Shown here in pieces: positions 1 to 64,000 of a DNA stretch of 64,000 nt. The stretch spans positions 868,001-932,000 of the forward strand of contig NZ_JAUSVO010000001.1 of assembly GCF_030814715.1 (NCBI RefSeq), in the 5' to 3' direction. The number at the start of each line of letters is the position of its first letter. The first letter of the stretch is position 1. The stretch comes from Kaistia dalseonensis. Its GTDB lineage: Bacteria > Pseudomonadota > Alphaproteobacteria > Rhizobiales > Kaistiaceae. Below the pieces are notes generated by a model that made no database searches, was not told the origin of the DNA, and saw nothing but the letters and a program-made list of their open reading frames with translations. The position numbers were made by a program, and so were the translations under genes.

Positions 1-408
1 GACACCGGCGGGGCCGGGCGGTCCGATATAGACACGGCCGGCAGCCGTCTTGACGAAGACTTCCGATGGCTGGGTCTGGTCGGCGAGATACATCATGACA
101 CCGCCCGTCGGGCCTTTGGTGATGATGTAGGGATTGTTGCAGAAGCGCCGTGCTTCCTCCGTTGTCCGCGCGAGGTCCGCCTCGTTGCGGAAGGAGCCGA
201 GACCCCATTTGCCGACCAGTTCGTCGGAGGTGATGACGGGGACAGGGGGCGCGGCCGGCACGAGTTGCGGGGTGGCGAGATCGTTCACGCCGGATGTGCA
301 CGCTGCGAGCGCCAGAAGCACCGCAAAGCCAGCCGGCGCCACGATGCGCCTGAGCACGGTGGTCTTCGTCCGAATGAGTTCCTCGGCCGCCGAGACAGTT
401 CGTTCCAT
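1..408 (-). CDS. Partial gene: exported lipoprotein of unknown function (3' end cut by window)
   Basis: The first 136 codons are visible; the C-terminal part lies outside the window. The product starts with a basic stretch, then a hydrophobic segment ending in the lipobox LALAAC, so Cys37 should be lipidated after signal peptidase II cleavage and the protein anchored in a membrane. The mature part carries the phrase DELVGKWGLGSF, like small alphaproteobacterial outer-membrane or periplasmic lipoproteins, but I do not recognise a family with a known role. The start ATG at 408 has a good GGGAGG ribosome site a few bases upstream. Exported lipoprotein is well supported; function unknown. Confidence 0.75.
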   Translation of the reverse strand, partial: MERTVSAAEELIRTKTTVLRRIVAPAGFAVLLALAACTSGVNDLATPQLVPAAPPVPVITSDELVGKWGLGSFRNEADLARTTEEARRFCNNPYIITKGPTGGVMMYLADQTQPSEVFVKTAAGRVYIGPPGPAGV

Positions 409-600
409 CCGTTTCCCTCCCGCGGGTACATCACGCTTGACGCGCGATCCCGTACGGCTCGTTGGCCGTCAGCGGATTGCGATACCGGGGCGCATGATGA
501 AGAGGGGCGCGCGCAAACGCAACTGTCTCACGCGAGCTGGAGAGCGGCCGCCTCCCTGGCGCGCATTCCCCCTCTCTGCGGCAGCGTGGTAGGCTACAGC

Positions 601-1179
601 ATGATGTCGCCTGCCTCCGCCCTGTTTGATACGGCCATCGGAGCCTGCGCCCTTGCCTGGCGGGGCGATGCCGTGATCGCCGTGCAACTTCCCGAATCAA
701 GCCCCGCCGCGACGCTGGCCTTGCTCGGCGAACGCTGCGGGGCGAAAGAGGGTCTGCCGCCGGATCCGGTTGCCGAGGCGACCATGGCGATGCGCGCCCT
801 GCTCGACGGCGAGCCGGTCGATCTCTCCTTCATCAGGATCGATCTCGGCGACGCGCCAGACTTTGCCCGTGCTGTCTACAGCGTGACGCAGGCCATTCCG
901 CCGGGCGAAACGATGACTTATGGCCAGATCGCGAAGCAGATCGGCCATGCGGGCGAGGCACGCGCGGTCGGCCAGGCGCTCGGTCGCAATCCCGTGCCCA
1001 TCATCGTGCCGTGTCACCGTGTTCTCGGCAGCAATGGCAAGGTCGGCGGGTTCTCGGCCAATGGCGGCGTCGCAACCAAGCTCCGCATGCTCACCCTCGA
1101 ACGCGCCCGCACGAGCAACCAGCCGACGCTGTTCGCCGGCGCCGACTGGCCGCTGCAATCGGGGCAAGTGCGCCGTTAG
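601..1179 (+). CDS. ogt: Methylated-DNA--protein-cysteine S-methyltransferase
   Basis: A 192-residue suicide repair protein that moves the alkyl group from O6-alkylguanine to its own cysteine. The signature IVPCHRV is present with the acceptor Cys at residue 138, preceded by the conserved helix-turn-helix region (TYGQIAKQIG, residues 106-115) and RAVGQALGRNP. An N-terminal ribonuclease-like domain fits residues 1-90, so this is the Ogt/AdaB form without an Ada regulatory domain. The open frame extends much further upstream, but similarity begins at the tandem ATGATG at 601-606. It ends convergently with the next gene, the two stop codons overlapping by about four bases. Family assignment is firm. 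Confidence 0.88.
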   Translation: MMSPASALFDTAIGACALAWRGDAVIAVQLPESSPAATLALLGERCGAKEGLPPDPVAEATMAMRALLDGEPVDLSFIRIDLGDAPDFARAVYSVTQAIPPGETMTYGQIAKQIGHAGEARAVGQALGRNPVPIIVPCHRVLGSNGKVGGFSANGGVATKLRMLTLERARTSNQPTLFAGADWPLQSGQVRR

Positions 1180-2108
1180 GCGAGCGGGCCGAGCGCGGCT
1201 TCGATCTCGGCGCGGCGCGGTTCCAGGAAGGCCGGCAGCTTCAGCGCCTCGCCAAGCGTCGCGCGTGGCTCGTCGACGTCAAAGCCGGGAACATCGGTGG
1301 CGATTTCGAACAGGACATGGCCGGGCTCGCGGAAATAGACCGAACGGAAATAGTTGCGGTCCTTCTGTTCCGTGGTGCGGATGCCGTGGTCGCGAACCAG
1401 CTTTTCGACCATCGCCGCCTCAGCCGCATCGTCTGCGGCGCGAAAGGCGAGGTGGTGGATCGAGCCGGTGCCGAACTTGCCGGGCGGAAAGTCTCCGACG
1501 GTCCTGATATCAACGACGCCACCGATCGTCGTGCCTTTGGCGCGATAACGAACGGTCGTGTCCTCGCGACCGTCTTCGGCAAAGCCGAGCACGTCGGTCA
1601 GGATGGCGCCTGTGGGTCCGCCGTCGCGTTCCAGAAGCGTGACGCTGTGGAGCCCGCGCACTGCGTGATCCACGGCGATGTCATTGCCCGCCCAGGCTGG
1701 CTCTGCCTCGATGCCGGGGACGCCGATGAGTGCCAGGTGCATGCCGTCGGGATCGCGAAAGGTGAGAACGGTCTCGCCGAAGCGCTTGCTGAGGCCGTCA
1801 TGATCGACACCCTTTTCCAGGAACCGATGGGCCCAGAAACCGATAGCAGCCGCCGGCGCGCGTAGAGCGATTTCCTGCGTCTCGCCGGGTCCAACCCGGC
1901 CCTGCGCCGCATGCGCCCAGGGAAAGAACGTGACGATCGTTCCGGGTTGACCCACTTCGTCTCCGTAATACAGGTGATAAGTCCCTGGATCGTCGAAGTT
2001 GACGGTCTTCTTCACGAGACGAAGTCCCAGCACGGCGCTGTAGAAATCGAGGTTGCGGGGCGCGGGACCAGAGACCGCGGTGACGTGGTGAATTCCGGCG
2101 TGCGACAT
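1176..2108 (-). CDS. VOC-family ring-cleaving dioxygenase (MhqO/LinE-like)
   Basis: A 310-residue protein with two vicinal-oxygen-chelate modules. It opens with IHHVTAVSG (metal-ligand His near residue 8), has a second-module HHLAF and a C-terminal LFEIATD carrying the expected Glu ligand. This pattern matches hydroquinone or catechol ring-cleaving dioxygenases such as MhqO and PcpA/LinE, and related proteins linked to quinone or thiol stress. The start at 2108 is chosen because an AAGGGGA ribosome site precedes it; an in-frame ATG seven codons upstream lacks one. The gene follows a stress-related Usp/P-type ATPase pair on the same strand after about 100 bases. Substrate cannot be read from sequence. 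Confidence 0.82.
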   Translation of the reverse strand: MSHAGIHHVTAVSGPAPRNLDFYSAVLGLRLVKKTVNFDDPGTYHLYYGDEVGQPGTIVTFFPWAHAAQGRVGPGETQEIALRAPAAAIGFWAHRFLEKGVDHDGLSKRFGETVLTFRDPDGMHLALIGVPGIEAEPAWAGNDIAVDHAVRGLHSVTLLERDGGPTGAILTDVLGFAEDGREDTTVRYRAKGTTIGGVVDIRTVGDFPPGKFGTGSIHHLAFRAADDAAEAAMVEKLVRDHGIRTTEQKDRNYFRSVYFREPGHVLFEIATDVPGFDVDEPRATLGEALKLPAFLEPRRAEIEAALGPLA

Positions 2109-2214
2109 TGGATCGTCCCCTTCGCGCATTGATCGTCAAGTACGCAAAGCTAGCCAATGTGGGCCTGCCCGTCTTGCTCGATTCCACGGTCGATTGCACC
2201 AACCGAAACGAGCG

Positions 2215-3096
2215 TCACTCCGTTGTCGCCGGTACCACAAGGGTGTCGCAGGTGAGATCGGTGACGAGTGCCTCGCCGGTGCCGCCGATCAGAAGATCGA
2301 GAACGAAGCCGCGACTCTGCGCGCCGATGACGACCAAATCCACATTCCGGGCCTCGGCAAAAGCCGGGATGAGTTCGCTCGGTGGCCCGTATTCCGTCAT
2401 GACGCCTATGCGCCTGTCGTTCAGCGCGCTTGCGGCGACAAAATGAGCTGTGTCGGCGTCGGCTTGCGTCCGATAGGCCTCGCGAAGGCGGCGCGCGTCG
2501 TCCGACAGGCCGGCAAAAGGCACGTCATAGGCGTTGAACAGCGTAAGCGGCGCATCGAACCAGTCGGCCGCGAGCCGCAGGGCCGTACGCGAAGCTTCCG
2601 ATAGATTGGTGCCGACCACGATGTTGCGATAGGTGCCACGCGGGCGCGCCTTGACGATCAGCACGGGCAGCGATGAACGCCTCATCAGGCGCTGCACCGT
2701 ATCGCCGACGAATACGCGGCCGAGCGGTTCGTCACGCGCAACGCCGAGAACGATGAGGTCGGCACGGAACGACTGGGCGACTTGAAGGATCGTCTCGGTC
2801 GGGTCGCCTTCCTGGACAAGGATCGTGATGTCGAGATCGCTAGCATCGTCTCCGAGTGCCTCGTGCAGCCTCTGCCGCGCGACGCGGAGGGGGTCGAGCG
2901 GCTTGTGCCACTCCGGCAGGTGGCGCGCCGCATACCAGCCCCGGATCATCTCCGCGGATTCGATGACATGCAGAACGGCGAGTTCGGCATGCCATGTGCG
3001 TGCGAGACCGACGGCGCGATCAAGCGCCCGATCGCAGCGCGCACTGAGGTCGGTCGCGATCAGGATCCGCTTCGGCGTGACGATGCTGTCGTTCAT
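2215..3096 (-). CDS. Universal stress protein with two tandem UspA domains
   Basis: A 293-residue cytoplasmic protein made of two Usp domains, about residues 8-150 and 155-293. Domain 1 begins RILIATDLS and ends PVLIVK; domain 2 begins NIVVGTNLS and contains VVIGAQSRGF followed by GGTGEAL and CDTLVVP, the ATP-binding loop of Usp folds. Its ATG overlaps the stop codon of the upstream P-type ATPase gene (ATGA), so the two are translationally coupled. Usp genes next to P-type ATPase and alcohol dehydrogenase genes are typical of oxygen-limitation regulons in alphaproteobacteria; that link is inferred here. Confidence 0.9.
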   Translation of the reverse strand: MNDSIVTPKRILIATDLSARCDRALDRAVGLARTWHAELAVLHVIESAEMIRGWYAARHLPEWHKPLDPLRVARQRLHEALGDDASDLDITILVQEGDPTETILQVAQSFRADLIVLGVARDEPLGRVFVGDTVQRLMRRSSLPVLIVKARPRGTYRNIVVGTNLSEASRTALRLAADWFDAPLTLFNAYDVPFAGLSDDARRLREAYRTQADADTAHFVAASALNDRRIGVMTEYGPPSELIPAFAEARNVDLVVIGAQSRGFVLDLLIGGTGEALVTDLTCDTLVVPATTE

Positions 3097-5879
3097 GGCT
3101 TCACACTCCCAAGGTTTGTCTCTCCCTGGCGCAGGCTGGAACGGCTCTGGCCGAGCAGGTCGAAGCGTCGCAGCAGCGCCTTTTCGGTTTCGAGGATCAC
3201 CATCAGCACCACACCCACCGCGATGATCACGACACCATCGAGCAGGGCGATCGGCCGTGTGTCGAAGATCTGGTTCATGATCGGGAGATAGGTGAAGGCC
3301 AGCTGCGCAAGGACTACGATCGACACGGCCAACAGGACGGCCGGTGTGCCCAGGACTCCGCGCCAGGTGATCGACGTCATGTGCAGGTAGCGCACGTTGA
3401 AGAGGTAGAAAATCTCCAGCACCACGATCGTGTTGACCACGATCGTGCGGGCTGTCGCGAGATCATACCCTCGCCAGAAGGCGTAGCTGAACATGGCGAG
3501 CGACGCGCCGAGGAAGAGAACCGAGACGAAGCCGATCCGCCAGAGCATGAAGGGGGTCAGCAGCGCGGCGTCAGACCGGCGGGGAGGGCGGCTCATGACG
3601 CCGGGCTCTGATGGCTCAAAGGCGAGGACCAGGCCGAGCGTGATGGTCAGAAGCAGGTTGATCCAGAGAATCTGCACGGGTGACATCGGCATGGTGAAGC
3701 CGACGATGATCGCTGCGATCACCGCGAGCACCTCGCCGCCATTGGTCGGCAGCGTCCATGCGATCATCTTGCGAATGTTGTCATAGACGGTCCGGCCTTC
3801 CTGCACGGCGGCGACGATCGAGGCGAAATTGTCGTCGAGCAGAACGATCTCGGACGCCTCCTTGGCAGCCTCCGTGCCCTTTCTGCCCATGGCGATACCG
3901 ACATCGGCCTGGCGCAGCGACGGGGCGTCGTTGACGCCGTCGCCGGTCATGGCAACGACCGCACCGCTGCTCTGCAGCGCGCGCACGATCCTCAGCTTGT
4001 GCTCCGGGCTCGTGCGCGCAAAGACGCTCGTTCGCTCGGCCAGCGGGATGAGGTCGGCATCCGAGAGGGTATCCAGCATCGCTCCCGTGACGACCGTGGG
4101 ATTGTCGGCGAGATTGAGCTGGCGGGCGATTGCGCCGGCGGTCGCGCCGTGATCGCCTGTGATCATTTTCACCGCGATCCCGGCGCTATGGCATTCGGCA
4201 ATCGCCGCGATGGCCTCCGCACGCGGGGGATCGATGAAGCTCACCAGGCCGACAAGGTTCAATCCTCCGTCGAGATCCGCGAAGGAAAGTTGGTGCGTTG
4301 CGGGCACATCGACGCGTTTGGTGGCAAAGCCGAGGAGCCGTTCGCCCTGCGAGGCGGCAGCTGAAATTCGTTCAAGCCAGCGTCCGGCTTCTCCGGTTGC
4401 ATGCTCCGTCGCGTCGATGCCGCACATGGCGAGGACACGCTCGGGCGCACCCTTGACGATGATGATGGAACGGCCTTCCGGATCGCGGTGAAGCGTTGCC
4501 ATGAAGCGGTGAGCGGCATCGAACGGGATCTCGTCGAGCCGCGGCCATTCCGAGCGGAGCGCCAGAGAGTCGAGCCCGGCCTTCATGGCGAGCGTGATCA
4601 GGGCGCCTTCCATCGGATCGCCTTCGACGCGCCAGTGGCCGTCCGTATCGTGCAGATGGGCGTCGTTGCAAAGCAACCCTGACCGGACGAGCATCAAGGC
4701 ATCGTCGCCGATAGCATGGCTCGGCGATTCCGCATCGCCTATCCGGCGGATTGCTCCCGCCGGCGCGTAACCGGCGCCGTCTACGGAGAAGTCGGCTTCC
4801 GGCGTGATGAGACGCCTTGCCGTCATCTCGTTGCGCGTCAAAGTGCCGGTCTTGTCGGAGCAGATCACCGAGGTCGCGCCCAATGTCTCGACGGCCGGCA
4901 GCCTGCGGACGATCGCGTTCCGCCGGGCCATGCGGCGAACACCGATGGCGAGCGTGATGGTGATGACCGCCGGCAGGCCTTCGGGAACGACGCCGACCGC
5001 AAGCGCGACCACGACCATCAAGGCCTCGGTCCAACCATAGTCACGCAGAAGCACGGCGAAGGCGAAAAGCAGGACCGATGCGATGATCGCGGTCCAGGTG
5101 AAGCGGCGACCGAACTCGTTGATCTGACGCAGGAGCGGTGTTGCCAGCGGTTCTATGCTTGAGAGCATGCGGCCGATCCGGCCGATCTCGGTGTGGGTGC
5201 CGGTGGCAACGACGAGGCCCGATCCCTGACCCGTCGAGACCATGGTGCCGGAGAAGGCCATGGAATGTCGGTCGCCGAGCGGCGCATCGGGCCGCACCGG
5301 ATCCTCATTCTTCTCGGACGCGACGGATTCGCCCGTCAGCGCGGCTTCGTCGATGTGAAGATTGCGGGCCCGATTGAGGCGGAGATCGGCGGGGACACGG
5401 TCGCCCGCTTCAAGCAGCACGAGGTCGCCCGGCACGAGATTCTCGGCGGTCACGCTGCTGCGCCGTCCGTCCCGGATGACGTTGGCGCGCGGCGAGATCA
5501 TGTTGCGGATGGCTGAGAGAGCCTCCTCCGCCTTGCCTTCCTGCACGAAGCCGACGATCGCATTGATGAGGACCACGGCCACGATCACCGCCGCATCGAC
5601 GTGATGACCGAGCAGAAGAGCCGCCAGGGCGCCGGCGAGCAGGAAATAGATGATGGTGCTGTCAAACTGAGCGAGGAAGCGCAGGAGAGGGTGCTGCTGA
5701 ACGGCCTGCGGCAGGGCATTGGGACCGTGACGTCTCAGCCGCTCCTCGGCTTCGGAGCTCGTGAGGCCCGCTTCCGTTACATGGAGGCGCCGCGCCACGT
5801 CTTGAGGCGGATGGGCATGCCAGTCGTCGGCAACAGGATACGGGTCGACGCGAGGCGTCGGCTGTCGATTGCTCGTCAT
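3093..5879 (-). CDS. Cation-transporting P-type ATPase (P2-like, unusual M6)
   Basis: A 928-residue integral membrane pump. Visible motifs: TGES (residues 182-185, actuator domain), PEGLP in M4 (about 299-303), phosphorylated Asp in SDKTGTLT (Asp342), MITGD and GDGVNDAP in the HAD domain, then a C-terminal helix bundle. The overall order matches P2 ATPases such as SERCA and PMR1. The M5 TNGGE keeps the Asn and Glu of the calcium site, but M6 reads WINLLLTITLG where SERCA has WVNLVTDG, so the Thr and Asp ligands are replaced; the ion is therefore uncertain. The start at 5879 is preceded by GAGAGG. It overlaps usp by four bases. Confidence 0.88.
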   Translation of the reverse strand: MTSNRQPTPRVDPYPVADDWHAHPPQDVARRLHVTEAGLTSSEAEERLRRHGPNALPQAVQQHPLLRFLAQFDSTIIYFLLAGALAALLLGHHVDAAVIVAVVLINAIVGFVQEGKAEEALSAIRNMISPRANVIRDGRRSSVTAENLVPGDLVLLEAGDRVPADLRLNRARNLHIDEAALTGESVASEKNEDPVRPDAPLGDRHSMAFSGTMVSTGQGSGLVVATGTHTEIGRIGRMLSSIEPLATPLLRQINEFGRRFTWTAIIASVLLFAFAVLLRDYGWTEALMVVVALAVGVVPEGLPAVITITLAIGVRRMARRNAIVRRLPAVETLGATSVICSDKTGTLTRNEMTARRLITPEADFSVDGAGYAPAGAIRRIGDAESPSHAIGDDALMLVRSGLLCNDAHLHDTDGHWRVEGDPMEGALITLAMKAGLDSLALRSEWPRLDEIPFDAAHRFMATLHRDPEGRSIIIVKGAPERVLAMCGIDATEHATGEAGRWLERISAAASQGERLLGFATKRVDVPATHQLSFADLDGGLNLVGLVSFIDPPRAEAIAAIAECHSAGIAVKMITGDHGATAGAIARQLNLADNPTVVTGAMLDTLSDADLIPLAERTSVFARTSPEHKLRIVRALQSSGAVVAMTGDGVNDAPSLRQADVGIAMGRKGTEAAKEASEIVLLDDNFASIVAAVQEGRTVYDNIRKMIAWTLPTNGGEVLAVIAAIIVGFTMPMSPVQILWINLLLTITLGLVLAFEPSEPGVMSRPPRRSDAALLTPFMLWRIGFVSVLFLGASLAMFSYAFWRGYDLATARTIVVNTIVVLEIFYLFNVRYLHMTSITWRGVLGTPAVLLAVSIVVLAQLAFTYLPIMNQIFDTRPIALLDGVVIIAVGVVLMVILETEKALLRRFDLLGQSRSSLRQGETNLGSVKP

Positions 5880-6066
5880 CAGTCCTCTCGGGCGGTAAAG
5901 GATACACCTCGGTTCTGGAGCGCTCGGCTCCTTTGCGCGGCACAATGCGGTCGGCCGTCGAAAGCGCCGGAGCGCAGGTCATCACCAAGCCTGAAGCCGG
6001 TGGCGGCCCGCGTTCGGCAATCCCGGTGCGGCCGACCAGCCTGCACCCGTGGCACGCAGCCTGCGT

Positions 6067-7095
6067 TCAGGCGTTCAGATCGAGGACGACGCGGCCTTCG
6101 ATCTGGCCCTTGTGCATGCGGCTGAAGATGTCGTTGATGTTCTCGAGCTTGTCCGCCGTGACGGTCGCCTTGACCTTGCCTGCAGCGGCGAAGTCGAGCG
6201 CTTCCTGCAGATCGAGGCGCGTTCCGACGATCGATCCGCGAACCGTGACGCCGGAAAGGACCATGTCGAAGATCGGCAGCGGGAAGGAACCAGGAGGCAG
6301 GCCGTTCAGCGAGACGGTGCCGCCGCGGCCGACCATGCCGAGCGCCTGTTCGAAGGCCTTGGTCGATACGGCGGTGACCAGCACGCCATTGGCGCCGCCG
6401 ATCTCCTTCTTGACCACGGCGGCTGGGTCTTCCTTCAGCGCGTTGATCGTGAAATCGGCGCCGAGACGGCGGGCGAGTTCGAGCTTGTCGTCGCCGACAT
6501 CGACGGCCACGACATTGAGACCCATGGCCTTCGCATATTGGACAGCGACATGGCCGAGGCCGCCAATGCCTGAGATCACCACCCAGTCGCCGGGCTTGGT
6601 ATCCGTGACCTTGAGGCCCTTATAGACGGTCACGCCGGCGCACAGGATCGGTGCAATGTCGAGGAAGCTGACATTGTCCGGCAGGTGCCCGACGAAATTT
6701 GGATCGGCGACGACGTACTGGGCAAAGCCGCCATTCACCGAATAGCCGGTGTTCTGCTGCGATTCGCACAGCGTTTCCCATCCGCCCAGGCAGTGCTTGC
6801 AATGGCCGCAGGCGGTGTAGAGCCACGGCACGCCAACGCGGTCGCCTTCCTTGACATGCTTGACGCCAGCACCGACGCCCGAAACGTAGCCCACGCCTTC
6901 ATGGCCCGGGATGAAGGGGGGATTGGGCTTGACCGGCCAGTCGCCTTCGGCTGCATGCAGATCGGTATGGCAGACACCTGATGCCTCGATCTTGACCTGG
7001 ATCTGGCCATAGCCTGGCTCGGGCACCGGGACTTCATCGATGGTGAGCTTCTCGCCGAACGCGCGTACGACCGCAGCCTTCATCGTCTTCGCCAT
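6067..7095 (-). CDS. adhP: Zinc-dependent alcohol dehydrogenase
   Basis: A 342-residue medium-chain dehydrogenase of the AdhP type, interconverting primary alcohols and aldehydes with NAD. Catalytic zinc ligands are visible as Cys42 (GVCHTD), His65 (GHEGVG) and Cys152; the structural zinc lobe has Cys96, 99, 102 and 110; the Rossmann motif GIGGLG is at 176-181. The start at 7095 has a GGAG site six bases upstream; the open frame runs further up without similarity. A TTGAC-N4-ATCAA box (7257-7270) lies about 160 bases upstream, suggesting FNR/FixK-type control and a fermentative or redox-balancing role under low oxygen. The family call is firm. Confidence 0.9.
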
Positions 7096-7256
7096 TACCG
7101 TCTCCATTTCCCGGATTGAGGCTGTCCCGACATAGCCGCGCTGTGCACGTCGACGAGAAAAGCCGCGTTTGCCAAACCAGATGTCTCGCTCCGTGCCTGC
7201 TCGCGACCGAAGGAGACTGCCTTGTTTCAAGGTGACCTGCCGGCGCGTCATTCGCC

Positions 7257-7270
7257 TTGACGTGGATCAA
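7257..7270. promoter_or_regulatory. FNR/FixK-type box upstream of adhP
   Basis: The sequence TTGACGTGGATCAA matches the FNR/FixK consensus TTGAT-N4-ATCAA with one departure. It lies between adhP and the end of the esterase gene, in a position from which only adhP (reading leftwards) is likely to be controlled. The match is read directly; binding is inferred. Confidence 0.5.
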
Positions 7271-7310
7271 GGGTGGAACTGCTCCAGCGATCTGGCCTGT
7301 TTCCGGGGCT

Positions 7311-8039
7311 TCAGACGTAGAGAGCCGCCATCTTTCGCCAAGCACCGGCGCGATGGGCGCGGCCGTCCCAGACGTGCAGTTGATGGCGGATATTCTTCTC
7401 TTCGAGGAGGCGACTGAGATGGCGATTATTGTCGAGGAAGGGATCGGCCTTCCCGATCACCAGGACGATGTCCGTTCGGCGCAGCTCATCGAGCCGCCAT
7501 GGGCAGTTCAGCTTGGGCAGGAAATGCGTCGGAGTATGGAAATAGACGTCGTCGCCGTAGTAGCCGTCCAGCAGATCATCGAAGCATTCCACCCGCATCG
7601 TCAGGTCATAGCGTCCGGAGAAGGCGACGAGCTTCTGGAACAGATGCGGATGTCTGAAGACGAGGCTGGCGGCCTGGAAGGCGCCGAGGCTGCAGCCCAT
7701 CGCGATCGTGCAGTCATGTGGGTTGGTTTTCGCCATCAGCGGGAGCACCTCGTTGAGGATGTACTCCTCGAACGCGGCGTGGCGGCGGATGCGATCGGCC
7801 GGATGGCGACCCTTGTTGTAGAAGGTCTCCCGGGCGAGGCCTTCGATGCAATAGAGCTGCAATTGGCCGGCATCGACCTTTTCGCCGAGGTTCGCGACGA
7901 TGTCGAGCTTCTCATATTCCCAGAACCCGCCATCGCGGGTCGGGAACATCAGCACCTTGGCGCCGGCATGGCCGAAGATCAGCAGCTCCATGTCCCGATG
8001 GAGCCGAGGACTGTGCCAGCTTCGATGATCCCGCCTCAT
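7311..8039 (-). CDS. Putative esterase, alpha/beta hydrolase (COG4947-like)
   Basis: A 242-residue protein with a serine-hydrolase nucleophile elbow GCSLG (Ser117) after a hydrophobic strand, and a late GKADPF segment that may hold the acid residue. The architecture resembles the esterase D / putative esterase group (COG4947). No signal peptide is evident, so it is probably cytoplasmic. Its start codon overlaps the stop codon of the upstream hydrolase by four bases, so the two form an operon. The substrate is unknown; the pairing suggests they act on the same ester or in succession. Confidence 0.78.
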   Translation of the reverse strand: MRRDHRSWHSPRLHRDMELLIFGHAGAKVLMFPTRDGGFWEYEKLDIVANLGEKVDAGQLQLYCIEGLARETFYNKGRHPADRIRRHAAFEEYILNEVLPLMAKTNPHDCTIAMGCSLGAFQAASLVFRHPHLFQKLVAFSGRYDLTMRVECFDDLLDGYYGDDVYFHTPTHFLPKLNCPWRLDELRRTDIVLVIGKADPFLDNNRHLSRLLEEKNIRHQLHVWDGRAHRAGAWRKMAALYV

Positions 8040-9001
8040 GTCACCCCGAAAAACTGCCTGACCCTTTCTGTGAGGAACGCTTGCTGTTCCTCACTTCCCG
8101 GATATTCGAAGTGGCCTGCATCGAGGATGACGGTTTCATGATGAGTTGATGTCGGCAGGGCATTGGCGATCGAAAACTGGCAGGGTGGCGCCACCGCAGG
8201 ATCAAACTGGGCGACGGCCATGAGCATGGGTATCCGGATGCGCCGCGCCGCCGTTGCTGCATCGAAGAAGCGGAGTGTCTCGATCACGCCCGGATGCGTT
8301 TTCAGATAGGCTTGGACTGAATGGCCGCTGCCCAGCGTCGGCAGCGAAAGCCAGAGCGGCACGTTGCCGAAGGTCGGCACGACCAGATTGCCGCGATCGA
8401 TGCGTGCGTCGTAGGGGATGGCGAGCGCGCCGATGCCGCCGCCGAAGCTCGCGCCGCTATAGCCGATCCGTCCGTCGATCTCGGGATAGAGCTCGGTCAG
8501 GACGGAAACGGCCAGCCACAGATCCTCGACGCATCCACCCAGAATGTACCGGTCGAGCTTGTCGATGTCATACAGGACATGCCCGGCGGCTTCGCTGGGG
8601 ATCGGCGGGCGCTGGCTGCGCGAAAGCCCACGGAAGCAGGGAAACAGCACGGCCGTCTCCGCGACCGGAATGCTGAAATCGGGCGTGTCGCGCCCGCCAT
8701 AGCCATGACCGACGACAAGGCCACGCTTGATCGTCCCGTTGCGCGGCAACAGGAGCCACCCGCCGATGGCGAAATCGTCGGTCGAGCGATAGCTGATGTC
8801 GTAGGTCTCCCAGTCCGGATGGCTGGACTGGCTTGCGGAGAGCTTTGGCTGTGGGTCTAGGCTGCGGCCGGCGACATAGCGCGTGCGCCAGAAATCATCG
8901 AATCCGGGCGGTCCTTCGGGTGGTCTGATCGCCAGGAGCTCCTCGACGCCGAAACCATAGGTCGGATCGAAATCGAAGGGGTATTCGGTCGGAATTGACA
9001 T
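8036..9001 (-). CDS. Acetylxylan-esterase-like alpha/beta hydrolase
   Basis: A 321-residue serine hydrolase resembling the AXE1/cephalosporin-C deacetylase group (PF05448). Seen are the early PPGFDDFWR segment, the oxyanion-region HGYGGR, the nucleophile elbow GASFGG (Ser185), FDPAVAPPCQF with the probable catalytic Asp, and GHFEYPG with the catalytic His. No secretion signal. The start at 9001 is chosen because the match to the family begins there; the upstream extension of 14 codons is not family-like. It is translationally coupled to the downstream esterase. It likely deacetylates a sugar or small ester, but the substrate is not deducible. Confidence 0.82.
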   Translation of the reverse strand: MSIPTEYPFDFDPTYGFGVEELLAIRPPEGPPGFDDFWRTRYVAGRSLDPQPKLSASQSSHPDWETYDISYRSTDDFAIGGWLLLPRNGTIKRGLVVGHGYGGRDTPDFSIPVAETAVLFPCFRGLSRSQRPPIPSEAAGHVLYDIDKLDRYILGGCVEDLWLAVSVLTELYPEIDGRIGYSGASFGGGIGALAIPYDARIDRGNLVVPTFGNVPLWLSLPTLGSGHSVQAYLKTHPGVIETLRFFDAATAARRIRIPMLMAVAQFDPAVAPPCQFSIANALPTSTHHETVILDAGHFEYPGSEEQQAFLTERVRQFFGVT

Positions 9002-9410
9002 GGCGCACGTCTCTCGGACGGGGAGGATCGGCAAAGCCGGCACTGCATCCGTCGGGGAATCGCAATCCAGCTGCCGCCCATCCTAGTGCGTTTCCGAGCG
9101 AAGCGGGCACCGGCTCGCGTGAAGGAAGCGCGACAAATCAAATAGATAGATCATCTCGTCGTTTCCATGAAACGATGAAATGATCCAGCTGTTTCCACCG
9201 ACGGCGCTGCGCCAAGCCGGGCGCATTCTTTCGCGGAAAAGGGCAGGATATTGCCGGTTGCCGGCCATTGAGAGTTGGCGGCACACCGAGGCGCCATGCC
9301 GAACAGCCTGAGCTGCTGGCGGCCGCGCATCGAGGGCAGCGGACAAGACGATCCTCACCTGGCTGTTCTCCAGGATCTCGGTTCTTGCCGGCGCTGAACG
9401 AAAAGGAAGA
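9002..9410. other. Intergenic region, no gene seen, contains a dispersed repeat
   Basis: About 400 bases between the hydrolase start and tRNA-Glu. The part nearest the hydrolase gene holds an intergenic repeat element (see 9084-9185). The remaining 220 bases have no convincing reading frame: an antisense open frame of 91 codons runs into the repeat and shows no family features. Confidence 0.5.
9084..9185 (-). repeat. Palindromic intergenic repeat element, copy 1
   Basis: Read on the minus strand this is a diverged copy of the element at 34666-34769: an imperfect hairpin (arms around GATCATCTCGTCGTTTCC / GAAACGATGAAATGATC), then ATCTATTTG, TCCTTCACGCGA and CCGGTGCCC. Such palindromic elements are common between genes in Hyphomicrobiales. 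It lies upstream of the acetylxylan-esterase-like gene. Confidence 0.75.
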
Positions 9411-9485
9411 TGGCGCGCCCTAGGGGAATCGAACCCCTCTCTCCACCGTGAAAGGGTGGCGTCCTGACCGATAGACGAAGGGCGC
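9411..9485 (-). tRNA. tRNA-Glu (TTC)
   Basis: A cloverleaf folds from position 9485 leftwards. The acceptor stem GCGCCCT pairs with AGGGCGC, the anticodon arm CCACC-CTTTCAC-GGTGG gives anticodon TTC, and the T arm is AGGGG-TTCGATT-CCCCT. A discriminator G and an encoded CCA end (9411-9413) follow. Confidence 0.95.
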
Positions 9486-9611
9486 GGCGGGGCGGTTTAT
9501 AGATGCGATTCCCGGAAGGCACAAGGCCGGTTTGCATCATTGTCACAAGGCTGTGGATGAGCCGCCTGCGACCCGCGCGGCCACGTCGAAATGGCCGCGC
9601 GGAAGATCAGG

Positions 9612-10031
9612 CTACCACTTGCCGGTATTGGGCATGGAAGCCCAGGGTTCCTTCGGCGGCAACGGATCGCCGGCCTGGATCAGCTCGATGGAGATGTTGT
9701 CGGGCGAGCGGATGAAGGCCATGTGGCCGTCGCGAGGCGGACGGTTGATCGTCACGCCGGCCTTCTGCAATTTGTCGCAGAGGGCGTAGATGTCGTCGAC
9801 GCGGTAGGCGAGGTGACCGAAATTGCGACCTTCGCCATATACCTCGGGGTCCCAATTATAGGTGAGCTCGACCTGCGCGCTTTCGTCCCCCGGAGCGGCG
9901 AGGAAGATGAGGGTATAGCGGCCTTTTTCGTTGTCGATGCGGCGCAACTCCTTCAGGCCGAACTTGTTGCAGTAGAAGTCCAGTGACTCCTCCACATTCG
10001 TGACGCGGACCATGGTGTGCAGATATTTCAT
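9612..10031 (-). CDS. gloA: Lactoylglutathione lyase (glyoxalase I)
   Basis: A 139-residue single-chain VOC enzyme that converts the methylglyoxal-glutathione hemithioacetal to S-lactoylglutathione. The four metal ligands expected for glyoxalase I are visible: His5 (YLHTMVRV), Glu in AQVELTYNW, His in NFGHLAYRV and Glu in ISIELIQ. The FYCNKFG and PDNISIEL segments are typical of proteobacterial GloA. The start at 10031 opens directly on the conserved N-terminus; the upstream extension has no similarity. It reads away from the cold-shock gene and towards tRNA-Glu. Confident call. Confidence 0.93.
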   Translation of the reverse strand: MKYLHTMVRVTNVEESLDFYCNKFGLKELRRIDNEKGRYTLIFLAAPGDESAQVELTYNWDPEVYGEGRNFGHLAYRVDDIYALCDKLQKAGVTINRPPRDGHMAFIRSPDNISIELIQAGDPLPPKEPWASMPNTGKW

Positions 10032-10326
10032 GGCGTAGCTGTCCTTTCGGGATTCTATTGAATTTGTTGGCGTGAGACTGCGAGAGCAGGCCGCTGCGGG
10101 CCTGGATGGCGGCGACACCATAAGCCGCTGTCGGCCCGAGGCCAATTCAACGGAACGATATTGGTTGGATTTCGCGGAAAGGCTGGATTGTGGCGCGCAA
10201 GACACTGGTCAGAGAGAGTTGCGGTGCTATTGTGGCTTCGGGATTCGATCGTGGGCTGCCACTTTGTGGCGGGGGCGAAATTACATCTTGTATGGCCGTT
10301 TGAAGGCTGATCTGGGGGCCGTGGAT

Positions 10327-10911
10327 ATGGGGTCCAAGAATAACGTCGGCTCGTCGTCGTCTGTCGCCTCCGGCGAAGATGGTGGTGGGTTGGACCTCGT
10401 CGAAGTGGTCGGAGCCATCAAATGGTTCGACGCTTCGAAGGGCTATGGCTTCATCATTCCCGATGACGGCTCGCCCGACGTTCTCCTGCATGTGACCTGC
10501 CTGCGCCGTGACGGCTTCCAGACGGCATATGAGGGAGCGCGCATTGTTTGCGAGGCGTCGCAGGGGCCGCGTGGCCTCCAGGCGTTCCGCGTGATCAGCA
10601 TGGACGAGACCACGGCCATTCATCCGGCCCAGGCCGGTCCGCCGCGGACGCACACGGTCATCACGCCGACCAGCGGCCTCGAACGTTGCGTCGTGAAGTG
10701 GTTCAACCGCGTCAAGGGCTATGGCTTCGTCACGCGCGGCGAGGGGACGGAGGATATCTTTGTCCATATGGAAACGCTACGCCGCTACGGACTGATGGAG
10801 CTCAGGCCCGGCCAGGTCGTGCTCGTCCGTTTCGGACCGGGCGACAAGGGCCTGATGGCGGCGGAAATCCGGCCGGACGGCGCCGCCGGCGGTCCGTCTT
10901 CATCACATTGA
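10327..10911 (+). CDS. Tandem cold-shock-domain protein
   Basis: A 194-residue protein with two cold-shock domains joined by a linker. Each has a KGYGF RNP1 motif, at residues 38-42 and 131-135, with an RNP2-like DVLLHV (51-56) and a clean DIFVH (144-148). The second domain looks more canonical. Such double-CSD proteins are common in alphaproteobacteria and bind single-stranded nucleic acid, probably as RNA chaperones. The open frame extends about 85 codons upstream; ATG 10327, after a G-rich stretch, is the plausible start but not certain. The next gene starts just after its stop codon. Confidence 0.85.
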
Positions 10912-10913
10912 GC

Positions 10914-11390
10914 GTGATCGCACAGTCTCGCGGTGGCGCAAGGCAATACTGGCCGCTGCTTGTTGCCGCTATCGTTGCCTTGGGTCTCGGTCTGTTTGCG
11001 TTTCAGAGCATGGCGCAAGGGCCGAACGAGCTGGTCGTCACGACCAGCACCGGCAAGCACCGCATCTCCATCGAATGGGCGCGGACGATGGCCGAGCGCG
11101 AGCACGGCCTGATGGGCCGCACCAGCATGGCCGATGATCACGGCATGCTGTTCGATTTCGGCGTCGAGCAGCCGGTGATGTTCTGGATGAAGGACACGCC
11201 GCTCTCGCTGGACATGGTCTTCATCACGGACGACGGCACGGTCTACCGGATCGAGAAGCGCACGACGCCCTATTCGGAAACCGTGATTCCGGGCGGTGCG
11301 CCGGTCCGCTATGTGCTGGAACTGGTGGGTGGCGCGTCGGACAAGATCGGCCTCGTGCCGGGCGATCGTTTCAAGATCCCCCGTGAATAG
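10914..11390 (+). CDS. DUF192 family exported protein
   Basis: About 158 residues with an N-terminal basic and hydrophobic signal segment (PLLVAAIVALGLGLFAFQ) followed by a DUF192 domain: AEREHGLMGRTSMADDHGMLFDF, FWMKDTPLSLDM and a closing GLVPGDRF. DUF192 proteins are small periplasmic or secreted proteins of unknown activity. The likely start is GTG 10914, directly after the cold-shock gene stop at 10911; TTG 10908 is an alternative. The tight spacing suggests co-transcription with the cold-shock gene. Confidence 0.82.
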   Translation: MIAQSRGGARQYWPLLVAAIVALGLGLFAFQSMAQGPNELVVTTSTGKHRISIEWARTMAEREHGLMGRTSMADDHGMLFDFGVEQPVMFWMKDTPLSLDMVFITDDGTVYRIEKRTTPYSETVIPGGAPVRYVLELVGGASDKIGLVPGDRFKIPRE

Positions 11391-11489
11391 AGGGTGCACT
11401 GCGGCGAAAAGGCTGTTTGCCGCGGCGGATCATCGCCTCGCGGCCTTGATGGCAGTGGTGCGAACGTGTAATTCACGACCATCGATCGT

Positions 11490-11566
<77 letters not shown>

Positions 11567-11605
11567 CGATCGATATGGGTTTTATCGGAGCCTGGGCGAA
11601 CAACG

Positions 11606-11911
11606 ATGGTTGCACGTATCTTCAAGCCGGCGCAGAACGCAATGCAGTCTGGCCAGGCGAAAACCGATCGCTGGATGCTGACCTATGAGCCGGAGAGCCC
11701 GGTTCTGGTCGAGCCTTTGATGGGCTATTCGTCCTCGGGCGACATGAAGCGCCAGATCAAGCTCTTCTTCGATACGCAGGAAGAGGCTGTGGCCTATGCC
11801 GAGAAGAACGGCATCCCCTATCAGCTCTTCGCCGCGCACGAGAATGTCCGCAAGAAGATATCCTATTCGGACAATTTCAAGTTCGGCCGCCTGCAGTCCT
11901 GGACGCACTGA
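11606..11911 (+). CDS. NDUFS4-like complex I accessory subunit
   Basis: A 101-residue protein with the ETC complex I conserved-region fold: RIFKPAQNAMQSG at the start, WMLTYEP, MGYSSSGDMKRQIKLFF, and a lysine-rich C-terminus YSDNFKFGRLQSWTH. This is the bacterial homologue of the mitochondrial 18-kDa subunit NDUFS4, found in alphaproteobacteria and thought to stabilise NADH dehydrogenase. The start at 11606 opens on the conserved N-terminus. It sits alone between two tRNA genes, away from the nuo operon. Confidence 0.88.
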   Translation: MVARIFKPAQNAMQSGQAKTDRWMLTYEPESPVLVEPLMGYSSSGDMKRQIKLFFDTQEEAVAYAEKNGIPYQLFAAHENVRKKISYSDNFKFGRLQSWTH

Positions 11912-11936
11912 GCCGCTGTTTCGTATCGGGACTCGT

Positions 11937-12013
11937 GGCCCCGTAGCTCAACCGGATAGAGCACCCGCCTTCTAAGCGGGTGGTTGCGTGTTCGAGTCAC
12001 GCCGGGGTCACCA
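11937..12013 (+). tRNA. tRNA-Arg (TCT)
   Basis: Acceptor stem GGCCCCG pairs with CGGGGTC (one G-T pair), the anticodon arm CCGCC-TTCTAA-GCGG gives anticodon TCT, and the T arm carries GTTCGAGTC. An encoded CCA follows at 12011-12013. Confidence 0.94.
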
Positions 12014-12061
12014 TTCTCCTTCTGGCCATGCGGGCGCGTTTCGCTTTCAGGAGTGCGCGGC

Positions 12062-12898
12062 ATGGTCTCCGGCATCGATCATCTCGTCATCGCGGTCCAT
12101 GATCTCGACGCGGCGCGGGCCCGGTTCGACCAGCTCGGATTCACCGTTACGCCGCGCGCCCTGCATCCCTTCGGAACGGCCAATGCGCTCGTCCAGATGG
12201 GCGGGAGCTATATTGAGCTGCTGGCGCTCAACGACGTCTCGCGCATTCCCGAGCCGACCGAAGCCACCTTCTCCTTCGCCGCGTTCAACCGCGATTTTCT
12301 GGCGCGTCGGGAAGGGCTCTCCATGCTGGTCCTCAAGAGCTACGACGCGGAGGCAGACCGGCAGCGAATGGCGGCTTCGGGGCTTCGCACCTACGATATC
12401 GCCCATTTCGAGCGGCTTGCGCGCGGTCCGGACGGGGTGGAGCGCAAGGTCGCGTTTTCGTTGGCCTTCACCAGCAGCCCGATGATCGACGATGCCGGCT
12501 TTTTCTCCTGTCAGCATCACTTTCCCGAGAATTTCTGGCGGCCCGAATATCAGTGCCACGCGAACGGCGCTGCGCGCGTGGCTGGCGTCCGAATGGTCGC
12601 CCAGCATCCCGAAGAGGTTGCGCCATTTCTGTGTGACTTTGCCGGAGCCAATGAGGCCAGGATCGCCGGTGAGTCTCTCTCGATCGCCATCGGCGACGAC
12701 GAGCTGATCGTTCTGCCGACCGCCGATCAAACGACGCCGCATTTCGCAGCGATCGAGATTGCCGTTGCCGACCTCGACCAGACGGAGCGGCACTTGCTGA
12801 CCGCCCATATGCCGTTCGAGAGGGTTGGTCAGACGCTGGTCGTGCCCGCCTCCGCTAGCCATGGCGTCGACCTCGTTTTTTCAGATCGAGGCCGCTGA
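12062..12898 (+). CDS. VOC family protein (glyoxalase-like, PF13468 type)
   Basis: A 278-residue protein with a glyoxalase-like fold: [19 protein letters not shown] at the start, a long middle part containing [12 protein letters not shown], and a second module from about residue 180 ending VDLVF. The [10 protein letters not shown] phrase is typical of the large glyoxalase-like group PF13468, whose reactions are mostly unknown. The start at 12062 follows tRNA-Arg by about 50 bases. It reads towards kdsA and may share its transcript. Confidence 0.8.
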
Positions 12899-12992
12899 CC
12901 CGGATGAGCCGCCGGGAGGCGGCGCTTTCAGTTCGCCTCCGCGGTCGCGACGCTGTAAGAAGTGGCCGCAACGACCAGCGAGGCCCAGTTCC

Positions 12993-13829
12993 ATGACGAC
13001 ACTGCCCAACGCCCATGTCCAGGCCGGCAATGCCCTGTTCGGCAATGCCCTGCCGCTGACCCTGATCGCGGGCCCGTGCCAGCTCGAAAGCCGCGATCAT
13101 GCCTTCGATATGGCGGGCCGGCTGAAGGAGATCACGGGCAAGCTCGGCATGGGTTTCGTCTACAAATCCTCCTTCGACAAGGCGAATCGCACCAGCCTGA
13201 CGGGCAAGCGCGGCGCTGGCCTCGAGCGCGCCCTGCCGATCTTCGCCGATATCCGCAAGGAATTCGGCGTGCCGGTGCTGACCGATGTGCACGAGCGCGA
13301 ACAATGCGCGATCGTGGCCGAGGCCGTCGACATCCTCCAGATCCCGGCCTTCCTGAGCCGCCAGACCGATTTGCTGATTGCCGCTGCCGAGACGGGCAGG
13401 GTGGTGAACGTCAAGAAGGGCCAGTTCCTGGCGCCTTGGGACATGAAGAACGTGCTCGCCAAGATCACCGAGAGCGGCAATCCGAATGTGCTGCTGACCG
13501 AGCGTGGCGCGAGCTTCGGCTATAATACGCTCGTGACCGATTTCCGCGCGCTGCCGATCATGGCGGCGATGGGCGCGCCCGTCGTGTTCGATGCGACCCA
13601 TTCCGTGCAGCAGCCGGGCGGGCAGGGCAGTTCATCCGGCGGGCAGCGCGAGTTCGTCGCCGTGCTGGCGCGGGCGGCCGTCGCTGTCGGCGTCGCCGGT
13701 GTCTTCATCGAGACGCATCAGGATCCCGACAATGCCCCGTCGGACGGGCCGAACATGGTCAAGATCGACGACATGCCGGCGCTGCTCGAAAGACTGCTGG
13801 CCTTCGACCGGATCGCCAAGGCAGGCTGA
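12993..13829 (+). CDS. kdsA: 3-deoxy-8-phosphooctulonate synthase
   Basis: A 278-residue enzyme condensing phosphoenolpyruvate with arabinose 5-phosphate to Kdo 8-phosphate for lipopolysaccharide inner core. Family signatures are clear: [64 protein letters not shown] and [16 protein letters not shown]. The conserved Cys of GPCQ suggests the metal-type question is open, but the enzyme class is certain. The start at 12993 gives the usual family length. It lies just upstream of eno on the same strand, a common alphaproteobacterial neighbourhood. Confidence 0.96.
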
Positions 13830-13956
13830 GCGCAACGCGGCCCGTCATCAGGCCGTCGCCTCTCCCGGCTAAGCCGCGACACACGGCCCGGCTGCACAGT
13901 TTTCATGTGGCCGGCCTTTCGTCCCGCCCTTCGGCGCGCTAGAAGCGGCAGGATAA

Positions 13957-15270
<1,314 letters not shown>

Positions 15271-15284
15271 GCCCTTTCAAGGCT

Positions 15285-15315
15285 GGGGCGGGCGCTCGCA
15301 AGGCGTTCCCGCCCC
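15285..15315 (+). terminator. G+C-rich hairpin after eno
   Basis: GGGGCGGG pairs with CCCGCCCC across a 15-base loop just after the eno stop codon. There is no run of T after it, so termination efficiency is uncertain. Confidence 0.45.
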
Positions 15316-15409
15316 ATCGCGATTGTGGTCGGCGCGCTGCGCCGGCCAATGTCCTGCCCGGGCGACGAGCGGCCTTGCCCCATCGGCGCCCCTAGACCGG
15401 AACCCGTCC

Positions 15410-16120
15410 ATGCCGCTTCGCGCCATTCTCTTCGACAAGGACGGAACATTCCTCGATTTCGCCCGGACGTGGGATACGGCGACGGCCGATGTGATCCGCC
15501 TGCTCGCGGCTGGGGATGAAATCATCGCCGCGCGGCTCGCCTCCATCATCCATTTCGACGATGCGACGCAGCGCCTGCTGCCGACCTCGCCTTTCGTGGG
15601 CGGCTCGCTCGAGGATATCGGCCCGGATTGGGCTGCAGCGCTCGGCCAAGCGCCGGGTCCGGTCTTCGACGCCCGGCTCATCGATCTCTATTACGAGGCG
15701 GCACTCGACGCTGCCGTGCCGATCGGCGATCCCTCGCTGGTCTTTGCGGCGCTGAAAGAGGCCGGTTATCGCCTCGGCGTCATCACCAATGATTCAGAAC
15801 GCGGGGCGCGCGCCCATTGCGCCAAGCTCGGCTTGACGCATTGGTTCGATGACATCATCGGCTATGATTCAGGCCATGGCCGGAAGCCGGAGGCCGGCCA
15901 GATCCTCGCCTTCCTCGATCGCTTCGGCATTCGTCCCGAGGAGGCGGCGCTGGTGGGCGACACGATGCATGATGTCGATGCCGCCCGAGCCGCAGGCGTC
16001 ACCGCGATCAGCGTCGCGACCGGCTATCTGACGGAAGAACAGCTCACGCCATGGGCGGACTATGTTCTCAGTGATATCATGGCCTTGCCGGCGCTTCTTG
16101 AGAAATTGCGCGAGCCATAG
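15410..16120 (+). CDS. HAD-family phosphatase, phosphoglycolate-phosphatase-like
   Basis: A 236-residue haloacid-dehalogenase hydrolase. Motif I is FDKDGT (Asp9, Asp11), motif II is in GVITNDSE, the motif III lysine in GRKPEAGQ and motif IV in LVGDTMHDVDAA. The cap insertion between motifs I and II fits subclass IA, such as Gph. It probably dephosphorylates a small sugar phosphate or phosphoglycolate, but the substrate cannot be fixed. The start at 15410 opens directly on the motif I strand. It follows eno on the same strand with about 140 bases between. Confidence 0.85.
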   Translation: MPLRAILFDKDGTFLDFARTWDTATADVIRLLAAGDEIIAARLASIIHFDDATQRLLPTSPFVGGSLEDIGPDWAAALGQAPGPVFDARLIDLYYEAALDAAVPIGDPSLVFAALKEAGYRLGVITNDSERGARAHCAKLGLTHWFDDIIGYDSGHGRKPEAGQILAFLDRFGIRPEEAALVGDTMHDVDAARAAGVTAISVATGYLTEEQLTPWADYVLSDIMALPALLEKLREP

Positions 16121-16362
16121 GCGTCTGTCTTCTGAATATTGGGCGCGACGACGCCCTCGAAATCCATCTCGAATGCGACCGTGATCGGCGGCGGCGCGTC
16201 GCCTGGCAGTCGGCGTTCTGGACTGCGCATGTCCGGGTATGCGGAAGGCCCGATGACGCCATGGATGGCGATATGGGCCTCTGCGCGCTATCTTGACGTT
16301 CTGCCGACGGAACGGCCGCAAGCGGCTGCGTTGGCGCGAAGAGACCGTCGAGGACGAAGCCC

Positions 16363-17835
16363 ATGGACACGCCGACCATCACCAAGCTCAAGCTGATCGA
16401 TCCGACCCTGCTCAAGGATCAGTGCTATGTCGATGGCGCCTGGATCGGGAGCCCGCAGACGGATGTGACCAATCCGGCGACGGGCGCCATCATCGGCCGC
16501 GTCCCGCATTTCGGCGCCGACGAGACACAGGCGGCGGTCGACGCCGCCGCTGCCGCCTTCAAGGCCTGGGCCGCCAAGACGGCCAAGGAGCGCTCCAAAC
16601 TCGTCCGGCAATGGTTCGAGCGGATCATGGCCCATCGCGACGATCTGGCTCTGATCCTTACCGCCGAGCAGGGCAAGCCACTCGCCGAGGCCAAGGGCGA
16701 GATCGACTATGCGGCGTCCTATATCGAATTTTATGCCGAGGAGGCGAAGCGGATCGCCGGCGAAACCCTGCCGAGCCACCGCGCCGATGCGCGTATTCTC
16801 GTGCTGCGCCAGCCGACGGGGGTCATCGCGGCGATCACGCCATGGAACTTCCCGGCCGCCATGATCACGCGCAAGGCCGGCCCGGCGCTCGCCGCAGGCT
16901 GCACCATGGTGCTGAAGCCCGCTGGCGAGACGCCGCTGACGGCGCTCGCGCTGGCCGAGCTGGCCGATCGCGCCGGCATTCCCAAGGGTGTGTTCAACGT
17001 CGTGACGGGCGGCGCCAGGGAGATCGGCGGCGTGCTGACCTCGCATCCCGCCATCCGCATGGTGAATTTCACGGGTTCGACCGAGGTCGGCAAGCTGCTG
17101 ATGCGTCAGGCCTCGACGACCGTGAAGAAGATGGCGCTGGAGCTCGGCGGCAATGCGCCGTTCATCGTCTTCGACGATGCCGATCTCGACGCGGCCGTCG
17201 AGGGCGCCATGGTCTCGAAGTTCCGCAACATGGGCCAGACATGCGTCTGCGCCAATCGCCTCTATGCGCAATCGGGCATCTATGACGCCTTTGTCGAGAA
17301 GCTGACCGCGGCGGTGGAGAAGCTGAAAGTCGGAAACGGCGTCGAGGCCGGCGTGACGCAGGGTCCGCTGATCAACGACAAGGCGATCACGAAGGTCGAG
17401 GAACATCTGAAGGATGCGACGACCAAGGGCGCGAAGATCGTGCTCGGCGGTCATCGCCACGCGCTGGGTGGCACGTTCTTCGAACCGACGGTCCTTTCCG
17501 GCGTGACGGCCGACATGCTGGTTGCGCGCGAGGAGACGTTTGGACCGATCGCCCCGGTGTTCAAGTTCGAGACCGAGGAAGAGGTGATCGCGGCCGCGAA
17601 CGATACCGAGTTCGGCCTCGCCGCCTATTTCTACTCGCGCGATATCGGCCGCATCTTCCGGGTCGGCGAGGGGCTTGAATACGGCATGGTCGGCATCAAT
17701 TCGGGCCTGATCTCGACCGAACTAGCACCCTTTGGCGGCGTCAAGGAAAGCGGCAATGGCCGTGAAGGCTCGCATCACGGCATCGACGAATTCGTCGAGA
17801 AGAAATATCTGCTCGTTGCCGGCCTGGACCGGTAG
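16363..17835 (+). CDS. gabD: Succinate-semialdehyde dehydrogenase
   Basis: A 490-residue aldehyde dehydrogenase of the GabD type, oxidising succinate semialdehyde to succinate with NAD(P). Catalytic Glu260 lies in LELGGN and nucleophile Cys294 in GQTCVCAN; the oxyanion Asn is in TPWNFP; FTGST binds the cofactor. The C-terminal GLISTELAPFGGVKESGNGREG motif is typical of GabD rather than other aldehyde dehydrogenases. Full length. No gabT lies next to it, so the source of the semialdehyde is not shown here. About 240 bases without a gene precede it. Confidence 0.9.
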   Translation: MDTPTITKLKLIDPTLLKDQCYVDGAWIGSPQTDVTNPATGAIIGRVPHFGADETQAAVDAAAAAFKAWAAKTAKERSKLVRQWFERIMAHRDDLALILTAEQGKPLAEAKGEIDYAASYIEFYAEEAKRIAGETLPSHRADARILVLRQPTGVIAAITPWNFPAAMITRKAGPALAAGCTMVLKPAGETPLTALALAELADRAGIPKGVFNVVTGGAREIGGVLTSHPAIRMVNFTGSTEVGKLLMRQASTTVKKMALELGGNAPFIVFDDADLDAAVEGAMVSKFRNMGQTCVCANRLYAQSGIYDAFVEKLTAAVEKLKVGNGVEAGVTQGPLINDKAITKVEEHLKDATTKGAKIVLGGHRHALGGTFFEPTVLSGVTADMLVAREETFGPIAPVFKFETEEEVIAAANDTEFGLAAYFYSRDIGRIFRVGEGLEYGMVGINSGLISTELAPFGGVKESGNGREGSHHGIDEFVEKKYLLVAGLDR

Positions 17836-17840
17836 CCGCC

Positions 17841-18386
17841 ATGTCCCGCGCGGTGCGATGGCAGAGCTGGGATGGGGAAGGGCTGGAACACATGGTGTTC
17901 AGCGTCCGGCCGTCCGGCCTGGTCGCCGATGGCGCCATTCTTTCGGGCGGCGAGGCGCACTTTGCGGCCAGCTATCATCTGAGCTGCCATCCCGATGACC
18001 GCGTGGCCGAGGCGCGCGTCCATGTCGTGGGTGGGCCATCGATCGTGCTGCAATCGGATGGTGATGGTCTATGGCGCAACAGCGAGGGCAAGCGCGTGCC
18101 GTCGCTCGTGGGCGCGATCGATGTCGATTTCTCGGCCAGTCCGCTCACCAACACGCTGCCGATCCGGCGTCTCGGCCTGCAGGCGGGGGAGGCGGCCGAG
18201 ATCGCCGTCGCCTATATCCGCTTTCCCGATCTCGACGTGACGATCGACCGCCAGCGCTATAGCTGCCTGGAAGTCGGTCGACGCTATCTCTACGAGGCGG
18301 TGGACGGGAGCTTCGCAGCCGAAATCGAGACCGACGAATTCGGTATCGTCGAGCAGTATGAAGGCCTGTTCCGACGGGTGCTGTGA
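17841..18386 (+). CDS. Putative glycolipid-binding protein (DUF1089)
   Basis: A 181-residue protein of the PF06475 group, named after Pseudomonas PA1994, whose fold resembles lipid-binding beta-barrels. Family phrases are WQSWDGEGLEH, DGLWRNSEGK, DVDFSASPLTNTLPIRRL and YSCLEVGRRYLYE. It starts six bases after the gabD stop, so it is probably in the gabD transcript. No signal peptide. The role is not established. Confidence 0.82.
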   Translation: MSRAVRWQSWDGEGLEHMVFSVRPSGLVADGAILSGGEAHFAASYHLSCHPDDRVAEARVHVVGGPSIVLQSDGDGLWRNSEGKRVPSLVGAIDVDFSASPLTNTLPIRRLGLQAGEAAEIAVAYIRFPDLDVTIDRQRYSCLEVGRRYLYEAVDGSFAAEIETDEFGIVEQYEGLFRRVL

Positions 18387-18524
18387 GGCTGGTCGCTGCT
18401 GCCCGATGACGTAGCCTCTCCGAAATCGGGCCTCACCCGTCATTCGTTTACGTCAGCCGAAGGTCCGCGCCATGTCCCGTGGCGCCAACCCCCTCTTCTC
18501 AGCGATAGTCATCGCCGCGGCCGC

Positions 18525-18938
18525 TCAGCTGTTCTCGGTGCCCGCCAGGAAGGGATCATAGGTGCCGAAGTGCCACTCATAGCCCTCGATGTCGCGGCAG
18601 CCATATTCGCGTGAGCCATAGGCCGTATCGGCGAGGGGGCGGGTGACGACCGCGCCGGCGGCGACGGCGCGGTCGTGATGGCCGTCGACGAAGGGCACGG
18701 AGGCATAGATGCTCGACAGTCCGCCGCTGACCGTGCGGCCGGTGGCACCGATTTCCGCATCGACCGGACCCAGCATGACCATGCTCTCGCCGAGCTTCAA
18801 CTCGGCATGAACGATCGCGCCTTCCTGATCGGCATGGACAGCATGCGTGCTGAAGCCGAAGGCCTCGACCAGGAAGTTGATCGCCGCCTTGGGGTCGCGA
18901 TAGCGCAGGACGGGAAAGAGCCGGGATTGCACTGTCAT
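18525..18938 (-). CDS. VOC family protein (PhnB-like)
   Basis: A 137-residue single-domain VOC protein. It opens FPVLRYRDPKAAINFLVEAFGF, has AIVHAELKLGESMVMLG and ends SREYGCRDIEGYEWHFGTY, like the PhnB/YdeE group of metal-binding or antibiotic-resistance-like proteins. The start at 18938 has an excellent GAGGAGG ribosome site, which decides it over an upstream ATG. It follows the DsbA-like gene on the same strand by about 43 bases and is likely co-transcribed. Function unknown. Confidence 0.85.
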   Translation of the reverse strand: MTVQSRLFPVLRYRDPKAAINFLVEAFGFSTHAVHADQEGAIVHAELKLGESMVMLGPVDAEIGATGRTVSGGLSSIYASVPFVDGHHDRAVAAGAVVTRPLADTAYGSREYGCRDIEGYEWHFGTYDPFLAGTENS

Positions 18939-18981
18939 GGGGCTTACCTCCTCGTCGCCGGTCGAGCGAGGTCGATCTGGT

Positions 18982-19626
18982 TCAGGCGCCGACGGTCGCG
19001 GTCGTGGCCAAAGCCTGCGTGATCGTCCTCTCGAACACATCTTCGGGCTGACAGCCCGAGAGTGCAAGCCTGCGATCGAAAACGAAGAATGGCACGCCGC
19101 CGATCCCGCTTCCCGCAGTGCCGGACGCCGCGCGCCGGGTCAGTTCGAGTTCGGCCGGATCGGTGACGAAACGTCGGGCGGCCTCGCCGTCCAGGCCCTG
19201 GTCGATCGCGACATCGACGAGCACATCCGGGTCCGCGACATTGCGCGAGGCCAAGAAATGGGCCTTGAAGAGAGCCATGGCGACCGCTTCCTGCCGGCCG
19301 GTCTCGCCCGCCATGCGCACGAGCGTGTGCGCCGCTGTCGTCGGCCGCTGGCGCGGCTGCTTCGACAGATCGAGCGGAATACCGCTCTTGCGGGCTTCGG
19401 CCTCGACGCGCGCAAACATGGTGGAAGGGTCGCCGCCATACTTCCGACGGAGCATCTCGGCCACGTCCACGCCCTCGGGCGGCAGGTTTGGATCGAGGAA
19501 GAAGGGGTGATGGGTAATCGCGGCTTCGACGCCCAGTGCCGCCAGGACCTTCTCGAGGCGCGTCACGCCGATGAAGCACCAGGGACAGACGATGTCGGTC
19601 ACGACGTCGATGACGAGCTTGGCCAT
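18982..19626 (-). CDS. DsbA-family oxidoreductase (FrnE-like)
   Basis: A 214-residue thioredoxin-fold protein with active-site CPWC (Cys14-Cys17) in DIVCPWCFIG, a long helical insertion and the cis-proline segment GGVPFFVF. This matches the cytoplasmic FrnE/2-hydroxychromene-2-carboxylate isomerase-like branch of the DsbA family; no signal peptide is present. Start 19626 is set by the GGAGG site four bases upstream; the longer frame starts in poorly conserved sequence. It probably handles disulphides of small thiols or polyketide-like substrates, but no substrate can be named. Confidence 0.88.
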   Translation of the reverse strand: MAKLVIDVVTDIVCPWCFIGVTRLEKVLAALGVEAAITHHPFFLDPNLPPEGVDVAEMLRRKYGGDPSTMFARVEAEARKSGIPLDLSKQPRQRPTTAAHTLVRMAGETGRQEAVAMALFKAHFLASRNVADPDVLVDVAIDQGLDGEAARRFVTDPAELELTRRAASGTAGSGIGGVPFFVFDRRLALSGCQPEDVFERTITQALATTATVGA

Positions 19627-19725
19627 CGGGCCTCCGCTGAACTGGCGGCGCGCGCCGCTCGGGATTCGGTTTTTTCGCCTTGAAGCGCTGGTGACCGTGA
19701 TCACTGGCAAGAAGGCAACCGAGTG

Positions 19726-19741
19726 TTACCACTAAGTTAAC
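19726..19741. promoter_or_regulatory. CtrA-like site, TTAC-N7-TTAAC
   Basis: TTAC, seven bases, then TTAAC differs from the CtrA consensus TTAA-N7-TTAAC by one base. A second AAGTTAAC lies 22 bases further on (19756-19763), two helical turns away. The pair lies just before a small reading frame at 19778. The sequence match is direct; CtrA control is inferred. Confidence 0.35.
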
Positions 19742-19777
19742 GAGAAAGAACAGCCAAGTTAACCAGGGGTCCATATC

Positions 19778-19867
19778 ATGCGCACCACTTTTGCTCTGCT
19801 CTTCGCCCTCATGTTCGGCAGCCTCGTCGGCACGACGCTGGCAGCCGGCGCGATGATCCTGATCTGA
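19778..19867 (+). CDS. Very small hydrophobic peptide, 29 residues
   Basis: A short frame, MRTTFALLFALMFGSLVGTT and nine more residues, is almost entirely a single membrane-spanning segment with a positive charge near its N-terminus. An AGGGG stretch lies about eight bases before the ATG, and a CtrA-like site plus a repeated AAGTTAAC lie upstream. It could be a single-pass membrane peptide or a bare signal sequence. No family is recognised. The support is moderate: frame, ribosome site and promoter-like signals agree, but the length makes chance possible. Confidence 0.4.
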   Translation: MRTTFALLFALMFGSLVGTTLAAGAMILI

Positions 19868-20168
19868 TCCGAAGACCACGCTCACCTCTCGGGCCTGCTT
19901 GCCTTCGAGTATTGCCGCCGGCATTCCGGCGCAGCCACTGTCCAGCGGCCTGTCATCTGCCAGCGGGATACCGGCCAGGAATTCTCCCCACTTCGCGCGG
20001 CCCATCCTGCCGCCGCGCCTTCATCGCACTGTGGTCACGATCTTCTTCGGGATCGTCACTTCAATTCGCGTGTGATTGGCACTAAATCGCGATAGGCATC
20101 ACCCCTGCCTCGGACGGTCGCAGCGTGTGCGCCGCCATCCTAGCGATTGAAAAGGACTTCACCCAGCC
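19868..20168. other. Intergenic region with no gene seen
   Basis: About 300 bases between the small peptide frame and the glycosyltransferase gene. I see no convincing coding sequence. A weak inverted repeat around GTCACGATC and GATCGTCAC (about 20034-20060) could be a hairpin. Confidence 0.4.
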
Positions 20169-21149
20169 ATGGCGAAGCTGATCTCGGTCGTGGTGCCGAT
20201 GTTCAATGAGGAAGCGGTACTCGACGGCTTTTTCGCCCGGATCGTGCCCGTTCTGGACGGTATCACCGAGCGGTTCGGCCTGAACTGGGAGATCGTGGCG
20301 GTCGATGACGGTTCCCGCGATACGACCGCTGACCGGCTCAAGGAGATTGCCGCAGCGAATCCGGCCGTCACCGTCGTCCTGCTCGCCCGCAATTTCGGCA
20401 AGGAAGCCGCCATGACGGCGGGGCTCGAACATGCGCGCGGCGACGCCGTGATTCCGATCGACGTCGATCTGCAGGATCCGCCCGAAGTCATGGACGAATT
20501 CGTGCAGCGCTGGTTCAACGGCGCCGAGATGGTTGTCGGCATCCGCCTCGACCGCAGCGCCGACACACCGGTGAAGCGCACGACGAGCCGCCTGTTCTAC
20601 CAGCTCTTCAACCTGCTCTGCCGACCCGGCATACCGGAAAATGCCGGCGACTTCCGGCTCATGGATCGTGTCGTGGTCGACGCGGTCCTGAGGCTCAGGG
20701 AAACCAACCGTTTCATGAAGGGGTTGTTCGCCTGGGTCGGCTTCAAGACCGAATATGTCGAGTTCGTGCGCGAGAAGAGAAGCGCCGGCTCCTCGACATG
20801 GAGCTACATGCGCCTGCTGCGCTTTGCGATCGACGGCATTACGGGCTTTTCGACGGTGCCGCTGCGCATGTGGAGTTGGCTCGGCTTCACGATAGCGATC
20901 CTCTCCTTCGTCTACGGCGTCTATTTTGTCGTTAAGGCGTTGATCATCGGCGACCCAGTCGCGGGTTTTCCGACGCTGGTGGCGGTCATCCTGTTCCTCT
21001 CGGGCATGCAGATGATCGGGCTCGGCGTGATGGGGGAATATGTCGGGCGCCTCTATATGGAGGCGAAGCAGCGCCCCGTATACATAGCGCGCGAAGTCAT
21101 CCGCTCGCGTGCCGAGACAAGCGCATCGAGCGACCCCGACAGGACCTAG
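20169..21149 (+). CDS. Bactoprenol-type glycosyltransferase, GT2 family
   Basis: A 326-residue membrane enzyme of the GtrB/DPM1-like branch of GT2. The nucleotide-sugar site is shown by VVVPMFNEE, VDDGS (residues 45-49) and the metal-binding DVD at 98-100 followed by LQDPPE. SSTWSY marks the acceptor region. Two C-terminal membrane segments (about 236-262 and 268-290) end in GEYVGRLYMEAKQRP, the usual tail of polyprenyl-phosphate glucosyl- or N-acetylaminosugar transferases. It likely loads a sugar on undecaprenyl phosphate for polymer decoration. No flippase gene lies next to it; the GH94 enzyme follows 34 bases later. Confidence 0.88.
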   Translation: MAKLISVVVPMFNEEAVLDGFFARIVPVLDGITERFGLNWEIVAVDDGSRDTTADRLKEIAAANPAVTVVLLARNFGKEAAMTAGLEHARGDAVIPIDVDLQDPPEVMDEFVQRWFNGAEMVVGIRLDRSADTPVKRTTSRLFYQLFNLLCRPGIPENAGDFRLMDRVVVDAVLRLRETNRFMKGLFAWVGFKTEYVEFVREKRSAGSSTWSYMRLLRFAIDGITGFSTVPLRMWSWLGFTIAILSFVYGVYFVVKALIIGDPVAGFPTLVAVILFLSGMQMIGLGVMGEYVGRLYMEAKQRPVYIAREVIRSRAETSASSDPDRT

Positions 21150-21183
21150 AACTGCGCCGGAAGAGCGCGACCGGGAGGAAAGC

Positions 21184-24100
21184 ATGCCGCATGAAATGCC
21201 GCGCATCATCCATACGCCGCGCGAAGACGATCTCGGCCTGCGGACGATCAGCAATGCTGCCGGGCTGACCGTTTCGCTGTTGCCGAACGGCGCGATCCTC
21301 TCGATCGAACATCGTTCGGCATCCGGCCGCATGATGATCAACCAGATCGCCGGTTCGCCGATCGATGGTGGTATCGGACGGATCATGCTTCGCGTCGCGG
21401 GGGCTCCTCCGTTAGCCGTGCCTATTGCCGGCGCCGCAGCGAAGGCTCGCATCGGTGTCGGCGCGCGGTCCATCGCATGGGACGGCGAGACGGACGGAAT
21501 TGGCCATCGCGTGACGCTCGCGCTGCATCCGAGCGAGCCCGCCTGGTTCTGGACCGTCGCGCTGGTGAACACGCGCGCTGCGGCTGCGGCCTGCGATATC
21601 GTCTTCGTCCAGGATGTCGGATTGGGCCCGCGCGGCTTCCTGATGGGGAGCGAGGCCTATGCCTCGCAATATCTCGACCATCACATTGCGTCGCATCCGG
21701 ATTTTGGCCCCGTCGTGATGACACGGCAGAACCTGCGCCAGGGGGACTGCAATCCCTGGCTGGCACAGGGCTGCGTCGATGGTGCGGTCGCCTACGCGAC
21801 CGATGCGATCCAGTATTTCGGGCCTTCCTATCGCGATGAGGCGGAGAGCGCTGCCGCCGCGTTTGGTACGGCCCTGCCTGGCGAGCGGCTTCAGCACGAG
21901 GTCGCCTGTCCGATGCTGCAGTCGCGGGTGGTCGAGCTCGCGCCCGGGGCGTCGACCAACTGTCGGTTCTTTGGCCTCTATGTCGCCAATCATCCGGAAG
22001 CATCGAGCGAGGCCGATCTCCAGAGGCTCGCTTCGATCGCCGATTGGGCAGTTGCGCCGATCGAGGACGATCTGGCGTTCCAGCCGCCGGCCCGCAGCCT
22101 GTTGCAGGATGCGCCGCCACTGAGCGTGCGGTCACTGGATGAGGCGACGATCGATCGCCTCTATCCCGATCGTCGGCGCGAGGAGCGGATCGACCGCGTG
22201 CTCTGGTCGTTCTTCGTGCCGGACGGCGCGCAGAATCGTCATGTTGTCCTCCGCGACAAGGAGCATGTCGTTGCAAGGCGTCATGGCGCTCTGGTGCGAA
22301 GCGGGCAGGGGATGACCCTCGACGAGAACACACTCTGCGCGACGTGCTGGATGCATGGCGTGTTCGCCGCGCAGCTCACCATCGGCAATACCTCGTTCCA
22401 CAAGCTCTTCTCGGTCTCGCGCGATCCCTACAACATCACGCGGGCGAGCGGATTGCGGATACTGGTCGATGCGGGCGACGGATGGCGCCTGCTCACCGTG
22501 CCGTCGATCTTCGAGATCGGCCTCAGCGATTGCCGCTGGATCTATGCCGATGATGAACGGACGATCACGATCCGCGCGATCGCGGCGGGCGATGCAGCCG
22601 CCATGAACTGGACGGTGGACGTCGAGGGGGAGCCCTGCCGCTTCCTCGTGATCGGTCATGTCGTGCTCGGCGAGCGCGAACTGGAACAGGTCGGTTCGAT
22701 CGAGATCGACGAGGCGACCAAGCGCTTCTCGTTTCGCCCTGGCCCGGACTGGCTCTGGGGCCAGCGTTACCCCAATGCCGCCTATCATCTGGTGACGGAC
22801 ACGCCCGACGCCATCGAGGCGATCGGGGACGACGCTCTGCTGTTCGAGGACGGTCTCTCACGCAGAACCGGCCACATCGTGATCCGCTCCGGCTGGACCA
22901 CCCGGCTATCCTTCTCGGTCGTCGGATCGATGATGGATGTGGAGCAGGGACAGCGCCTCGCCGCCCACTTTGCCCAGCGTGTCGATCCGGCCACCTTGTT
23001 GGATCCGGCGCGCCGTTACTGGAGCCATGTCACGCGCGATCTGCGCCTCACGGGTCCTGGACCCGATGTCGAGGCGCACAGCCTGATCCTGCCCTGGCTC
23101 GCCCATGATGCGATGATCCACCTGACCGTTCCTCACGGGCTCGAGCAATATACCGGCGCCGCCTGGGGCACGCGCGATGTCTGCCAGGGGCCGATCGAGT
23201 TCCTGCTGGCGCTTCGCCACGACGCGACGGCGCGCGCGATCATCACCACCATCTTCGCCGAGCAATACGAGACCCGGGGCGACTGGCCCCAATGGTTCAT
23301 GCTGGACCCTTACGCCAATATCCGCGCGGGGGAGAGCCATGGCGATGTCGTCATCTGGCCGCTCAAGGCGCTGTGCGATTACGTCGAAGCAACCGGCGAT
23401 CTCTCCATTCTCGACGCGGCGGTGCCCTACCGCCAGGATGCGTCGCTCGCGCCGACCGACCAGGCCTTCGCGATCCACGAACATCTCGATCGCCTGATCG
23501 CGACGGTTCGGAGCCGCTTCATCGCGGGAACCCATCTGATCCGCTATGGCGAGGGCGACTGGAACGATTCACTGCAACCGCACGATCCGGCGCTGCGCGA
23601 CTGGATGGTCAGCAGCTGGACCGTCGCGCTCCTCTATGAGCAACTCGTGCGCTATGGCGCGATCCAGCGGATTGCGGGGCGCCCTGGATCGGCGGACGAA
23701 CTCGACGGGCTGGCAGCGGCGATGCGGGCGGATTTCAACCGCCATTTGATCCGCGATGGGGTCGTTGCCGGCTACGCGATCTTTGATCCCGAAAGCGATG
23801 ATGTCGAGCTGCTGCTCCATCCGAGCGACACCCGCACGGGTCTTCGATATTCGCTGATCCCGATGACGCAGGCGATCATTGGCGGCTTGTTCACGGCGGA
23901 GCAGGCCACGCATCATCTCGGCCTGATCCGGGACCATCTACTGTTCCCGGACGGTGCGCGGCTGATCGACCGGCCGGTCACCTATCGCGGCGGCCCGGAG
24001 CAGATCTTCCGCCGCGCCGAATCCTCGTCCTTCTTCGGTCGCGAGATCGGGCTGATGTATGTCCATGCGCATTTGCGCTACGCCGAGGCATTAGCGCTTC

Positions 24101-24468
24101 ATGGCGATGCCGATGCGCTCTGGCAGGCGCTGGCGATCGTCAATCCGATCGCGGTGACCGACCATCTGCCGAACGCGTCGCCACGCCAGCGCAACAGCTA
24201 TTTCAGCAGCAGCGATGCAGCCTTCGCCGATCGCTATCAGGCGAGCGCGGACTGGGACCGGGTCAAGGCCGGCACGATCGCCGTCGACGGTGGCTGGCGG
24301 ATCTATTCGAGCGGGCCGGGCCTCTTCACCCGCGCTCTCATTGAGAAGCTTCTCGGCATCCGTCGTCATTTCGGCGCGCCTGCCGATGCGCCGCTGCTGC
24401 CGCGCTCCGCCGCCGGCACGACCGTCCTGATGGTCATGGACGGCGAGGCCATCGTGCGGCGCCACTGA
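21184..24468 (+). CDS. GH94-type glycoside phosphorylase, large form (1,2-beta-oligoglucan phosphorylase-like)
   Basis: A 1094-residue protein whose C-terminal half has the (alpha/alpha)6 barrel of GH94 inverting phosphorylases: YTGAAWGTRDVCQGP (Arg664-Gln668), RGDWPQWFMLDPY and EGDWNDSLQP at 790-799, where the general-acid Asp of cellobiose phosphorylase is found. The N-terminal half is beta-rich. The length and lack of a glycosyltransferase domain resemble 1,2-beta-oligoglucan phosphorylases rather than cellobiose phosphorylases (about 800) or cyclic glucan synthases (about 2800). No signal peptide. Start 21184 follows GGGAGGAAAGC, a good ribosome site. The gene probably forms an operon with the preceding glycosyltransferase. 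Specificity is inferred. Confidence 0.75.
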   Translation: MPHEMPRIIHTPREDDLGLRTISNAAGLTVSLLPNGAILSIEHRSASGRMMINQIAGSPIDGGIGRIMLRVAGAPPLAVPIAGAAAKARIGVGARSIAWDGETDGIGHRVTLALHPSEPAWFWTVALVNTRAAAAACDIVFVQDVGLGPRGFLMGSEAYASQYLDHHIASHPDFGPVVMTRQNLRQGDCNPWLAQGCVDGAVAYATDAIQYFGPSYRDEAESAAAAFGTALPGERLQHEVACPMLQSRVVELAPGASTNCRFFGLYVANHPEASSEADLQRLASIADWAVAPIEDDLAFQPPARSLLQDAPPLSVRSLDEATIDRLYPDRRREERIDRVLWSFFVPDGAQNRHVVLRDKEHVVARRHGALVRSGQGMTLDENTLCATCWMHGVFAAQLTIGNTSFHKLFSVSRDPYNITRASGLRILVDAGDGWRLLTVPSIFEIGLSDCRWIYADDERTITIRAIAAGDAAAMNWTVDVEGEPCRFLVIGHVVLGERELEQVGSIEIDEATKRFSFRPGPDWLWGQRYPNAAYHLVTDTPDAIEAIGDDALLFEDGLSRRTGHIVIRSGWTTRLSFSVVGSMMDVEQGQRLAAHFAQRVDPATLLDPARRYWSHVTRDLRLTGPGPDVEAHSLILPWLAHDAMIHLTVPHGLEQYTGAAWGTRDVCQGPIEFLLALRHDATARAIITTIFAEQYETRGDWPQWFMLDPYANIRAGESHGDVVIWPLKALCDYVEATGDLSILDAAVPYRQDASLAPTDQAFAIHEHLDRLIATVRSRFIAGTHLIRYGEGDWNDSLQPHDPALRDWMVSSWTVALLYEQLVRYGAIQRIAGRPGSADELDGLAAAMRADFNRHLIRDGVVAGYAIFDPESDDVELLLHPSDTRTGLRYSLIPMTQAIIGGLFTAEQATHHLGLIRDHLLFPDGARLIDRPVTYRGGPEQIFRRAESSSFFGREIGLMYVHAHLRYAEALALHGDADALWQALAIVNPIAVTDHLPNASPRQRNSYFSSSDAAFADRYQASADWDRVKAGTIAVDGGWRIYSSGPGLFTRALIEKLLGIRRHFGAPADAPLLPRSAAGTTVLMVMDGEAIVRRH

Positions 24469-24587
24469 ACGGTCTGCATTGATAACGGGGGCTATCGAAA
24501 AGACGGGATCGATTGCCCATCTATGATCCGAGCAGGTGGAACGATGCGGATTTGACCGGTCGCCCAACCTGGCTTTGGAGAATATCT

Positions 24588-24995
24588 ATGTCGAATACCG
24601 ATCCTCGTTCCTGGATGTGGTCGGATGCGCTCGCCATGCTGGCGCGTGCGGAAAAACTGCATCGCGAGATGTTTCGTCCCGTGCCGCAGCGCAGCCGCGC
24701 GATCGCCTGGGAGCCGCCCGTCGATGTCCTGGAGACCGAACACGAGATTCTCGTGCTCGCAGCCCTTCCTGGTGTCGATCCCGATCATATCAAGGTCGCG
24801 ATCAGCGGCAGTGCCCTGGTGATTGCCGGGGAGCGCATTCTGCCGCCACAACTCCGAACGGCCGTCATCCATAGGCTCGAACTGCCGCAGGGGCATTTCG
24901 AACGCCAGATTCCGCTTCCGGCGGGCCGCTTCGAGGTCATGCGGCCGACCGTCGTCAATGGCTGCCTCGCCATCGTCTTGCGCAAGCGCGCTTGA
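24588..24995 (+). CDS. Small heat shock protein, Hsp20 family
   Basis: A 135-residue alpha-crystallin-type chaperone. After a short Trp-rich N-terminus the core reads WEPPVDVLETEHEILVLAALPGVDPDHIKVAISGSALVIAGER, followed by IHRLELPQGHFERQIPLP and GCLAIVLRKR, the usual beta-sandwich landmarks. The C-terminal I-x-I tail is not obvious, so the oligomerising tail may be short. Start 24588 has GGAG eight bases upstream, which favours it over an upstream ATG. The lon gene follows after 13 bases, so chaperone and protease appear to be made together. Confidence 0.88.
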   Translation: MSNTDPRSWMWSDALAMLARAEKLHREMFRPVPQRSRAIAWEPPVDVLETEHEILVLAALPGVDPDHIKVAISGSALVIAGERILPPQLRTAVIHRLELPQGHFERQIPLPAGRFEVMRPTVVNGCLAIVLRKRA

Positions 24996-25008
24996 TCGGG
25001 AGCCCACC

Positions 25009-27426
25009 ATGTTGAAGAACCAGAACAATTTCCGCGCGGCCGATTTCGGCGGTGCACCCGGCGCGGCGGCCACGGTTGATTTGCCCGAGGATGCGCTGAT
25101 CATCCTGCCGGTCCGTAATTTCGTGCTCTTTCCCGGTGTCGTGATGCCGGTCGCGATCAACCGTCCGGTCTCGATCGCCGCCGCGCAGCAGGCTGTCCGC
25201 CAAGGGCGTCCGGTCGGATTGCTGATGCAGCGCGATCCCGAGGATAACGAGCCGAACAGCGGCAACCTGCATCGGATGGGCGTCGTCGCTAACATCCTGC
25301 GCTATGTCACGGCGCCGGATGGCACGCATCACCTGATCTGCCAGGGCGAGCAGCGCTTCCAGGTCGATTCGTTCCTGCGCGAGCAGCCCTTCCTGGCGGC
25401 GCGCGTGCGGCGGATCGACGAGCCCGATATCCGCAGCTCCGATATAGAGGCGCGCTTCCTGCATCTGCGCGGCGAGGCGACCGAAGCCTTGCAGCTGCTG
25501 CCGCAGGTTCCGCAAGAGCTCCTCTCGGCCGTGACCAACGCGCCGTCTCCGGCAGCGCTGACGGATATGGTCGCCTCCTATCTCGATATCGGGCCCAACG
25601 AGAAGCAGGAGCTGCTCGAGACGCTCGATCTCGCAACGCGGATGGACAAGGTCGCGCGCCTTCTGGCGCAGCGGATCGAGGTTCTGCGCCTGTCGCAGGA
25701 AATCGGTCGCCAGACCAAGGCCTCGATCGACGATCGCCAGCGGCAGATGCTGCTGCGCGAGCAGATGGCGGCCATCCAGCGCGAGCTGGGCGAGGGCGAC
25801 GAGGGCAGGGGCGCGGAGATCGCCGAACTGACGGCCGCGATCGACAAGGCGCAGATGCCGCCGGAAGTCGACCAGGCCGCGCGCAAGGAATTGCGGCGGC
25901 TTGAACGCATGTCCGATGCGTCGGCCGAATACGGCATGATCCGCACCTATCTCGACTGGCTGATCGAGCTGCCCTGGGCTCTGCCCGAGGAAGCGCCGAT
26001 CGATATCGCCGAAGCGCGGCGCATCCTCGATGCCGATCATTTCGGCCTCGACAAGATCAAGCAGCGCATCGTCGAATATCTGGCCGTTCGCAAGCTGGCG
26101 CCGCAGGGCAAGGCACCGATCCTCTGCTTCGTCGGACCGCCCGGCGTCGGCAAGACGTCGCTCGGCCAGTCGATCGCGCGGGCCATGGGCCGCTCCTTCG
26201 TGCGCGTCAGCCTCGGCGGCGTGCATGACGAGGCGGAGATCCGTGGCCACCGGCGCACCTATGTCGGCGCTCTGCCCGGCAACATCATCCAGGCGATCCG
26301 CAAGGCGGGTTCGCGCAACTGCGTGATGATGCTGGACGAGATCGACAAGATGGGTGCCGGTATCCAGGGCGATCCGGCGTCTGCCATGCTGGAAGTGCTC
26401 GATCCCGAGCAGAACGGCACGTTCCGCGACAACTATCTCGCGGTGCCGTTCGACCTGTCGCGTGTCGTCTTCATCGCGACCGCCAACATGCTCGACACCA
26501 TACCGGGGCCGTTGCGCGACCGCATGGAGATCATCAGCCTCGCCGGCTACACCGACGCCGAGAAGCAGCAGATCGCCAAGCGCTATCTCGTTCGGCGGCA
26601 GCTCGAGGCGAATGGCCTCACCGCCGATCAGGTCGAGATCGACGATGCGGCGCTCGCCGAGATCATCCGCGGCTATACGCGGGAAGCCGGTGTTCGTGGC
26701 CTCGAGCGTGAAATCGGGCGGGCGCTCCGCCATGTCGCGGTCGGGATTGCCGAGGGCGGCGTGGCGAAGGCTCATATCGGGCGCGACGATCTCGCCGAAC
26801 TGCTCGGACAGCAGCGCTTCGAGGATGAGGTCGCGATGCGCGTCAGCCAGCCCGGCGTGGCGACAGGCCTCGCCTGGACACCGGTCGGCGGCGACATCCT
26901 CTTCATCGAGGTGAGCCGCATGCCGGGTCGGGGCAGCCTGATCCTGACCGGCCAGCTCGGTGAGGTCATGCGCGAGAGCGTGCAGGCGGCGTTGAGCCTG
27001 GTGAAGAGCCGGGCAGGGGAACTGGGTATCGATCCATCGCTCTTCGAGAAGAACGATATCCACGTCCACGTTCCTGCCGGCGCGACGCCCAAGGATGGTC
27101 CGAGTGCGGGCGTGGCGATGTTCACGGCGCTCGTCTCGGCGCTGACCGGGCGAACCGTCCGCAGCGATACCGCCATGACCGGCGAGATCAGCCTGCGTGG
27201 CCTCGTCCTGCCGGTCGGCGGCATCAAGGAGAAGGTGACGGCGGCGGCCCGCGCCGGGCTGAAGCGCGTCATGCTGCCGGCTCGCAATCGGCGCGACTAT
27301 GACGACATCCCGCAGGATGCCCGCGATCGGCTGGAGTTCATCTGGCTGGAGCGCGTCGATGATGCGATCGCCGCCGCGCTCGAACCGCGCGTGACGGCGG
27401 AATTGCCGGAGGCCGTGTCGGCCTGA
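25009..27426 (+). CDS. lon: ATP-dependent protease Lon
   Basis: An 805-residue LonA. The N-terminal substrate domain starts [16 protein letters not shown]; the AAA+ module has Walker A GPPGVGKT (376-383) and [10 protein letters not shown] as Walker B; the protease domain has catalytic Ser699 in PKDGPSAG and Lys742 in GGIKEK. Its ribosome site GGGAG lies seven bases before the ATG. Coupling to hsp20 is unlike the usual clpX-lon-hupB order, so this may be a second, stress-specific Lon; that is an inference, since only this window is visible. A strong hairpin follows the stop codon. Confidence 0.95.
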
Positions 27427-27438
27427 GTGGACGAAGTT

Positions 27439-27468
27439 CGAAGGGGCGCTCCGCGGGGCGCCCCTTCG
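27439..27468 (+). terminator. Hairpin terminator after lon
   Basis: An 11-base stem, CGAAGGGGCGC with GCGCCCCTTCG, lies 12 bases after the lon stop codon and is followed by TCGTTTC. It separates lon from the FNR/FixK-type box that follows. Confidence 0.7.
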
Positions 27469-27480
27469 TCGTTTCAGGCG

Positions 27481-27494
27481 TTGATATCGATCAA
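27481..27494. promoter_or_regulatory. Perfect FNR/FixK-type box
   Basis: TTGATATCGATCAA is an exact match to TTGAT-N4-ATCAA and a perfect palindrome. It lies 86 bases before the host-attachment gene start and after the lon terminator hairpin, so it should serve the downstream gene. Binding by an FNR, FixK or Dnr-type regulator is inferred. Confidence 0.6.
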
Positions 27495-27579
27495 GCGCCT
27501 TGGGTGGACCCTATGCGAAGGTCTTCCCAGATCCCGAGCGTGGTTCGTCGAGCCCGACGGCGCAATGGAGGAGACGAGA

Positions 27580-28035
27580 ATGGCCGAAGAAATGATCAAG
27601 GTTCCGCGGAAGAGCTGGGTCGTGGTGTGCGATGGCGCCAAGGCGCTGCTGTTCGAGAATGACGGCGATGCAGAGCTCATCAATCTGAAGCTCGTCGAGA
27701 ATCTCGATCAGCCGGATCCGGCCAATCGCGATATCGGCACGGACCGGCCCGGCCGCGTGTACCAGTCCCATGGCTCCGCGCGCAGCTCGGTCGAGGAGCC
27801 CGATTGGCACGCCGAGGCGGAGGCGAAGTTCCTCGCGCTCGTCGCCGATCATCTCGACAAGGCTGTCACCGCGCATCAGGTCAAGCAGGTCATCCTGGTG
27901 GCGCCACCACGGGCGCTCGGCATATTGCGGCAGCGCCTCTCCGATGGGGTCCGTGCCGTCGTAAAGCACGAGATCGCCAAGGATCTGGCCGGGCTCTCGA
28001 CGGGCGAGATCGAACGCCATCTCGCCAGCGCCTGA
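27580..28035 (+). CDS. Host attachment family protein (baeRF family 12-like)
   Basis: A 151-residue protein of the group named host attachment protein from Agrobacterium work, now regarded as related to archaeo-eukaryotic release-factor domains. Landmarks are WVVVCDGAKALLFEN, DRPGRVYQSHGSARSSVEEPDWH and ILVAPPRALGILRQRL. The start at 27580 has GGAGG eight bases upstream; the ATG at 27565 overlaps that site. A perfect FNR/FixK-type box precedes it, so expression under low oxygen is likely. Its neighbours Hsp20 and Lon suggest a role in stressed translation or protein quality rather than host contact; this is inference. Confidence 0.8.
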   Translation: MAEEMIKVPRKSWVVVCDGAKALLFENDGDAELINLKLVENLDQPDPANRDIGTDRPGRVYQSHGSARSSVEEPDWHAEAEAKFLALVADHLDKAVTAHQVKQVILVAPPRALGILRQRLSDGVRAVVKHEIAKDLAGLSTGEIERHLASA

Positions 28036-28116
28036 GTTCGGACCAGCCGGTTCCTTCACATCCGGATCGAGCGATGCGCGCCTTCCGGGCGCATCGGTCT
28101 CGGATGTGAGCGCCGC

Positions 28117-29181
28117 CTAGCGGGACCAGGTTCGGTCGAGCACATCGAGCCAGTTTTCATAAGCGATGCGACGGATCAGTTCGTCGCCATAGCCGTGCTC
28201 GCTGAGTGCATCCCAAAGCCTCGGCAGATGCGAGACATCCGACAGCGCGCTCGGCACGACGGCGCCGTCATAATCGGAGCCGAGCGCAACACCCTTCTCG
28301 CCGAGCCGTTCGAGCATCGCGTCGAGATGGCGGATCATGACGCCGATATCGGTATTCGCGTCCATATGGCCGTCCGGCCGCAGGAATGCGGTGGCGAAAT
28401 TGAGCCCGACAACGCCGCCGCTGGCCCGGATCGCCTCGAATTGCCGATCGGTCAGATTGCGCGAGACCGGGCAGATCGCATGTACGTTGCTGTGGCTCGC
28501 GACCAGCGGCGCATCGCTCAATTCGGCGACCTCCCAGAAGCCCTTTTCATTCAAATGCGACAGGTCGATCATGACGCGCAGGCGGTTGCACGCCCGGATC
28601 AGCGCCCGCCCCGTGTCGGTGAGGCCGGGGCCCGTGTCGGGAGAGCTCGGAAAGCGCATCGGCACGCCGTGGCCGAAGATATTCGACCGGCTCCAGACCG
28701 GACCGATCGAGCGCAGGCCGGCGGCATGCAGCACATCGAGCATGGCGAGATCGGAACCGATCGCCTCGGCACCCTCGATATGAAGCACGGCGGCGAGCGC
28801 GCCGCGCGCATTGGCGGCGCGAATATCCGCTACGCTGCGACAGATGGCGAATGCACCGCCTGACGCCGCTTCGATGCGGAAGAAGATCGCGGCCATGGCG
28901 AGCGTCGAGGCCTGGCCCTCCGCCAGCGTCAACGGATCGGGGAGCGGCAGGTCGTAGCCCTCACCCTGCATCTGTTCCATGAAACCCGCCATCGCCGCCG
29001 ATGGCGGGAAGATCGCGAACAGTCCTCCGGCGAGACCACCCTGCCGCGCGCGCGGCAGATCGATATGCCCGCCGGCGCCCCCTTCGAGAAATGACGGAAT
29101 CGCAGCATCGCCGCCTTTCATATAGAGGCGCAGCAACGCGTCGTTATGGCCGTCAAAGGTGGGGATCGGCGCCTTGGGCAT
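28117..29181 (-). CDS. Membrane dipeptidase-type metallopeptidase (M19)
   Basis: A 354-residue enzyme of the renal dipeptidase family. The zinc motif HND (His12, Asp14) is in DGHNDALLR; further metal-site regions are LHIEGAEAIG, SHSNVHAI and VALGSDYDGA. Such enzymes cleave dipeptides, including D-amino-acid dipeptides. No signal peptide or anchor is seen, so it is probably cytoplasmic. The start at 29181 opens on the first conserved strand. It reads leftwards, away from the A+T-richer island that begins to its right. Confidence 0.9.
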   Translation of the reverse strand: MPKAPIPTFDGHNDALLRLYMKGGDAAIPSFLEGGAGGHIDLPRARQGGLAGGLFAIFPPSAAMAGFMEQMQGEGYDLPLPDPLTLAEGQASTLAMAAIFFRIEAASGGAFAICRSVADIRAANARGALAAVLHIEGAEAIGSDLAMLDVLHAAGLRSIGPVWSRSNIFGHGVPMRFPSSPDTGPGLTDTGRALIRACNRLRVMIDLSHLNEKGFWEVAELSDAPLVASHSNVHAICPVSRNLTDRQFEAIRASGGVVGLNFATAFLRPDGHMDANTDIGVMIRHLDAMLERLGEKGVALGSDYDGAVVPSALSDVSHLPRLWDALSEHGYGDELIRRIAYENWLDVLDRTWSR

Positions 29182-29774
29182 GGTCTGAGACAGGCTTTCG
29201 AAGAGGGGATGAGGCGGGTCGGGAATCTACCTTAGGGCCGAGATTACCAGCCGGGTACCTTGGCGGCGCGATTTTGAATGATTTCTGCCGGGAGCCACTG
29301 CGATGACCGACGGCTGGAGCCGCCCGATGCGTGGAAATGTTCCAGCTCTGCGCATGGATGAGCAACACGAGGGATGGCTCATGGCGTGCCGTGAGGGGAA
29401 TGCCGGCACGTGCGCTGGAGGTCTATGCAACGCTTCGCCAGACGTGGCGGCAAGATGGCTGTGCCAGGCGTTGGGCCGGGGTGGCGCAATCGCATCACCT
29501 CGGACAGAGGTCAGGGGTCGGAATGGACGGCCATATTCGACGTCATTTCGGTCATTAGCAGTTCCTCCCGGAAATCCCGAAAGCGGCCATCAATCGCCAT
29601 GAGGCTGCATCGGCCTCTCACCGCTATTCGGCCGTTCTCGCGCACAGCTGGAGGTTTCCACGCTGGCGAGAACGAGAAAACTTCTATAGCGATTGTTAGT
29701 TGGTGATGGAGAATTACGGGGATGGTGAGATACTTCGCTTATGCAGAGAGCATCCGGTCGGTGCTAGGTTAGAG
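29182..29774. other. Intergenic region, no gene seen, left edge of an A+T-richer island
   Basis: Nearly 600 bases between the dipeptidase start and the nuclease-STAND gene. Several overlapping frames of 70-100 codons exist in different phases but none shows family features; one starting at 29303 has a GGGAG-like site but odd composition. Base composition drops in G+C towards the right end. A nine-base inverted repeat lies at 29633-29674. Confidence 0.45.
29633..29674. promoter_or_regulatory. Inverted repeat upstream of the nuclease-STAND gene
   Basis: CGTTCTCGC at 29633-29641 and its reverse complement GCGAGAACG at 29666-29674 flank a 24-base spacer that itself holds the near-palindrome TGGAGGTTTCCA. 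It could be an operator or a hairpin in the leader of the next gene. Only the sequence symmetry is seen. Confidence 0.35.
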
Positions 29775-32084
29775 ATGACGTACAGCTTTGGTGCGCTCTC
29801 TCATCTTGACTTCGAAGATTTGTCACGGGATTTGATTGGCCGGGAGCTCAACATTCGCTTTGAGGCTTTCGTGTCAGGCCCGGACGGCGGGATAGATGGC
29901 AGGCACGCGCAAGGCACCGACAAGATCATCCTCCAAGCGAAGCACTATGTGGCGTCACGCTACTCTGATCTAAAACGTGCAATGAAAAAGGAAAGAGCAG
30001 CGATCGATCGTCTAGCGCCGACGCGCTATATACTCACCAGCTCTTGCGGATTGAGCCCAAAAAATAAGGCTGAGCTTGCGACCATTGTTGGCGCGTCACT
30101 CCAAAGCGAATCAGACATATTTGGACCAGGTGACCTCAATAGCTTGCTGCGCCGTCATCCGGAAGTGGCGAAGTCACACGTTAAGCTTTGGCTCACGCAA
30201 ACCGCGATGCTTGAGCGCGTGCTTAACGCCGCTGCCCATAGCTTCAATGACATTACTCGCGAGGAGATAGTTGAGAAGCTCAAGGTCTACGCTCCAAACC
30301 CCAGCTTCGATGCCGCGCGGGGTGTATTGGAAAGCCAGCACGTGGTCATCATTTCTGGGCCTCCCGGCGTCGGTAAAACGACGCTGGCTGAAATGCTGGG
30401 CTATGCGTATCTCGCCGAGGATTGGGAACTCGTTGCTATTCGCAGCCTTGACGATGGCTTGGCGGCGATCTCGGACAGCCGGCGACAGCTCTTCTACTTC
30501 GATGATTTTCTTGGCCGAGTTGCGCTCGACAAGAACGCCTTGGCCAAGATGGATTCCGACCTCGCTCGGTTTATCACGCGCGTTCGGAAGTCAAAAAATG
30601 CCCGCTTCATCCTCACGACTCGAGCTCCAATTTTCGAGGAAGCAAAGCGGCATTCCGAACACCTTGCAGACCGGCGGCTAGACATCAGCAGATATTTACT
30701 CGATGTCGGCATTTACACACGCCGAATTAAGGCCCGCATCCTTTACAATCATCTCTCGACTACTGGTACACCGCGGTCACACGTCGTTTCGCTCATCGAT
30801 AGCGGTCTGATCACAGAAATAGTCGATCACAAGAACTATTCGCCTCGGCTCATCGCACAGATGACCGAAGGAAGCCGCATATCAGACCTAGAGCCTGCCG
30901 CGTATCCAACGGCCTTTATCGCCGCGCTAGACGACCCTTCCCAACTCTGGGATATTCCGTTCCGCAAACATATCCCTCGGACCTGCCAGCACCTTCTACT
31001 GACCCTGTTCTTCTGCGGGGAATTCTGGGTTCCAATTGATACCCTAAGTGTTAACTATGCTGCGTATCACGCTGCGCTGAATGCTCATTTCGGCACAGCG
31101 CATGACCCCAAAGATTTCGAGGAATCTCTCCGGATACTTGAGGGCGGCTTTGTGAAGATTTCTGGCAGAAGCGTGATGTTTGTAAACCCTTCCGTGCGGG
31201 ATTATCTTCTGAACTACCTCGACGATCATATTCTGCTGAATCTTGCGGCCAAGGCGTCACTTCGAACAGACTGGACGCAAGCAGTTTGGGAGCACGCGAA
31301 GCGCATAAGCCCTCCATGGACCGTGCCCGCCCCGCCCGAACGCGCCGAATTGGCTCGGAGCTTTCTGCCGGTCGCCGAAACATTCTTGACGCAGCCCGTT
31401 CGGGTCAGAATCAAGACAGAACATGGCGTTTACCTCCATCCGCATGGACTGTCGAACGTCGACCGGGCGGAACTGCTGATAGATTGGTGGTTCGCCAGCG
31501 GCGAAGAGCGATTTTTGGCGCTCCTTCACAGCCTCCTATCGAACCCGATCGACGGATGGGATCCTTGGCGTGACGGAGAAGACCTTATTGCCTTGATCGG
31601 GAAATTTCGTGGACCGGGATATTTCGACGAACTGCCTTCTCGTGAAGAACTGGCGAACATTCTCGTGACAGGCGCCATCGCGATGATCGAGAGCCATTCG
31701 CTCAACTCGGAAGACCTCACCAAGCTGTCTGATGCCTACGAGGAATGGCCAACGGCGGTGACCGACGAGATGAATACGACCCTTGATGCAGCGATAATAA
31801 GGCAATTTGACGAGCTGGACGAAACGCTACGCGGCATGGAATCTGAATCGACCGTGGATGAGTACCTGGAAATGCTGGACAAGCTTGGTGCACGCGCGGG
31901 GATACCAAAGTATGTCCTCTCCAGCGCCGCCGAGGCTGCTGAAGAACGTAAGGCGGTGATAGAGCGTAGGAGCGTTGTTTCTCATTCTCCATCGCTGAAA
32001 AATGTCGGTGCCCAAGCAAACGATGACTTTGACGATTCCGCTCTCAGGAACCTATTTGCACCACTTCGTGAAGGCCGATTCTAG
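29775..32084 (+). CDS. Mrr-type restriction endonuclease fused to STAND NTPase (nSTAND3-like), candidate antiviral defence protein
   Basis: A 769-residue protein. The N-terminal part is a PD-(D/E)XK nuclease of the Mrr/restriction-endonuclease-like type: FSFG-like start, FEDL, GPDGGIDG (Asp41) and ILQAKHY (Gln54, Lys56). After a helical linker comes a NTPase with Walker A GPPGVGKT (195-202), Walker B QLFYFDDFLG (238-247) and a sensor RFILTTR (277-283), the signature of nSTAND3. The rest is helical with no named repeat. Nuclease-STAND fusions are Avs-like sensors that cut DNA upon recognising a phage protein. Codons are markedly richer in A/T than the neighbours, suggesting transfer. Start uncertain: ATG 29706 or TTG 29700 are alternatives; 29775 fits homologues best. 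Confidence 0.85.
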   Translation: MTYSFGALSHLDFEDLSRDLIGRELNIRFEAFVSGPDGGIDGRHAQGTDKIILQAKHYVASRYSDLKRAMKKERAAIDRLAPTRYILTSSCGLSPKNKAELATIVGASLQSESDIFGPGDLNSLLRRHPEVAKSHVKLWLTQTAMLERVLNAAAHSFNDITREEIVEKLKVYAPNPSFDAARGVLESQHVVIISGPPGVGKTTLAEMLGYAYLAEDWELVAIRSLDDGLAAISDSRRQLFYFDDFLGRVALDKNALAKMDSDLARFITRVRKSKNARFILTTRAPIFEEAKRHSEHLADRRLDISRYLLDVGIYTRRIKARILYNHLSTTGTPRSHVVSLIDSGLITEIVDHKNYSPRLIAQMTEGSRISDLEPAAYPTAFIAALDDPSQLWDIPFRKHIPRTCQHLLLTLFFCGEFWVPIDTLSVNYAAYHAALNAHFGTAHDPKDFEESLRILEGGFVKISGRSVMFVNPSVRDYLLNYLDDHILLNLAAKASLRTDWTQAVWEHAKRISPPWTVPAPPERAELARSFLPVAETFLTQPVRVRIKTEHGVYLHPHGLSNVDRAELLIDWWFASGEERFLALLHSLLSNPIDGWDPWRDGEDLIALIGKFRGPGYFDELPSREELANILVTGAIAMIESHSLNSEDLTKLSDAYEEWPTAVTDEMNTTLDAAIIRQFDELDETLRGMESESTVDEYLEMLDKLGARAGIPKYVLSSAAEAAEERKAVIERRSVVSHSPSLKNVGAQANDDFDDSALRNLFAPLREGRF

Positions 32085-32430
32085 CACTAGACAGTCGAAA
32101 AACTCCCCTAACAAGACAAACGCTGCAACGCAGCTTAGCGGTCTCGTGGCAAAACGCTACCAGGCCGAACTCCACTTAACTCGGACATTCGCTCGCTTCT
32201 GACGCTTTGGGTCGATCGGCCATCGGGGGTATCGCTTTGGGTGCCCGCAGCTCTTCGTTTCCCCTGCTGCAGTTGCAAGCTGAGTTCGCCTTTGTCGTCC
32301 TGCAGTTCATGGTGAAGCTCGAAAATTCTGCTGCCTGCCTCCCAATGGTTTCAAAGGGTTAGGCGTGGTAGAGAGTGGCCAAAGTGGCCTTTGGCACAAA
32401 ACTGATGGTTCGGAGCAGTTTTGGAATACC
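32085..32430. other. Intergenic region before dusA, no gene seen
   Basis: About 350 bases at the right end of the A+T-richer island. The first 100 bases continue the island composition. No family-like frame is present and no integrase remnant is recognisable. A seven-base inverted repeat GCCAAAG / CTTTGGC with a four-base loop (32378-32395) lies about 40 bases before dusA and could be part of its promoter region. Confidence 0.45.
32378..32395. repeat. Short perfect inverted repeat upstream of dusA
   Basis: GCCAAAG-TGGC-CTTTGGC. It may be an operator or a leader hairpin of dusA. Function unknown. Confidence 0.35.
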
Positions 32431-33435
32431 ATGAAAAATCAATATTTTAGCGGTCAAAAGATCCTGGCCGTGGCGCCTATGATCGACTGGACGGACAGAC
32501 ATTGTCGGTTCTTTCATCGGCAGTCTTCGGCGCATGCCTTGCTCTATACGGAGATGATCGTCGCCGAAGCCGTCCTGCATGGCGACAGGCAGCGGCTGCT
32601 CGGATTCAGCGAGCAAGAGCATCCCGTGGCGCTGCAGCTTGGCGGCTCCGATCCGGCCAAGCTTGCCGAAGCCGCCAGGATCGGCGCGGCTTTTGGGTAT
32701 GACGAGATCAATCTGAACGTGGGCTGCCCTTCGGATCGTGTGCAATCCGGCACGTTTGGCGCCTGCCTGATGCGTGAGCCGGCGCGCGTCGCGGGCTGCG
32801 TCGCGGCGATGAAGCAGGTTGTCGACATACCGGTGACGGTCAAATGCCGCATCGGCGTGGACGACCAAGATACCGAGACAGCGCTCGACGAACTCGCCGA
32901 CCTCTGCGTTGCCGCCGGGGTCGATGCGCTCTGGGTCCATGCCCGCAAGGCGTGGCTGCAGGGCCTGTCGCCGAAGGAGAATCGCGAGATCCCGCCGCTC
33001 GATTATGAGCGCGTCTATCGGCTCAAGGCGCGTCTGCCGAACCTCTTCATCGGCATCAATGGCGGGATCAGGACGATCGGCGACGCCAAGGCGCATCTTT
33101 CTCATCTCGATGGCGTCATGATCGGCCGCGCCGCCTATCAGGAGCCTGCCATCCTCGCAGAGGTCGATCGCAGCTTCTATGGCGAGACGGCGGCCCCGAT
33201 CAGCGCCGGCGCCGTGCTGGAGCGGATGATTCCCTATATCGAGGCTGAACGCGCCGCCGGCACGCCGTTGCACCATATCGTCCGGCACATGCTCGGCCTC
33301 TATCACGGCCAGCCGGGCGCCCGGCGCTTTCGTCAGATCCTGACTGTCGAGGGCGCTGCTCGCAATGCCGGGGTCGAGGTCATCCGACAGGCGATGGCCG
33401 CGGTCGAGGCGGCGGCGACAGCCTTCGCCGCATGA
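32431..33435 (+). CDS. dusA: tRNA-dihydrouridine synthase A
   Basis: A 334-residue flavoenzyme reducing uridines 20/20a in tRNA. Landmarks: VAPMIDWTDRHCRFFHR at the start, TEMIVAEAVLHG, LQLGGSDPAKLAEAARI, NLNVGCPSDRVQSGTFGACLM with the catalytic Cys, HARKAWLQGLSPKENREIPPL and INGGIRTI. The start at 32431 has a GGA site six bases before. The 5' end of dusA is a known insertion hot spot for genomic islands, and here a horizontally acquired-looking gene lies right in front of it. Confident call. Confidence 0.94.
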   Translation: MKNQYFSGQKILAVAPMIDWTDRHCRFFHRQSSAHALLYTEMIVAEAVLHGDRQRLLGFSEQEHPVALQLGGSDPAKLAEAARIGAAFGYDEINLNVGCPSDRVQSGTFGACLMREPARVAGCVAAMKQVVDIPVTVKCRIGVDDQDTETALDELADLCVAAGVDALWVHARKAWLQGLSPKENREIPPLDYERVYRLKARLPNLFIGINGGIRTIGDAKAHLSHLDGVMIGRAAYQEPAILAEVDRSFYGETAAPISAGAVLERMIPYIEAERAAGTPLHHIVRHMLGLYHGQPGARRFRQILTVEGAARNAGVEVIRQAMAAVEAAATAFAA

Positions 33436-33550
33436 GACAGGCAAATTTGCCTGCAACGCACTTTATCGCCGGCACGCCGCGCGCTAAGGAGTGGATCGGC
33501 ATTAATAAGTATACCGCCTTTTCCGGGGCACCGTCCCCGATCCGATCTGG

Positions 33551-34564
33551 ATGCGTCCCCTCATGAAAATTCGCGGCTTTTCGATCGACGGCTTTCTCAT
33601 CTCGCTCGTGGCGATTGTGGTCGTCGCCATCCTCGTCCCCGGACCCGGCGCGACGGGCGGCGTGCTGCACATGAACCTCGTTGCGACCTATGGCGTCGCG
33701 GTGATCTTCTTCCTCTACGGCCTCACATTGGCGCCGGAGAAGATGAAGGCCGGCATCAGGCACTGGCGCCTGCATCTGGCCGTCCAGCTCGGCACGTTTG
33801 TTCTGTTCCCGATCGTCGTGCTCGTGCTGGGGACGCCGCTCAAGGGCTTCCTGCCGCCCGAGGTCTGGATCGGTTTTCTCTATATCGCGGCACTTCCCTC
33901 GACCGTTTCGTCCTCGGTCGCGATGACGTCGCTTGCCCGTGGCAATGTCCCTGCCGCGCTCTTCAATGCGACGCTGTCGAGCCTGATCGGCGTCTTCGCC
34001 ACCCCGCTGCTGATGGCGTGGTTCCTGTCGACCGCCGGCCAGTCGCTGCCGCTTCTGCCGGTGATCGGCAAGGTCGTCCTGCTCGTCCTGGTGCCGATCG
34101 TGCTCGGGCAGATCGCCCGGCACTGGCTCTATGGCTGGGCAGCGCGCCATATCAAGGCGATCCGGCTGGCCGATCGCGCGATCATTCTGGCGATTGTCTA
34201 TAATTCCTTCTCGGATTCGATCGTAGAAGGCGTCTGGCACGGCCATGACGCCATCCTGATCGCGGAGATCGTCTTCGGCGTCGTGGCGCTCTTCTTTATC
34301 GTCTACGGGCTAATGCTGATCCCGTGCCGGCTGATGGGATTCGATCGGGCCGACACGGTGGCTTGCGTCTTCTGCGCGTCCAAGAAATCGCTGGCGACCG
34401 GTGTGCCCTTGGCGAAGCTCATGTTCGGCGCGAGTCCGGCGCTCGGCCTGATCATCGCGCCGATCATGCTCTACCACTTCTGCCAGCTCGTCATCGTCAG
34501 CGTAATCGCCAACCGCCAGGCGAAACTGGCGGCGCTCGAGGACGCTACCGTTGCGACGGCGTAG
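33551..34564 (+). CDS. Bile acid:sodium symporter-like (SBF/YfeH) transporter
   Basis: A 337-residue integral membrane protein with about nine to ten hydrophobic segments. Family phrases are FFLYGLTLAPEKMKAG near residue 55, LPSTVSSSVAMTSLARGN in the core and CASKKSLATGVPLAKLMF near residue 280, the signature of the YfeH/SBF-like branch (PF13593). It exports or imports an organic anion; the substrate is not known. ATG 33563 is an alternative start; neither has a strong ribosome site. A repeat cluster follows the stop codon. Confidence 0.85.
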   Translation: MRPLMKIRGFSIDGFLISLVAIVVVAILVPGPGATGGVLHMNLVATYGVAVIFFLYGLTLAPEKMKAGIRHWRLHLAVQLGTFVLFPIVVLVLGTPLKGFLPPEVWIGFLYIAALPSTVSSSVAMTSLARGNVPAALFNATLSSLIGVFATPLLMAWFLSTAGQSLPLLPVIGKVVLLVLVPIVLGQIARHWLYGWAARHIKAIRLADRAIILAIVYNSFSDSIVEGVWHGHDAILIAEIVFGVVALFFIVYGLMLIPCRLMGFDRADTVACVFCASKKSLATGVPLAKLMFGASPALGLIIAPIMLYHFCQLVIVSVIANRQAKLAALEDATVATA

Positions 34565-34565
34565 A

Positions 34566-34663
34566 GCATCGGACCGAAAAGTGGGACCCGGTTTTCGGGT
34601 CGATCCGATGCGAATACGAAGAGAGAGATCGCCTCTTTGCGTCCGGTAGGACGCATGGCGATC
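34566..34663 (+). repeat. Repeat unit B1
   Basis: Begins GCATCGGACCGA and has GATCCGATGC as its inverted end, then a second hairpin-like part ending GCATGGCGATC. A diverged second copy (B2) begins at 34770 in the same orientation. The ACCCGGTTTTCGG-like centre is typical of palindromic repeats in Hyphomicrobiales. Confidence 0.65.
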
Positions 34664-34665
34664 TA

Positions 34666-34769
34666 GATCACTTCATCGTTTCACTGAAACGATGAAGTGA
34701 TCGATCTATTTGTTTTGGCACTTTTCCTTCACGCGAACCGGTGCCCACCTCGCCCGGAAGCGCTCTGAG
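34666..34769 (+). repeat. Palindromic intergenic repeat element, copy 2
   Basis: Starts with a perfect palindrome: 18-base arms (34666-34683 and 34685-34702) around one base, beginning GATCACTTCATCG. Then follow ATCTATTTGTTTTGG, TCCTTCACGCGAACCGGTGCCC and CGGAAGCGCTCTGA. A diverged inverted copy lies at 9084-9185. It separates two B units. Confidence 0.8.
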
Positions 34770-34852
34770 GCATCGGACCGATAGTCGGATCCGGTCTTGG
34801 GGGCGATCCGATGCCAGCACGGAGGGGCAAATCGCCGCGCTGCGGCATGGCG
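34770..34852 (+). repeat. Repeat unit B2
   Basis: Diverged copy of B1: GCATCGGACCGA at its start, CGATCCGATGC in the middle and GCATGGCGATC near its end. It abuts copy 2 of the palindromic element. Confidence 0.6.
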
Positions 34853-34886
34853 ATCCAGGCCGTCATCAAGGCGGCCCGCAGCGCCA

Positions 34887-35363
34887 TCAGCTCTTCGGAG
34901 CGGCCGGCTTCGCAGCTGGCGTCGTGGCGGCCGGTGTTGTGGCCGCCGTCGAGGATTTGACCCATTTGAAGAGATAGTTGGACCCGTATTTGCGCGTGAT
35001 GACCTGCTTGTCCATCGTCTTGGTGTAGGCCGTGAAGACGAAGTTGTTGATGGAATAGCTGGGATAGGTCTTCAGCGGGACGGTCTGACCGTCGATCGTA
35101 AACGGGTACGGGCAGGACTTTCCCTCGCCGATCGCAAAGGCCGTGACGCTGGCGGCCTTCTTGTTCCATTGCGTGATCGGCTTCCCGGTATGGTCGGAGT
35201 TGAGCAGCAGGCAACCCGTACCGTCCTTGCCGATCTGGACGAGCCGGAACCCGTCCTTGCTGACGGCCGCCGGCTCGCTGGCCGCTTGTGCCAATCCCGC
35301 GGTTGCGAGAATGAGCGCCGAGGCAAGAGCTGCGCGAACGCTCATTCGCCCTGAACTGACCAT
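34887..35363 (-). CDS. Exported protein of unknown function with Ala/Pro/Thr-rich tail
   Basis: A 158-residue protein with a signal peptide (hydrophobic stretch AALASALILATAGLAQA, cleavage after AQA) and a mature domain containing two cysteines (GTGCLLL and GKSCPYPF) that could form a disulphide. The tail is a low-complexity ATTPAATTPAAKPAAPKS. I do not recognise the family. The start at 35363 is decided by a textbook AGGAGG seven bases upstream, six codons before the ATG that opens the hydrophobic part. Periplasmic or cell-surface location is likely. Confidence 0.75.
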   Translation of the reverse strand: MVSSGRMSVRAALASALILATAGLAQAASEPAAVSKDGFRLVQIGKDGTGCLLLNSDHTGKPITQWNKKAASVTAFAIGEGKSCPYPFTIDGQTVPLKTYPSYSINNFVFTAYTKTMDKQVITRKYGSNYLFKWVKSSTAATTPAATTPAAKPAAPKS

Positions 35364-35450
35364 GAGGTACCTCCTAGATTGATCGTGACGGTAGATGCTG
35401 CCCGAGAGCGACAGCCAGGCAAACGCAGCCGATGGTGAGTGTGCTGACCC

Positions 35451-35660
35451 CTATTCCACCTGAGCGGGAGGCTGATGCGCGCGACCCTGATCGCCGCTCC
35501 GACCCGCCTCGTGTTGCAGTGCGAAGTAAACCATAATTCGATGCCGCTCCGCATCAGTCATAATCGACCAATTGGCGATTTGTTCGAGCGAGCGGCCGCA
35601 TCCCTTGCAAAGCCCGGTGGCGGGATTGATCACGCAGACATGAATGCAGGGGGAAATCAT
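35451..35660 (-). CDS. DUF1289 small cysteine protein
   Basis: A 69-residue protein with SPCIHVC (Cys5, Cys9) and GLCKGCGRS (Cys18, Cys21), then EQIANWSIMTDAERHRIM: the DUF1289 pattern, probably a metal or iron-sulphur binding site. Its ATG overlaps the cobS stop codon (ATGA), so it is translated with cobS. DUF1289 genes next to cobS recur in alphaproteobacteria. Role unknown. Confidence 0.82.
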   Translation of the reverse strand: MISPCIHVCVINPATGLCKGCGRSLEQIANWSIMTDAERHRIMVYFALQHEAGRSGDQGRAHQPPAQVE

Positions 35661-36457
35661 GCGAAGGCCACCAGCCCGAGCAGGAAGGCGATAGCGCCCG
35701 CCTGTTCCGCGGCGCCCAGCGTATCGCCGGTATGGCCGCCAATCTGTCGGCGGCAGAGCGATTCGAACGCATAGGTGGTGAGCGCTGTCGCTGCGAGGGC
35801 CACCAGTGCCGCCAGCGGTCCGGCGGCGATCGTGCCGAATGCGAGTCCGATGACTGTCGCGATCAGGACGGCCGCCCAGGTGGTATCCTTGCCCGGACGG
35901 CCCGTGGCTTCCGCCAGCCCTTCGAATCGCGCCGACGGCAGGCTCGACCACGCATGAACGATCGCGGCGCGCCCCACGGTCTCGGCAGCCATGAGTGCGA
36001 CAGCGGCCGCCCATGGCGCGTAGGGAAGGAACGCCGCCACCAGGGTCACCCGCAGCATGATCGAAAGCACCAGCGCGATGGCGCCAAATGTGCCGATCCG
36101 GCTGTCGCGCATGATGTCGAGCTTCGCCACGGCGGTCTGGCCGCCGCCAAAGCCGTCGGCGGTATCGGCAAGGCCATCCTCGTGCAGCGCGCCCGTGAGC
36201 AGGATCGTGACGGCAACGCCGATCAGGGCGCTGGCGAGCGGCGGAAGGCGAAGGGCATCGGCCAGCAGAAGCGCCAACGCGCCGATCAGGCCGACGAGGA
36301 GACCGACGAGCGGGAATGTCCGGGCGGCACTCGAGAAATCCGGCTTCTCGTCTGGCGCGCCGATGAACCCAGCCGGCAGTCGCGTCAGAAAGGCGGTCGC
36401 ACTCAGGAATTCGCGGCCGACTATCGTTCGCTGCAGGAAGGATGCAGGTTCTGCCAT
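35657..36457 (-). CDS. cobS: Adenosylcobinamide-GDP ribazoletransferase (cobalamin synthase)
   Basis: A 266-residue inner-membrane enzyme that joins adenosylcobinamide-GDP and alpha-ribazole, the last step of the cobalamin pathway. The signature LLTGALHEDGLADTADGFGGG is present (residues about 90-110), followed by IMRDSRIGTFG and five to six hydrophobic segments. Start 36457 has GGAG upstream; a GTG three codons earlier is an alternative. It is divergent from cobT, which makes the alpha-ribazole phosphate, with 135 bases between them, too short for a cobalamin riboswitch and showing none. Confidence 0.92.
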   Translation of the reverse strand: MAEPASFLQRTIVGREFLSATAFLTRLPAGFIGAPDEKPDFSSAARTFPLVGLLVGLIGALALLLADALRLPPLASALIGVAVTILLTGALHEDGLADTADGFGGGQTAVAKLDIMRDSRIGTFGAIALVLSIMLRVTLVAAFLPYAPWAAAVALMAAETVGRAAIVHAWSSLPSARFEGLAEATGRPGKDTTWAAVLIATVIGLAFGTIAAGPLAALVALAATALTTYAFESLCRRQIGGHTGDTLGAAEQAGAIAFLLGLVAFA

Positions 36458-36592
36458 GATGAGCACTCCATTGCTGCAAGCGTGGCCAGAATCGGCGGCC
36501 GCCTTGCGGTCGGCTGAGGGAGGTTTATAGATCGCGCTCGCGGTCGCCTAGCGGCGGCCCGGCTCGATCTTCCAACGAAAGCCCGCACGATC

Positions 36593-37618
36593 ATGCTTCG
36601 CTCCGCCTCAGCCCTGCCTTTCGACGATATTCGCGCCCTTGTTGGCGAAATGCCTGGTCCGGACGAGACGGCCGCACTGGCAATCCGCGCGCGCGAGGCA
36701 CAGCTGACCAAGCCGGCCGGGTCGCTCGGCCGCATGGAGGAACTGGCGGAATGGCTCGGTGCCTGGCAGGGCCGCAGCATGCCCAGCGTCAACAGGCCGC
36801 TCGTCGCGATCTTCGCCGGCAACCATGGCGTGGCCGCGCGCGGCGTGTCCGCATTCCCTCCGGCTGTTACCCAGCAGATGGTCGAGAACTTCGCGGCTGG
36901 CGGCGCTGCGATCAACCAGATCTGCATCGCCCATGATCTGGGCCTCAAAGTGTTCGATCTCGCCCTCGACATTCCAACGGGCGACATCACGGTCGAGGCC
37001 GCGCTCGACGAGGCCGGTTGCGCCGCGACGATGGCGTTCGGGATGGAAGCGACGGCCGGCGGTATCGATCTCCTGATCCTGGGCGAGATGGGCATCGGCA
37101 ATACGACGATCGCCGCCGCCGTATCGGCCGGCCTCTTCGGCGGTACCGGTTCCGATTGGGTCGGTCCCGGGACAGGTCTCGATGATGCCGGCATTCGGCA
37201 CAAGGCGGCGGTGATCGACGAGGCGCTCGCCCATCATGCCGGTCATCTCGGCGATCCGCTCGAAGTGCTGCGCCGTCTCGGCGGGCGCGAACTGGCGGCC
37301 ATTGCAGGCGCGGTTCTGGCCGCCCGCATGAGCCGCATCCCCGTGATCCTGGACGGCTATGTCGCGACGGCGGCTGCGGCCGTTCTCTACAAGCTCGATC
37401 CGTCCACGCTCGATCACTGCCAGTTCGGGCATCTTTCGGCGGAGCCGGCGCACGGCAAGCTGCTTGCCGCGATGGGCAAGACGCCTCTGCTCGATCTCGG
37501 CATGCGGCTCGGCGAAGGTACGGGTGCGGCACTCGCCGCCGGCGTCGTGAAGGCGGCGGCGTTGATCCATACCGGCATGGCGACCTTCGCGCAGGCCGGC
37601 GTCGCCGGAAAGTCCTGA
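36593..37618 (+). CDS. cobT: Nicotinate-nucleotide--dimethylbenzimidazole phosphoribosyltransferase
   Basis: A 341-residue enzyme making alpha-ribazole 5'-phosphate for the lower ligand of cobalamin. Landmarks: KPAGSLGRMEELAEWL, IFAGNHGVAARGVSAFP, ILGEMGIGNTTIAAAV, WVGPGTGLDD and GMRLGEGTGAALA with the catalytic Glu at about 308. Full length. Divergent from cobS. Presence of both genes shows the organism finishes or salvages cobalamin. Confidence 0.95.
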   Translation: MLRSASALPFDDIRALVGEMPGPDETAALAIRAREAQLTKPAGSLGRMEELAEWLGAWQGRSMPSVNRPLVAIFAGNHGVAARGVSAFPPAVTQQMVENFAAGGAAINQICIAHDLGLKVFDLALDIPTGDITVEAALDEAGCAATMAFGMEATAGGIDLLILGEMGIGNTTIAAAVSAGLFGGTGSDWVGPGTGLDDAGIRHKAAVIDEALAHHAGHLGDPLEVLRRLGGRELAAIAGAVLAARMSRIPVILDGYVATAAAAVLYKLDPSTLDHCQFGHLSAEPAHGKLLAAMGKTPLLDLGMRLGEGTGAALAAGVVKAAALIHTGMATFAQAGVAGKS

Positions 37619-37622
37619 CCCG

Positions 37623-39161
37623 CTATCCGGCGGCTCGCCAGAGGTCGGCGAGACGCCTCGGCTCGGCAGCAGCCGGCTGCTGAGCCTCCAGCACGCGGGC
37701 GCTCGGGAAGCAGGCGATGGCCTCGGTGCCTTCGCCGAGCGTCGACTTGAGCTCGAACGTTCCGCCGTGCAAGCGCATCATGGCCTGCACGATCGGCAGG
37801 CCGAGGCCGGTTCCTTGCTCGGCGCTCTTGATCGCGATTGCGCCCTGACCGAACGCGGACAGCACGATCGGTATCTCTTCCTCGGCAATGCCGGGTCCGT
37901 TATCGCGGATCGAGACATATTGGCCGCCGCCTGCGGTCCATCCCGCCGTGACGGCGATCTCGCCGCCGGCGGGCGTGAACTTGATCGCGTTCGATAGCAG
38001 GTTCAGGACGACCTGCCGGATCGCCCGTTCATCGGCCCATAGGCGGGGCAGGCCGGGCTCGAAATTCTGCGTGATCCTGAGCCCTTTGTTCCGCGCTGCG
38101 AGGCGCACCAGATTTTCGCAGTCTTCGATCAGTTCGACCAGCGCGATCGGTTCTTCATGGAGCTGGTAGCGGCCGGCTTCCACGCGGGAGAGGTCGAGGA
38201 TCTCGTTGATCAGCTTCAGGAGATGCTCGCCGCTTGCGTGGATGTCGCTCGCATAGCCGCGATAGGTGGCGTTTGGCATTGGCCCGAGCACCTCGTTCTT
38301 CATCACCTCGGAAAAGCCGAGTATGGCGTTGAGCGGGGTGCGTAGCTCATGGCTGATCGTGGCGAGGAAGCGCGACTTGGCGAGGTTTGCCTCCTCGGCG
38401 CGACGGCGCGATTCGTCAGAAACGGATTTCGCCGTCATCAGGTCGGCGATGAGCTGATCCTTCTCCGCGCGGAACCTCAGCATGCCGAGCGTTGCCTCGT
38501 AGAGCCGTTGCGACAGGACCAGGAACACGATCTCGCTGCCGATCGAGAGAAAGCTCAGCGCGAGATAGATCATGTCCTGCCGGACGGCAAAGAGCACCAC
38601 CATGGTCAATGCGATCGGGGCGGTCGCAAGGAAAGAGGCGAGCGGCAGGCTCGACGCCAGCAGCGTGCCGACGGCGAGAAGCGTCAGCATGGTGGCGAAT
38701 TGAAAGATCTCTATCCCGCTGCCCTGGGCGGCTGCGGTTGCGAGCAGCAGCGCGATCCAGACCAGTCCGTTGACGAATTCGAGCGCGGTGAAGACGCCCT
38801 GCCAAGCGGCGACGTCGACACGGTTGGCTGGCGTATTGGCCAATCGCCGGCAGATGATCGCGGTGCCAAACTGCGCGACGAGCGCCGTAGCTGCCCACCC
38901 AGCCATGACGGGCCGTGGCAGCCAGGCCGATCCGACGAGGCCGACCAGCAGCACCAGGAAGGGCAGGGCATAGGCCGCAGCCAGGCGTGTTGCCGCAAAG
39001 TGGCGCAGCAGTTCAAGGTCGAAGCCCGCAGCCGGATCGCTCGCCATGCGGCGTCGTTCGTGCTGTTCCCGCGCCGTGCGTGCGACCGCGCGGCGGCGCT
39101 CGGCACGATCGCTGCTCATCACGCTCGTCTCGCTTTCGTCGCGCGCCGGCTCCGGCTGCAT
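37623..39161 (-). CDS. Membrane-bound sensor histidine kinase
   Basis: About 512 residues: a basic N-terminus, about six hydrophobic segments (roughly residues 55-215), a short coiled coil, a HisKA domain with phospho-acceptor His271 in SHELRTPLNAILGFSE, and a HATPase domain with NLLSNAIKFTP, RDNGPGIAEEEI and GTGLGLPIV. The HisKA resembles PleC/DivJ/PdhS-type kinases of alphaproteobacteria. No sensory PAS domain is seen and no response regulator gene lies beside it. The start is uncertain: ATG at 39170 or 39119 are possible; 39161 has an AGGA nearby. Confidence 0.85.
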   Translation of the reverse strand: MQPEPARDESETSVMSSDRAERRRAVARTAREQHERRRMASDPAAGFDLELLRHFAATRLAAAYALPFLVLLVGLVGSAWLPRPVMAGWAATALVAQFGTAIICRRLANTPANRVDVAAWQGVFTALEFVNGLVWIALLLATAAAQGSGIEIFQFATMLTLLAVGTLLASSLPLASFLATAPIALTMVVLFAVRQDMIYLALSFLSIGSEIVFLVLSQRLYEATLGMLRFRAEKDQLIADLMTAKSVSDESRRRAEEANLAKSRFLATISHELRTPLNAILGFSEVMKNEVLGPMPNATYRGYASDIHASGEHLLKLINEILDLSRVEAGRYQLHEEPIALVELIEDCENLVRLAARNKGLRITQNFEPGLPRLWADERAIRQVVLNLLSNAIKFTPAGGEIAVTAGWTAGGGQYVSIRDNGPGIAEEEIPIVLSAFGQGAIAIKSAEQGTGLGLPIVQAMMRLHGGTFELKSTLGEGTEAIACFPSARVLEAQQPAAAEPRRLADLWRAAG

Positions 39162-39302
39162 GCGGCTCATCCTGGGGGCAGGGCAATCCGCAGCGACACT
39201 AGTCGATGAACCTTTAAGAACCGGTTTGGAAGCGAGAAGGTCAGATCTCGGTCCCATTGATATGCGCGGATTGACAGCGCGCGGCGATTTCGGCACATGT
39301 CA

Positions 39303-39317
39303 TAGAATATTATTCTG
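39303..39317. promoter_or_regulatory. Lrp-consensus site
   Basis: TAGAATATTATTCTG fits every position of the E. coli Lrp consensus YAGHAWATTWTDCTR. It lies 76 bases before the start of the Lrp/AsnC-family gene and in the divergent region shared with the histidine kinase, so autoregulation is likely. Binding is inferred. Confidence 0.6.
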
Positions 39318-39392
39318 AATTGGCTCGAGTGATCTCGGCGTTTCAGGAACGTGATACTCTCTAGTGCCCGAAATCGGGCAGGGACTTGCGCC

Positions 39393-39881
39393 ATGATCGA
39401 CAGGCTCGACCGAAAAATCCTCCAGATCCTGCAGGAGGACGCAACTATTCCCGTCGCCGAGATCGGCCGGCGAGTCGGGCTTTCGACGACGCCGTGCTGG
39501 CGGCGGATCCAGAAGCTGGAGGAAGACGGCGTCATTCAGCGTCGCGTGGCCGTGCTGGATCCGAAAAAGGTCAACGCCAAGGTGACCGTCTTCGTCTCGA
39601 TCACGACGAGCCAGCATAATGAGGAATGGCTGAAGCGGTTCGCCGAAGTCATTCGCGACATGCCGGAGGTTGTCGAATTCTATCGCATGAGCGGTCAGGT
39701 CGATTACCTCCTGCGCGTGGTGGTCCCCGATATCGAGGCCTATGACAGCTTCTACAAGCGGCTGATTGCGCGGATCGACATTGCCGATGTTTCGTCGGCC
39801 TTCGCGATGGAGCAGATCAAATATGCGACGGCGCTTCCGCTGAACTATGTCGTGCTCGAGAAGGACAAAGGCACGGTCTAG
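39393..39881 (+). CDS. Lrp/AsnC family transcriptional regulator
   Basis: A 162-residue regulator: an N-terminal winged helix (LDRKILQILQEDATIPVAEIGRRVGLSTTPCWRRIQKLEEDGVI) and a C-terminal RAM ligand domain with MPEVVEFYRMSGQVDYLLRVVVPD. Members respond to amino acids. An Lrp consensus site stands upstream. The regulated amino acid cannot be named. It reads away from the histidine kinase and towards the truncated globin, which has its own upstream site. Confidence 0.92.
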   Translation: MIDRLDRKILQILQEDATIPVAEIGRRVGLSTTPCWRRIQKLEEDGVIQRRVAVLDPKKVNAKVTVFVSITTSQHNEEWLKRFAEVIRDMPEVVEFYRMSGQVDYLLRVVVPDIEAYDSFYKRLIARIDIADVSSAFAMEQIKYATALPLNYVVLEKDKGTV

Positions 39882-39911
39882 CGATTGGCTGGTCGAGGTC
39901 GGCGAGACGCC

Positions 39912-39925
39912 GTGATCTGGATCAA
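39912..39925. promoter_or_regulatory. FNR/FixK-like box before the truncated globin
   Basis: GTGAT-CTGG-ATCAA matches nine of ten consensus bases of TTGAT-N4-ATCAA. It lies about 60 bases before the globin gene start. Regulation by an FNR, FixK or NO-responsive relative is inferred. Confidence 0.45.
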
Positions 39926-39986
39926 TGACAGCCTCTGGCTGCCATGATCCGTCGGCTTGTCGTGCCTTTGCGGAGAGTTGGTGGTC

Positions 39987-40451
39987 ATGGAGCGGGATCT
40001 GAAAGTGCGTTCGAGCACGGTGTCATCGGATGATCGGGCCGGGACGGCGTCGATCGATGAGACGGGCATTCGCAAGCTGGTCTATGGCTTCTATGACAGT
40101 GTCCGTGGCGATCCGCTGATCGGGCCGGTGTTCGAGCGTGAGATCGAAGCCGATCAATGGCCGGTGCACCTGGCCAAGATGTGCGATTTCTGGTCGTCGG
40201 TGCTTCTGCGCACGAGGCGCTATTCGGGCCGGCCGATGGCGCCCCATCTCAGGATGGAAGGCCTCAGCGACGCGCATTTCGAGCGTTGGCTGACGCTGTT
40301 CCAGGCGACGGCGCATCGCGTTTTCGACGAGGAGGGGGCTGCGGTGGTCATGGCCTTCGCCGAGCGGATCGCACAGAATTTTCGCCTGTCGCGCGCGCTG
40401 CACCGGGGCGAGGACACGACCCGGATGAAGCCACTGCGCGTCGGCGTCTAG
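39987..40451 (+). CDS. Group III truncated hemoglobin
   Basis: A 154-residue globin of the trHbIII type. After a variable N-terminus come IRKLVYGFYDSVRGDPLIGPVFE, WPVHLAKMCDFWSSVLL and GLSDAHFERWLTLFQ, where the His is the probable proximal haem ligand. Such globins are linked to microaerobic or NO-related metabolism. An FNR/FixK-like box lies about 60 bases upstream. Start 39987 follows GGTGG closely, with a GGAGAG further off. Confidence 0.9.
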   Translation: MERDLKVRSSTVSSDDRAGTASIDETGIRKLVYGFYDSVRGDPLIGPVFEREIEADQWPVHLAKMCDFWSSVLLRTRRYSGRPMAPHLRMEGLSDAHFERWLTLFQATAHRVFDEEGAAVVMAFAERIAQNFRLSRALHRGEDTTRMKPLRVGV

Positions 40452-40458
40452 CTCAGGC

Positions 40459-41145
40459 TCAGGCCGAGCGCATGTGGCGCGTCAGCCTGTGCTCGATCTT
40501 GTCCCAGAGACGGCGGATGATCTCGACCATGGCGAGATAGAGAACCGCGGCCCAGAGATAGACCTGAAAATCGAACGAGCGGGAATAGGCGAGGCGGGTT
40601 ACGCCCATCAGGTCGAACACGGTCACGATCGCCGCCACCGAAGAGCCCTTGATCATCAGGATCAGCTCATTGCCGAGAGGACGGAGCGCGATCAGGAAGG
40701 CCTGTGGCAGCACGATCTTGCGGAATACCTGTCGGTCCGAGAGGCCGAGCGACATCGCCGCCTCGCTCTGGCCGCGCGGGACCGCCAGGATAGCGCCGCG
40801 CAGGATCTCTGCCTGATAGGCGGCCGTGTTGAGCGAGAAGGTCAGCACGCAGCAGAAGAAGGCATCCTTGAACAGCCACCAGAGCCCGATCGCTTGAAGT
40901 TCGGGGCGGAACTGCCCCGCGCCGTAATAGACGAGAAAGGTCTGCGCCAGCAGCGGCGTTCCGCGGAAGAAGTAGACGTAGCCGAAGCAGAAGCGCCGGA
41001 TCCAGCCGCGCTTGCTCATGCGTCCGAGCGCGAGCGGAACGGAGAGCAGAGCCCCGATCGCGACGGAAATTACGACCAGCTGCAGCGTCACAGCGAGGCC
41101 GCTCAGCATACGGGGGCCATAATTGGCCAAGAGGTCCCAGTTCAT
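40459..41145 (-). CDS. Polar amino acid ABC transporter permease (HisM type)
   Basis: A 228-residue inner-membrane subunit with about five membrane segments. The EAA-type loop GQSEAAMSLGLSDRQVFRKIVLPQAFLIALRPLGNELI and the FFRGTPLLAQTFLVYYG region identify the HisM/OccM family. Its start overlaps the stop codon of the second permease gene by four bases. Together with the upstream permease and the binding protein gene it forms an importer operon for a basic or opine-like amino acid. The ATPase gene is absent. Confidence 0.9.
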   Translation of the reverse strand: MNWDLLANYGPRMLSGLAVTLQLVVISVAIGALLSVPLALGRMSKRGWIRRFCFGYVYFFRGTPLLAQTFLVYYGAGQFRPELQAIGLWWLFKDAFFCCVLTFSLNTAAYQAEILRGAILAVPRGQSEAAMSLGLSDRQVFRKIVLPQAFLIALRPLGNELILMIKGSSVAAIVTVFDLMGVTRLAYSRSFDFQVYLWAAVLYLAMVEIIRRLWDKIEHRLTRHMRSA

Positions 41146-41858
41146 GCTGTCTTCCTCAGGCCGCGATTGGACCATCGCTCGATCGCGCCGATGCCGAATG
41201 ACGAAATGATCGACATGGCGAGGTAGATCAGGCAGGCGATGCCGAAGAAGAAGAACGGTTCCTTGGTGACGCGGACAGCGATCCCGGTCATCCGCAGGAG
41301 ATCATCGAGGGCGATGACCGAAACGAGCGAAGTATCCTTGAGCAGGATGAGCCAGAGATTGGCGAGGCCCGGCAAGGCGAGTCGGACGAGCTGCGGGATG
41401 ATGACGAGACGGAGCGTGGCTGCCGGACGCAGTCCCAGCGCATAGGCCGCTTCGTATTGGCCGCGCGTGATGTTCCTGAACGCGCCGAGAAAGACCTCGG
41501 AAGCATAGGCAGAGAAGACGAGGCCGAGCGCAATCATGCCGGCGACGAAGCCGCTGACCTCGATCGCGGTGGTGCCGTCGGAGAGCAGGCCGGCGATCCG
41601 CTGCAGCAGGATCTGTCCGCCGAAATAGACGATGAAGATCGTCAACAGCTCCGGCAGCCCGCGGAAGACCGTGGTGAAAATATTGCCGAACGTCTGGGCG
41701 AAACGGTTCTCCGACCGCTTGGCGAGCGCGACGACGAAGCCGACCGCCAAGCCGAAGGGCAGCGTGGCGATCGCCAGGCGGATCGTCAGCCATGTGCCCG
41801 CGAGGAGCTCATCACCCCACCCGTCGGGTCCGAAACTCAGCAGCCTCAGAAGGTCCAA
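41142..41858 (-). CDS. Polar amino acid ABC transporter permease (HisQ type)
   Basis: A 238-residue membrane subunit with the motif GQYEAAYALGLRPAATLRLVIIPQLVRLALPGLANLWLILLKDTSLVSVI and FRGLPELLTIFIVYFGG, typical of HisQ/OccQ. It heads the permease pair, and translation is coupled to the following HisM-type gene. It lies about 100 bases after the binding-protein gene. HisQ-HisM heterodimers form the pore of histidine, arginine and opine importers. Confidence 0.9.
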   Translation of the reverse strand: MDLLRLLSFGPDGWGDELLAGTWLTIRLAIATLPFGLAVGFVVALAKRSENRFAQTFGNIFTTVFRGLPELLTIFIVYFGGQILLQRIAGLLSDGTTAIEVSGFVAGMIALGLVFSAYASEVFLGAFRNITRGQYEAAYALGLRPAATLRLVIIPQLVRLALPGLANLWLILLKDTSLVSVIALDDLLRMTGIAVRVTKEPFFFFGIACLIYLAMSIISSFGIGAIERWSNRGLRKTA

Positions 41859-41957
41859 GCCTTACGTCCCTGTGCGCGCGCCTCACGATGGGCCTTGAGT
41901 TCGCCCCGATCCATTATCGGGAGCCGGGGCGAACCGAGGCCTGGCAACGCGACCGCC

Positions 41958-42725
41958 TCAATCCTTCCAGATCGAGAAGTCGAAGTATTTGGCGTTGAGC
42001 TTCGCATAGGTGCCGTCGGCCTTGATCTCCTCGATGGCCTTGGAGATCTGATCGCGCAGATCGGTATCGTCCTTGCGGACGGCCGCGCCCACGCCGCCGC
42101 CGAGCGGCACGTCGGCGCCGACCTCTTCGCAGCAGGAACCGTCCTTGGTCTTGAGCCAGTCCGTACCGACGACCTTGTCGACCAGCAGCGCATCAATGCG
42201 GCCGGAGATCAGGTCGAGATTGACCTCGTCCTGGGTTGGATAAAGCTTGACGTCGAAGTCCTTGTAATTGCTCTCCAGATATCCCGACTGGATGGTGGAG
42301 GACTGTGCGCCCAGTGTCTTTCCCTTGAGGCCGGCAGGGGAGTTATCCGTGATCCCGGAGCCCTTGACGGCGAAGAAGGCCGACGGGGTGTTGTAGTAGG
42401 CCCGCGAGAAATCGACGACCTTCTTGCGCTCGTCGGTGATCGACATGGACGCGAAGATCGCGTCGAACTTGCCGGCCTGCAGCGCCGGGATGATGCCGTC
42501 CCAATCCTGTGCGACGAAGGTGCACTCCGCCTTCAGCTTCTCGCACACCGCCTTGGCGATATCGATGTCGAAGCCCTGCAGTTGCTGGTTGGAGTCTATG
42601 AAGTTGAAGGGCGGATAGGCGCCTTCAGTTCCGATGCGGATCGTCTTCCAGTCTTTCGCTTCCGCGCCCAAAGTCGCGGCCAAGATCGCCGCTGCTGCGA
42701 GCGCAATCCGTGTGGCAAAACGCAT
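41958..42725 (-). CDS. Polar amino acid ABC transporter substrate-binding protein
   Basis: A 255-residue periplasmic protein with a signal peptide (ALAAAAILAATLGAEA) and the family-3 solute-binding pattern: IRIGTEGAYPPFNFID, GFDIDIAKAVCEKLK, AQDWDGIIPALQAGKFDAIFASMSITDERK and a closing GTYAKLNAKYFDFSIW. The Cys-Cys in DGSCCEEVG near residue 200 is like histidine/lysine-arginine-ornithine binding proteins. It is the first gene of the importer operon reading leftwards. Confidence 0.92.
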   Translation of the reverse strand: MRFATRIALAAAAILAATLGAEAKDWKTIRIGTEGAYPPFNFIDSNQQLQGFDIDIAKAVCEKLKAECTFVAQDWDGIIPALQAGKFDAIFASMSITDERKKVVDFSRAYYNTPSAFFAVKGSGITDNSPAGLKGKTLGAQSSTIQSGYLESNYKDFDVKLYPTQDEVNLDLISGRIDALLVDKVVGTDWLKTKDGSCCEEVGADVPLGGGVGAAVRKDDTDLRDQISKAIEEIKADGTYAKLNAKYFDFSIWKD

Positions 42726-42869
42726 GCTGACTAACCCTCTGGTGTCTCTTTCGCCTGCCCAGCCCGGACCGGCGCCCCATTGCTAGCATCACGACAGTGG
42801 CTCGCACAATGCAAGCCGCAGTCGTTGTGTGTGAAATTTGCTAACTGATTGGGCGTGGCGCGAAAAGCG

Positions 42870-43484
42870 TCAGGATCGGTTCTTGTCCGCAGCGCGCATT
42901 TCCGCTTCGGCGAGTTGGTCTGGCGAGTTGACGTTGAAGAAGGGATCGAAGTCCGGCGCGTCGGTGGCGAATTGCACCACGGTGAAACCCTGCGCCGAGA
43001 GAAATCCACGCACGCCCTGGCTCTTTGCCGTTTGTCGCCATTCGGCCAGCCGATCGGCGAGGGTCAGCGGCCAGAGGCCGACGACGGGATGATCACGATC
43101 GCCCGAGGCGGCGATGGCGATCATGGGAAGGCCGCCACGGGCCATGTCGAGCGCGCGAACGAGGTCCTCCGGAATGAAGGGCGTATCGATCGGGACGGTC
43201 GCAATGAAGGCCGGGCGCGTCGGCAGGGTCTCGGCCCAGCGCATGCCGGCGAGCAGGCCTGCCAAGGGGCCGGTATCGGGCCGGTCGTCGGCAAGTATGG
43301 GAAGGCCGAATTTGGCGAAGCGGCTCGGATCGCCATTGGCATTGATGGCAAGCGGCCCGACTTGTGGCGCGAACCGGCGCACGATGTGATCGACCATGGT
43401 GGCGCCGGCAAGGGGGGCAAAGGCCTTTTCATGCCCCATCCTGCGTGACGTTCCTCCGGCGAGAACGAGGCCTGCGATCGTCAT
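42870..43484 (-). CDS. mobA: Molybdenum cofactor guanylyltransferase
   Basis: A 204-residue nucleotidyltransferase that adds GMP to molybdopterin to make the MGD cofactor. The N-terminal loop LAGGTSRRMGHEKAF, the metal region VPIDTPFIPEDLV and HPVVGLWPL are typical of MobA. The start overlaps the benE stop codon (ATGA), so it is translationally coupled to a benzoate-type transporter, which is not an obvious functional partner. Other cofactor genes are not in the window. Confidence 0.92.
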   Translation of the reverse strand: MTIAGLVLAGGTSRRMGHEKAFAPLAGATMVDHIVRRFAPQVGPLAINANGDPSRFAKFGLPILADDRPDTGPLAGLLAGMRWAETLPTRPAFIATVPIDTPFIPEDLVRALDMARGGLPMIAIAASGDRDHPVVGLWPLTLADRLAEWRQTAKSQGVRGFLSAQGFTVVQFATDAPDFDPFFNVNSPDQLAEAEMRAADKNRS

Positions 43485-44683
43485 CGGCTCCAGCGTCTGT
43501 TGAGGAGCATGAATGCCCCGCCTGCAATGAGCCCCCAGAATGCCGCGCCAATCCCCAGAAAGGAAAGCCCTGATGCTGCAGTGACGAAGGTAACCATCGC
43601 CGCATCCCGCTCTGCGGGAACAGAAACGGCGCCGGCGAGTGCACCGCCGAAGGCGCCGAAGAGCGCCAGACCGGTCGCAGCCTGGATCAGCACGGGCGGC
43701 GCCACGCTGACGAGGGCGGCGGCGAGTGTCGCGCCAAGCCCGAGAAAGAGATAGGCGACGCCAGACGCCATCGACGCGATCCAGCGCCGTCCCGGATGGG
43801 GATGCGCGTCCGGCCCGGCGCAGAGCGCGGCCGTGATCGCTGCGAGATTGATCGTGTGTCCGCCGAAGGGCGCCGCCAGGATCGAGGCGATGCCGGTTCC
43901 GACGAAGACCGGACGGATTGGCGGTTCATAGCCGTTGATCTTCATCACGGCGATGCCCGGCAGGTTCTGCGAGGCCATCGTGACGATGAAGAGCGGGATG
44001 CCGAGCGAGATCAGGCCGGACAGCGTGAACTGCGGCGAGACGAATGTGATCTCCGGCGTGACGCGGCCGAGCGTCCAGCCGCCTTCGGGCAGCGTCCAGA
44101 CGATGAGCGCAACGGCGGTCGCAACCGCGGCCGGCACGGCCCAGATGCGCTTGATCCGCCCGACGAACGCCCAGACGAGCACGACCGGAATGGCGAGCGC
44201 CGGTTCCGCGCCAACGGCCTTGGCTGGCGCAAGGCAGAGGCTGAGCAGGATGCCTGCGAGCATGGCACTGGCGAGCACGGAGGGTATCGACGATACGAGG
44301 CGCCCGAACGGCTTGATCAGGCCCGCCGCGACGATCAGCAGCCCCGCGATGATGAAGGCGCCAATAGCTGCGGGATACCCGCCATGGATGATGCCCGTCG
44401 CGGCAAAAAGGACCGAGCCGGGCGTCGACCAGGCGATGCTGATCGGGATCCGGTAGCGCCAGCTGAGCAGGATCGAGAGCAGGCCCTGCGCCAGACAGAT
44501 GGCGAGCAGGCCCGATGCCGCCTGGGCCTGCGTCGCGCCGACTGCCACAAAACCCTGCAGGACGATGGTGAAGACACCCGCGAAACCGACGAAGGCCGCG
44601 ATGATTCCGGCGAGGATCGGCTGGAGAATGCCGCTGCGGGAGAGGCCGTCCGTGTCGTCGAAGGCTTGTGTCTGCATGTTCAT
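43481..44683 (-). CDS. benE: BenE family benzoate/proton symporter
   Basis: A 400-residue membrane protein with about twelve hydrophobic segments. Landmarks are FTIVLQGFVAVGAT, RIPISIAWSTPGSVLFAATG, IVTMASQNLPGIAVMKINGYEPP, ASILAAPFGGHTINLAAITAALCAG and a glycine-rich C-terminus: the BenE pattern. No benzoate-degrading genes are nearby. Start 44683 is one option; the ATG two codons later is the other. A VanR-type palindrome lies about 42 bases upstream, shared with the divergent GntR gene, so aromatic-acid induction is plausible. Confidence 0.9.
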   Translation of the reverse strand: MNMQTQAFDDTDGLSRSGILQPILAGIIAAFVGFAGVFTIVLQGFVAVGATQAQAASGLLAICLAQGLLSILLSWRYRIPISIAWSTPGSVLFAATGIIHGGYPAAIGAFIIAGLLIVAAGLIKPFGRLVSSIPSVLASAMLAGILLSLCLAPAKAVGAEPALAIPVVLVWAFVGRIKRIWAVPAAVATAVALIVWTLPEGGWTLGRVTPEITFVSPQFTLSGLISLGIPLFIVTMASQNLPGIAVMKINGYEPPIRPVFVGTGIASILAAPFGGHTINLAAITAALCAGPDAHPHPGRRWIASMASGVAYLFLGLGATLAAALVSVAPPVLIQAATGLALFGAFGGALAGAVSVPAERDAAMVTFVTAASGLSFLGIGAAFWGLIAGGAFMLLNRRWSR

Positions 44684-44724
44684 GGCGGAAGGCTCGGCGA
44701 TTGAAATCCAAGCCGGAATTGTTA

Positions 44725-44738
44725 GATTGGATCCAATC
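44725..44738. promoter_or_regulatory. VanR-type operator between benE and the GntR gene
   Basis: GATTGGATCCAATC is a perfect 14-base palindrome and contains ATTGGATCCAAT, the operator known for the Caulobacter vanillate repressor VanR, a GntR/FadR-family protein. It lies between the divergent benE and gntR starts. Identity of the core is direct; binding by the neighbouring regulator is inferred. Confidence 0.65.
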
Positions 44739-44768
44739 GACAGGCAATAGCCGGGCTGAGGGAACACC

Positions 44769-45452
44769 ATGACCGAGACGCTGGCGGCGATCATTTCCTC
44801 GAGCGGGCCGCGCTACAGGACGGCAACCGAATATGTCGAGGCAACGCTGAAGCGCGCGATCCTGGACGGCACGCTGGCGCCCGGGACGCCCCTGCGCCAG
44901 GAAGATCTCGCTGCGACGTTCAAGGTGAGTCGCATGCCGATCCGAGAAGCGCTACGGCAGCTCGAGGCGCAGGCCCTCGTCGACTTCGAGCCTCATCGAG
45001 GCGCTGTCGTCGTCCAGATCACGCTTCAGGATGCGATGGACAATTATGCGATTCGTGGGGCGTTGGAGCCCCAGGCGCTCCGCCTGTCGATGCCGCATCT
45101 CACGGATGAGGACTTTTCCATAGCCGACGAAATTCTGTCCGAGATCGACCAGGAGAGTGATCCGGGGCGCATGGGGGAACTCAATCGACGGTTCCACATG
45201 ACCCTCTATGCGCAGGCGGGCCTGCCTCGGTTGATAGCGCTGACCGAACAACATCTGGCGACAGCCGATCGCTATCTCCGGTTTCACCTGGCCGCGGTCG
45301 GGGACATGGGCCAGGATGAGCATCGGGCATTGCTCGCTGCCTGCCGCGGACATGACGAGGCGAAGGCGCTAGCCGTGCTGGCGACGCATCACGGGCGCGC
45401 CGCAGCGGCGCTGCAGGCGTTCTTTCGCGGTCGCTCCGATACCTCCCTGTGA
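44769..45452 (+). CDS. GntR/FadR family transcriptional regulator (FCD domain)
   Basis: A 227-residue regulator with an N-terminal winged helix (LKRAILDGTLAPGTPLRQEDLAATFKVSRMPIREALRQLEAQALV) and a C-terminal FCD ligand domain with metal-site-like histidines (ELNRRFHMTLY, DEHRALLAACRGHDEAKALAVLATHHGRAAAAL). It faces benE across a VanR-type palindrome. It probably represses benE and itself until an aromatic or other carboxylic acid binds. Whether the inducer is benzoate or vanillate is unknown. Confidence 0.9.
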   Translation: MTETLAAIISSSGPRYRTATEYVEATLKRAILDGTLAPGTPLRQEDLAATFKVSRMPIREALRQLEAQALVDFEPHRGAVVVQITLQDAMDNYAIRGALEPQALRLSMPHLTDEDFSIADEILSEIDQESDPGRMGELNRRFHMTLYAQAGLPRLIALTEQHLATADRYLRFHLAAVGDMGQDEHRALLAACRGHDEAKALAVLATHHGRAAAALQAFFRGRSDTSL

Positions 45453-45554
45453 ACGAGGTCACAGCGGCGCAGGAACCAAATCGCGGATGAACGATTGTTT
45501 TCGTGAGGCTGCACGGCAAGTGGCACTGTGGGCCTCTTTGGAGGATTGTGCATC

Positions 45555-45815
45555 ATGTCAAAGATCATCATGGCGGCCCTCGCCGCGTGCGCGATGATCC
45601 CATTGGCTGCATTGCCGGCTAATGCGGTCACGAAGTCCCAGGCGCAGACGATCTGCGTCAACGCCGCTGCCGCGAAGTACAGCGAGCTGCGCGGCAATGT
45701 TCAGGTCCGCGAGACGCGGGCGCGGAAGTCCGGCATGGAAGTCCGCATGCAGATCAAGGGGCAGGAGATGAACTGCCTGCTGACCAGCAGTGGCAAGGTC
45801 AAGTACATCAACTGA
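45555..45815 (+). CDS. Small exported protein of unknown function
   Basis: An 86-residue protein: a signal peptide (IIMAALAACAMIPLAALPANA) and a mature part with two cysteines (TICVNAAAAKYSELRGN and EMNCLLTSSGKVKYI), perhaps disulphide-bonded. The start at 45555 has GGAGGA about ten bases upstream; an in-frame ATG nine codons earlier lacks one. Similar short secreted proteins occur in Hyphomicrobiales but I know no function. A terminator hairpin follows. Confidence 0.75.
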   Translation: MSKIIMAALAACAMIPLAALPANAVTKSQAQTICVNAAAAKYSELRGNVQVRETRARKSGMEVRMQIKGQEMNCLLTSSGKVKYIN

Positions 45816-45854
45816 CGCTCAAGACGGATCGCGACCGATCGCGGTTTGTGCGAG

Positions 45855-45881
45855 GAGGCGGCGCGTATTGCCGCCTCTCTT
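45855..45881 (+). terminator. Terminator hairpin after the small exported protein gene
   Basis: GAGGCGGC and GCCGCCTC form an eight-base stem over a seven-base loop, followed by TCTT. It lies 40 bases after the stop codon at 45815. Confidence 0.6.
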
Positions 45882-45952
45882 GCATGGCTGCGTTCGTGAG
45901 CCGGTTACGGTTCTGGCGACCGGTCTCTCGACCATCTGACCAGCGAATTCTG

Positions 45953-45983
45953 GAGCAAGGCCGGCGCGATGCCGGCCTTGCTC
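45953..45983 (-). terminator. Strong hairpin at the end of the ABC exporter gene
   Basis: A 13-base perfect stem, GAGCAAGGCCGGC with GCCGGCCTTGCTC, over a GCGAT loop. It lies seven bases past the exporter stop codon and could also terminate rightward transcripts. No long T-run on either side. Confidence 0.6.
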
Positions 45984-45989
45984 ATTGTT

Positions 45990-47810
45990 TCAGGCTGCCA
46001 GTCCCCGCGCGAGATCCATGGCCTGGCGCTCGAACAGCCGACGATAGATGCCGTCATCGAGCCGCACGAGCTGATCATGCGTGCCCTCTTCGGCGATCTC
46101 GCCACGATCGAAAACGAGCAGGCGGTCGAGCGAGCGAACGGTTGACAGCCTGTGGGCGATGATGATCGCCGTCCGGCCTTCCATCAGTCGCTCCATCGCC
46201 TCCTGGATCAATGCCTCCGATTCCGAATCGAGGCTCGACGTGGCCTCGTCCAGGATCAGCACCGGCGTATCGGCCAGGAAGGCGCGGGCGAGCGCCACGC
46301 GCTGGCGTTCGCCACCCGAGAGCTTGACGCCGCGCTCACCGACCAGCGTGCCGTATCCCTTTGGCAGCCGCTCGATGAAGTCATGCGCGTTGGCGAGCCT
46401 GGCCGCCTCGACGATCTCCGACATCGACGCGCCGGGCCGCGCATAGGCGATGTTCTCCGCCAGCGAGCGGTGGAACAGGATCGGCTCCTGCTGCACGATC
46501 GCGACCTCCGCTCGCAGTGATGACTGCGTGACATGGGCGATATCCTGCCCGTCGATCAGGATCCGGCCGCCGGTCACGTCGTAGAGACGCTGGATCAGCT
46601 TGACGAACGTCGTCTTGCCCGACCCGGAATGCCCGACGAGCCCGATCTTCTCGCCCGCCCTGATCGTCACGTTGAAGTTCTCATAGAGCGGCTTGTCATG
46701 GCCGGCATAGTGGAATGTCACGTCGTCGAACCGGATTTCGCCGGCGCCGATCTTCATCGGCACGGCATCCGCCTTATCCTCGATGCCGAGCGGCTGCCCG
46801 TTCATGGCGACCAGTTCTTCCATGTCGTTCACCGAACGCTGGAGATTGCGGATATGCACGCCGACATCGCGCAGATAGCCCTGCAGCAGGAAGAAGGACG
46901 TCAGCACGAACGTCACGTCGCCGGGCGTCGCATTGCCCTGCCACCAGAAGAGCAGCACCGCGCCGATGATCGCGCCGCGCAGCAACACCAGCAATACGGC
47001 CTGAGCCGTGCCGTTATTGGTGCCGCGGATCCAGGTCCGCCGTGTCCGCGAGCGCCATTTGTCGACGACGAGCGCCAGGCGGCCATCTTCTCGATCCTCC
47101 GCGCCGAAAGCCTTCACGACCGCGTTGCAGGAGATGGCGTCGGCCAGCGCGCCGCCGAGCTTGGTATCCCAGGCGTTGGCGAGACTCGCTGCCGGCGCGA
47201 CATAGAAGAGCGACAGCGCCACTGTCATGCCGACATAGAGCACCGAGCCGAGCGCGATGATCGCGCCCATGGCCGGCCAATAGGAGCCGAGCAGGATCGT
47301 CGTTCCGACCAGCATGACGAGCGAGGGGAACAGTGCTATCAGCAGCGTATCGTTCAGCAGATCGAGCGCCCACATGCCACGCGTGATCTTGCGCACGGTC
47401 GAGCCCGCAAAGGCATTCGCATGCCAGTTGGTCGAAAAGCGCTGCACGCGATGGAACGCATCCTCGGCGACCTGGCTGATCATGACCAGCGTCAGCCGGA
47501 TGATGCCGAGAAAGGCAAGGTGGCGCAGCACGGCCATCGCGATGCCCAGTACCATGATGATGCCGAAGGATTTGAGCGCCGCGTCGAGCGCGGCCTCGCG
47601 ATCCGACGTGCCGCCGGCGATGGCATCGACCAGCCGCCCCGCATAAAGGGGCAGCATAACGTCGGCCAGCGTCGCGAGCAGGACGGCAAGCGCGATCAGT
47701 CCGATGACGACCGGCTGAAACCGCCAATGGGCAAAGGTGAAGCCGAGAACGGCCGTGAAAGCATTATCGTCCTTGCGCCCGGGCAAGAACTGACGACGAA
47801 AAAGGGCCAT
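45990..47810 (-). CDS. ABC exporter, fused permease and ATPase
   Basis: A 606-residue half-transporter: six membrane segments (about residues 25-320), then a nucleotide-binding domain with Walker A GHSGSGKT, signature LSGGERQR, Walker B VLILDEATSSLD and switch IIAHRLSTV. Type I (MsbA/MDR-like) exporter; homodimer expected. The first helices are preceded by a basic stretch with no signal peptide. The cargo is not evident: no biosynthetic genes adjoin it. A strong hairpin follows its stop codon. Confidence 0.9.
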   Translation of the reverse strand: MALFRRQFLPGRKDDNAFTAVLGFTFAHWRFQPVVIGLIALAVLLATLADVMLPLYAGRLVDAIAGGTSDREAALDAALKSFGIIMVLGIAMAVLRHLAFLGIIRLTLVMISQVAEDAFHRVQRFSTNWHANAFAGSTVRKITRGMWALDLLNDTLLIALFPSLVMLVGTTILLGSYWPAMGAIIALGSVLYVGMTVALSLFYVAPAASLANAWDTKLGGALADAISCNAVVKAFGAEDREDGRLALVVDKWRSRTRRTWIRGTNNGTAQAVLLVLLRGAIIGAVLLFWWQGNATPGDVTFVLTSFFLLQGYLRDVGVHIRNLQRSVNDMEELVAMNGQPLGIEDKADAVPMKIGAGEIRFDDVTFHYAGHDKPLYENFNVTIRAGEKIGLVGHSGSGKTTFVKLIQRLYDVTGGRILIDGQDIAHVTQSSLRAEVAIVQQEPILFHRSLAENIAYARPGASMSEIVEAARLANAHDFIERLPKGYGTLVGERGVKLSGGERQRVALARAFLADTPVLILDEATSSLDSESEALIQEAMERLMEGRTAIIIAHRLSTVRSLDRLLVFDRGEIAEEGTHDQLVRLDDGIYRRLFERQAMDLARGLAA

Positions 47811-48329
47811 GATGCCGATCCGGACGCGCCACGCGCGGACCCGGTCCTCAGATCAGAGACAGAAATCCGGCGAACCGAGCGTCGCAAAGCAACAAAACGG
47901 ATCGCGGCGAAAGTTGTGGGAGTGGGAACGGCGGGTTCTTCATGAACCCCGGATCAATCCGGAGCGTGACCCGCTGGTCGTCCGAACTAGGCCTGGCGTG
48001 CACCAAAGGCCGGGTGAACCGGGGCGACGGTCAAAAGCATCGATGCCATGCAAGTCCTCCCGCGTTCGGAGTTGATAGTCCGTCGCTTATAGGCGGGGAG
48101 GATCGCTTTGCCAAGATGGCAATGAGGCGAAAAGGAATGGCTGTGTTGATTGCGTCACAGCGCGCGGATCGTCGAGACCTGTCGGCCAGATTCTCCGGAG
48201 ATCGCTTCGGCCGCGATCAGGATCAGCCCGCGTGGAGGTGATCGTCATCCAGGCGGTCGTGAAATCTCGGTCCGAGGCCGGGTCTGGATAGAGGGAGCCG
48301 GATTGCGCCGGCTCCCGATTGTGTGGTGA
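47811..48329. other. Intergenic region with no convincing gene
   Basis: About 520 bases between the ABC exporter start and the oxidoreductase end. A 41-codon frame at 48116-48241 encodes a basic peptide but its ribosome site is badly spaced. I saw no riboswitch consensus. A hairpin at 48293-48316 ends the oxidoreductase transcript. Confidence 0.45.
48293..48316 (-). terminator. Hairpin after the ThuB-like gene
   Basis: GGGAGCCGG pairs with CCGGCTCCC over ATTGCG, 14 bases past the stop codon at 48330. Followed on the minus strand by TCTATCC. Confidence 0.6.
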
Positions 48330-49397
48330 TCAGCCTTCGACAGCCGGAGCTGCAGCCGTCAGCGTCCGGGCCTTGTCCTGAGCGAAGCAGAGGTCGAGAA
48401 TGCGCTGGATGTCGGCGGCGCGGCGGAAGTCCGGGTCGCCATTGACGCCGGTATTGCAGGCAATGACGAAGCGCTCATAGGTCGTGGCGACCGGCGGCGT
48501 TTCCACGTCTTTCCAGATCTGGCCGTCAATGTCCTTCTCGCCGGTGCAGATCCGAAGCGATGAAGCGCGACCGTCGGTCTTGACCTCGAGGGCCCCCGCC
48601 GTGCCGAACAGGGCAAGCGACAGATCATTGGCATGGCCCGTGGCGAAGCGCGTCGCCGTGATCGTGCCGAGCGCGCCATTGGCGAATTCGGCGGTCATCA
48701 CGGCCGAGTCGTTCGCATCGAGCGGATAGTCGCCGATCTTGTCGCCGGGTGCCTTGTGGAAGGTCTTGAGGCGGCTCTCAACGGTCGCGACGTTGCTGTC
48801 GGCGGCAAAGCTCGCGAAGTCGACGATGTGAACGCCGACGTCGCCGAGCACACCCTTGGAGCCATGTTCCTCGGACAGACGCCAGAGCCAGCGCGATTCG
48901 GTCCGCCAGTCGCCCCACTGCTTGCCGACGAGCCAGCTCTGCAGATAGGAGGCCTCGAAATGGCGGATCTCGCCGATTGCGCCGGAGGCGACCAGTTCGC
49001 GCGCCTTCTGCAGCGCGGGCGAATTGCGGTAGGTGAAGTTCACCATGTTGATGACGCCCTTCGCTTCGGCCGTTTCGGCCATTTCGAGGGCGAGCGGATA
49101 GTTGGTCGCGAGCGGCTTCTCGCAGAAGACATGCTTGCCGGCCTCGAGCAGGCGCATCGTCGTCGGATAGTGGACCGCATCCGGCGTCACATTGGCTGCA
49201 GCGTCGAAGCCGCCCCAGGCGATGGCCGATTCCAGATCGGGGAACAGATTTTCGATGCCGAACTGCTTGCCGAAGGCGGCGCGACGATCGGCGTCCGGCT
49301 CGACGGCAGCGACGACGGACGAATTCGGGGCGGCCTTGAAGGCTGCGGCATGGTTGGTTGCCATGCTGCCGGTGCCGAGGATGAGTATCTTGACCAT
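48330..49397 (-). CDS. Gfo/Idh/MocA family oxidoreductase, ThuB-like
   Basis: A 355-residue NAD(P)-dependent sugar oxidoreductase. The Rossmann start is ILILGTGSMATNHAAAF and the family's HVFCEKPLATN holds the catalytic-region Lys; MVNFTYRNSPAL and GDVGVHIVDFA follow. It lies 200 bases after thuA on the same strand. In Sinorhizobium ThuA and ThuB act together in conversion of trehalose-type disaccharides to 3-keto forms, so this gene is the probable ThuB partner. Other sugars are possible. Confidence 0.85.
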   Translation of the reverse strand: MVKILILGTGSMATNHAAAFKAAPNSSVVAAVEPDADRRAAFGKQFGIENLFPDLESAIAWGGFDAAANVTPDAVHYPTTMRLLEAGKHVFCEKPLATNYPLALEMAETAEAKGVINMVNFTYRNSPALQKARELVASGAIGEIRHFEASYLQSWLVGKQWGDWRTESRWLWRLSEEHGSKGVLGDVGVHIVDFASFAADSNVATVESRLKTFHKAPGDKIGDYPLDANDSAVMTAEFANGALGTITATRFATGHANDLSLALFGTAGALEVKTDGRASSLRICTGEKDIDGQIWKDVETPPVATTYERFVIACNTGVNGDPDFRRAADIQRILDLCFAQDKARTLTAAAPAVEG

Positions 49398-49529
49398 GAT
49401 GATCGCTCTTGAGTGGTGCGGGGCCGCAGCGGGAGGGCATGTCGCCGCTTCCCGGAGATGTCTATGTGAATTGCTCCCTGCGCCGCAGGCGGCCGCATAG
49501 CGCGACCGCCTGACATGTTCGGCGCAAGG

Positions 49530-49560
49530 TCGACCATTCCCTTGGCAAGGGAGTGGTCGA
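49530..49560. repeat. 31-base near-perfect palindrome between thuA and the oxidoreductase
   Basis: Two 15-base arms around one base, TCGACCATTCCCTTG and CAAGGGAGTGGTCGA, with one mismatch. It lies 38 bases past the thuA stop codon. It may be a processing or attenuation hairpin between the two genes, or an operator; no T-run follows. Confidence 0.55.
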
Positions 49561-49597
49561 GCATCGACGGGTCGGGCCCGCCAATGCAGGCCAGGGC

Positions 49598-50386
49598 CTA
49601 GCGGAAGCCCGCTTCGCCCGGGCGATGCAGGCCTTCGCCCTTGATCTCGAGCGGACCATTCGGCGCCTTGTCAGCCGGCGTGTTGGGGGCATTGGTGATG
49701 CCGGCCCAGGCCGGAGCGGGGTTGTAGGCCCACTTCACGGCGTTCTTCAGCACCTGCTTGACGTCGGGATTGTAATAGATCGGGTAGGTCTCATGACCGG
49801 GCGAGAAGTAGAACACCTTGCCGCCGCCGCGCTGATAGGTGAGGCCCGAACGGAACACTTCGCCGCCCTCGTACCAGGTCACGAACACCGTCTCCATCGG
49901 CTCCGGCACCGTGAAGGGCTCGCCATACATTTCGGTCTGCTCGATCTCGAAATAGTCCGAGAGACCCTGGGCGATCTGATGGTTGCGGTTGATGACCCAG
50001 ACGCGTTCCTTTTCGCCGGCCTCGCGCCACTTGAGCGAGCAGGGCGTGCCCATGAGCTTCTTGAAGATCTTCGAGAAATGGCCGGAATGGAGGACGATGA
50101 GGCCCATGCCTTCCCAGACGCGGTTGGCGACGCGATCGACGATTTCGTCAGAGACCTGGCCGTGCGCCTTGTGGCCCCACCAGATCAGGACGTCGGTCTT
50201 GGCGAGGCGCTCTTCGCTGAGGCCATGCTCCGGCTCCTGCAGCGTGGCGGTCGACGCCTCGATCACCGGATCCTCCTGGAGGCCCTTGGCGATCGTGGTG
50301 TGCATGCCCTCCGGGTAGACCTTCCGGACGACTTCGTTTTCCTGTTCGTGGATGTTTTCACCCCAGACGACAACACGGATCGTCAT
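49598..50386 (-). CDS. thuA: ThuA-like trehalose/disaccharide utilisation protein
   Basis: A 262-residue protein of the ThuA family, which has a class I glutamine-amidotransferase-like fold. Landmarks: [12 protein letters not shown] at the start, [79 protein letters not shown]. The start at 50386 is decided by an AGGAG site. A LacI-type operator palindrome lies 107 bases upstream; in Sinorhizobium thu genes are controlled by the LacI-family ThuR. No sugar ABC transporter or thuR lies in the window. Confidence 0.9.
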
Positions 50387-50492
50387 GACCTCAGTCTCCT
50401 TCGACGTTTCCTTGATTTCCACCGATCAACCCGCTTGGGAGGCGGGTCAGTCCATCCTCGTCGGATCGGGAATTGCTGGAAACAATGCCCGT

Positions 50493-50508
50493 CCAAAGCG
50501 CTTTGGAT
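50493..50508. promoter_or_regulatory. LacI-type operator upstream of thuA
   Basis: TCCAAAGCGCTTTGGA is a perfect 16-base palindrome with the central AAGCGCTT that fits the LacI-family pattern AANCGNTT. Position and symmetry are read directly; the regulator is inferred and not present in the window. Confidence 0.6.
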
Positions 50509-50608
50509 AACGAATAAGAAGCCACCACATCCCGCGCTCGCGATCAAGCGGTAACCAGCGTCTGTGACAGAATGGCGGCGGAAAGCGCAGCCAAGACTCC
50601 GCCGTTGG

Positions 50609-52057
50609 TCAGTGTCCGGTTTCCGCGGGCGCGGCGGTCCGGCCCGCCATGTCGTCGCCGGCGCCCTTGGGAAAGCGCAGGCAGACGATCGCGGCGAGGA
50701 TCGAAATGCTCGTCACAGTCAGGAAGGCGACGGAGAAATCGGCGAGCGTGGCGGAGGTGCGGCCCTCGATCATGATCGACGCATGCAGCGCGCCCGCCGA
50801 GACGCAGATTCCAAGCGAGAGCATCATCTGTTGCAGCGTCGTGTAGAAGCTCGTCGCCGCGCTCATGCGCCGCCGCTCGACATCGGCATAGGCGATCGTG
50901 TTGTAGGCCGTGAATTGCAGTGACTGGAAGAAGCCGCCGACCAGAAGAAGGGCATAGATCAGGAAGAGCGGCCATTCGGGCCGAAAGGCGGCATAGAGCG
51001 CCAGGAAGCCGCTCGCGATAATGCTGTTCCAGATCAAGGTGTTACGAAAGCCGAAGCGCCGCAGGATCGGCGTCGCGGCAGCCTTCATGGCCATGGAGCC
51101 GACGGCGGCGATGAAGGTGACGAGGCCGCTGTGGAGCGCGGAAAAGCCGAATCCGAGCTGCATCATCATCGGCAGCAGGAACGGCATCGCGCCGGCCGAA
51201 ATGCGGGCGAAGCCACCGCCGATGACCGACAGGCGGAAGGTCTGGATACGCATCAGCGAGAGGTCGAGAATCGGTGCCGCATGGCGACGGGCATGGCGGA
51301 TATAGAGCGCGCCGGAGATGATGCCGGCGCCGAAGAGAGATGCGGCCACCGCTGGCGATGCCTCGCCGCGCCCGGAGGTCTCGAACGCGAACATCAGCGA
51401 TCCGAGCGAAACGCCTGACAAGACAAGGCCCGCAAAGTCGAAGGGCTCGGTCTTCTCCTCGCGCGCATTGACGATGAACTGGCTCGCGAGCGCGATGCCG
51501 ACAATGCCGAGCGGGATGTTGACGTAGAAGATCCAGCGCCAGTCGAGATAGGTGACGATCAGGCCGCCGACCATCGGCCCGAGGATCGGTCCGATCAGGG
51601 CAGGCACCAGCAGCCATGCCATGGCGTTGACGAAATCGGCGCGCGGCACCGTCTTCAGGATGATCAGCCGCGCGACCGGAACCATCATGGCGCCGCCCAT
51701 GCCCTGAAGGATGCGCGCGAGCACGAGGAAGGTGAGGGTGGGGGCCTGCGCGCAGAGCAGGGATCCCACCATGAAGGTCGCGATCGCCGTGCAGAACACA
51801 TTGCGCGCGCCGAAGCGGTCGGCAAACCATCCGCTGGCGGGAATGAACACGGCGAGGCTCAGCAGATAGCCGGTCAGCGCAATGCTCATGTCGAGCGGCG
51901 AGACGCCGAAGCTCCGCGACATGGTCGGCAGGGCCGTTGCCAGCACGGTCGAATCCAGTTGCTCCATGAACAGGGCGCTGGCGACAATCAGGGCTGTGAA
52001 GCGAAAGGAAGGGGTATGCGAGCCGGCGCTCGCACCAAGGGATATGTCGCTGGGCAT
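50609..52057 (-). CDS. MFS multidrug exporter, DHA2 (EmrB/QacA) family
   Basis: A 482-residue membrane protein with about 14 segments. Family motifs: LDSTVLATALPTMSRSFG in the first segments, GWFADRFGARNVF (motif A), GPILGPMVGG (motif C) and WRWIFYVNIPLG. This pattern is the proton-driven DHA2 drug exporter. The start at 52057 opens on the conserved N-terminus. No membrane-fusion protein or TetR/MarR gene is adjacent, so the substrate and control are unknown. Confidence 0.9.
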   Translation of the reverse strand: MPSDISLGASAGSHTPSFRFTALIVASALFMEQLDSTVLATALPTMSRSFGVSPLDMSIALTGYLLSLAVFIPASGWFADRFGARNVFCTAIATFMVGSLLCAQAPTLTFLVLARILQGMGGAMMVPVARLIILKTVPRADFVNAMAWLLVPALIGPILGPMVGGLIVTYLDWRWIFYVNIPLGIVGIALASQFIVNAREEKTEPFDFAGLVLSGVSLGSLMFAFETSGRGEASPAVAASLFGAGIISGALYIRHARRHAAPILDLSLMRIQTFRLSVIGGGFARISAGAMPFLLPMMMQLGFGFSALHSGLVTFIAAVGSMAMKAAATPILRRFGFRNTLIWNSIIASGFLALYAAFRPEWPLFLIYALLLVGGFFQSLQFTAYNTIAYADVERRRMSAATSFYTTLQQMMLSLGICVSAGALHASIMIEGRTSATLADFSVAFLTVTSISILAAIVCLRFPKGAGDDMAGRTAAPAETGH

Positions 52058-52208
52058 GATGATATTCGTAAGGTGGCAGTTGTATCTGGGCCGGTTCGCC
52101 CGGCCGATCAAGTCACAAATCTGTGGTCCACCCGGCGCGCCGCCTTGACGTATCCGGCCGGCCCCGTCTATATCCGCTCCACTTCGCCGGCATCAATCGC
52201 CGGTCGAT

Positions 52209-52283
52209 GGGCGGTTAGCTCAGCGGGAGAGCATTCGCTTCACACGCGAAGGGTCACTGGTTCAATCCCAGTACCGCCCACCA
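52209..52283 (+). tRNA. tRNA-Val (CAC)
   Basis: Acceptor stem GGGCGGT pairs with ACCGCCC, the anticodon arm TTCGC-TTCACAC-GCGAA gives CAC, and the T arm contains GGTTCAATCCC. CCA is encoded at 52281-52283. Confidence 0.95.
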
Positions 52284-52415
52284 TTTCACAACACGCAATG
52301 GACCGTCGCCGAAACCCTTGCCTCGCGAGCTTCGGATGTTGCCTTTCGTTGACCTAAATGTTCTTCTTTTGTTCTCGTGACGGATGTGTCATGGGAGGGG
52401 CAGGGAGGAACGGTC

Positions 52416-52781
52416 ATGTTCAAGAAGATCGAATGCGTCAGCATCTATACGCCTGATATCGAGGCGTCGGCCGCCTTTTATGGCGGGCTCGGCCTCGTGG
52501 CGGCCTGGCGGATCGAGCGACCACTTGCAGGTGGCGGCACGGCGACGCTGCTCGGGCTGCGCTTTCCCGATAGCGCCAGTTCCGAACTGGTTCTGAGCGA
52601 CAATGCCGACGTGAAGCTGACCGAGATCGAGATCCTGGTCGACGATGTCCACGACGCCTATGTCCGGCTGAGCGAGGACCAGCGCGTCGGCTGGATCCGG
52701 GAGCCGTTCGCGACAGAATCCGGCCACGTCGCGGTCATGACGGCGCCGGACGGCAACGTCTTCGTGCTGGTGGGACGATAG
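52416..52781 (+). CDS. VOC family protein (glyoxalase/bleomycin-resistance-like)
   Basis: A 121-residue single-domain protein: VSIYTPDIEASAAFYGGLGLVAAW at the start and HVAVMTAPDGNVFVLVG at the end. Metal ligands are not all clear (no early His), so it may be a binding protein rather than an enzyme. Start 52416 has GGGAGG five bases upstream, which decides it over the ATG-less extension. Alone in its transcript after tRNA-Val. Confidence 0.82.
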   Translation: MFKKIECVSIYTPDIEASAAFYGGLGLVAAWRIERPLAGGGTATLLGLRFPDSASSELVLSDNADVKLTEIEILVDDVHDAYVRLSEDQRVGWIREPFATESGHVAVMTAPDGNVFVLVGR

Positions 52782-52824
52782 ACATATTGGGTCGCGGCGC
52801 GGACCCTCGGTCCGCGCAGGCGGG

Positions 52825-53025
52825 TCAGGCGCGCTCGCTCACCGCGTGCAACTGGCTCTCGTCGACGACACGCTCGTGCCGCTCCAGTTCGCTCTTGATC
52901 CGATACTGCAATCGCCCTGCCGATTCCGGCAGGACAGAGACGACACGATAGGTCCCGGGCGCGGAGCTGAACATCTTGCTCCGGTCCATCGTGACCTGTT
53001 GTCCATTTTTGAATTTATGAGCCAT
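52825..53025 (-). CDS. Small conserved-looking protein of unknown function
   Basis: A 66-residue basic protein: MAHKFKNGQQVTMDRSKMF, then GTYRVVSVLPESAGRLQYRIKSELERHERVVDESQL. The pattern of a short SH3-like beta barrel is suggested by VTMD..GTYRVV..YRIKSE, similar to small hypothetical proteins in Hyphomicrobiales. I know no function. The frame could start earlier, but the ATG at 53025 opens the similar part. Confidence 0.6.
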   Translation of the reverse strand: MAHKFKNGQQVTMDRSKMFSSAPGTYRVVSVLPESAGRLQYRIKSELERHERVVDESQLHAVSERA

Positions 53026-53464
53026 CGCTGATTTATAGCACGATACAGGGCGAATTATTCGGCGATCGCGCAAATATTTTGAACGTTGTCGAATGATCGA
53101 AAACGAATGGCCCATTGTCGTTCACTTGCGACGTCGCAAAGTTTTTCGATATCAGGGTTTGCGTTTCGCGGTTCGGTACGCTATATGATGTTCATCCCGA
53201 CGAGACAGAGCGGGTTTCGACAGGCGCGCATGTCAAGCGCAGCCGTCGAGTTTGGACGAAGCGGACGGATGTACTCTGCTTCATATTCCCTGATCTCCTG
53301 ACAATTGATCAGCAGCTCTGGTTGGGCCTCCGGGCCTTATCGCGGTGTTTCGGCGTGCTCTTCGGAGCCTTGCCTCGGCGCTGCAGTGATGTTCGGTTAC
53401 AGCTTTGATCGCGTGTCGGTCTGGAAGATATCCAGTTCCTGCGTTGCGTTCTGAAGATTGCTTG

Positions 53465-53490
53465 AAGCCCGGCTAAACGCCGGGCTTTTT
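53465..53490 (+). terminator. Intrinsic terminator without an assigned gene
   Basis: AAGCCCGGC and GCCGGGCTT form a nine-base stem over TAAAC, followed by TTT after the paired TT: a textbook rho-independent terminator on the plus strand. No plus-strand gene precedes it closer than the VOC gene 680 bases upstream. Confidence 0.8.
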
Positions 53491-53504
53491 GCGTTTCTGG
53501 CCAA

Positions 53505-53860
53505 TGTGAAGCGCTCTGACTGAGTTCGGGCCTTCTGGCTGGAGCGGGCTCTCCGGTTGAAGGCGAGCCTTGGCCCATCTGAAGCCCCTAAGCCCGCGCG
53601 CACAGCCATCCGACAGCCTCGGATCCCTCGGGCCGCGTGCCGATCTGCGTGACGGGCTTGGAACTTTCCGGTCGATATGAAGCGATCTGGCTAAGTTTGA
53701 GCTTTCTGGCTGGAGCACGACACTCCGGCTTGTTGGGAGCCTCGGGCCCGATGTGAAGCCCTGAAACCCCGCGCGCTGTACCCAACGGGCAGACTCGGAG
53801 CTCTTGGGCCACGTGCAGAGCCGCCTGACTGGCTTGGAGCTTCTCAGCCGGTGTGCCGCC
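53505..53860. repeat. Imperfect tandem repeats
   Basis: Similar blocks recur at about 53505, 53680 and 53815, built around TGAAGCGCTCTGACTGAG, TTCTGGCTGGAGC and AGCCTCGGGCC-like phrases, with unit spacing about 175 and 138 bases. They lie directly downstream of an intrinsic terminator and upstream of the DUF6790-like gene end. No protein-coding sense is evident. Confidence 0.5.
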
Positions 53861-53907
53861 TTGCGGCCGGCGTCCTGAGCGTTCTGCTCGGTGTGTCGTG
53901 CTTTCGG

Positions 53908-54378
53908 TCAGCGTGTCACGACAAAGACCGCCGCGAGATAGGCGCCGAGCACAAGCGCGATGAAGAGATCGGAGACCATCGCGATGACCTCGGTCCGGCT
54001 GCGGCCCTGGTTCAGCACATGCTTGATCCCCGCCAGCAGGTAGAACAGGCCGCCGACAATCGCGGCCGGGATGGTCCATGGCGCATGGACGATTGACGCA
54101 ATGCCGAGGACGCCGATCGACAGATTGGCGAAGCCCAACTCCTGCACGATCTTCCGCGGCGCGACCTCCTTGATGCCGAAGATCGTCTCGGCCGTGAAGG
54201 CCGGATTGAATATCTGCCGCAGTCCGGCGAGGGCGGGGCGAACGCCGACGGCCCAGAACACGAACCAGATGCCGGTGAGGGCGAGAAGACTGGCGCCCTG
54301 GGGAAAGGCGAGGTGCTCGATTGCGATTGAAGCGACCGGAAGGACGAACAACAGAAGCAGGATCATTGCGAGATACAT
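53908..54378 (-). CDS. Membrane protein of unknown function (DUF6790-like)
   Basis: A 156-residue protein with four hydrophobic segments (about 3-20, 28-48, 96-118 and 135-155) and between them NPAFTAETIFGIKEVAPRKIVQELGFANLS, a phrase shared with small membrane proteins annotated DUF6790. No signal for enzyme activity. It faces the ParD-like operon across about 200 bases. Its function is unknown. Confidence 0.7.
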   Translation of the reverse strand: MYLAMILLLLFVLPVASIAIEHLAFPQGASLLALTGIWFVFWAVGVRPALAGLRQIFNPAFTAETIFGIKEVAPRKIVQELGFANLSIGVLGIASIVHAPWTIPAAIVGGLFYLLAGIKHVLNQGRSRTEVIAMVSDLFIALVLGAYLAAVFVVTR

Positions 54379-54526
54379 GGCCGCCCACTCCCCGGTTGGC
54401 CGATCCCGCGTCCGCTGGACTCGGGACCTCCTGGACGACGTGTCGCCGCGGTGGCCACGATAGGCGACTTCGTCGGCGTGCGCATCTGGCGCGGGGTGCC
54501 CGCAAACGCGACCCTTGGCAGGCGCG

Positions 54527-54552
54527 TATATGGACTATATATGGTCCGTATA
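54527..54552. promoter_or_regulatory. Palindromic promoter/operator of the ParD-like operon
   Basis: Arms TATATGGAC (54527-54535) and GTCCGTATA (54544-54552) match in eight of nine positions around TATATATG. They overlap the likely promoter and end 22 bases before the ParD-like start. This is where an autoregulating ribbon-helix-helix antitoxin would bind. Confidence 0.5.
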
Positions 54553-54574
54553 TGAAGCAGGTACGGAGACGTCC

Positions 54575-54787
54575 ATGGGCATCGTCAACATCGATGACGA
54601 TCTGCACGATCAGCTGCGCAGGGCGAGCAAGGTGTCGTGTCGTTCGATCAATGCGCAGGCCGAATACTGGATCAAGATCGGCATGCTGTGCGAGACCAAT
54701 CCGACGCTCTCTTTCGGCGAGATCATCGCGCGCGAGCTTCGCTCCGCCGGCGTTTCGGCCCAGCCGCTGGCCGTGAGCGCAGCATGA
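54575..54787 (+). CDS. ParD-like antitoxin-type protein
   Basis: A 70-residue protein of the ParD-like group PF11903. The N-terminal half, GIVNIDDDLHDQLRRASKVSCRSINAQAEYWIKIG, has the strand-helix-helix pattern of ribbon-helix-helix DNA binders; the C-terminal half is LSFGEIIARELRSAGV. Start 54575 has GGAG seven bases before and is favoured over a longer frame because a palindromic promoter lies in the extension. The stop codon overlaps the start of a methionine aminopeptidase gene (ATGA), so no ParE-type toxin is partnered; map occupies the toxin position. Confidence 0.8.
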   Translation: MGIVNIDDDLHDQLRRASKVSCRSINAQAEYWIKIGMLCETNPTLSFGEIIARELRSAGVSAQPLAVSAA

Positions 54788-55584
54788 CGAAGCAGCCGCG
54801 TGAGCTGGCGCTTCTGGCCGAGTCGGGCCGGCTGCTGGCGTCGGTGTTCGCCCTTCTGGATCGAACCCCGCTGATCGGCATGTCGACGCTCCAGATCGAT
54901 GAACTGGTCGAGCGTTTCATCGTCGACGATCTCAAGGCGCGCCCCGCGAGCAAGGGCCAGTATGGCTATGGCTTCGTGCTGAATTCCTCGGTCAACGACG
55001 TCGTCTGCCATGGCATACCCTCGCAATCGACCGTGCTTCGGGATGGCGACATCGTCAATCTGGACATCACGCTCGAGAAGAACGGCTATATCGCGGATTC
55101 CAGCAAGACCTATCTCGTCGGCGCGGTGAACCCGGCGGCCCGGAAGCTGGTCCAGACCACTTATGAGGCGATGTGGATGGGCATCCAGGCGGTTCGCCCC
55201 GGCGCGCGGCTCGGCGATATTGGCTGGGCGATCGAGCGGCACGCCAAGCGGAACGGCTATTCGGTGGTGCATGAATATTGCGGTCACGGCATTGGCCGCG
55301 AAATGCACGAGGAACCGCAGATCCTCCATTTCGGCAAGCCCGGAACCGGCCTCGCGCTGCGCGAGGGCATGGTCTTCACGATCGAGCCGATGCTCAATCG
55401 AGGTCGCAGGAGCGTGAAGACCGAGGCCGACGGCTGGACCGTGGTGACGAGCGACGGATCGCTTTCCGCGCAATTCGAGCACACCGTGGCCGTGACCGCC
55501 TCCGGCGTCCAGGTGCTGACACTGCGGCCCGACGAGGCGAAATCAGGCCCCGCCCGACGGATCGCGGCGGCCCGCGGACACTAG
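54784..55584 (+). CDS. map: Methionine aminopeptidase, type I
   Basis: A 266-residue enzyme removing the initiator methionine. All metal ligands are visible: Asp94 (NLDITL), Asp105 (ADSSKTYL), His168 (YCGHGIG), Glu201 (TIEPML) and Glu232 (FEHTVAV), with His76 (CHGIPS) in the substrate site. It is translationally coupled to the ParD-like gene. Since bacteria need one map gene near ribosomal genes, this copy may be a second, regulated one. The genome outside the window would decide. Confidence 0.92.
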   Translation: MTKQPRELALLAESGRLLASVFALLDRTPLIGMSTLQIDELVERFIVDDLKARPASKGQYGYGFVLNSSVNDVVCHGIPSQSTVLRDGDIVNLDITLEKNGYIADSSKTYLVGAVNPAARKLVQTTYEAMWMGIQAVRPGARLGDIGWAIERHAKRNGYSVVHEYCGHGIGREMHEEPQILHFGKPGTGLALREGMVFTIEPMLNRGRRSVKTEADGWTVVTSDGSLSAQFEHTVAVTASGVQVLTLRPDEAKSGPARRIAAARGH

Positions 55585-55702
55585 CCGCAACCTCATGGAA
55601 TCGTCGCGGCTAAAGAGTTCATTCCAAGCACCAGGAACCGACATCGCACTTTGATCATGCGATCGCCCGGTCTCACGCCGGGAACGACCTTCATGCGGCG
55701 GA

Positions 55703-55731
55703 CGACGGGAGGGCACGTTTGCCTCCCGTCG
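55703..55731. terminator. Hairpin between map and the DUF1254 gene
   Basis: CGACGGGAGG pairs with CCTCCCGTCG over a nine-base loop, between two convergent genes, so it can serve both directions. No long T-run follows. Confidence 0.6.
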
Positions 55732-55753
55732 CCCTTGTCATGAGCGACGCGCT

Positions 55754-57259
55754 TCAGTTCGAGACCAACTCGATTTCGCTGGGGCGCCAGGTCTTGTTGA
55801 ACCACGGCTCAAGAGGGCCGTAGAGCCTCAGGATCGTGAACCAGCCCTTGCCGGGAATGGTCTGCACCCAATTGTGCTCCATGCCTGCAGGAGCCTTCGG
55901 ACCGAACCAGATGTCGACGGAGCCGTCGGCATTGACCTTGATGCTCTTGTCCTGGCTGCTCACGCTCGGAAACTGCTGATCCGTCTGGAGCATTGAGCGG
56001 GTCTGCGTGTCATAGACGATAACCGACCAGAAATCCTTCGCCGGAACATGGGGCGGCAGGCGCAGCCGATAGGTCTTGCCGCCGTCGAAAGGATTGCCGT
56101 TCGCGTCGAGGGCGGCCCAGGGATATTGCGAACCTTCGCCGACCATCTTTTCGGCCATGGCCGGCGTCACGCCGGTGGCCAGGTAGTAGAAGAAGGCAGC
56201 GCCGTCGAGATTGCTCACGCCTGGAGCGCTCTCGAACTTGTACCCGCCGAAGAAGGGCAGGCGCCAGGCGCTGTCCGGGTAGAAGTATCCGGCCTTGTCG
56301 CGCATGCGGTAGGCGATGCTGCGGGCGGTCGCCGCGCCGATATTCGCGGCGTCGGCCAGGATGGCTTTCATCCGCGCATCGGGGGCGAATGGCTTGCCCT
56401 TGGTGATGCCGATCGAGGCGAAGAGGCCGAGCGTCGTCGGATCAGAGCCTTGCGGCGGCTCTTCCTGGATGGCCTGGTCCAGCAATTCCCAGAAGGCATA
56501 GTCGCCGGGCGGCACGAAATTCGACGGGATGCCGGAGAGATTGGCGAACTTCATCTCGGGAGGATTGGCGGCGTCGCCCAGCTGGTAGACCTTCAGCGTC
56601 CGCTTGACGAGATCGACCCCCGGCTTGGGCGAGCCATCCACCAGGAACGAGCGGAACGGCATCCAGTTGCCGTAGGTGCTGGGGCGCACCACGAAATAGC
56701 CGTCCGGCACCTTGCCGTCATAGCCGGGGGGCAGAATCAGATACTTGCCGCCCTCGCCGCGATCTTCCCCCGTAAGGCCGACATCCGCCACCCAGCGGTA
56801 CCACATGTCGTCGATCGCCCCGAGAACCTTCGGCGGGATCTCGACAACCAGCGGCCCCTTGCTCGTGTCGAGCCAGACGAAGCTGTAGACCGTGTTGTCG
56901 TTTGCGGTCAGTTCGACGGTCTTGGAGTCGACGAGAGTTTCCCAGATCACGTCCGTCGTGTTGACCGGCCCGTATTCGCGCAGGGCGTTGCGCATGGCGA
57001 CCTGATTGACGATGGGAAGTCCCAACAGATACGCTTGGAGCGCTCGCGAGCGGTCGAGATTGTCGTAGATCGCCTTGGTCGTGTCTGCGGTCGGAACACC
57101 ATCATGCAGCTTCAGCGTTCCGATTGACGTCTCGACCTCATTCGGGGTCGCGACGCCGGGCGCTGTCGGCGTGGTCATCTTGTAGGTTTCCGCCGCGGCC
57201 GGCATGGCAAGCGCGCCAGCCAGCAGCAGGTGAGCGGCAAAGAGCAGCTTCGTACTCAT
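55754..57259 (-). CDS. Exported DUF1254/DUF1214 protein
   Basis: A 501-residue protein with a signal peptide (LLFAAHLLLAGALAMPAAA) and two modules: a DUF1254 part (SRALQAYLLGLPIVNQVAMRNALREYG, residues about 65-190) and a C-terminal DUF1214 part (GYKFESAPGVSNLDGAAFFYYL, SIKVNADGSVDIWFGPKAPAGMEHNW). Such proteins are periplasmic and of unknown activity. The start at 57259 opens the signal peptide; a much longer frame above it is not protein-like. It converges on map and is followed by a hairpin. Confidence 0.85.
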   Translation of the reverse strand: MSTKLLFAAHLLLAGALAMPAAAETYKMTTPTAPGVATPNEVETSIGTLKLHDGVPTADTTKAIYDNLDRSRALQAYLLGLPIVNQVAMRNALREYGPVNTTDVIWETLVDSKTVELTANDNTVYSFVWLDTSKGPLVVEIPPKVLGAIDDMWYRWVADVGLTGEDRGEGGKYLILPPGYDGKVPDGYFVVRPSTYGNWMPFRSFLVDGSPKPGVDLVKRTLKVYQLGDAANPPEMKFANLSGIPSNFVPPGDYAFWELLDQAIQEEPPQGSDPTTLGLFASIGITKGKPFAPDARMKAILADAANIGAATARSIAYRMRDKAGYFYPDSAWRLPFFGGYKFESAPGVSNLDGAAFFYYLATGVTPAMAEKMVGEGSQYPWAALDANGNPFDGGKTYRLRLPPHVPAKDFWSVIVYDTQTRSMLQTDQQFPSVSSQDKSIKVNADGSVDIWFGPKAPAGMEHNWVQTIPGKGWFTILRLYGPLEPWFNKTWRPSEIELVSN

Positions 57260-57771
57260 CTCATCTATCCTCTGTCTCTTGTTTGCGGCACGCAAGTCGG
57301 CCTTCGCGCGTGACGGCGCCTTTATCCGTCCCTGCCCAATCCATGAGATGTATCGCGCCAGCGGCGGCCGCGCGCTTTGACCGACCTCAAATTCGTGACG
57401 GGAGCCGTTCACGAACTGCCTTGGTCGTCGGGAGGGCGACAGCTGTTTTTGCGCGCTCTTCAGACAAAGGCGAACCGCCCGAGGTTGGTGACGGTCGCGT
57501 GATGCAAGCCCCGCGACGGAGGCTGCATTCACGCGATACGCGCTCAGCGAGACGGGATGGAAGATCATCCAACCGATCCTGCCGACCCAATCGCGCGGCG
57601 TTCCTCGCGTCGATGACCGGCGTGTCCTGAATGGCATCGTCCGGGTGCCGAGGTCCGGCCAGGAGCATGACAGCCCCAAGGCACGCGATCTCCTGCGCGG
57701 CCTGCTCAGGGGGCGTCCAAATCCTCGCGCGGCAGCGACCTGGCGAGCGCTCGAGCCGGCTCCGTCGCCGC
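57260..57771. other. Intergenic region with no gene seen
   Basis: About 510 bases upstream of the DUF1254 gene. A minus-strand frame of 93 codons exists but has no family features and arginine-rich, high-G+C composition typical of a shadow. No repeat, terminator or operator was recognised. Confidence 0.45.
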
Positions 57772-57987
57772 CTATTTCAGGCCATCCTCGGCCAGCGTAT
57801 AGGCGACGATCGCGTTGGCGTGTCCGTGGCCGAGGCCGTGCTCGTTCTTCAGGATCGCCACCAGCTCCATGTGCTTAGCCGGATAAGCGTTGCGAACGAG
57901 CTGCTGCCATTCGGAGATCGGCCGCCCATACTTCTTCTCGATCGAGGGGAAGTAAGATGCGGGTCCCTGAACTTTTTGATCGGCCAT
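57772..57987 (-). CDS. DUF4287 protein
   Basis: A 71-residue protein: YFPSIEKKYGRPISEWQQLVRNAYPAKHMELVAILKNEHGLGHGHANAIVAYTL. This helical pattern is DUF4287, found alone or fused to DUF5655-type domains. Its role is unknown. It ends the short run of leftward genes that begins with the membrane protein, from which it is nine bases away, so the two are probably co-transcribed. Confidence 0.82.
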   Translation of the reverse strand: MADQKVQGPASYFPSIEKKYGRPISEWQQLVRNAYPAKHMELVAILKNEHGLGHGHANAIVAYTLAEDGLK

Positions 57988-57996
57988 GGGCGACTC

Positions 57997-58611
57997 CTAG
58001 ATCAAGGCCATGGTATCCGGCGGCGTCGGCAGGCCGATCGGCTTGTCGGTGCGCGGCACGATGCGAAGCTGCATCCGCTTGATCGCTTCGTAAAGCTCGA
58101 TCTCGCGCCGATAGGGGCGCCATTCATAGAGCAGCAACTCGGCCGGGCGCCAGAGCCCGACCCAGCCGGCGATGATGAAGCCCTCCGAGAATAGCCGCCC
58201 GAAGCCGCCATGGATCGAGAACAATTGCTCGGAGAGCAGCGACAGCCCCAGGCAGACGATCCAGAACACGCTGCCGATGCGGAGCGCGCGCCAACCTTCC
58301 AGCCAGACCTCGCGCTTCTTCTGCACGGCGAGGCGGATCTGCGTATTGCAGTAGATGTCGATCGCGGCCCGCGTGCGGGCCGGCAGATCCGCCATGATCA
58401 TGGCCGCCGGCAGATGGATGGTGATGCTCGATAGCCGCTTGTGCCCGCGACGACGGGCGTTCAGCGTATCCATCAACTGGTCGATGCCAGACGCCTCGAT
58501 GTTGTCGCCGAGAAACGGATCGACTTCGGGCGTCTGGAAGAAATTATGGATGTCGCTCAGATAGAGATCGACGTTCTGGTCCGGATCGATCGTCCCATCG
58601 GTCGTCGTCAT
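57997..58611 (-). CDS. Membrane protein of unknown function
   Basis: A 204-residue protein: an acidic N-terminus, a helical middle region (INSQ-rich: NARRRGHKRLSSITIHLP), two hydrophobic segments (about 110-128 and 140-158) and a basic C-terminus. I do not recognise a family. It lies 19 bases after maeB and nine bases before the DUF4287 gene on the same strand, suggesting an operon with the malic enzyme. Confidence 0.7.
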   Translation of the reverse strand: MTTTDGTIDPDQNVDLYLSDIHNFFQTPEVDPFLGDNIEASGIDQLMDTLNARRRGHKRLSSITIHLPAAMIMADLPARTRAAIDIYCNTQIRLAVQKKREVWLEGWRALRIGSVFWIVCLGLSLLSEQLFSIHGGFGRLFSEGFIIAGWVGLWRPAELLLYEWRPYRREIELYEAIKRMQLRIVPRTDKPIGLPTPPDTMALI

Positions 58612-58630
58612 GGCGAGCGGCCTCCATCAA

Positions 58631-60919
58631 TCAGGGGTTCTGTGCCTCGACGGCTGCAAGCGCGGTCATGTTCACGACGCCGCGCGACGTCACGGACGGG
58701 GTCAGGATATGAGCCGGCCGCGCCGCGCCGAGCAGGATCGGCCCGACATGCAGCGCATCGGTCATCACCTTGACCACGTTGAGGGTGATATTGGCCGCAT
58801 CGAGGTTGGGGAACACGAGCAGGTTCGCCTCGCCCGTGAGCTTCGATTTCGGCAAGGCGCGCATGCGGATCGCGTCGGAGAGCGCGGAATCGCCGTGCAT
58901 CTCGCCATCGACCTCGAGGTCCGGCGCCGTCTGCCAGAGGATCTCCACGGCCTTGCGCATCTTGCGGCTCGATTCGCCGTCGCGCGAGCCGAAATTCGAA
59001 TGCGAGAGCAGGGCGGCCTTGGGCGTGATGCCGAAGCGGCGGATATGATCGGCCGCGAGGCGTGTCACTTCCGCGATTTCCTCCGCCGTCGGGTCTTCGT
59101 TGACATAGGTGTCGGTGAGGAAGGTCGTGGCCTCGGAGCTGATCAGCAGGCTCAGCGCCGAATAGGCGTGGCTGCCGGGCCGCAGGCCGATCACGTCGCG
59201 AATGGTGCGAAAATGGCTGCGGAACTGGCCCTCCAGGCCGCAGAGCAGGGCGTCGCCCTCGTTGCGCATCAGGGCGAGCGCGCCGATCACTGTGGTGTTG
59301 GTGCGGACCGCCGTGCGCGCCGCCTCGGGGCTGATGCCCTTGCGACCGAGCAGTTCCGAATAGAGGTCGACATATTCGCGGTAGCGCGGATCGTCCTCGG
59401 GGTTGATCACCTCGAAATCGACGCCGGGCTTGAACTTGAGGCCGAAGCGGCGGGCGCGGACCTCGATCACCGAGGGGCGGCCGATCAGGATCGGCTGCGC
59501 GATGCGATCCTCGAGCACCACCTGGGCGGCGCGCAGCACGCGCTCATCCTCGCCGTCGGCGTAGATCACGCGCTTGATGTTGCTCTTCGCGGCCGAAACC
59601 ATCGGCTTCATGATGAGGCCGGATTTGAAGACGAACCGGTTCAGCCGGTCCATATAGGCGTCGAAATCGGCGATCGGGCGCGTTGCGACGCCGGTATCCA
59701 TCGCCGCCTTGGCGACGGCCGGCGCGATCCTGAGGATCAGCCGCTGGTCGAAGGGCGATGGGATCAGGTAGTCCGGGCCGAAGCTGTGCTGCACGCCGCC
59801 ATAGGCCTGCGCCACCACGTCGGAGGGCACCTCCTGCGCCAGTTCGGCGATCGCCGCGACGGCCGCGTGCTTCATCTCCTCGTTGATCGTTGTCGCGCCG
59901 ACGTCGAGCGCGCCGCGGAAGATGTAGGGGAAACAGAGGACGTTGTTGACCTGGTTCGGGAAATCGGACCGGCCGGTGCAGATCATCGCGTCAGGGCGGG
60001 CGGCGCGGGCCTCTTCCGGCATGATCTCGGGGTTGGGGTTGGCGAGCGCCAGGATCAGCGGCCGTTCGGCCATCTTCATGATCATGTCGGCCTTGAGCAC
60101 GCCGGCGGCGGAAAGGCCGAGGAAGACGTCGGCACCATCGATGATCTCGCCGAGCGTCCGCTTGTCGGTCTTCTGCGCGAAGATCGACTTGTAGGGATCC
60201 ATCAGCGTCGGGCGGCCCTCATAGACCACGCCATCAATATCCGAGATCCAGATGTTCTCGCGCTTCGCGCCGAGCGAGACGAGGAGATTGAGGCAGGCGA
60301 GAGCGGCAGCGCCAGCACCGGAGGCGACGATCTTCGCCTCCTCGATCGTCTTGCCCTTGAGCTTCAGCCCGTTCGTCACCGCCGCGCCGACGATGATCGC
60401 CGTGCCGTGCTGGTCGTCATGGAAAACGGGGATTTGCATCCGCGCGCGCAATTTGCGCTCGATCTCGAAGCATTCCGGCGCCTTGATATCCTCGAGATTG
60501 ATGCCGCCGAAGGTCGGCTCCAGCGCCGCGACGACATCGACGAACTTGTCGATGTCGCGTTCCTCGACCTCGATGTCGAAGACGTCGATGCCGGCGAATT
60601 TCTTGAAGAGGACCGCTTTGCCCTCCATCACCGGCTTGCCGGCCAGTGCGCCGATCGCGCCGAGGCCGAGCACGGCGGTGCCGTTGGAGATGACGCCGAC
60701 GAGATTGCCGCGCGCGGTATAATCAAAGGCCTTGGCCGGGTCGGCCGCGATCGCCAGGCAGGGAGCGGCGACGCCCGGCGAATAGGCGAGGGCGAGATCG
60801 CGCTGGTTGCCCAGCGGCTTGGTCGCTCGGATCTCCAGTTTGCCGGGCTGGGGGTAGCGATGGAAATAAAGGGCCGCCTCGTCGAGGTCGGCGCCTGCCC
60901 GGCCGGAATCCGTCATCAT
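58631..60919 (-). CDS. maeB: NADP-dependent malic enzyme with phosphotransacetylase-like domain
   Basis: A 762-residue MaeB: malate is oxidatively decarboxylated to pyruvate. The malic part covers about residues 10-430 ([53 protein letters not shown]), the C-terminal part about 440-762 resembles phosphotransacetylase (GLMKPMVSA-like linker, [24 protein letters not shown]), a regulatory domain in known relatives. Start ATG 60919 is the first Met near the family start; the ATG directly after is equally possible. Confidence 0.93.
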
Positions 60920-61023
60920 CAATGCCTGCGTCTGGAAATAAATAAGGCGACCGTTTTGCGGCCGCCTCAGCGTCATACAAGAGCGGACGCGCGGAAGCGA
61001 GCGCGTCCTTGGGCGCCTTCGCC

Positions 61024-61206
61024 TCAGAAGGCGAGGGGACGGGCTGCCGTCGGGGCGCAGCCAATGCCGCTATTGAGGCAGAGGCCGATCAGCGAGGCGC
61101 GCGGATCCTGCAGATCATGATTGAGCGACGGGCGCACCATCTCGGCCAGACCGATGCCGACAAGGGTTGCGAACAGGGTGACGACGAAGAAGGACCGGGT
61201 GGCCAT
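61024..61206 (-). CDS. Small exported or membrane protein, 60 residues
   Basis: A short frame with a hydrophobic start (SFFVVTLFATLVGIGLAEMV) and a mature part with two cysteines (GLCLNSGIGC). A GGAG site lies nine bases before the ATG at 61206, which is why the longer frame is rejected. No family recognised. It sits 104 bases before maeB on the same strand. Confidence 0.55.
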   Translation of the reverse strand: MATRSFFVVTLFATLVGIGLAEMVRPSLNHDLQDPRASLIGLCLNSGIGCAPTAARPLAF

Positions 61207-61552
61207 GACACAAAACTCCAAATGACCCCTAAAGACAGGACGGACAGTGCACCCCCGTGGCTGAACCGCCTCTGAAATCTGCATTCATCTATCGTTTGGA
61301 ATGATTGCGATTTGATTAAAATTGATTCGAACGCTTCGCAGGAGCCCTTATGCGACAAGGGTTTCCACAGCTTGACGCTTTCGCGAAAATCCTGCATCAC
61401 CCTCGCCATGACGGCTCTTTCGCTCCCTTTCGCAGGCTGTTGCCGCGGAACCATCACCAGCCTTTGAGGCCGGCCGAGGCCGTTCCTTCTCGCTCGCTTC
61501 CATGGGACGGACGCCCGGCCGGCGCCTTCTCCTGACATCGACGGGAATTGTC
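61207..61552. other. Divergent promoter region before cysS
   Basis: About 345 bases. The first 150 are A+T-richer (GATTTGATTAAAATTGATTCG) and probably hold the promoters of the small exported protein (leftwards) and of cysS (rightwards). A 61-codon plus-strand frame (61350-61535) has a GGAG site but no family features; a leader peptide is possible but unsupported. Confidence 0.4.
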
Positions 61553-63049
<1,497 letters not shown>

Positions 63050-63098
63050 CTCGCAGCGTCGCCAATTTATGTTCGCGCTCACTGCGGTAGCCTAAACT

Positions 63099-63207
63099 CC
63101 GTCATGCCCGGGCTTGTCCCGGGCACCCACGCCTTGCTTATGACATAGCGAACCATCGAGCGCCTTAAGCAAGTCGGGGATGGCCGGGACAAGCCCGGCC
63201 ATGACGG
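63099..63207. repeat. Inverted repeat pair 1
   Basis: GTCATGCCCGGGCTTGTCCC at 63101 onwards has a diverged reverse complement ending GGCCATGACGG at 63175-63207. Each arm is itself palindromic (CCCGGG.. CCCGGG). Such units are abundant intergenic palindromes in Bradyrhizobium-type genomes. Confidence 0.7.
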
Positions 63208-63264
63208 TTGAGTAGGAACGACCGATTGGACAATGGCCGGTTGGACAGGCCTCTGCATAAATCA

Positions 63265-63373
63265 CTGTCATTGCCGGGCTTGACCCGGCAATCCAGACTT
63301 TCTCCGTCGGCCTGACGCCCCGCAGACGGTTGAAAGCGAAACTGGATTGCCGGGTCAAGCCCGGCAATGACAG
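63265..63373. repeat. Inverted repeat pair 2, perfect 32-base arms
   Basis: The arms 63265-63296 and 63342-63373 are exact reverse complements, each containing TGCCGGG-CTTGA-CCCGGCA. The spacer is 45 bases. Same family as pair 1, with a variant core. Confidence 0.8.
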
Positions 63374-63600
63374 CGGGGCATAGGCAGGGACGTGCACAGG
63401 GACGGTCGGCGCCAATGGCTCGCGAGCACCCCTCCGACCACAAAGCGCCCGCCACCGCTATTCGTGCACCCGCCCCACCAAACGCCCTTTCATCCTGCGG
63501 CGCACCATGCTAATGACCCGCGCCAACCTCATTCATCGAACCGACTCGCCGAAGGTCTATCGTCCTCCGGTTGGTCGGTCATATTTTTAAGGACGTTGGC

Positions 63601-64000
63601 ATGGCACAGATCATCGAGCTTTCGACCGGGCGCGAGGCGCTCACCTTCGACGACGTGCTGCTGCAGCCGGGTCATTCCTTCGTCATGCCGGGCGAGGTCG
63701 ATATCCGCACCCGCCTGACGCGGCAGATCGAGCTCAACATCCCGATCATTTCCTCGGCCATGGATACGGTCACCGAATCGCGCCTCGCGATCGCGATGGC
63801 GCAGGCCGGCGGCCTCGGCGTCATCCACCGCAACCTCGAGCCGGCCGAGCAGGCCGAGGAGGTGCGCCGGGTCAAGAAGTTCGAATCCGGCATGGTGGTG
63901 AACCCGGTCACGATCGGCCCGGAGGCGACGCTCGCCGAAGCGCTGACGCTGATGAAGACCTACCGCATTTCCGGCATCCCGGTCGTCGAGGGCGCGACGT
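63601..64000 (+). CDS. guaB: Partial gene: IMP dehydrogenase
   Basis: The first 133 codons are visible; the rest lies beyond the window. The start [28 protein letters not shown] and [31 protein letters not shown] are signatures of GuaB, which oxidises IMP to XMP for guanine nucleotides; the CBS region begins at about residue 95. AAGGA nine bases before the ATG supports the start. Confidence 0.95.

Follow-up and report, generated by a model that had tools for sequence, protein, structure and literature searches.

A nuclease–nSTAND3 gene of Kaistia dalseonensis as a probable single-protein immune sensor-effector

What is the function of a gene that stands, with a base composition of its own, among the ordinary genes of Kaistia dalseonensis? 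The window, i.e. the whole stretch of 64,000 nucleotides analysed here, harbors an open reading frame that begins with an ATG at position 29775, ends with its stop codon at 32084 and encodes a product of 769 aa. A TTG lies upstream, at 29700, and is probably not the start, because most homologues in alignment A1 begin at the Met encoded at 29775. The G+C content of the gene is 54.2% versus 63–68% in the seven flanking genes, its GC3 is 59% versus 77–86%, and its right-hand neighbour is dusA-like. A sequence-only reading of this DNA, which regarded the gene as a single-gene defence candidate, had given the same reading frame, a higher A+T content than the neighbours and the adjacency to dusA, and we recovered all three. 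Promoter and terminator scans yielded nothing above chance, and a repeat search displayed mostly short two-copy matches and no obvious attachment repeats. The features of the gene are as follows:

29775..32084, + strand: whole gene, nuclease–nSTAND3 protein of 769 aa (open reading frame, Pfam, PADLOC; start by alignment).
29775..30194, + strand: PD-(D/E)XK (Mrr-like) nuclease module, residues 1–140 (identity to TIR proteins, module alignment).
29877..29903, + strand: catalytic motif G35-x-D37-x-G39-x-D41-G42-R43 (conservation in alignment A2).
29934..29945, + strand: catalytic motif Q54-x-K56-H57 (conservation in A2).
30288..30758, + strand: nSTAND3 NTPase domain, residues 172–328 (PF20720, E 1.7e-48).
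30357..30380, + strand: Walker A, residues 195–202, GPPGVGKT (conservation in A2).
30486..30515, + strand: Walker B, residues 238–247, QLFYFDDFLG (conservation in A2).
30759..31214, + strand: conserved extension behind the NTPase, residues 329–480, with HxN[YF]xPR and NPS..D motifs (conservation in A2).
31215..31979, + strand: weakly conserved C-terminal domain, proposed sensor, residues 481–735 (identity, clusters, end of the PDC-S73 match).
31980..32027, + strand: poorly conserved linker, residues 736–751 (alignment A1).
32028..32069, + strand: C-terminal tail FDDSALRNLFAPLR, residues 752–765, motif [ILV]xx[LMI]F (A2; relatives versus neighbouring ORFs).

The N-terminal module carries D41, Q54 and K56, the PD-(D/E)XK catalytic residues expected of Mrr_cat (PF04471). 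Both stretches on which the nuclease had been proposed, GPDGGIDG and ILQAKHY, are present; G35, D37, G39 and D41, like Q54 and K56, occur in 29 of the 30 rows of alignment A2, the remaining row being a gap. The Mrr assignment holds at the curated threshold in close relatives and falls short of it here: Mrr_cat scores 18.4 bits in the window protein, under the cut-off of 21, and 21.7–28.6 bits in the four close relatives scanned (L105, L017, L030 and L038), with no match in the distant relative L143.

The same module is present in TIR proteins. Residues 1–140 are 54–61% identical to the corresponding module in each of six aligned TIR proteins, and past residue 140 the identity drops to 15–30% (two pairs read lengthwise), so that the edge of the shared module is sharp. 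The TIR protein of pNGR234a matches the PADLOC model Aga_TIR-PNTD1-PNTD2 with 1129 bits and precedes a class I short pAgo (724 bits); among the six it is the one for which this position was shown, and its residues 1–156 are also matched by the PDC-S73 model discussed below. From their sequences, the six TIR proteins appear to be of the short-Argonaute-associated kind, one being seen upstream of a short Argonaute, and moderately supported trees suggest that the nuclease module has been exchanged between families. The window protein has neither a TIR nor an APAZ domain, and no pAgo adjoins its gene: the Aga models match residues 1–166 only, and the next gene is the dusA-like one.

Behind the nuclease, residues 172–328 match nSTAND3 (PF20720) with 164.7 bits against a curated cut-off of 27.2, as the proposed STAND NTPase had led us to expect, and PDB profile searches found P-loop matches. 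The Walker A and Walker B motifs were both as previously described, with G195, G198, G200, K201 and T203 for the former, and F240, F242, D243, D244, F245, L246 and G247 for the latter, present in 30/30 A2 rows. The sequence-only reading had left the following 450 or so residues unassigned, a description that now applies to about residues 481–735 only: these are variable, whereas residues 329–480 are conserved in the family (P357 and R358 in 30/30 A2 rows, H352 and N354 in 28/30, N471, P472, S473 and D476 in 29/30) and the last 15–20 residues form a conserved tail.

Conservation is lowest in the C-terminal domain, with a mean identity of 30% versus 58% in the core among eight clade-A members, and this is what points to a candidate sensor role. 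Its clusters A, B and C have no detectable profile similarity between them, and in the core tree each type makes up a single clade. Because the types follow the core clades, we rejected the idea that sensors move freely from core to core; the pattern is compatible with fast divergence as well as with old replacement. Type A includes L088, L089 and L092 through BLAST linkage, and their C-termini are barely or not distinct from shuffles when compared to that of the window protein (z of −0.3, 3.4 and 0.9, respectively). In a PDB profile search, profile positions 527–705 weakly matched a designed protein made of helical repeats (E 0.0013).

The short C-terminal tail behaves differently from the domain that precedes it. 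L760 and F761 are found in 28/30 and 29/30 A2 rows, and the motif, counted as [ILVM]xx[LMI]F inside the last 18 residues, is present in 51 of 57 relatives spanning unalignable C-terminal types, versus 6 of 485 neighbouring ORFs; these are raw counts, a Fisher test being blind to kinship and therefore set aside, and the background consists of mechanical ORF calls of which some may be no genes. A smaller count gave 38/41. The 51/57 is the sum of 45/49 in a set that includes incomplete copies whose C-terminus is natural (L003, L036, L044, L046 and L093), of 3/5 further loci once three of eight were removed (L149, the same place as L135; L150, whose tail is that of L029 and whose contig has an equal length; and L156, of a distant family) and of 3/3 in a last addition, in which L157 represents the second fragment of a broken gene copy. 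Near copies (L014, L084 and L094) and incomplete or broken ones (L016, L019, L032, L043, L045 and L141) are left out of the count. The motif is absent from L018, L145, L154, L155, L035 and L041, the last two ending in DDDLPF and DEDELPF; DDLPF/DELPF endings occur in two Flavobacteriaceae members. It was also sought in L144, where there is none, and in five larger proteins of 1298–1439 aa with partial or weak family matches (L170–L174), with 0/5; L142, a HEAT-repeat protein of 1404 aa, ends in FAEMFGME, near the motif and no match. In distant relatives of the PDC-S73-like kind, the ending is F[DE]D[VI]D, as seen in all seven that were read (L005, L006, L007, L112, L136, L137 and L143).

A peptide kept where 250 residues of the proposed sensor vary must serve most of the family. 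DDLPF/DELPF resembles the tip of the single-stranded DNA-binding protein (SSB), and [ILV]xDLF resembles a sliding-clamp-binding peptide. As a tentative idea, to which we assign a rather low probability, the tail might be a docking peptide that parks an immune nuclease on the replication machinery or, in a related version, an acidic aromatic plug acting in cis until activation. If it docks, the sensor would be surveying the proteins of the replisome or those by which a phage replaces them; the C-terminal domain would keep pace with the phage, and the docking peptide would persist from one phylum to the next.

We then consider where the gene is found. Among 13 congeners, one has a relative, elsewhere in its genome, and 12 have no match. 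The two proteins flanking the G005 copy have matches in 4/14 and 5/14 genus genomes, G005 included, and are not generally conserved either. The sequence-only reading had held conserved synteny in non-defence contexts to be evidence against a defence role; across the 52 loci that we compared (including two TIR loci, and L002–L004 with about 1.5 Kbp of flank only), there is no conserved partner gene, and the neighbours are often ordinary, many of them metabolic. We rejected a conserved operon partner, neighbour families occurring in at most 3/52 loci once the near-identical Pseudomonas-type stretches of four loci (L013, L014, L084 and L094) are set aside. As regards defence content, the 25 families listed out of 112 matched each occur in at most 2 of the 121 neighbour proteins. 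Individual loci do have defence neighbours (AbiJ, PDC-S06, BilD, Ppl, methylases, Old/GajA-like ATPases) or mobile ones (integrases, transposases). A phage home for the gene was rejected, a scan of viral_contigs having confirmed no relative; the phage record MT836015.1 is probably misfiled plasmid DNA, because its neighbours are common to the Pseudomonas plasmid pD4A-46, and a second record, MT836619.1, matches at 26% identity.

Plasmids are another matter. Fifty plasmid records match at least part of the protein, 29 of them predicted conjugative, a count that includes TIR proteins sharing the nuclease module alone and distant relatives; nine match over at least 80% at one place. Plasmid searches with the two flanks gave no match. 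These records would fit a gene that is chiefly an anti-plasmid or inter-element weapon, used by plasmids to exclude rival plasmids or phages, as would the Argonaute system SPARDA, with its D-QxK nuclease, which defends against plasmids too according to excerpts of PMC12205087. Against this, the copy in the window sits in a 1.3-Mbp contig among ordinary genes. We consider this reading unlikely as the chief role, and note that it is compatible with an antiphage one.

Alternatively, the protein could be an NTP-dependent, type IV-like restriction enzyme, in which the C-terminus would recognise DNA that is modified or foreign, the P-loop domain would power its cleavage in the manner of McrBC/Mrr, and the trigger would be DNA rather than a phage protein. 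The catalytic domain is indeed Mrr-like, many plasmid copies are annotated “restriction endonuclease”, and DNA methylases lie near some copies (L012, L043 and A3 members). However, the NTPase is nSTAND3, which differs from a McrB-type translocase, no methylase is conserved beside the gene in the 52 loci, and the weak C-terminal conservation would better fit the reading of changing proteins than of DNA marks; we thus hold a restriction enzyme to be quite improbable. A housekeeping DNA repair or stress gene, an ordinary part of the genome as the genes on either side in the window would have it, is very improbable given the 12 congeners devoid of a match, the non-conserved place, the low G+C, the split copy in G020 and the Neorhizobium plasmid copy annotated as two genes.

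Overall, the gene product is probably a STAND (NLR-like) immune protein that combines sensor and effector in a single chain, detecting phage and acting as the killer as well. The defence candidacy advanced earlier gains from the domain matches, the PDC-S73 match, the patchy, non-syntenic distribution and the plasmid copies, some of them beside defence genes; the observed basis of this reading consists of the domains with their residues, a modular build with an uneven C-terminus, that same distribution and the sharing of a module with a short-Argonaute operon protein. The functional steps are ones that we infer, phage protection, trigger and DNA cutting being proposals. At rest, the protein would adopt a closed form; the C-terminal domain (about residues 481–735) would recognise a phage or mobile-element product, upon which nSTAND3 would exchange nucleotide and oligomerise. 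Assembly would bring together the D-QxK nuclease modules of the N-termini, which would be inactive as single units, and the DNA would be degraded, with the infection stopped or the cell killed as outcome. The conserved tail may be a cis-acting latch or a peptide for docking.

The sharing of the module with TIR proteins, the weak C-terminal conservation and the conserved tail go beyond what was read at first. One exchangeable nuclease module would tie STAND sensors to short Argonautes, immune families usually treated apart, and the idea that effector modules are activated by forced assembly becomes directly testable through domain swaps.

Among known systems, the core of the protein is, by profile match, already listed in PADLOC as the phage-defence candidate PDC-S73 (model PDLC05079): residues 2–490 match positions 3–496 of the 752-position profile with 445 bits, with an identical nuclease–nSTAND3 order. 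The difference lies in the C-terminal third, which stays outside the match, whereas proteins from other genomes match the profile almost fully (e.g. G556, positions 3–751). In the openly licensed literature, we found no paper using the name PDC-S73 and no experiment on any family member.

Avs2–Avs4 type STAND nucleases have, by description, an N-terminal nuclease, a STAND domain and a C-terminal sensor, the plan proposed for the window protein, and are much longer; Avs systems are activated by a phage protein such as terminase, portal or JADA. Of the Avs order of effector, STAND domain and sensor in one protein, the nuclease and nSTAND3 are seen here in sequence, and the third place would fall to the C-terminus, a candidate sensor by its low conservation. 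Membership in Avs was rejected, since the 14 PADLOC families matched at E ≤ 1 include no Avs model; the earlier label “Avs-type” survives as an analogy, excerpts of PMC12931631 giving nSTAND3 as the STAND domain of the antiphage protein Avs5. From the same source, Avs5 (AVAST type 5, Sir2–nSTAND3–repeat) has a tripartite plan and a variable C-terminal part in common with the window protein. The effector of Avs5 is Sir2, while here it is a PD-(D/E)XK nuclease: the nuclease module makes up the N-terminus, and the 25 best-scoring of the 33 Pfam families matched include neither Sir2 nor, for the C-terminal domain (about 255 aa), a repeat.

The REase–TIR–APAZ architecture, described for short Argonaute systems in part of PMC10810196, has the residue 1–140 module in common with the window protein; in these double-effector systems, its fusion partner is TIR and it operates together with a short pAgo, while here the partner is nSTAND3. 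Finally, the DREN nuclease of SPARDA is similar in its PD-(D/E)XK type and its D-QxK residues (catalytic D41/Q60/K62), a likeness by residue pattern: the PDB profile search with the nuclease module gave three matches (E 0.18–0.91), none of them PD-(D/E)XK enzymes by name and none a DREN entry at E ≤ 1. According to excerpts of PMC12205087, DREN needs assembly, its activity being undetectable alone and switched on by tetramerisation, a behaviour that, by analogy, would fit activation of the window nuclease by STAND assembly.

The open reading frame proved to be as claimed in the sequence-only reading, and its features are:

29775 (ATG) to 32084 (end of the stop codon), + strand: nuclease-nSTAND3 gene, ORF of 769 aa
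residues 195-202: Walker A
residues 238-247: Walker B

Pfam scores nSTAND3 at 164.7 bits over residues 172-328, against a cut-off of 27.2, which upholds the NTPase assigned by that reading, and Walker A lies where it had been placed, with G195, G198, G200, K201 and T203, like F240 and F242-G247, kept in all 30 aligned relatives. The Mrr nuclease proposed for the N-terminus stands in part: the catalytic residues are present, but the Mrr_cat match (Pfam, residues 8-60) reaches 18.4 bits, just below the cut-off of 21, which is exceeded in all four close relatives scanned (21.7-28.6 bits). No Mrr_cat match was found in the Pfam scan of the distant relative L143. Residues G35, D37, G39, D41, Q54 and K56 are kept in 29 of the 30 aligned rows, the remaining row having a gap. 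The gene is A+T-richer than its neighbours, as had been noted (54.2% G+C and 59% GC3 versus 63-68% and 77-86% in the seven surrounding genes), and overall the observation was right in substance.

The PADLOC phage-defence candidate model PDC-S73 matches residues 2-490 with 445 bits. As this match ends at residue 490, and the model is matched up to position 751 of 752 in three other genomes (G556, G646 and G783), the core places the protein in this family, and the C-terminal third makes it a variant. By sequence, it is a candidate defence protein with a core already covered by a PADLOC candidate model and a variant C-terminus. Avs membership by sequence was not borne out, as none of the 14 PADLOC models that it matches at E≤1 is an Avs model. 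Among openly licensed papers, we found none on PDC-S73 by name and none on a nuclease-nSTAND3 protein; PMC11514479 names other PDC candidates.

We then compared the nuclease module, residues 1-140, which is 54-61% identical to the N-termini of six aligned TIR proteins, chosen on account of their match to this protein. Past residue 140, identity drops from 50-70% to 15-30% in the two TIR pairs read lengthwise. The TIR protein of pNGR234a is an Aga_TIR-PNTD1-PNTD2 protein (PADLOC, 1129 bits) directly followed by a class I pAgo gene (724 bits); at the Roseibium TIR locus the next gene is related to that pAgo, and at two further TIR loci it is of like size. The module is nearer to the TIR modules than to those of the STAND relatives L088, L089 and L092 (41-46%). 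A tree of the module places the TIR rows amid STAND rows of C-terminal type A (joint group 93/88, wider group 80/98, moderate supports under the program's threshold for strong branches), and they form one group in just 2% of 200 bootstrap trees. Relative L087 has its module outside this joint group and its core within clade A. The simplest reading of these sequences is that the module has been exchanged between STAND and short-Argonaute kinds of system. The literature already has REase-TIR-APAZ proteins as double-effector partners of short Argonautes (PMC10810196), and Mrr-family nucleases next to Argonautes since at least PMC6299218; a description of this REase as a module of an nSTAND3 protein was not found in the openly licensed literature.

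The C-terminal domain, the putative sensor, is the least conserved part. Mean identities for module, core and C-terminal domain are 57%, 58% and 30% in clade A (n=8), 54%, 46% and 25% in clade B (n=7), and 49%, 50% and 24% in clade C (n=6). Profile comparison found no relation among the A, B and C domains (hhalign probabilities 0.1-1.6%); the C-type domain relates to set D (96%) and to L023 (88%), and the A-type weakly to L018 (48%). L088, L089 and L092 were placed in type A through linkage, without clear similarity to the domain studied here. Each type tracks one clade of the core tree, a pattern to be expected from fast divergence and also from one early replacement at each clade's root.

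Past residue 478, L760 and F761 are the only columns listed as ≥90% conserved in the 30 rows. They belong to the end of the protein, DDFDDSALRNLFAPLREGRF, and a motif [ILVM]xx[LMI]F occurs within the last 18 residues of 51 of 57 relatives, 1-10 residues before the protein end and in all three large C-terminal types. Its range covers Pseudomonadota, Bacteroidota, Campylobacterota, Gemmatimonadota, Chlorobiota and a Streptomyces plasmid; the background is 6 of 485 neighbouring ORFs and 1.7% of shuffled tails, and of five larger proteins that match the family weakly or in part, none has it. The motif is absent from L035 and L041, which end in DDDLPF and DEDELPF, and from L018, L145, L154 and L155. 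In a more distantly related family, all seven proteins read end in F[DE]D[VI]D. The motif may resemble clamp-binding peptides, and the ends of L035 and L041 the SSB tip. The last ~70 residues of L041 carry NLFDDY-like repeats (FHNLFDDY, FNNLFDDY) ahead of the final DEDELPF, as if one motif had been multiplied. In Victivallis vadensis (L046:7968-9863) the match begins at residue 131, the nuclease module being absent from the ORF and the tail kept.

The gene is single-copy in its own genome and rare around it. Ten of 199 related genomes, own included, match at E≤0.001, and only G000, G005, G020 and G037 below 1e-80; G005 is the only one of 13 other species of the genus with the gene (53% identity), its copy and dusA sitting on different contigs. 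At the order level, a threshold of E≤1e-80 leaves 5 of 397 genomes with a PDC-S73 match (own included; the G020 copy is split). At E≤0.001 there are 68, and 7 of 14 control genomes match as well, so that the weak matches are mostly P-loop matches. At the phylum level, 9 of 398 genomes (own included) match at E≤1e-90 and 13 at E≤1e-15 (controls, 0/14). The 36 relatives found in the contig search are spread over Pseudomonadota, Bacteroidota, Campylobacterota, Gemmatimonadota, Patescibacteria and further groups. Fifty plasmid records match at least part of the protein, nine covering at least 80% at one place; the remainder include TIR proteins with only the nuclease module in common.

The transporter gene to the right of dusA is kept in 13 of 13 congeners, and in none of these was this gene or the peptidase found to the left of dusA within the 1.0-1.5 kb seen. 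Four of the five congeners read further out have a different gene set there, and G005 differs again, indicating that the left side of dusA is a variable place. Plasmid searches found no relatives of the flanks, and the repeat search no clear attachment repeats around the gene. A perfect intergenic inverted repeat (16 nt, 1-nt centre) lies at 34668-34700, past the transporter gene.

One relative is possibly recoded and another is split. L043:8001-12891 (Patescibacteria UBA6164) comes from a genome where TGA possibly codes for glycine; its core is open for 519 aa under code 25, with 17 recoded steps, which suggests transfer into a recoded lineage, and an 822-aa DNA methylase-like ORF follows. 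In a genome of the same family (L101, G020:C1:496226-501009), the copy is in two pieces with ~2.5 kb and two ORFs between, and the second piece has an internal TGA; an AbiJ_NTD4 gene adjoins this locus.

Across 52 loci, no neighbour family occurs in more than three, bar four near-identical Pseudomonas-type stretches, and the gene therefore appears to work alone. Neighbours at individual loci include PDC-S06 (L100), AbiJ_NTD4 (L101), a cytosine methylase (L012), Ppl (L083) and BilD (L086), and annotation adds HipA, Fic, AbiEii, integrases and IS elements. Among 121 neighbour proteins from 34 contig loci (raw counts), PADLOC matches at E≤1e-20 include methylases of types II and III, Old, GajA, AriA and mad3, each family in at most 2 of 121 among the best 25 of 112 families; the last four may be the same proteins. 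Pfam gave three integrases, two IS66 transposases and many metabolic genes. Three plasmid copies (L083:12334-15138, L087:9240-11942, L093:9755-12457) are followed by a ~900-aa AAA/SMC-like ATPase, which is annotated TrlF, is Ppl-like in L083, is mutually related in L087 and L093, and is not kept at other loci. On the Prosthecochloris aestuarii plasmid pPAES01 (L139:947-11565), the relative is near a diversity-generating retroelement with avd, a reverse transcriptase and two formylglycine-generating-enzyme-like proteins, and it precedes an FxSxx-COOH TPR gene. L094 (MT836015.1), filed as phage, has IS21 genes, an SMC-like gene and the relative in common with Pseudomonas plasmid pD4A-46, and is probably plasmid DNA within a phage collection.

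STAND proteins switch through nucleotide-dependent assembly. The D-QxK nuclease domain of SPARDA alone has undetectable activity and is turned on by tetramerisation (PMC12205087), and the D-QxK pattern is likewise found here (D41, Q54, K56). On these grounds we propose an assembly-activated nuclease: binding by the sensor would lead the nSTAND3 domains to assemble, which would bring the nuclease modules together in an active form degrading DNA. For this protein we infer each of these steps, from sensing and assembly to cutting and protection. A tripartite plan is described for Avs5, which joins Sir2, nSTAND3 and repeats and protects against jumbo phages (PMC12931631). What sequence comparison adds here as new is an effector module common to a short-Argonaute partner protein, and a conserved tail. 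That STAND and Argonaute scaffolds both use the module is consistent with an effector whose only requirement is to be gathered.
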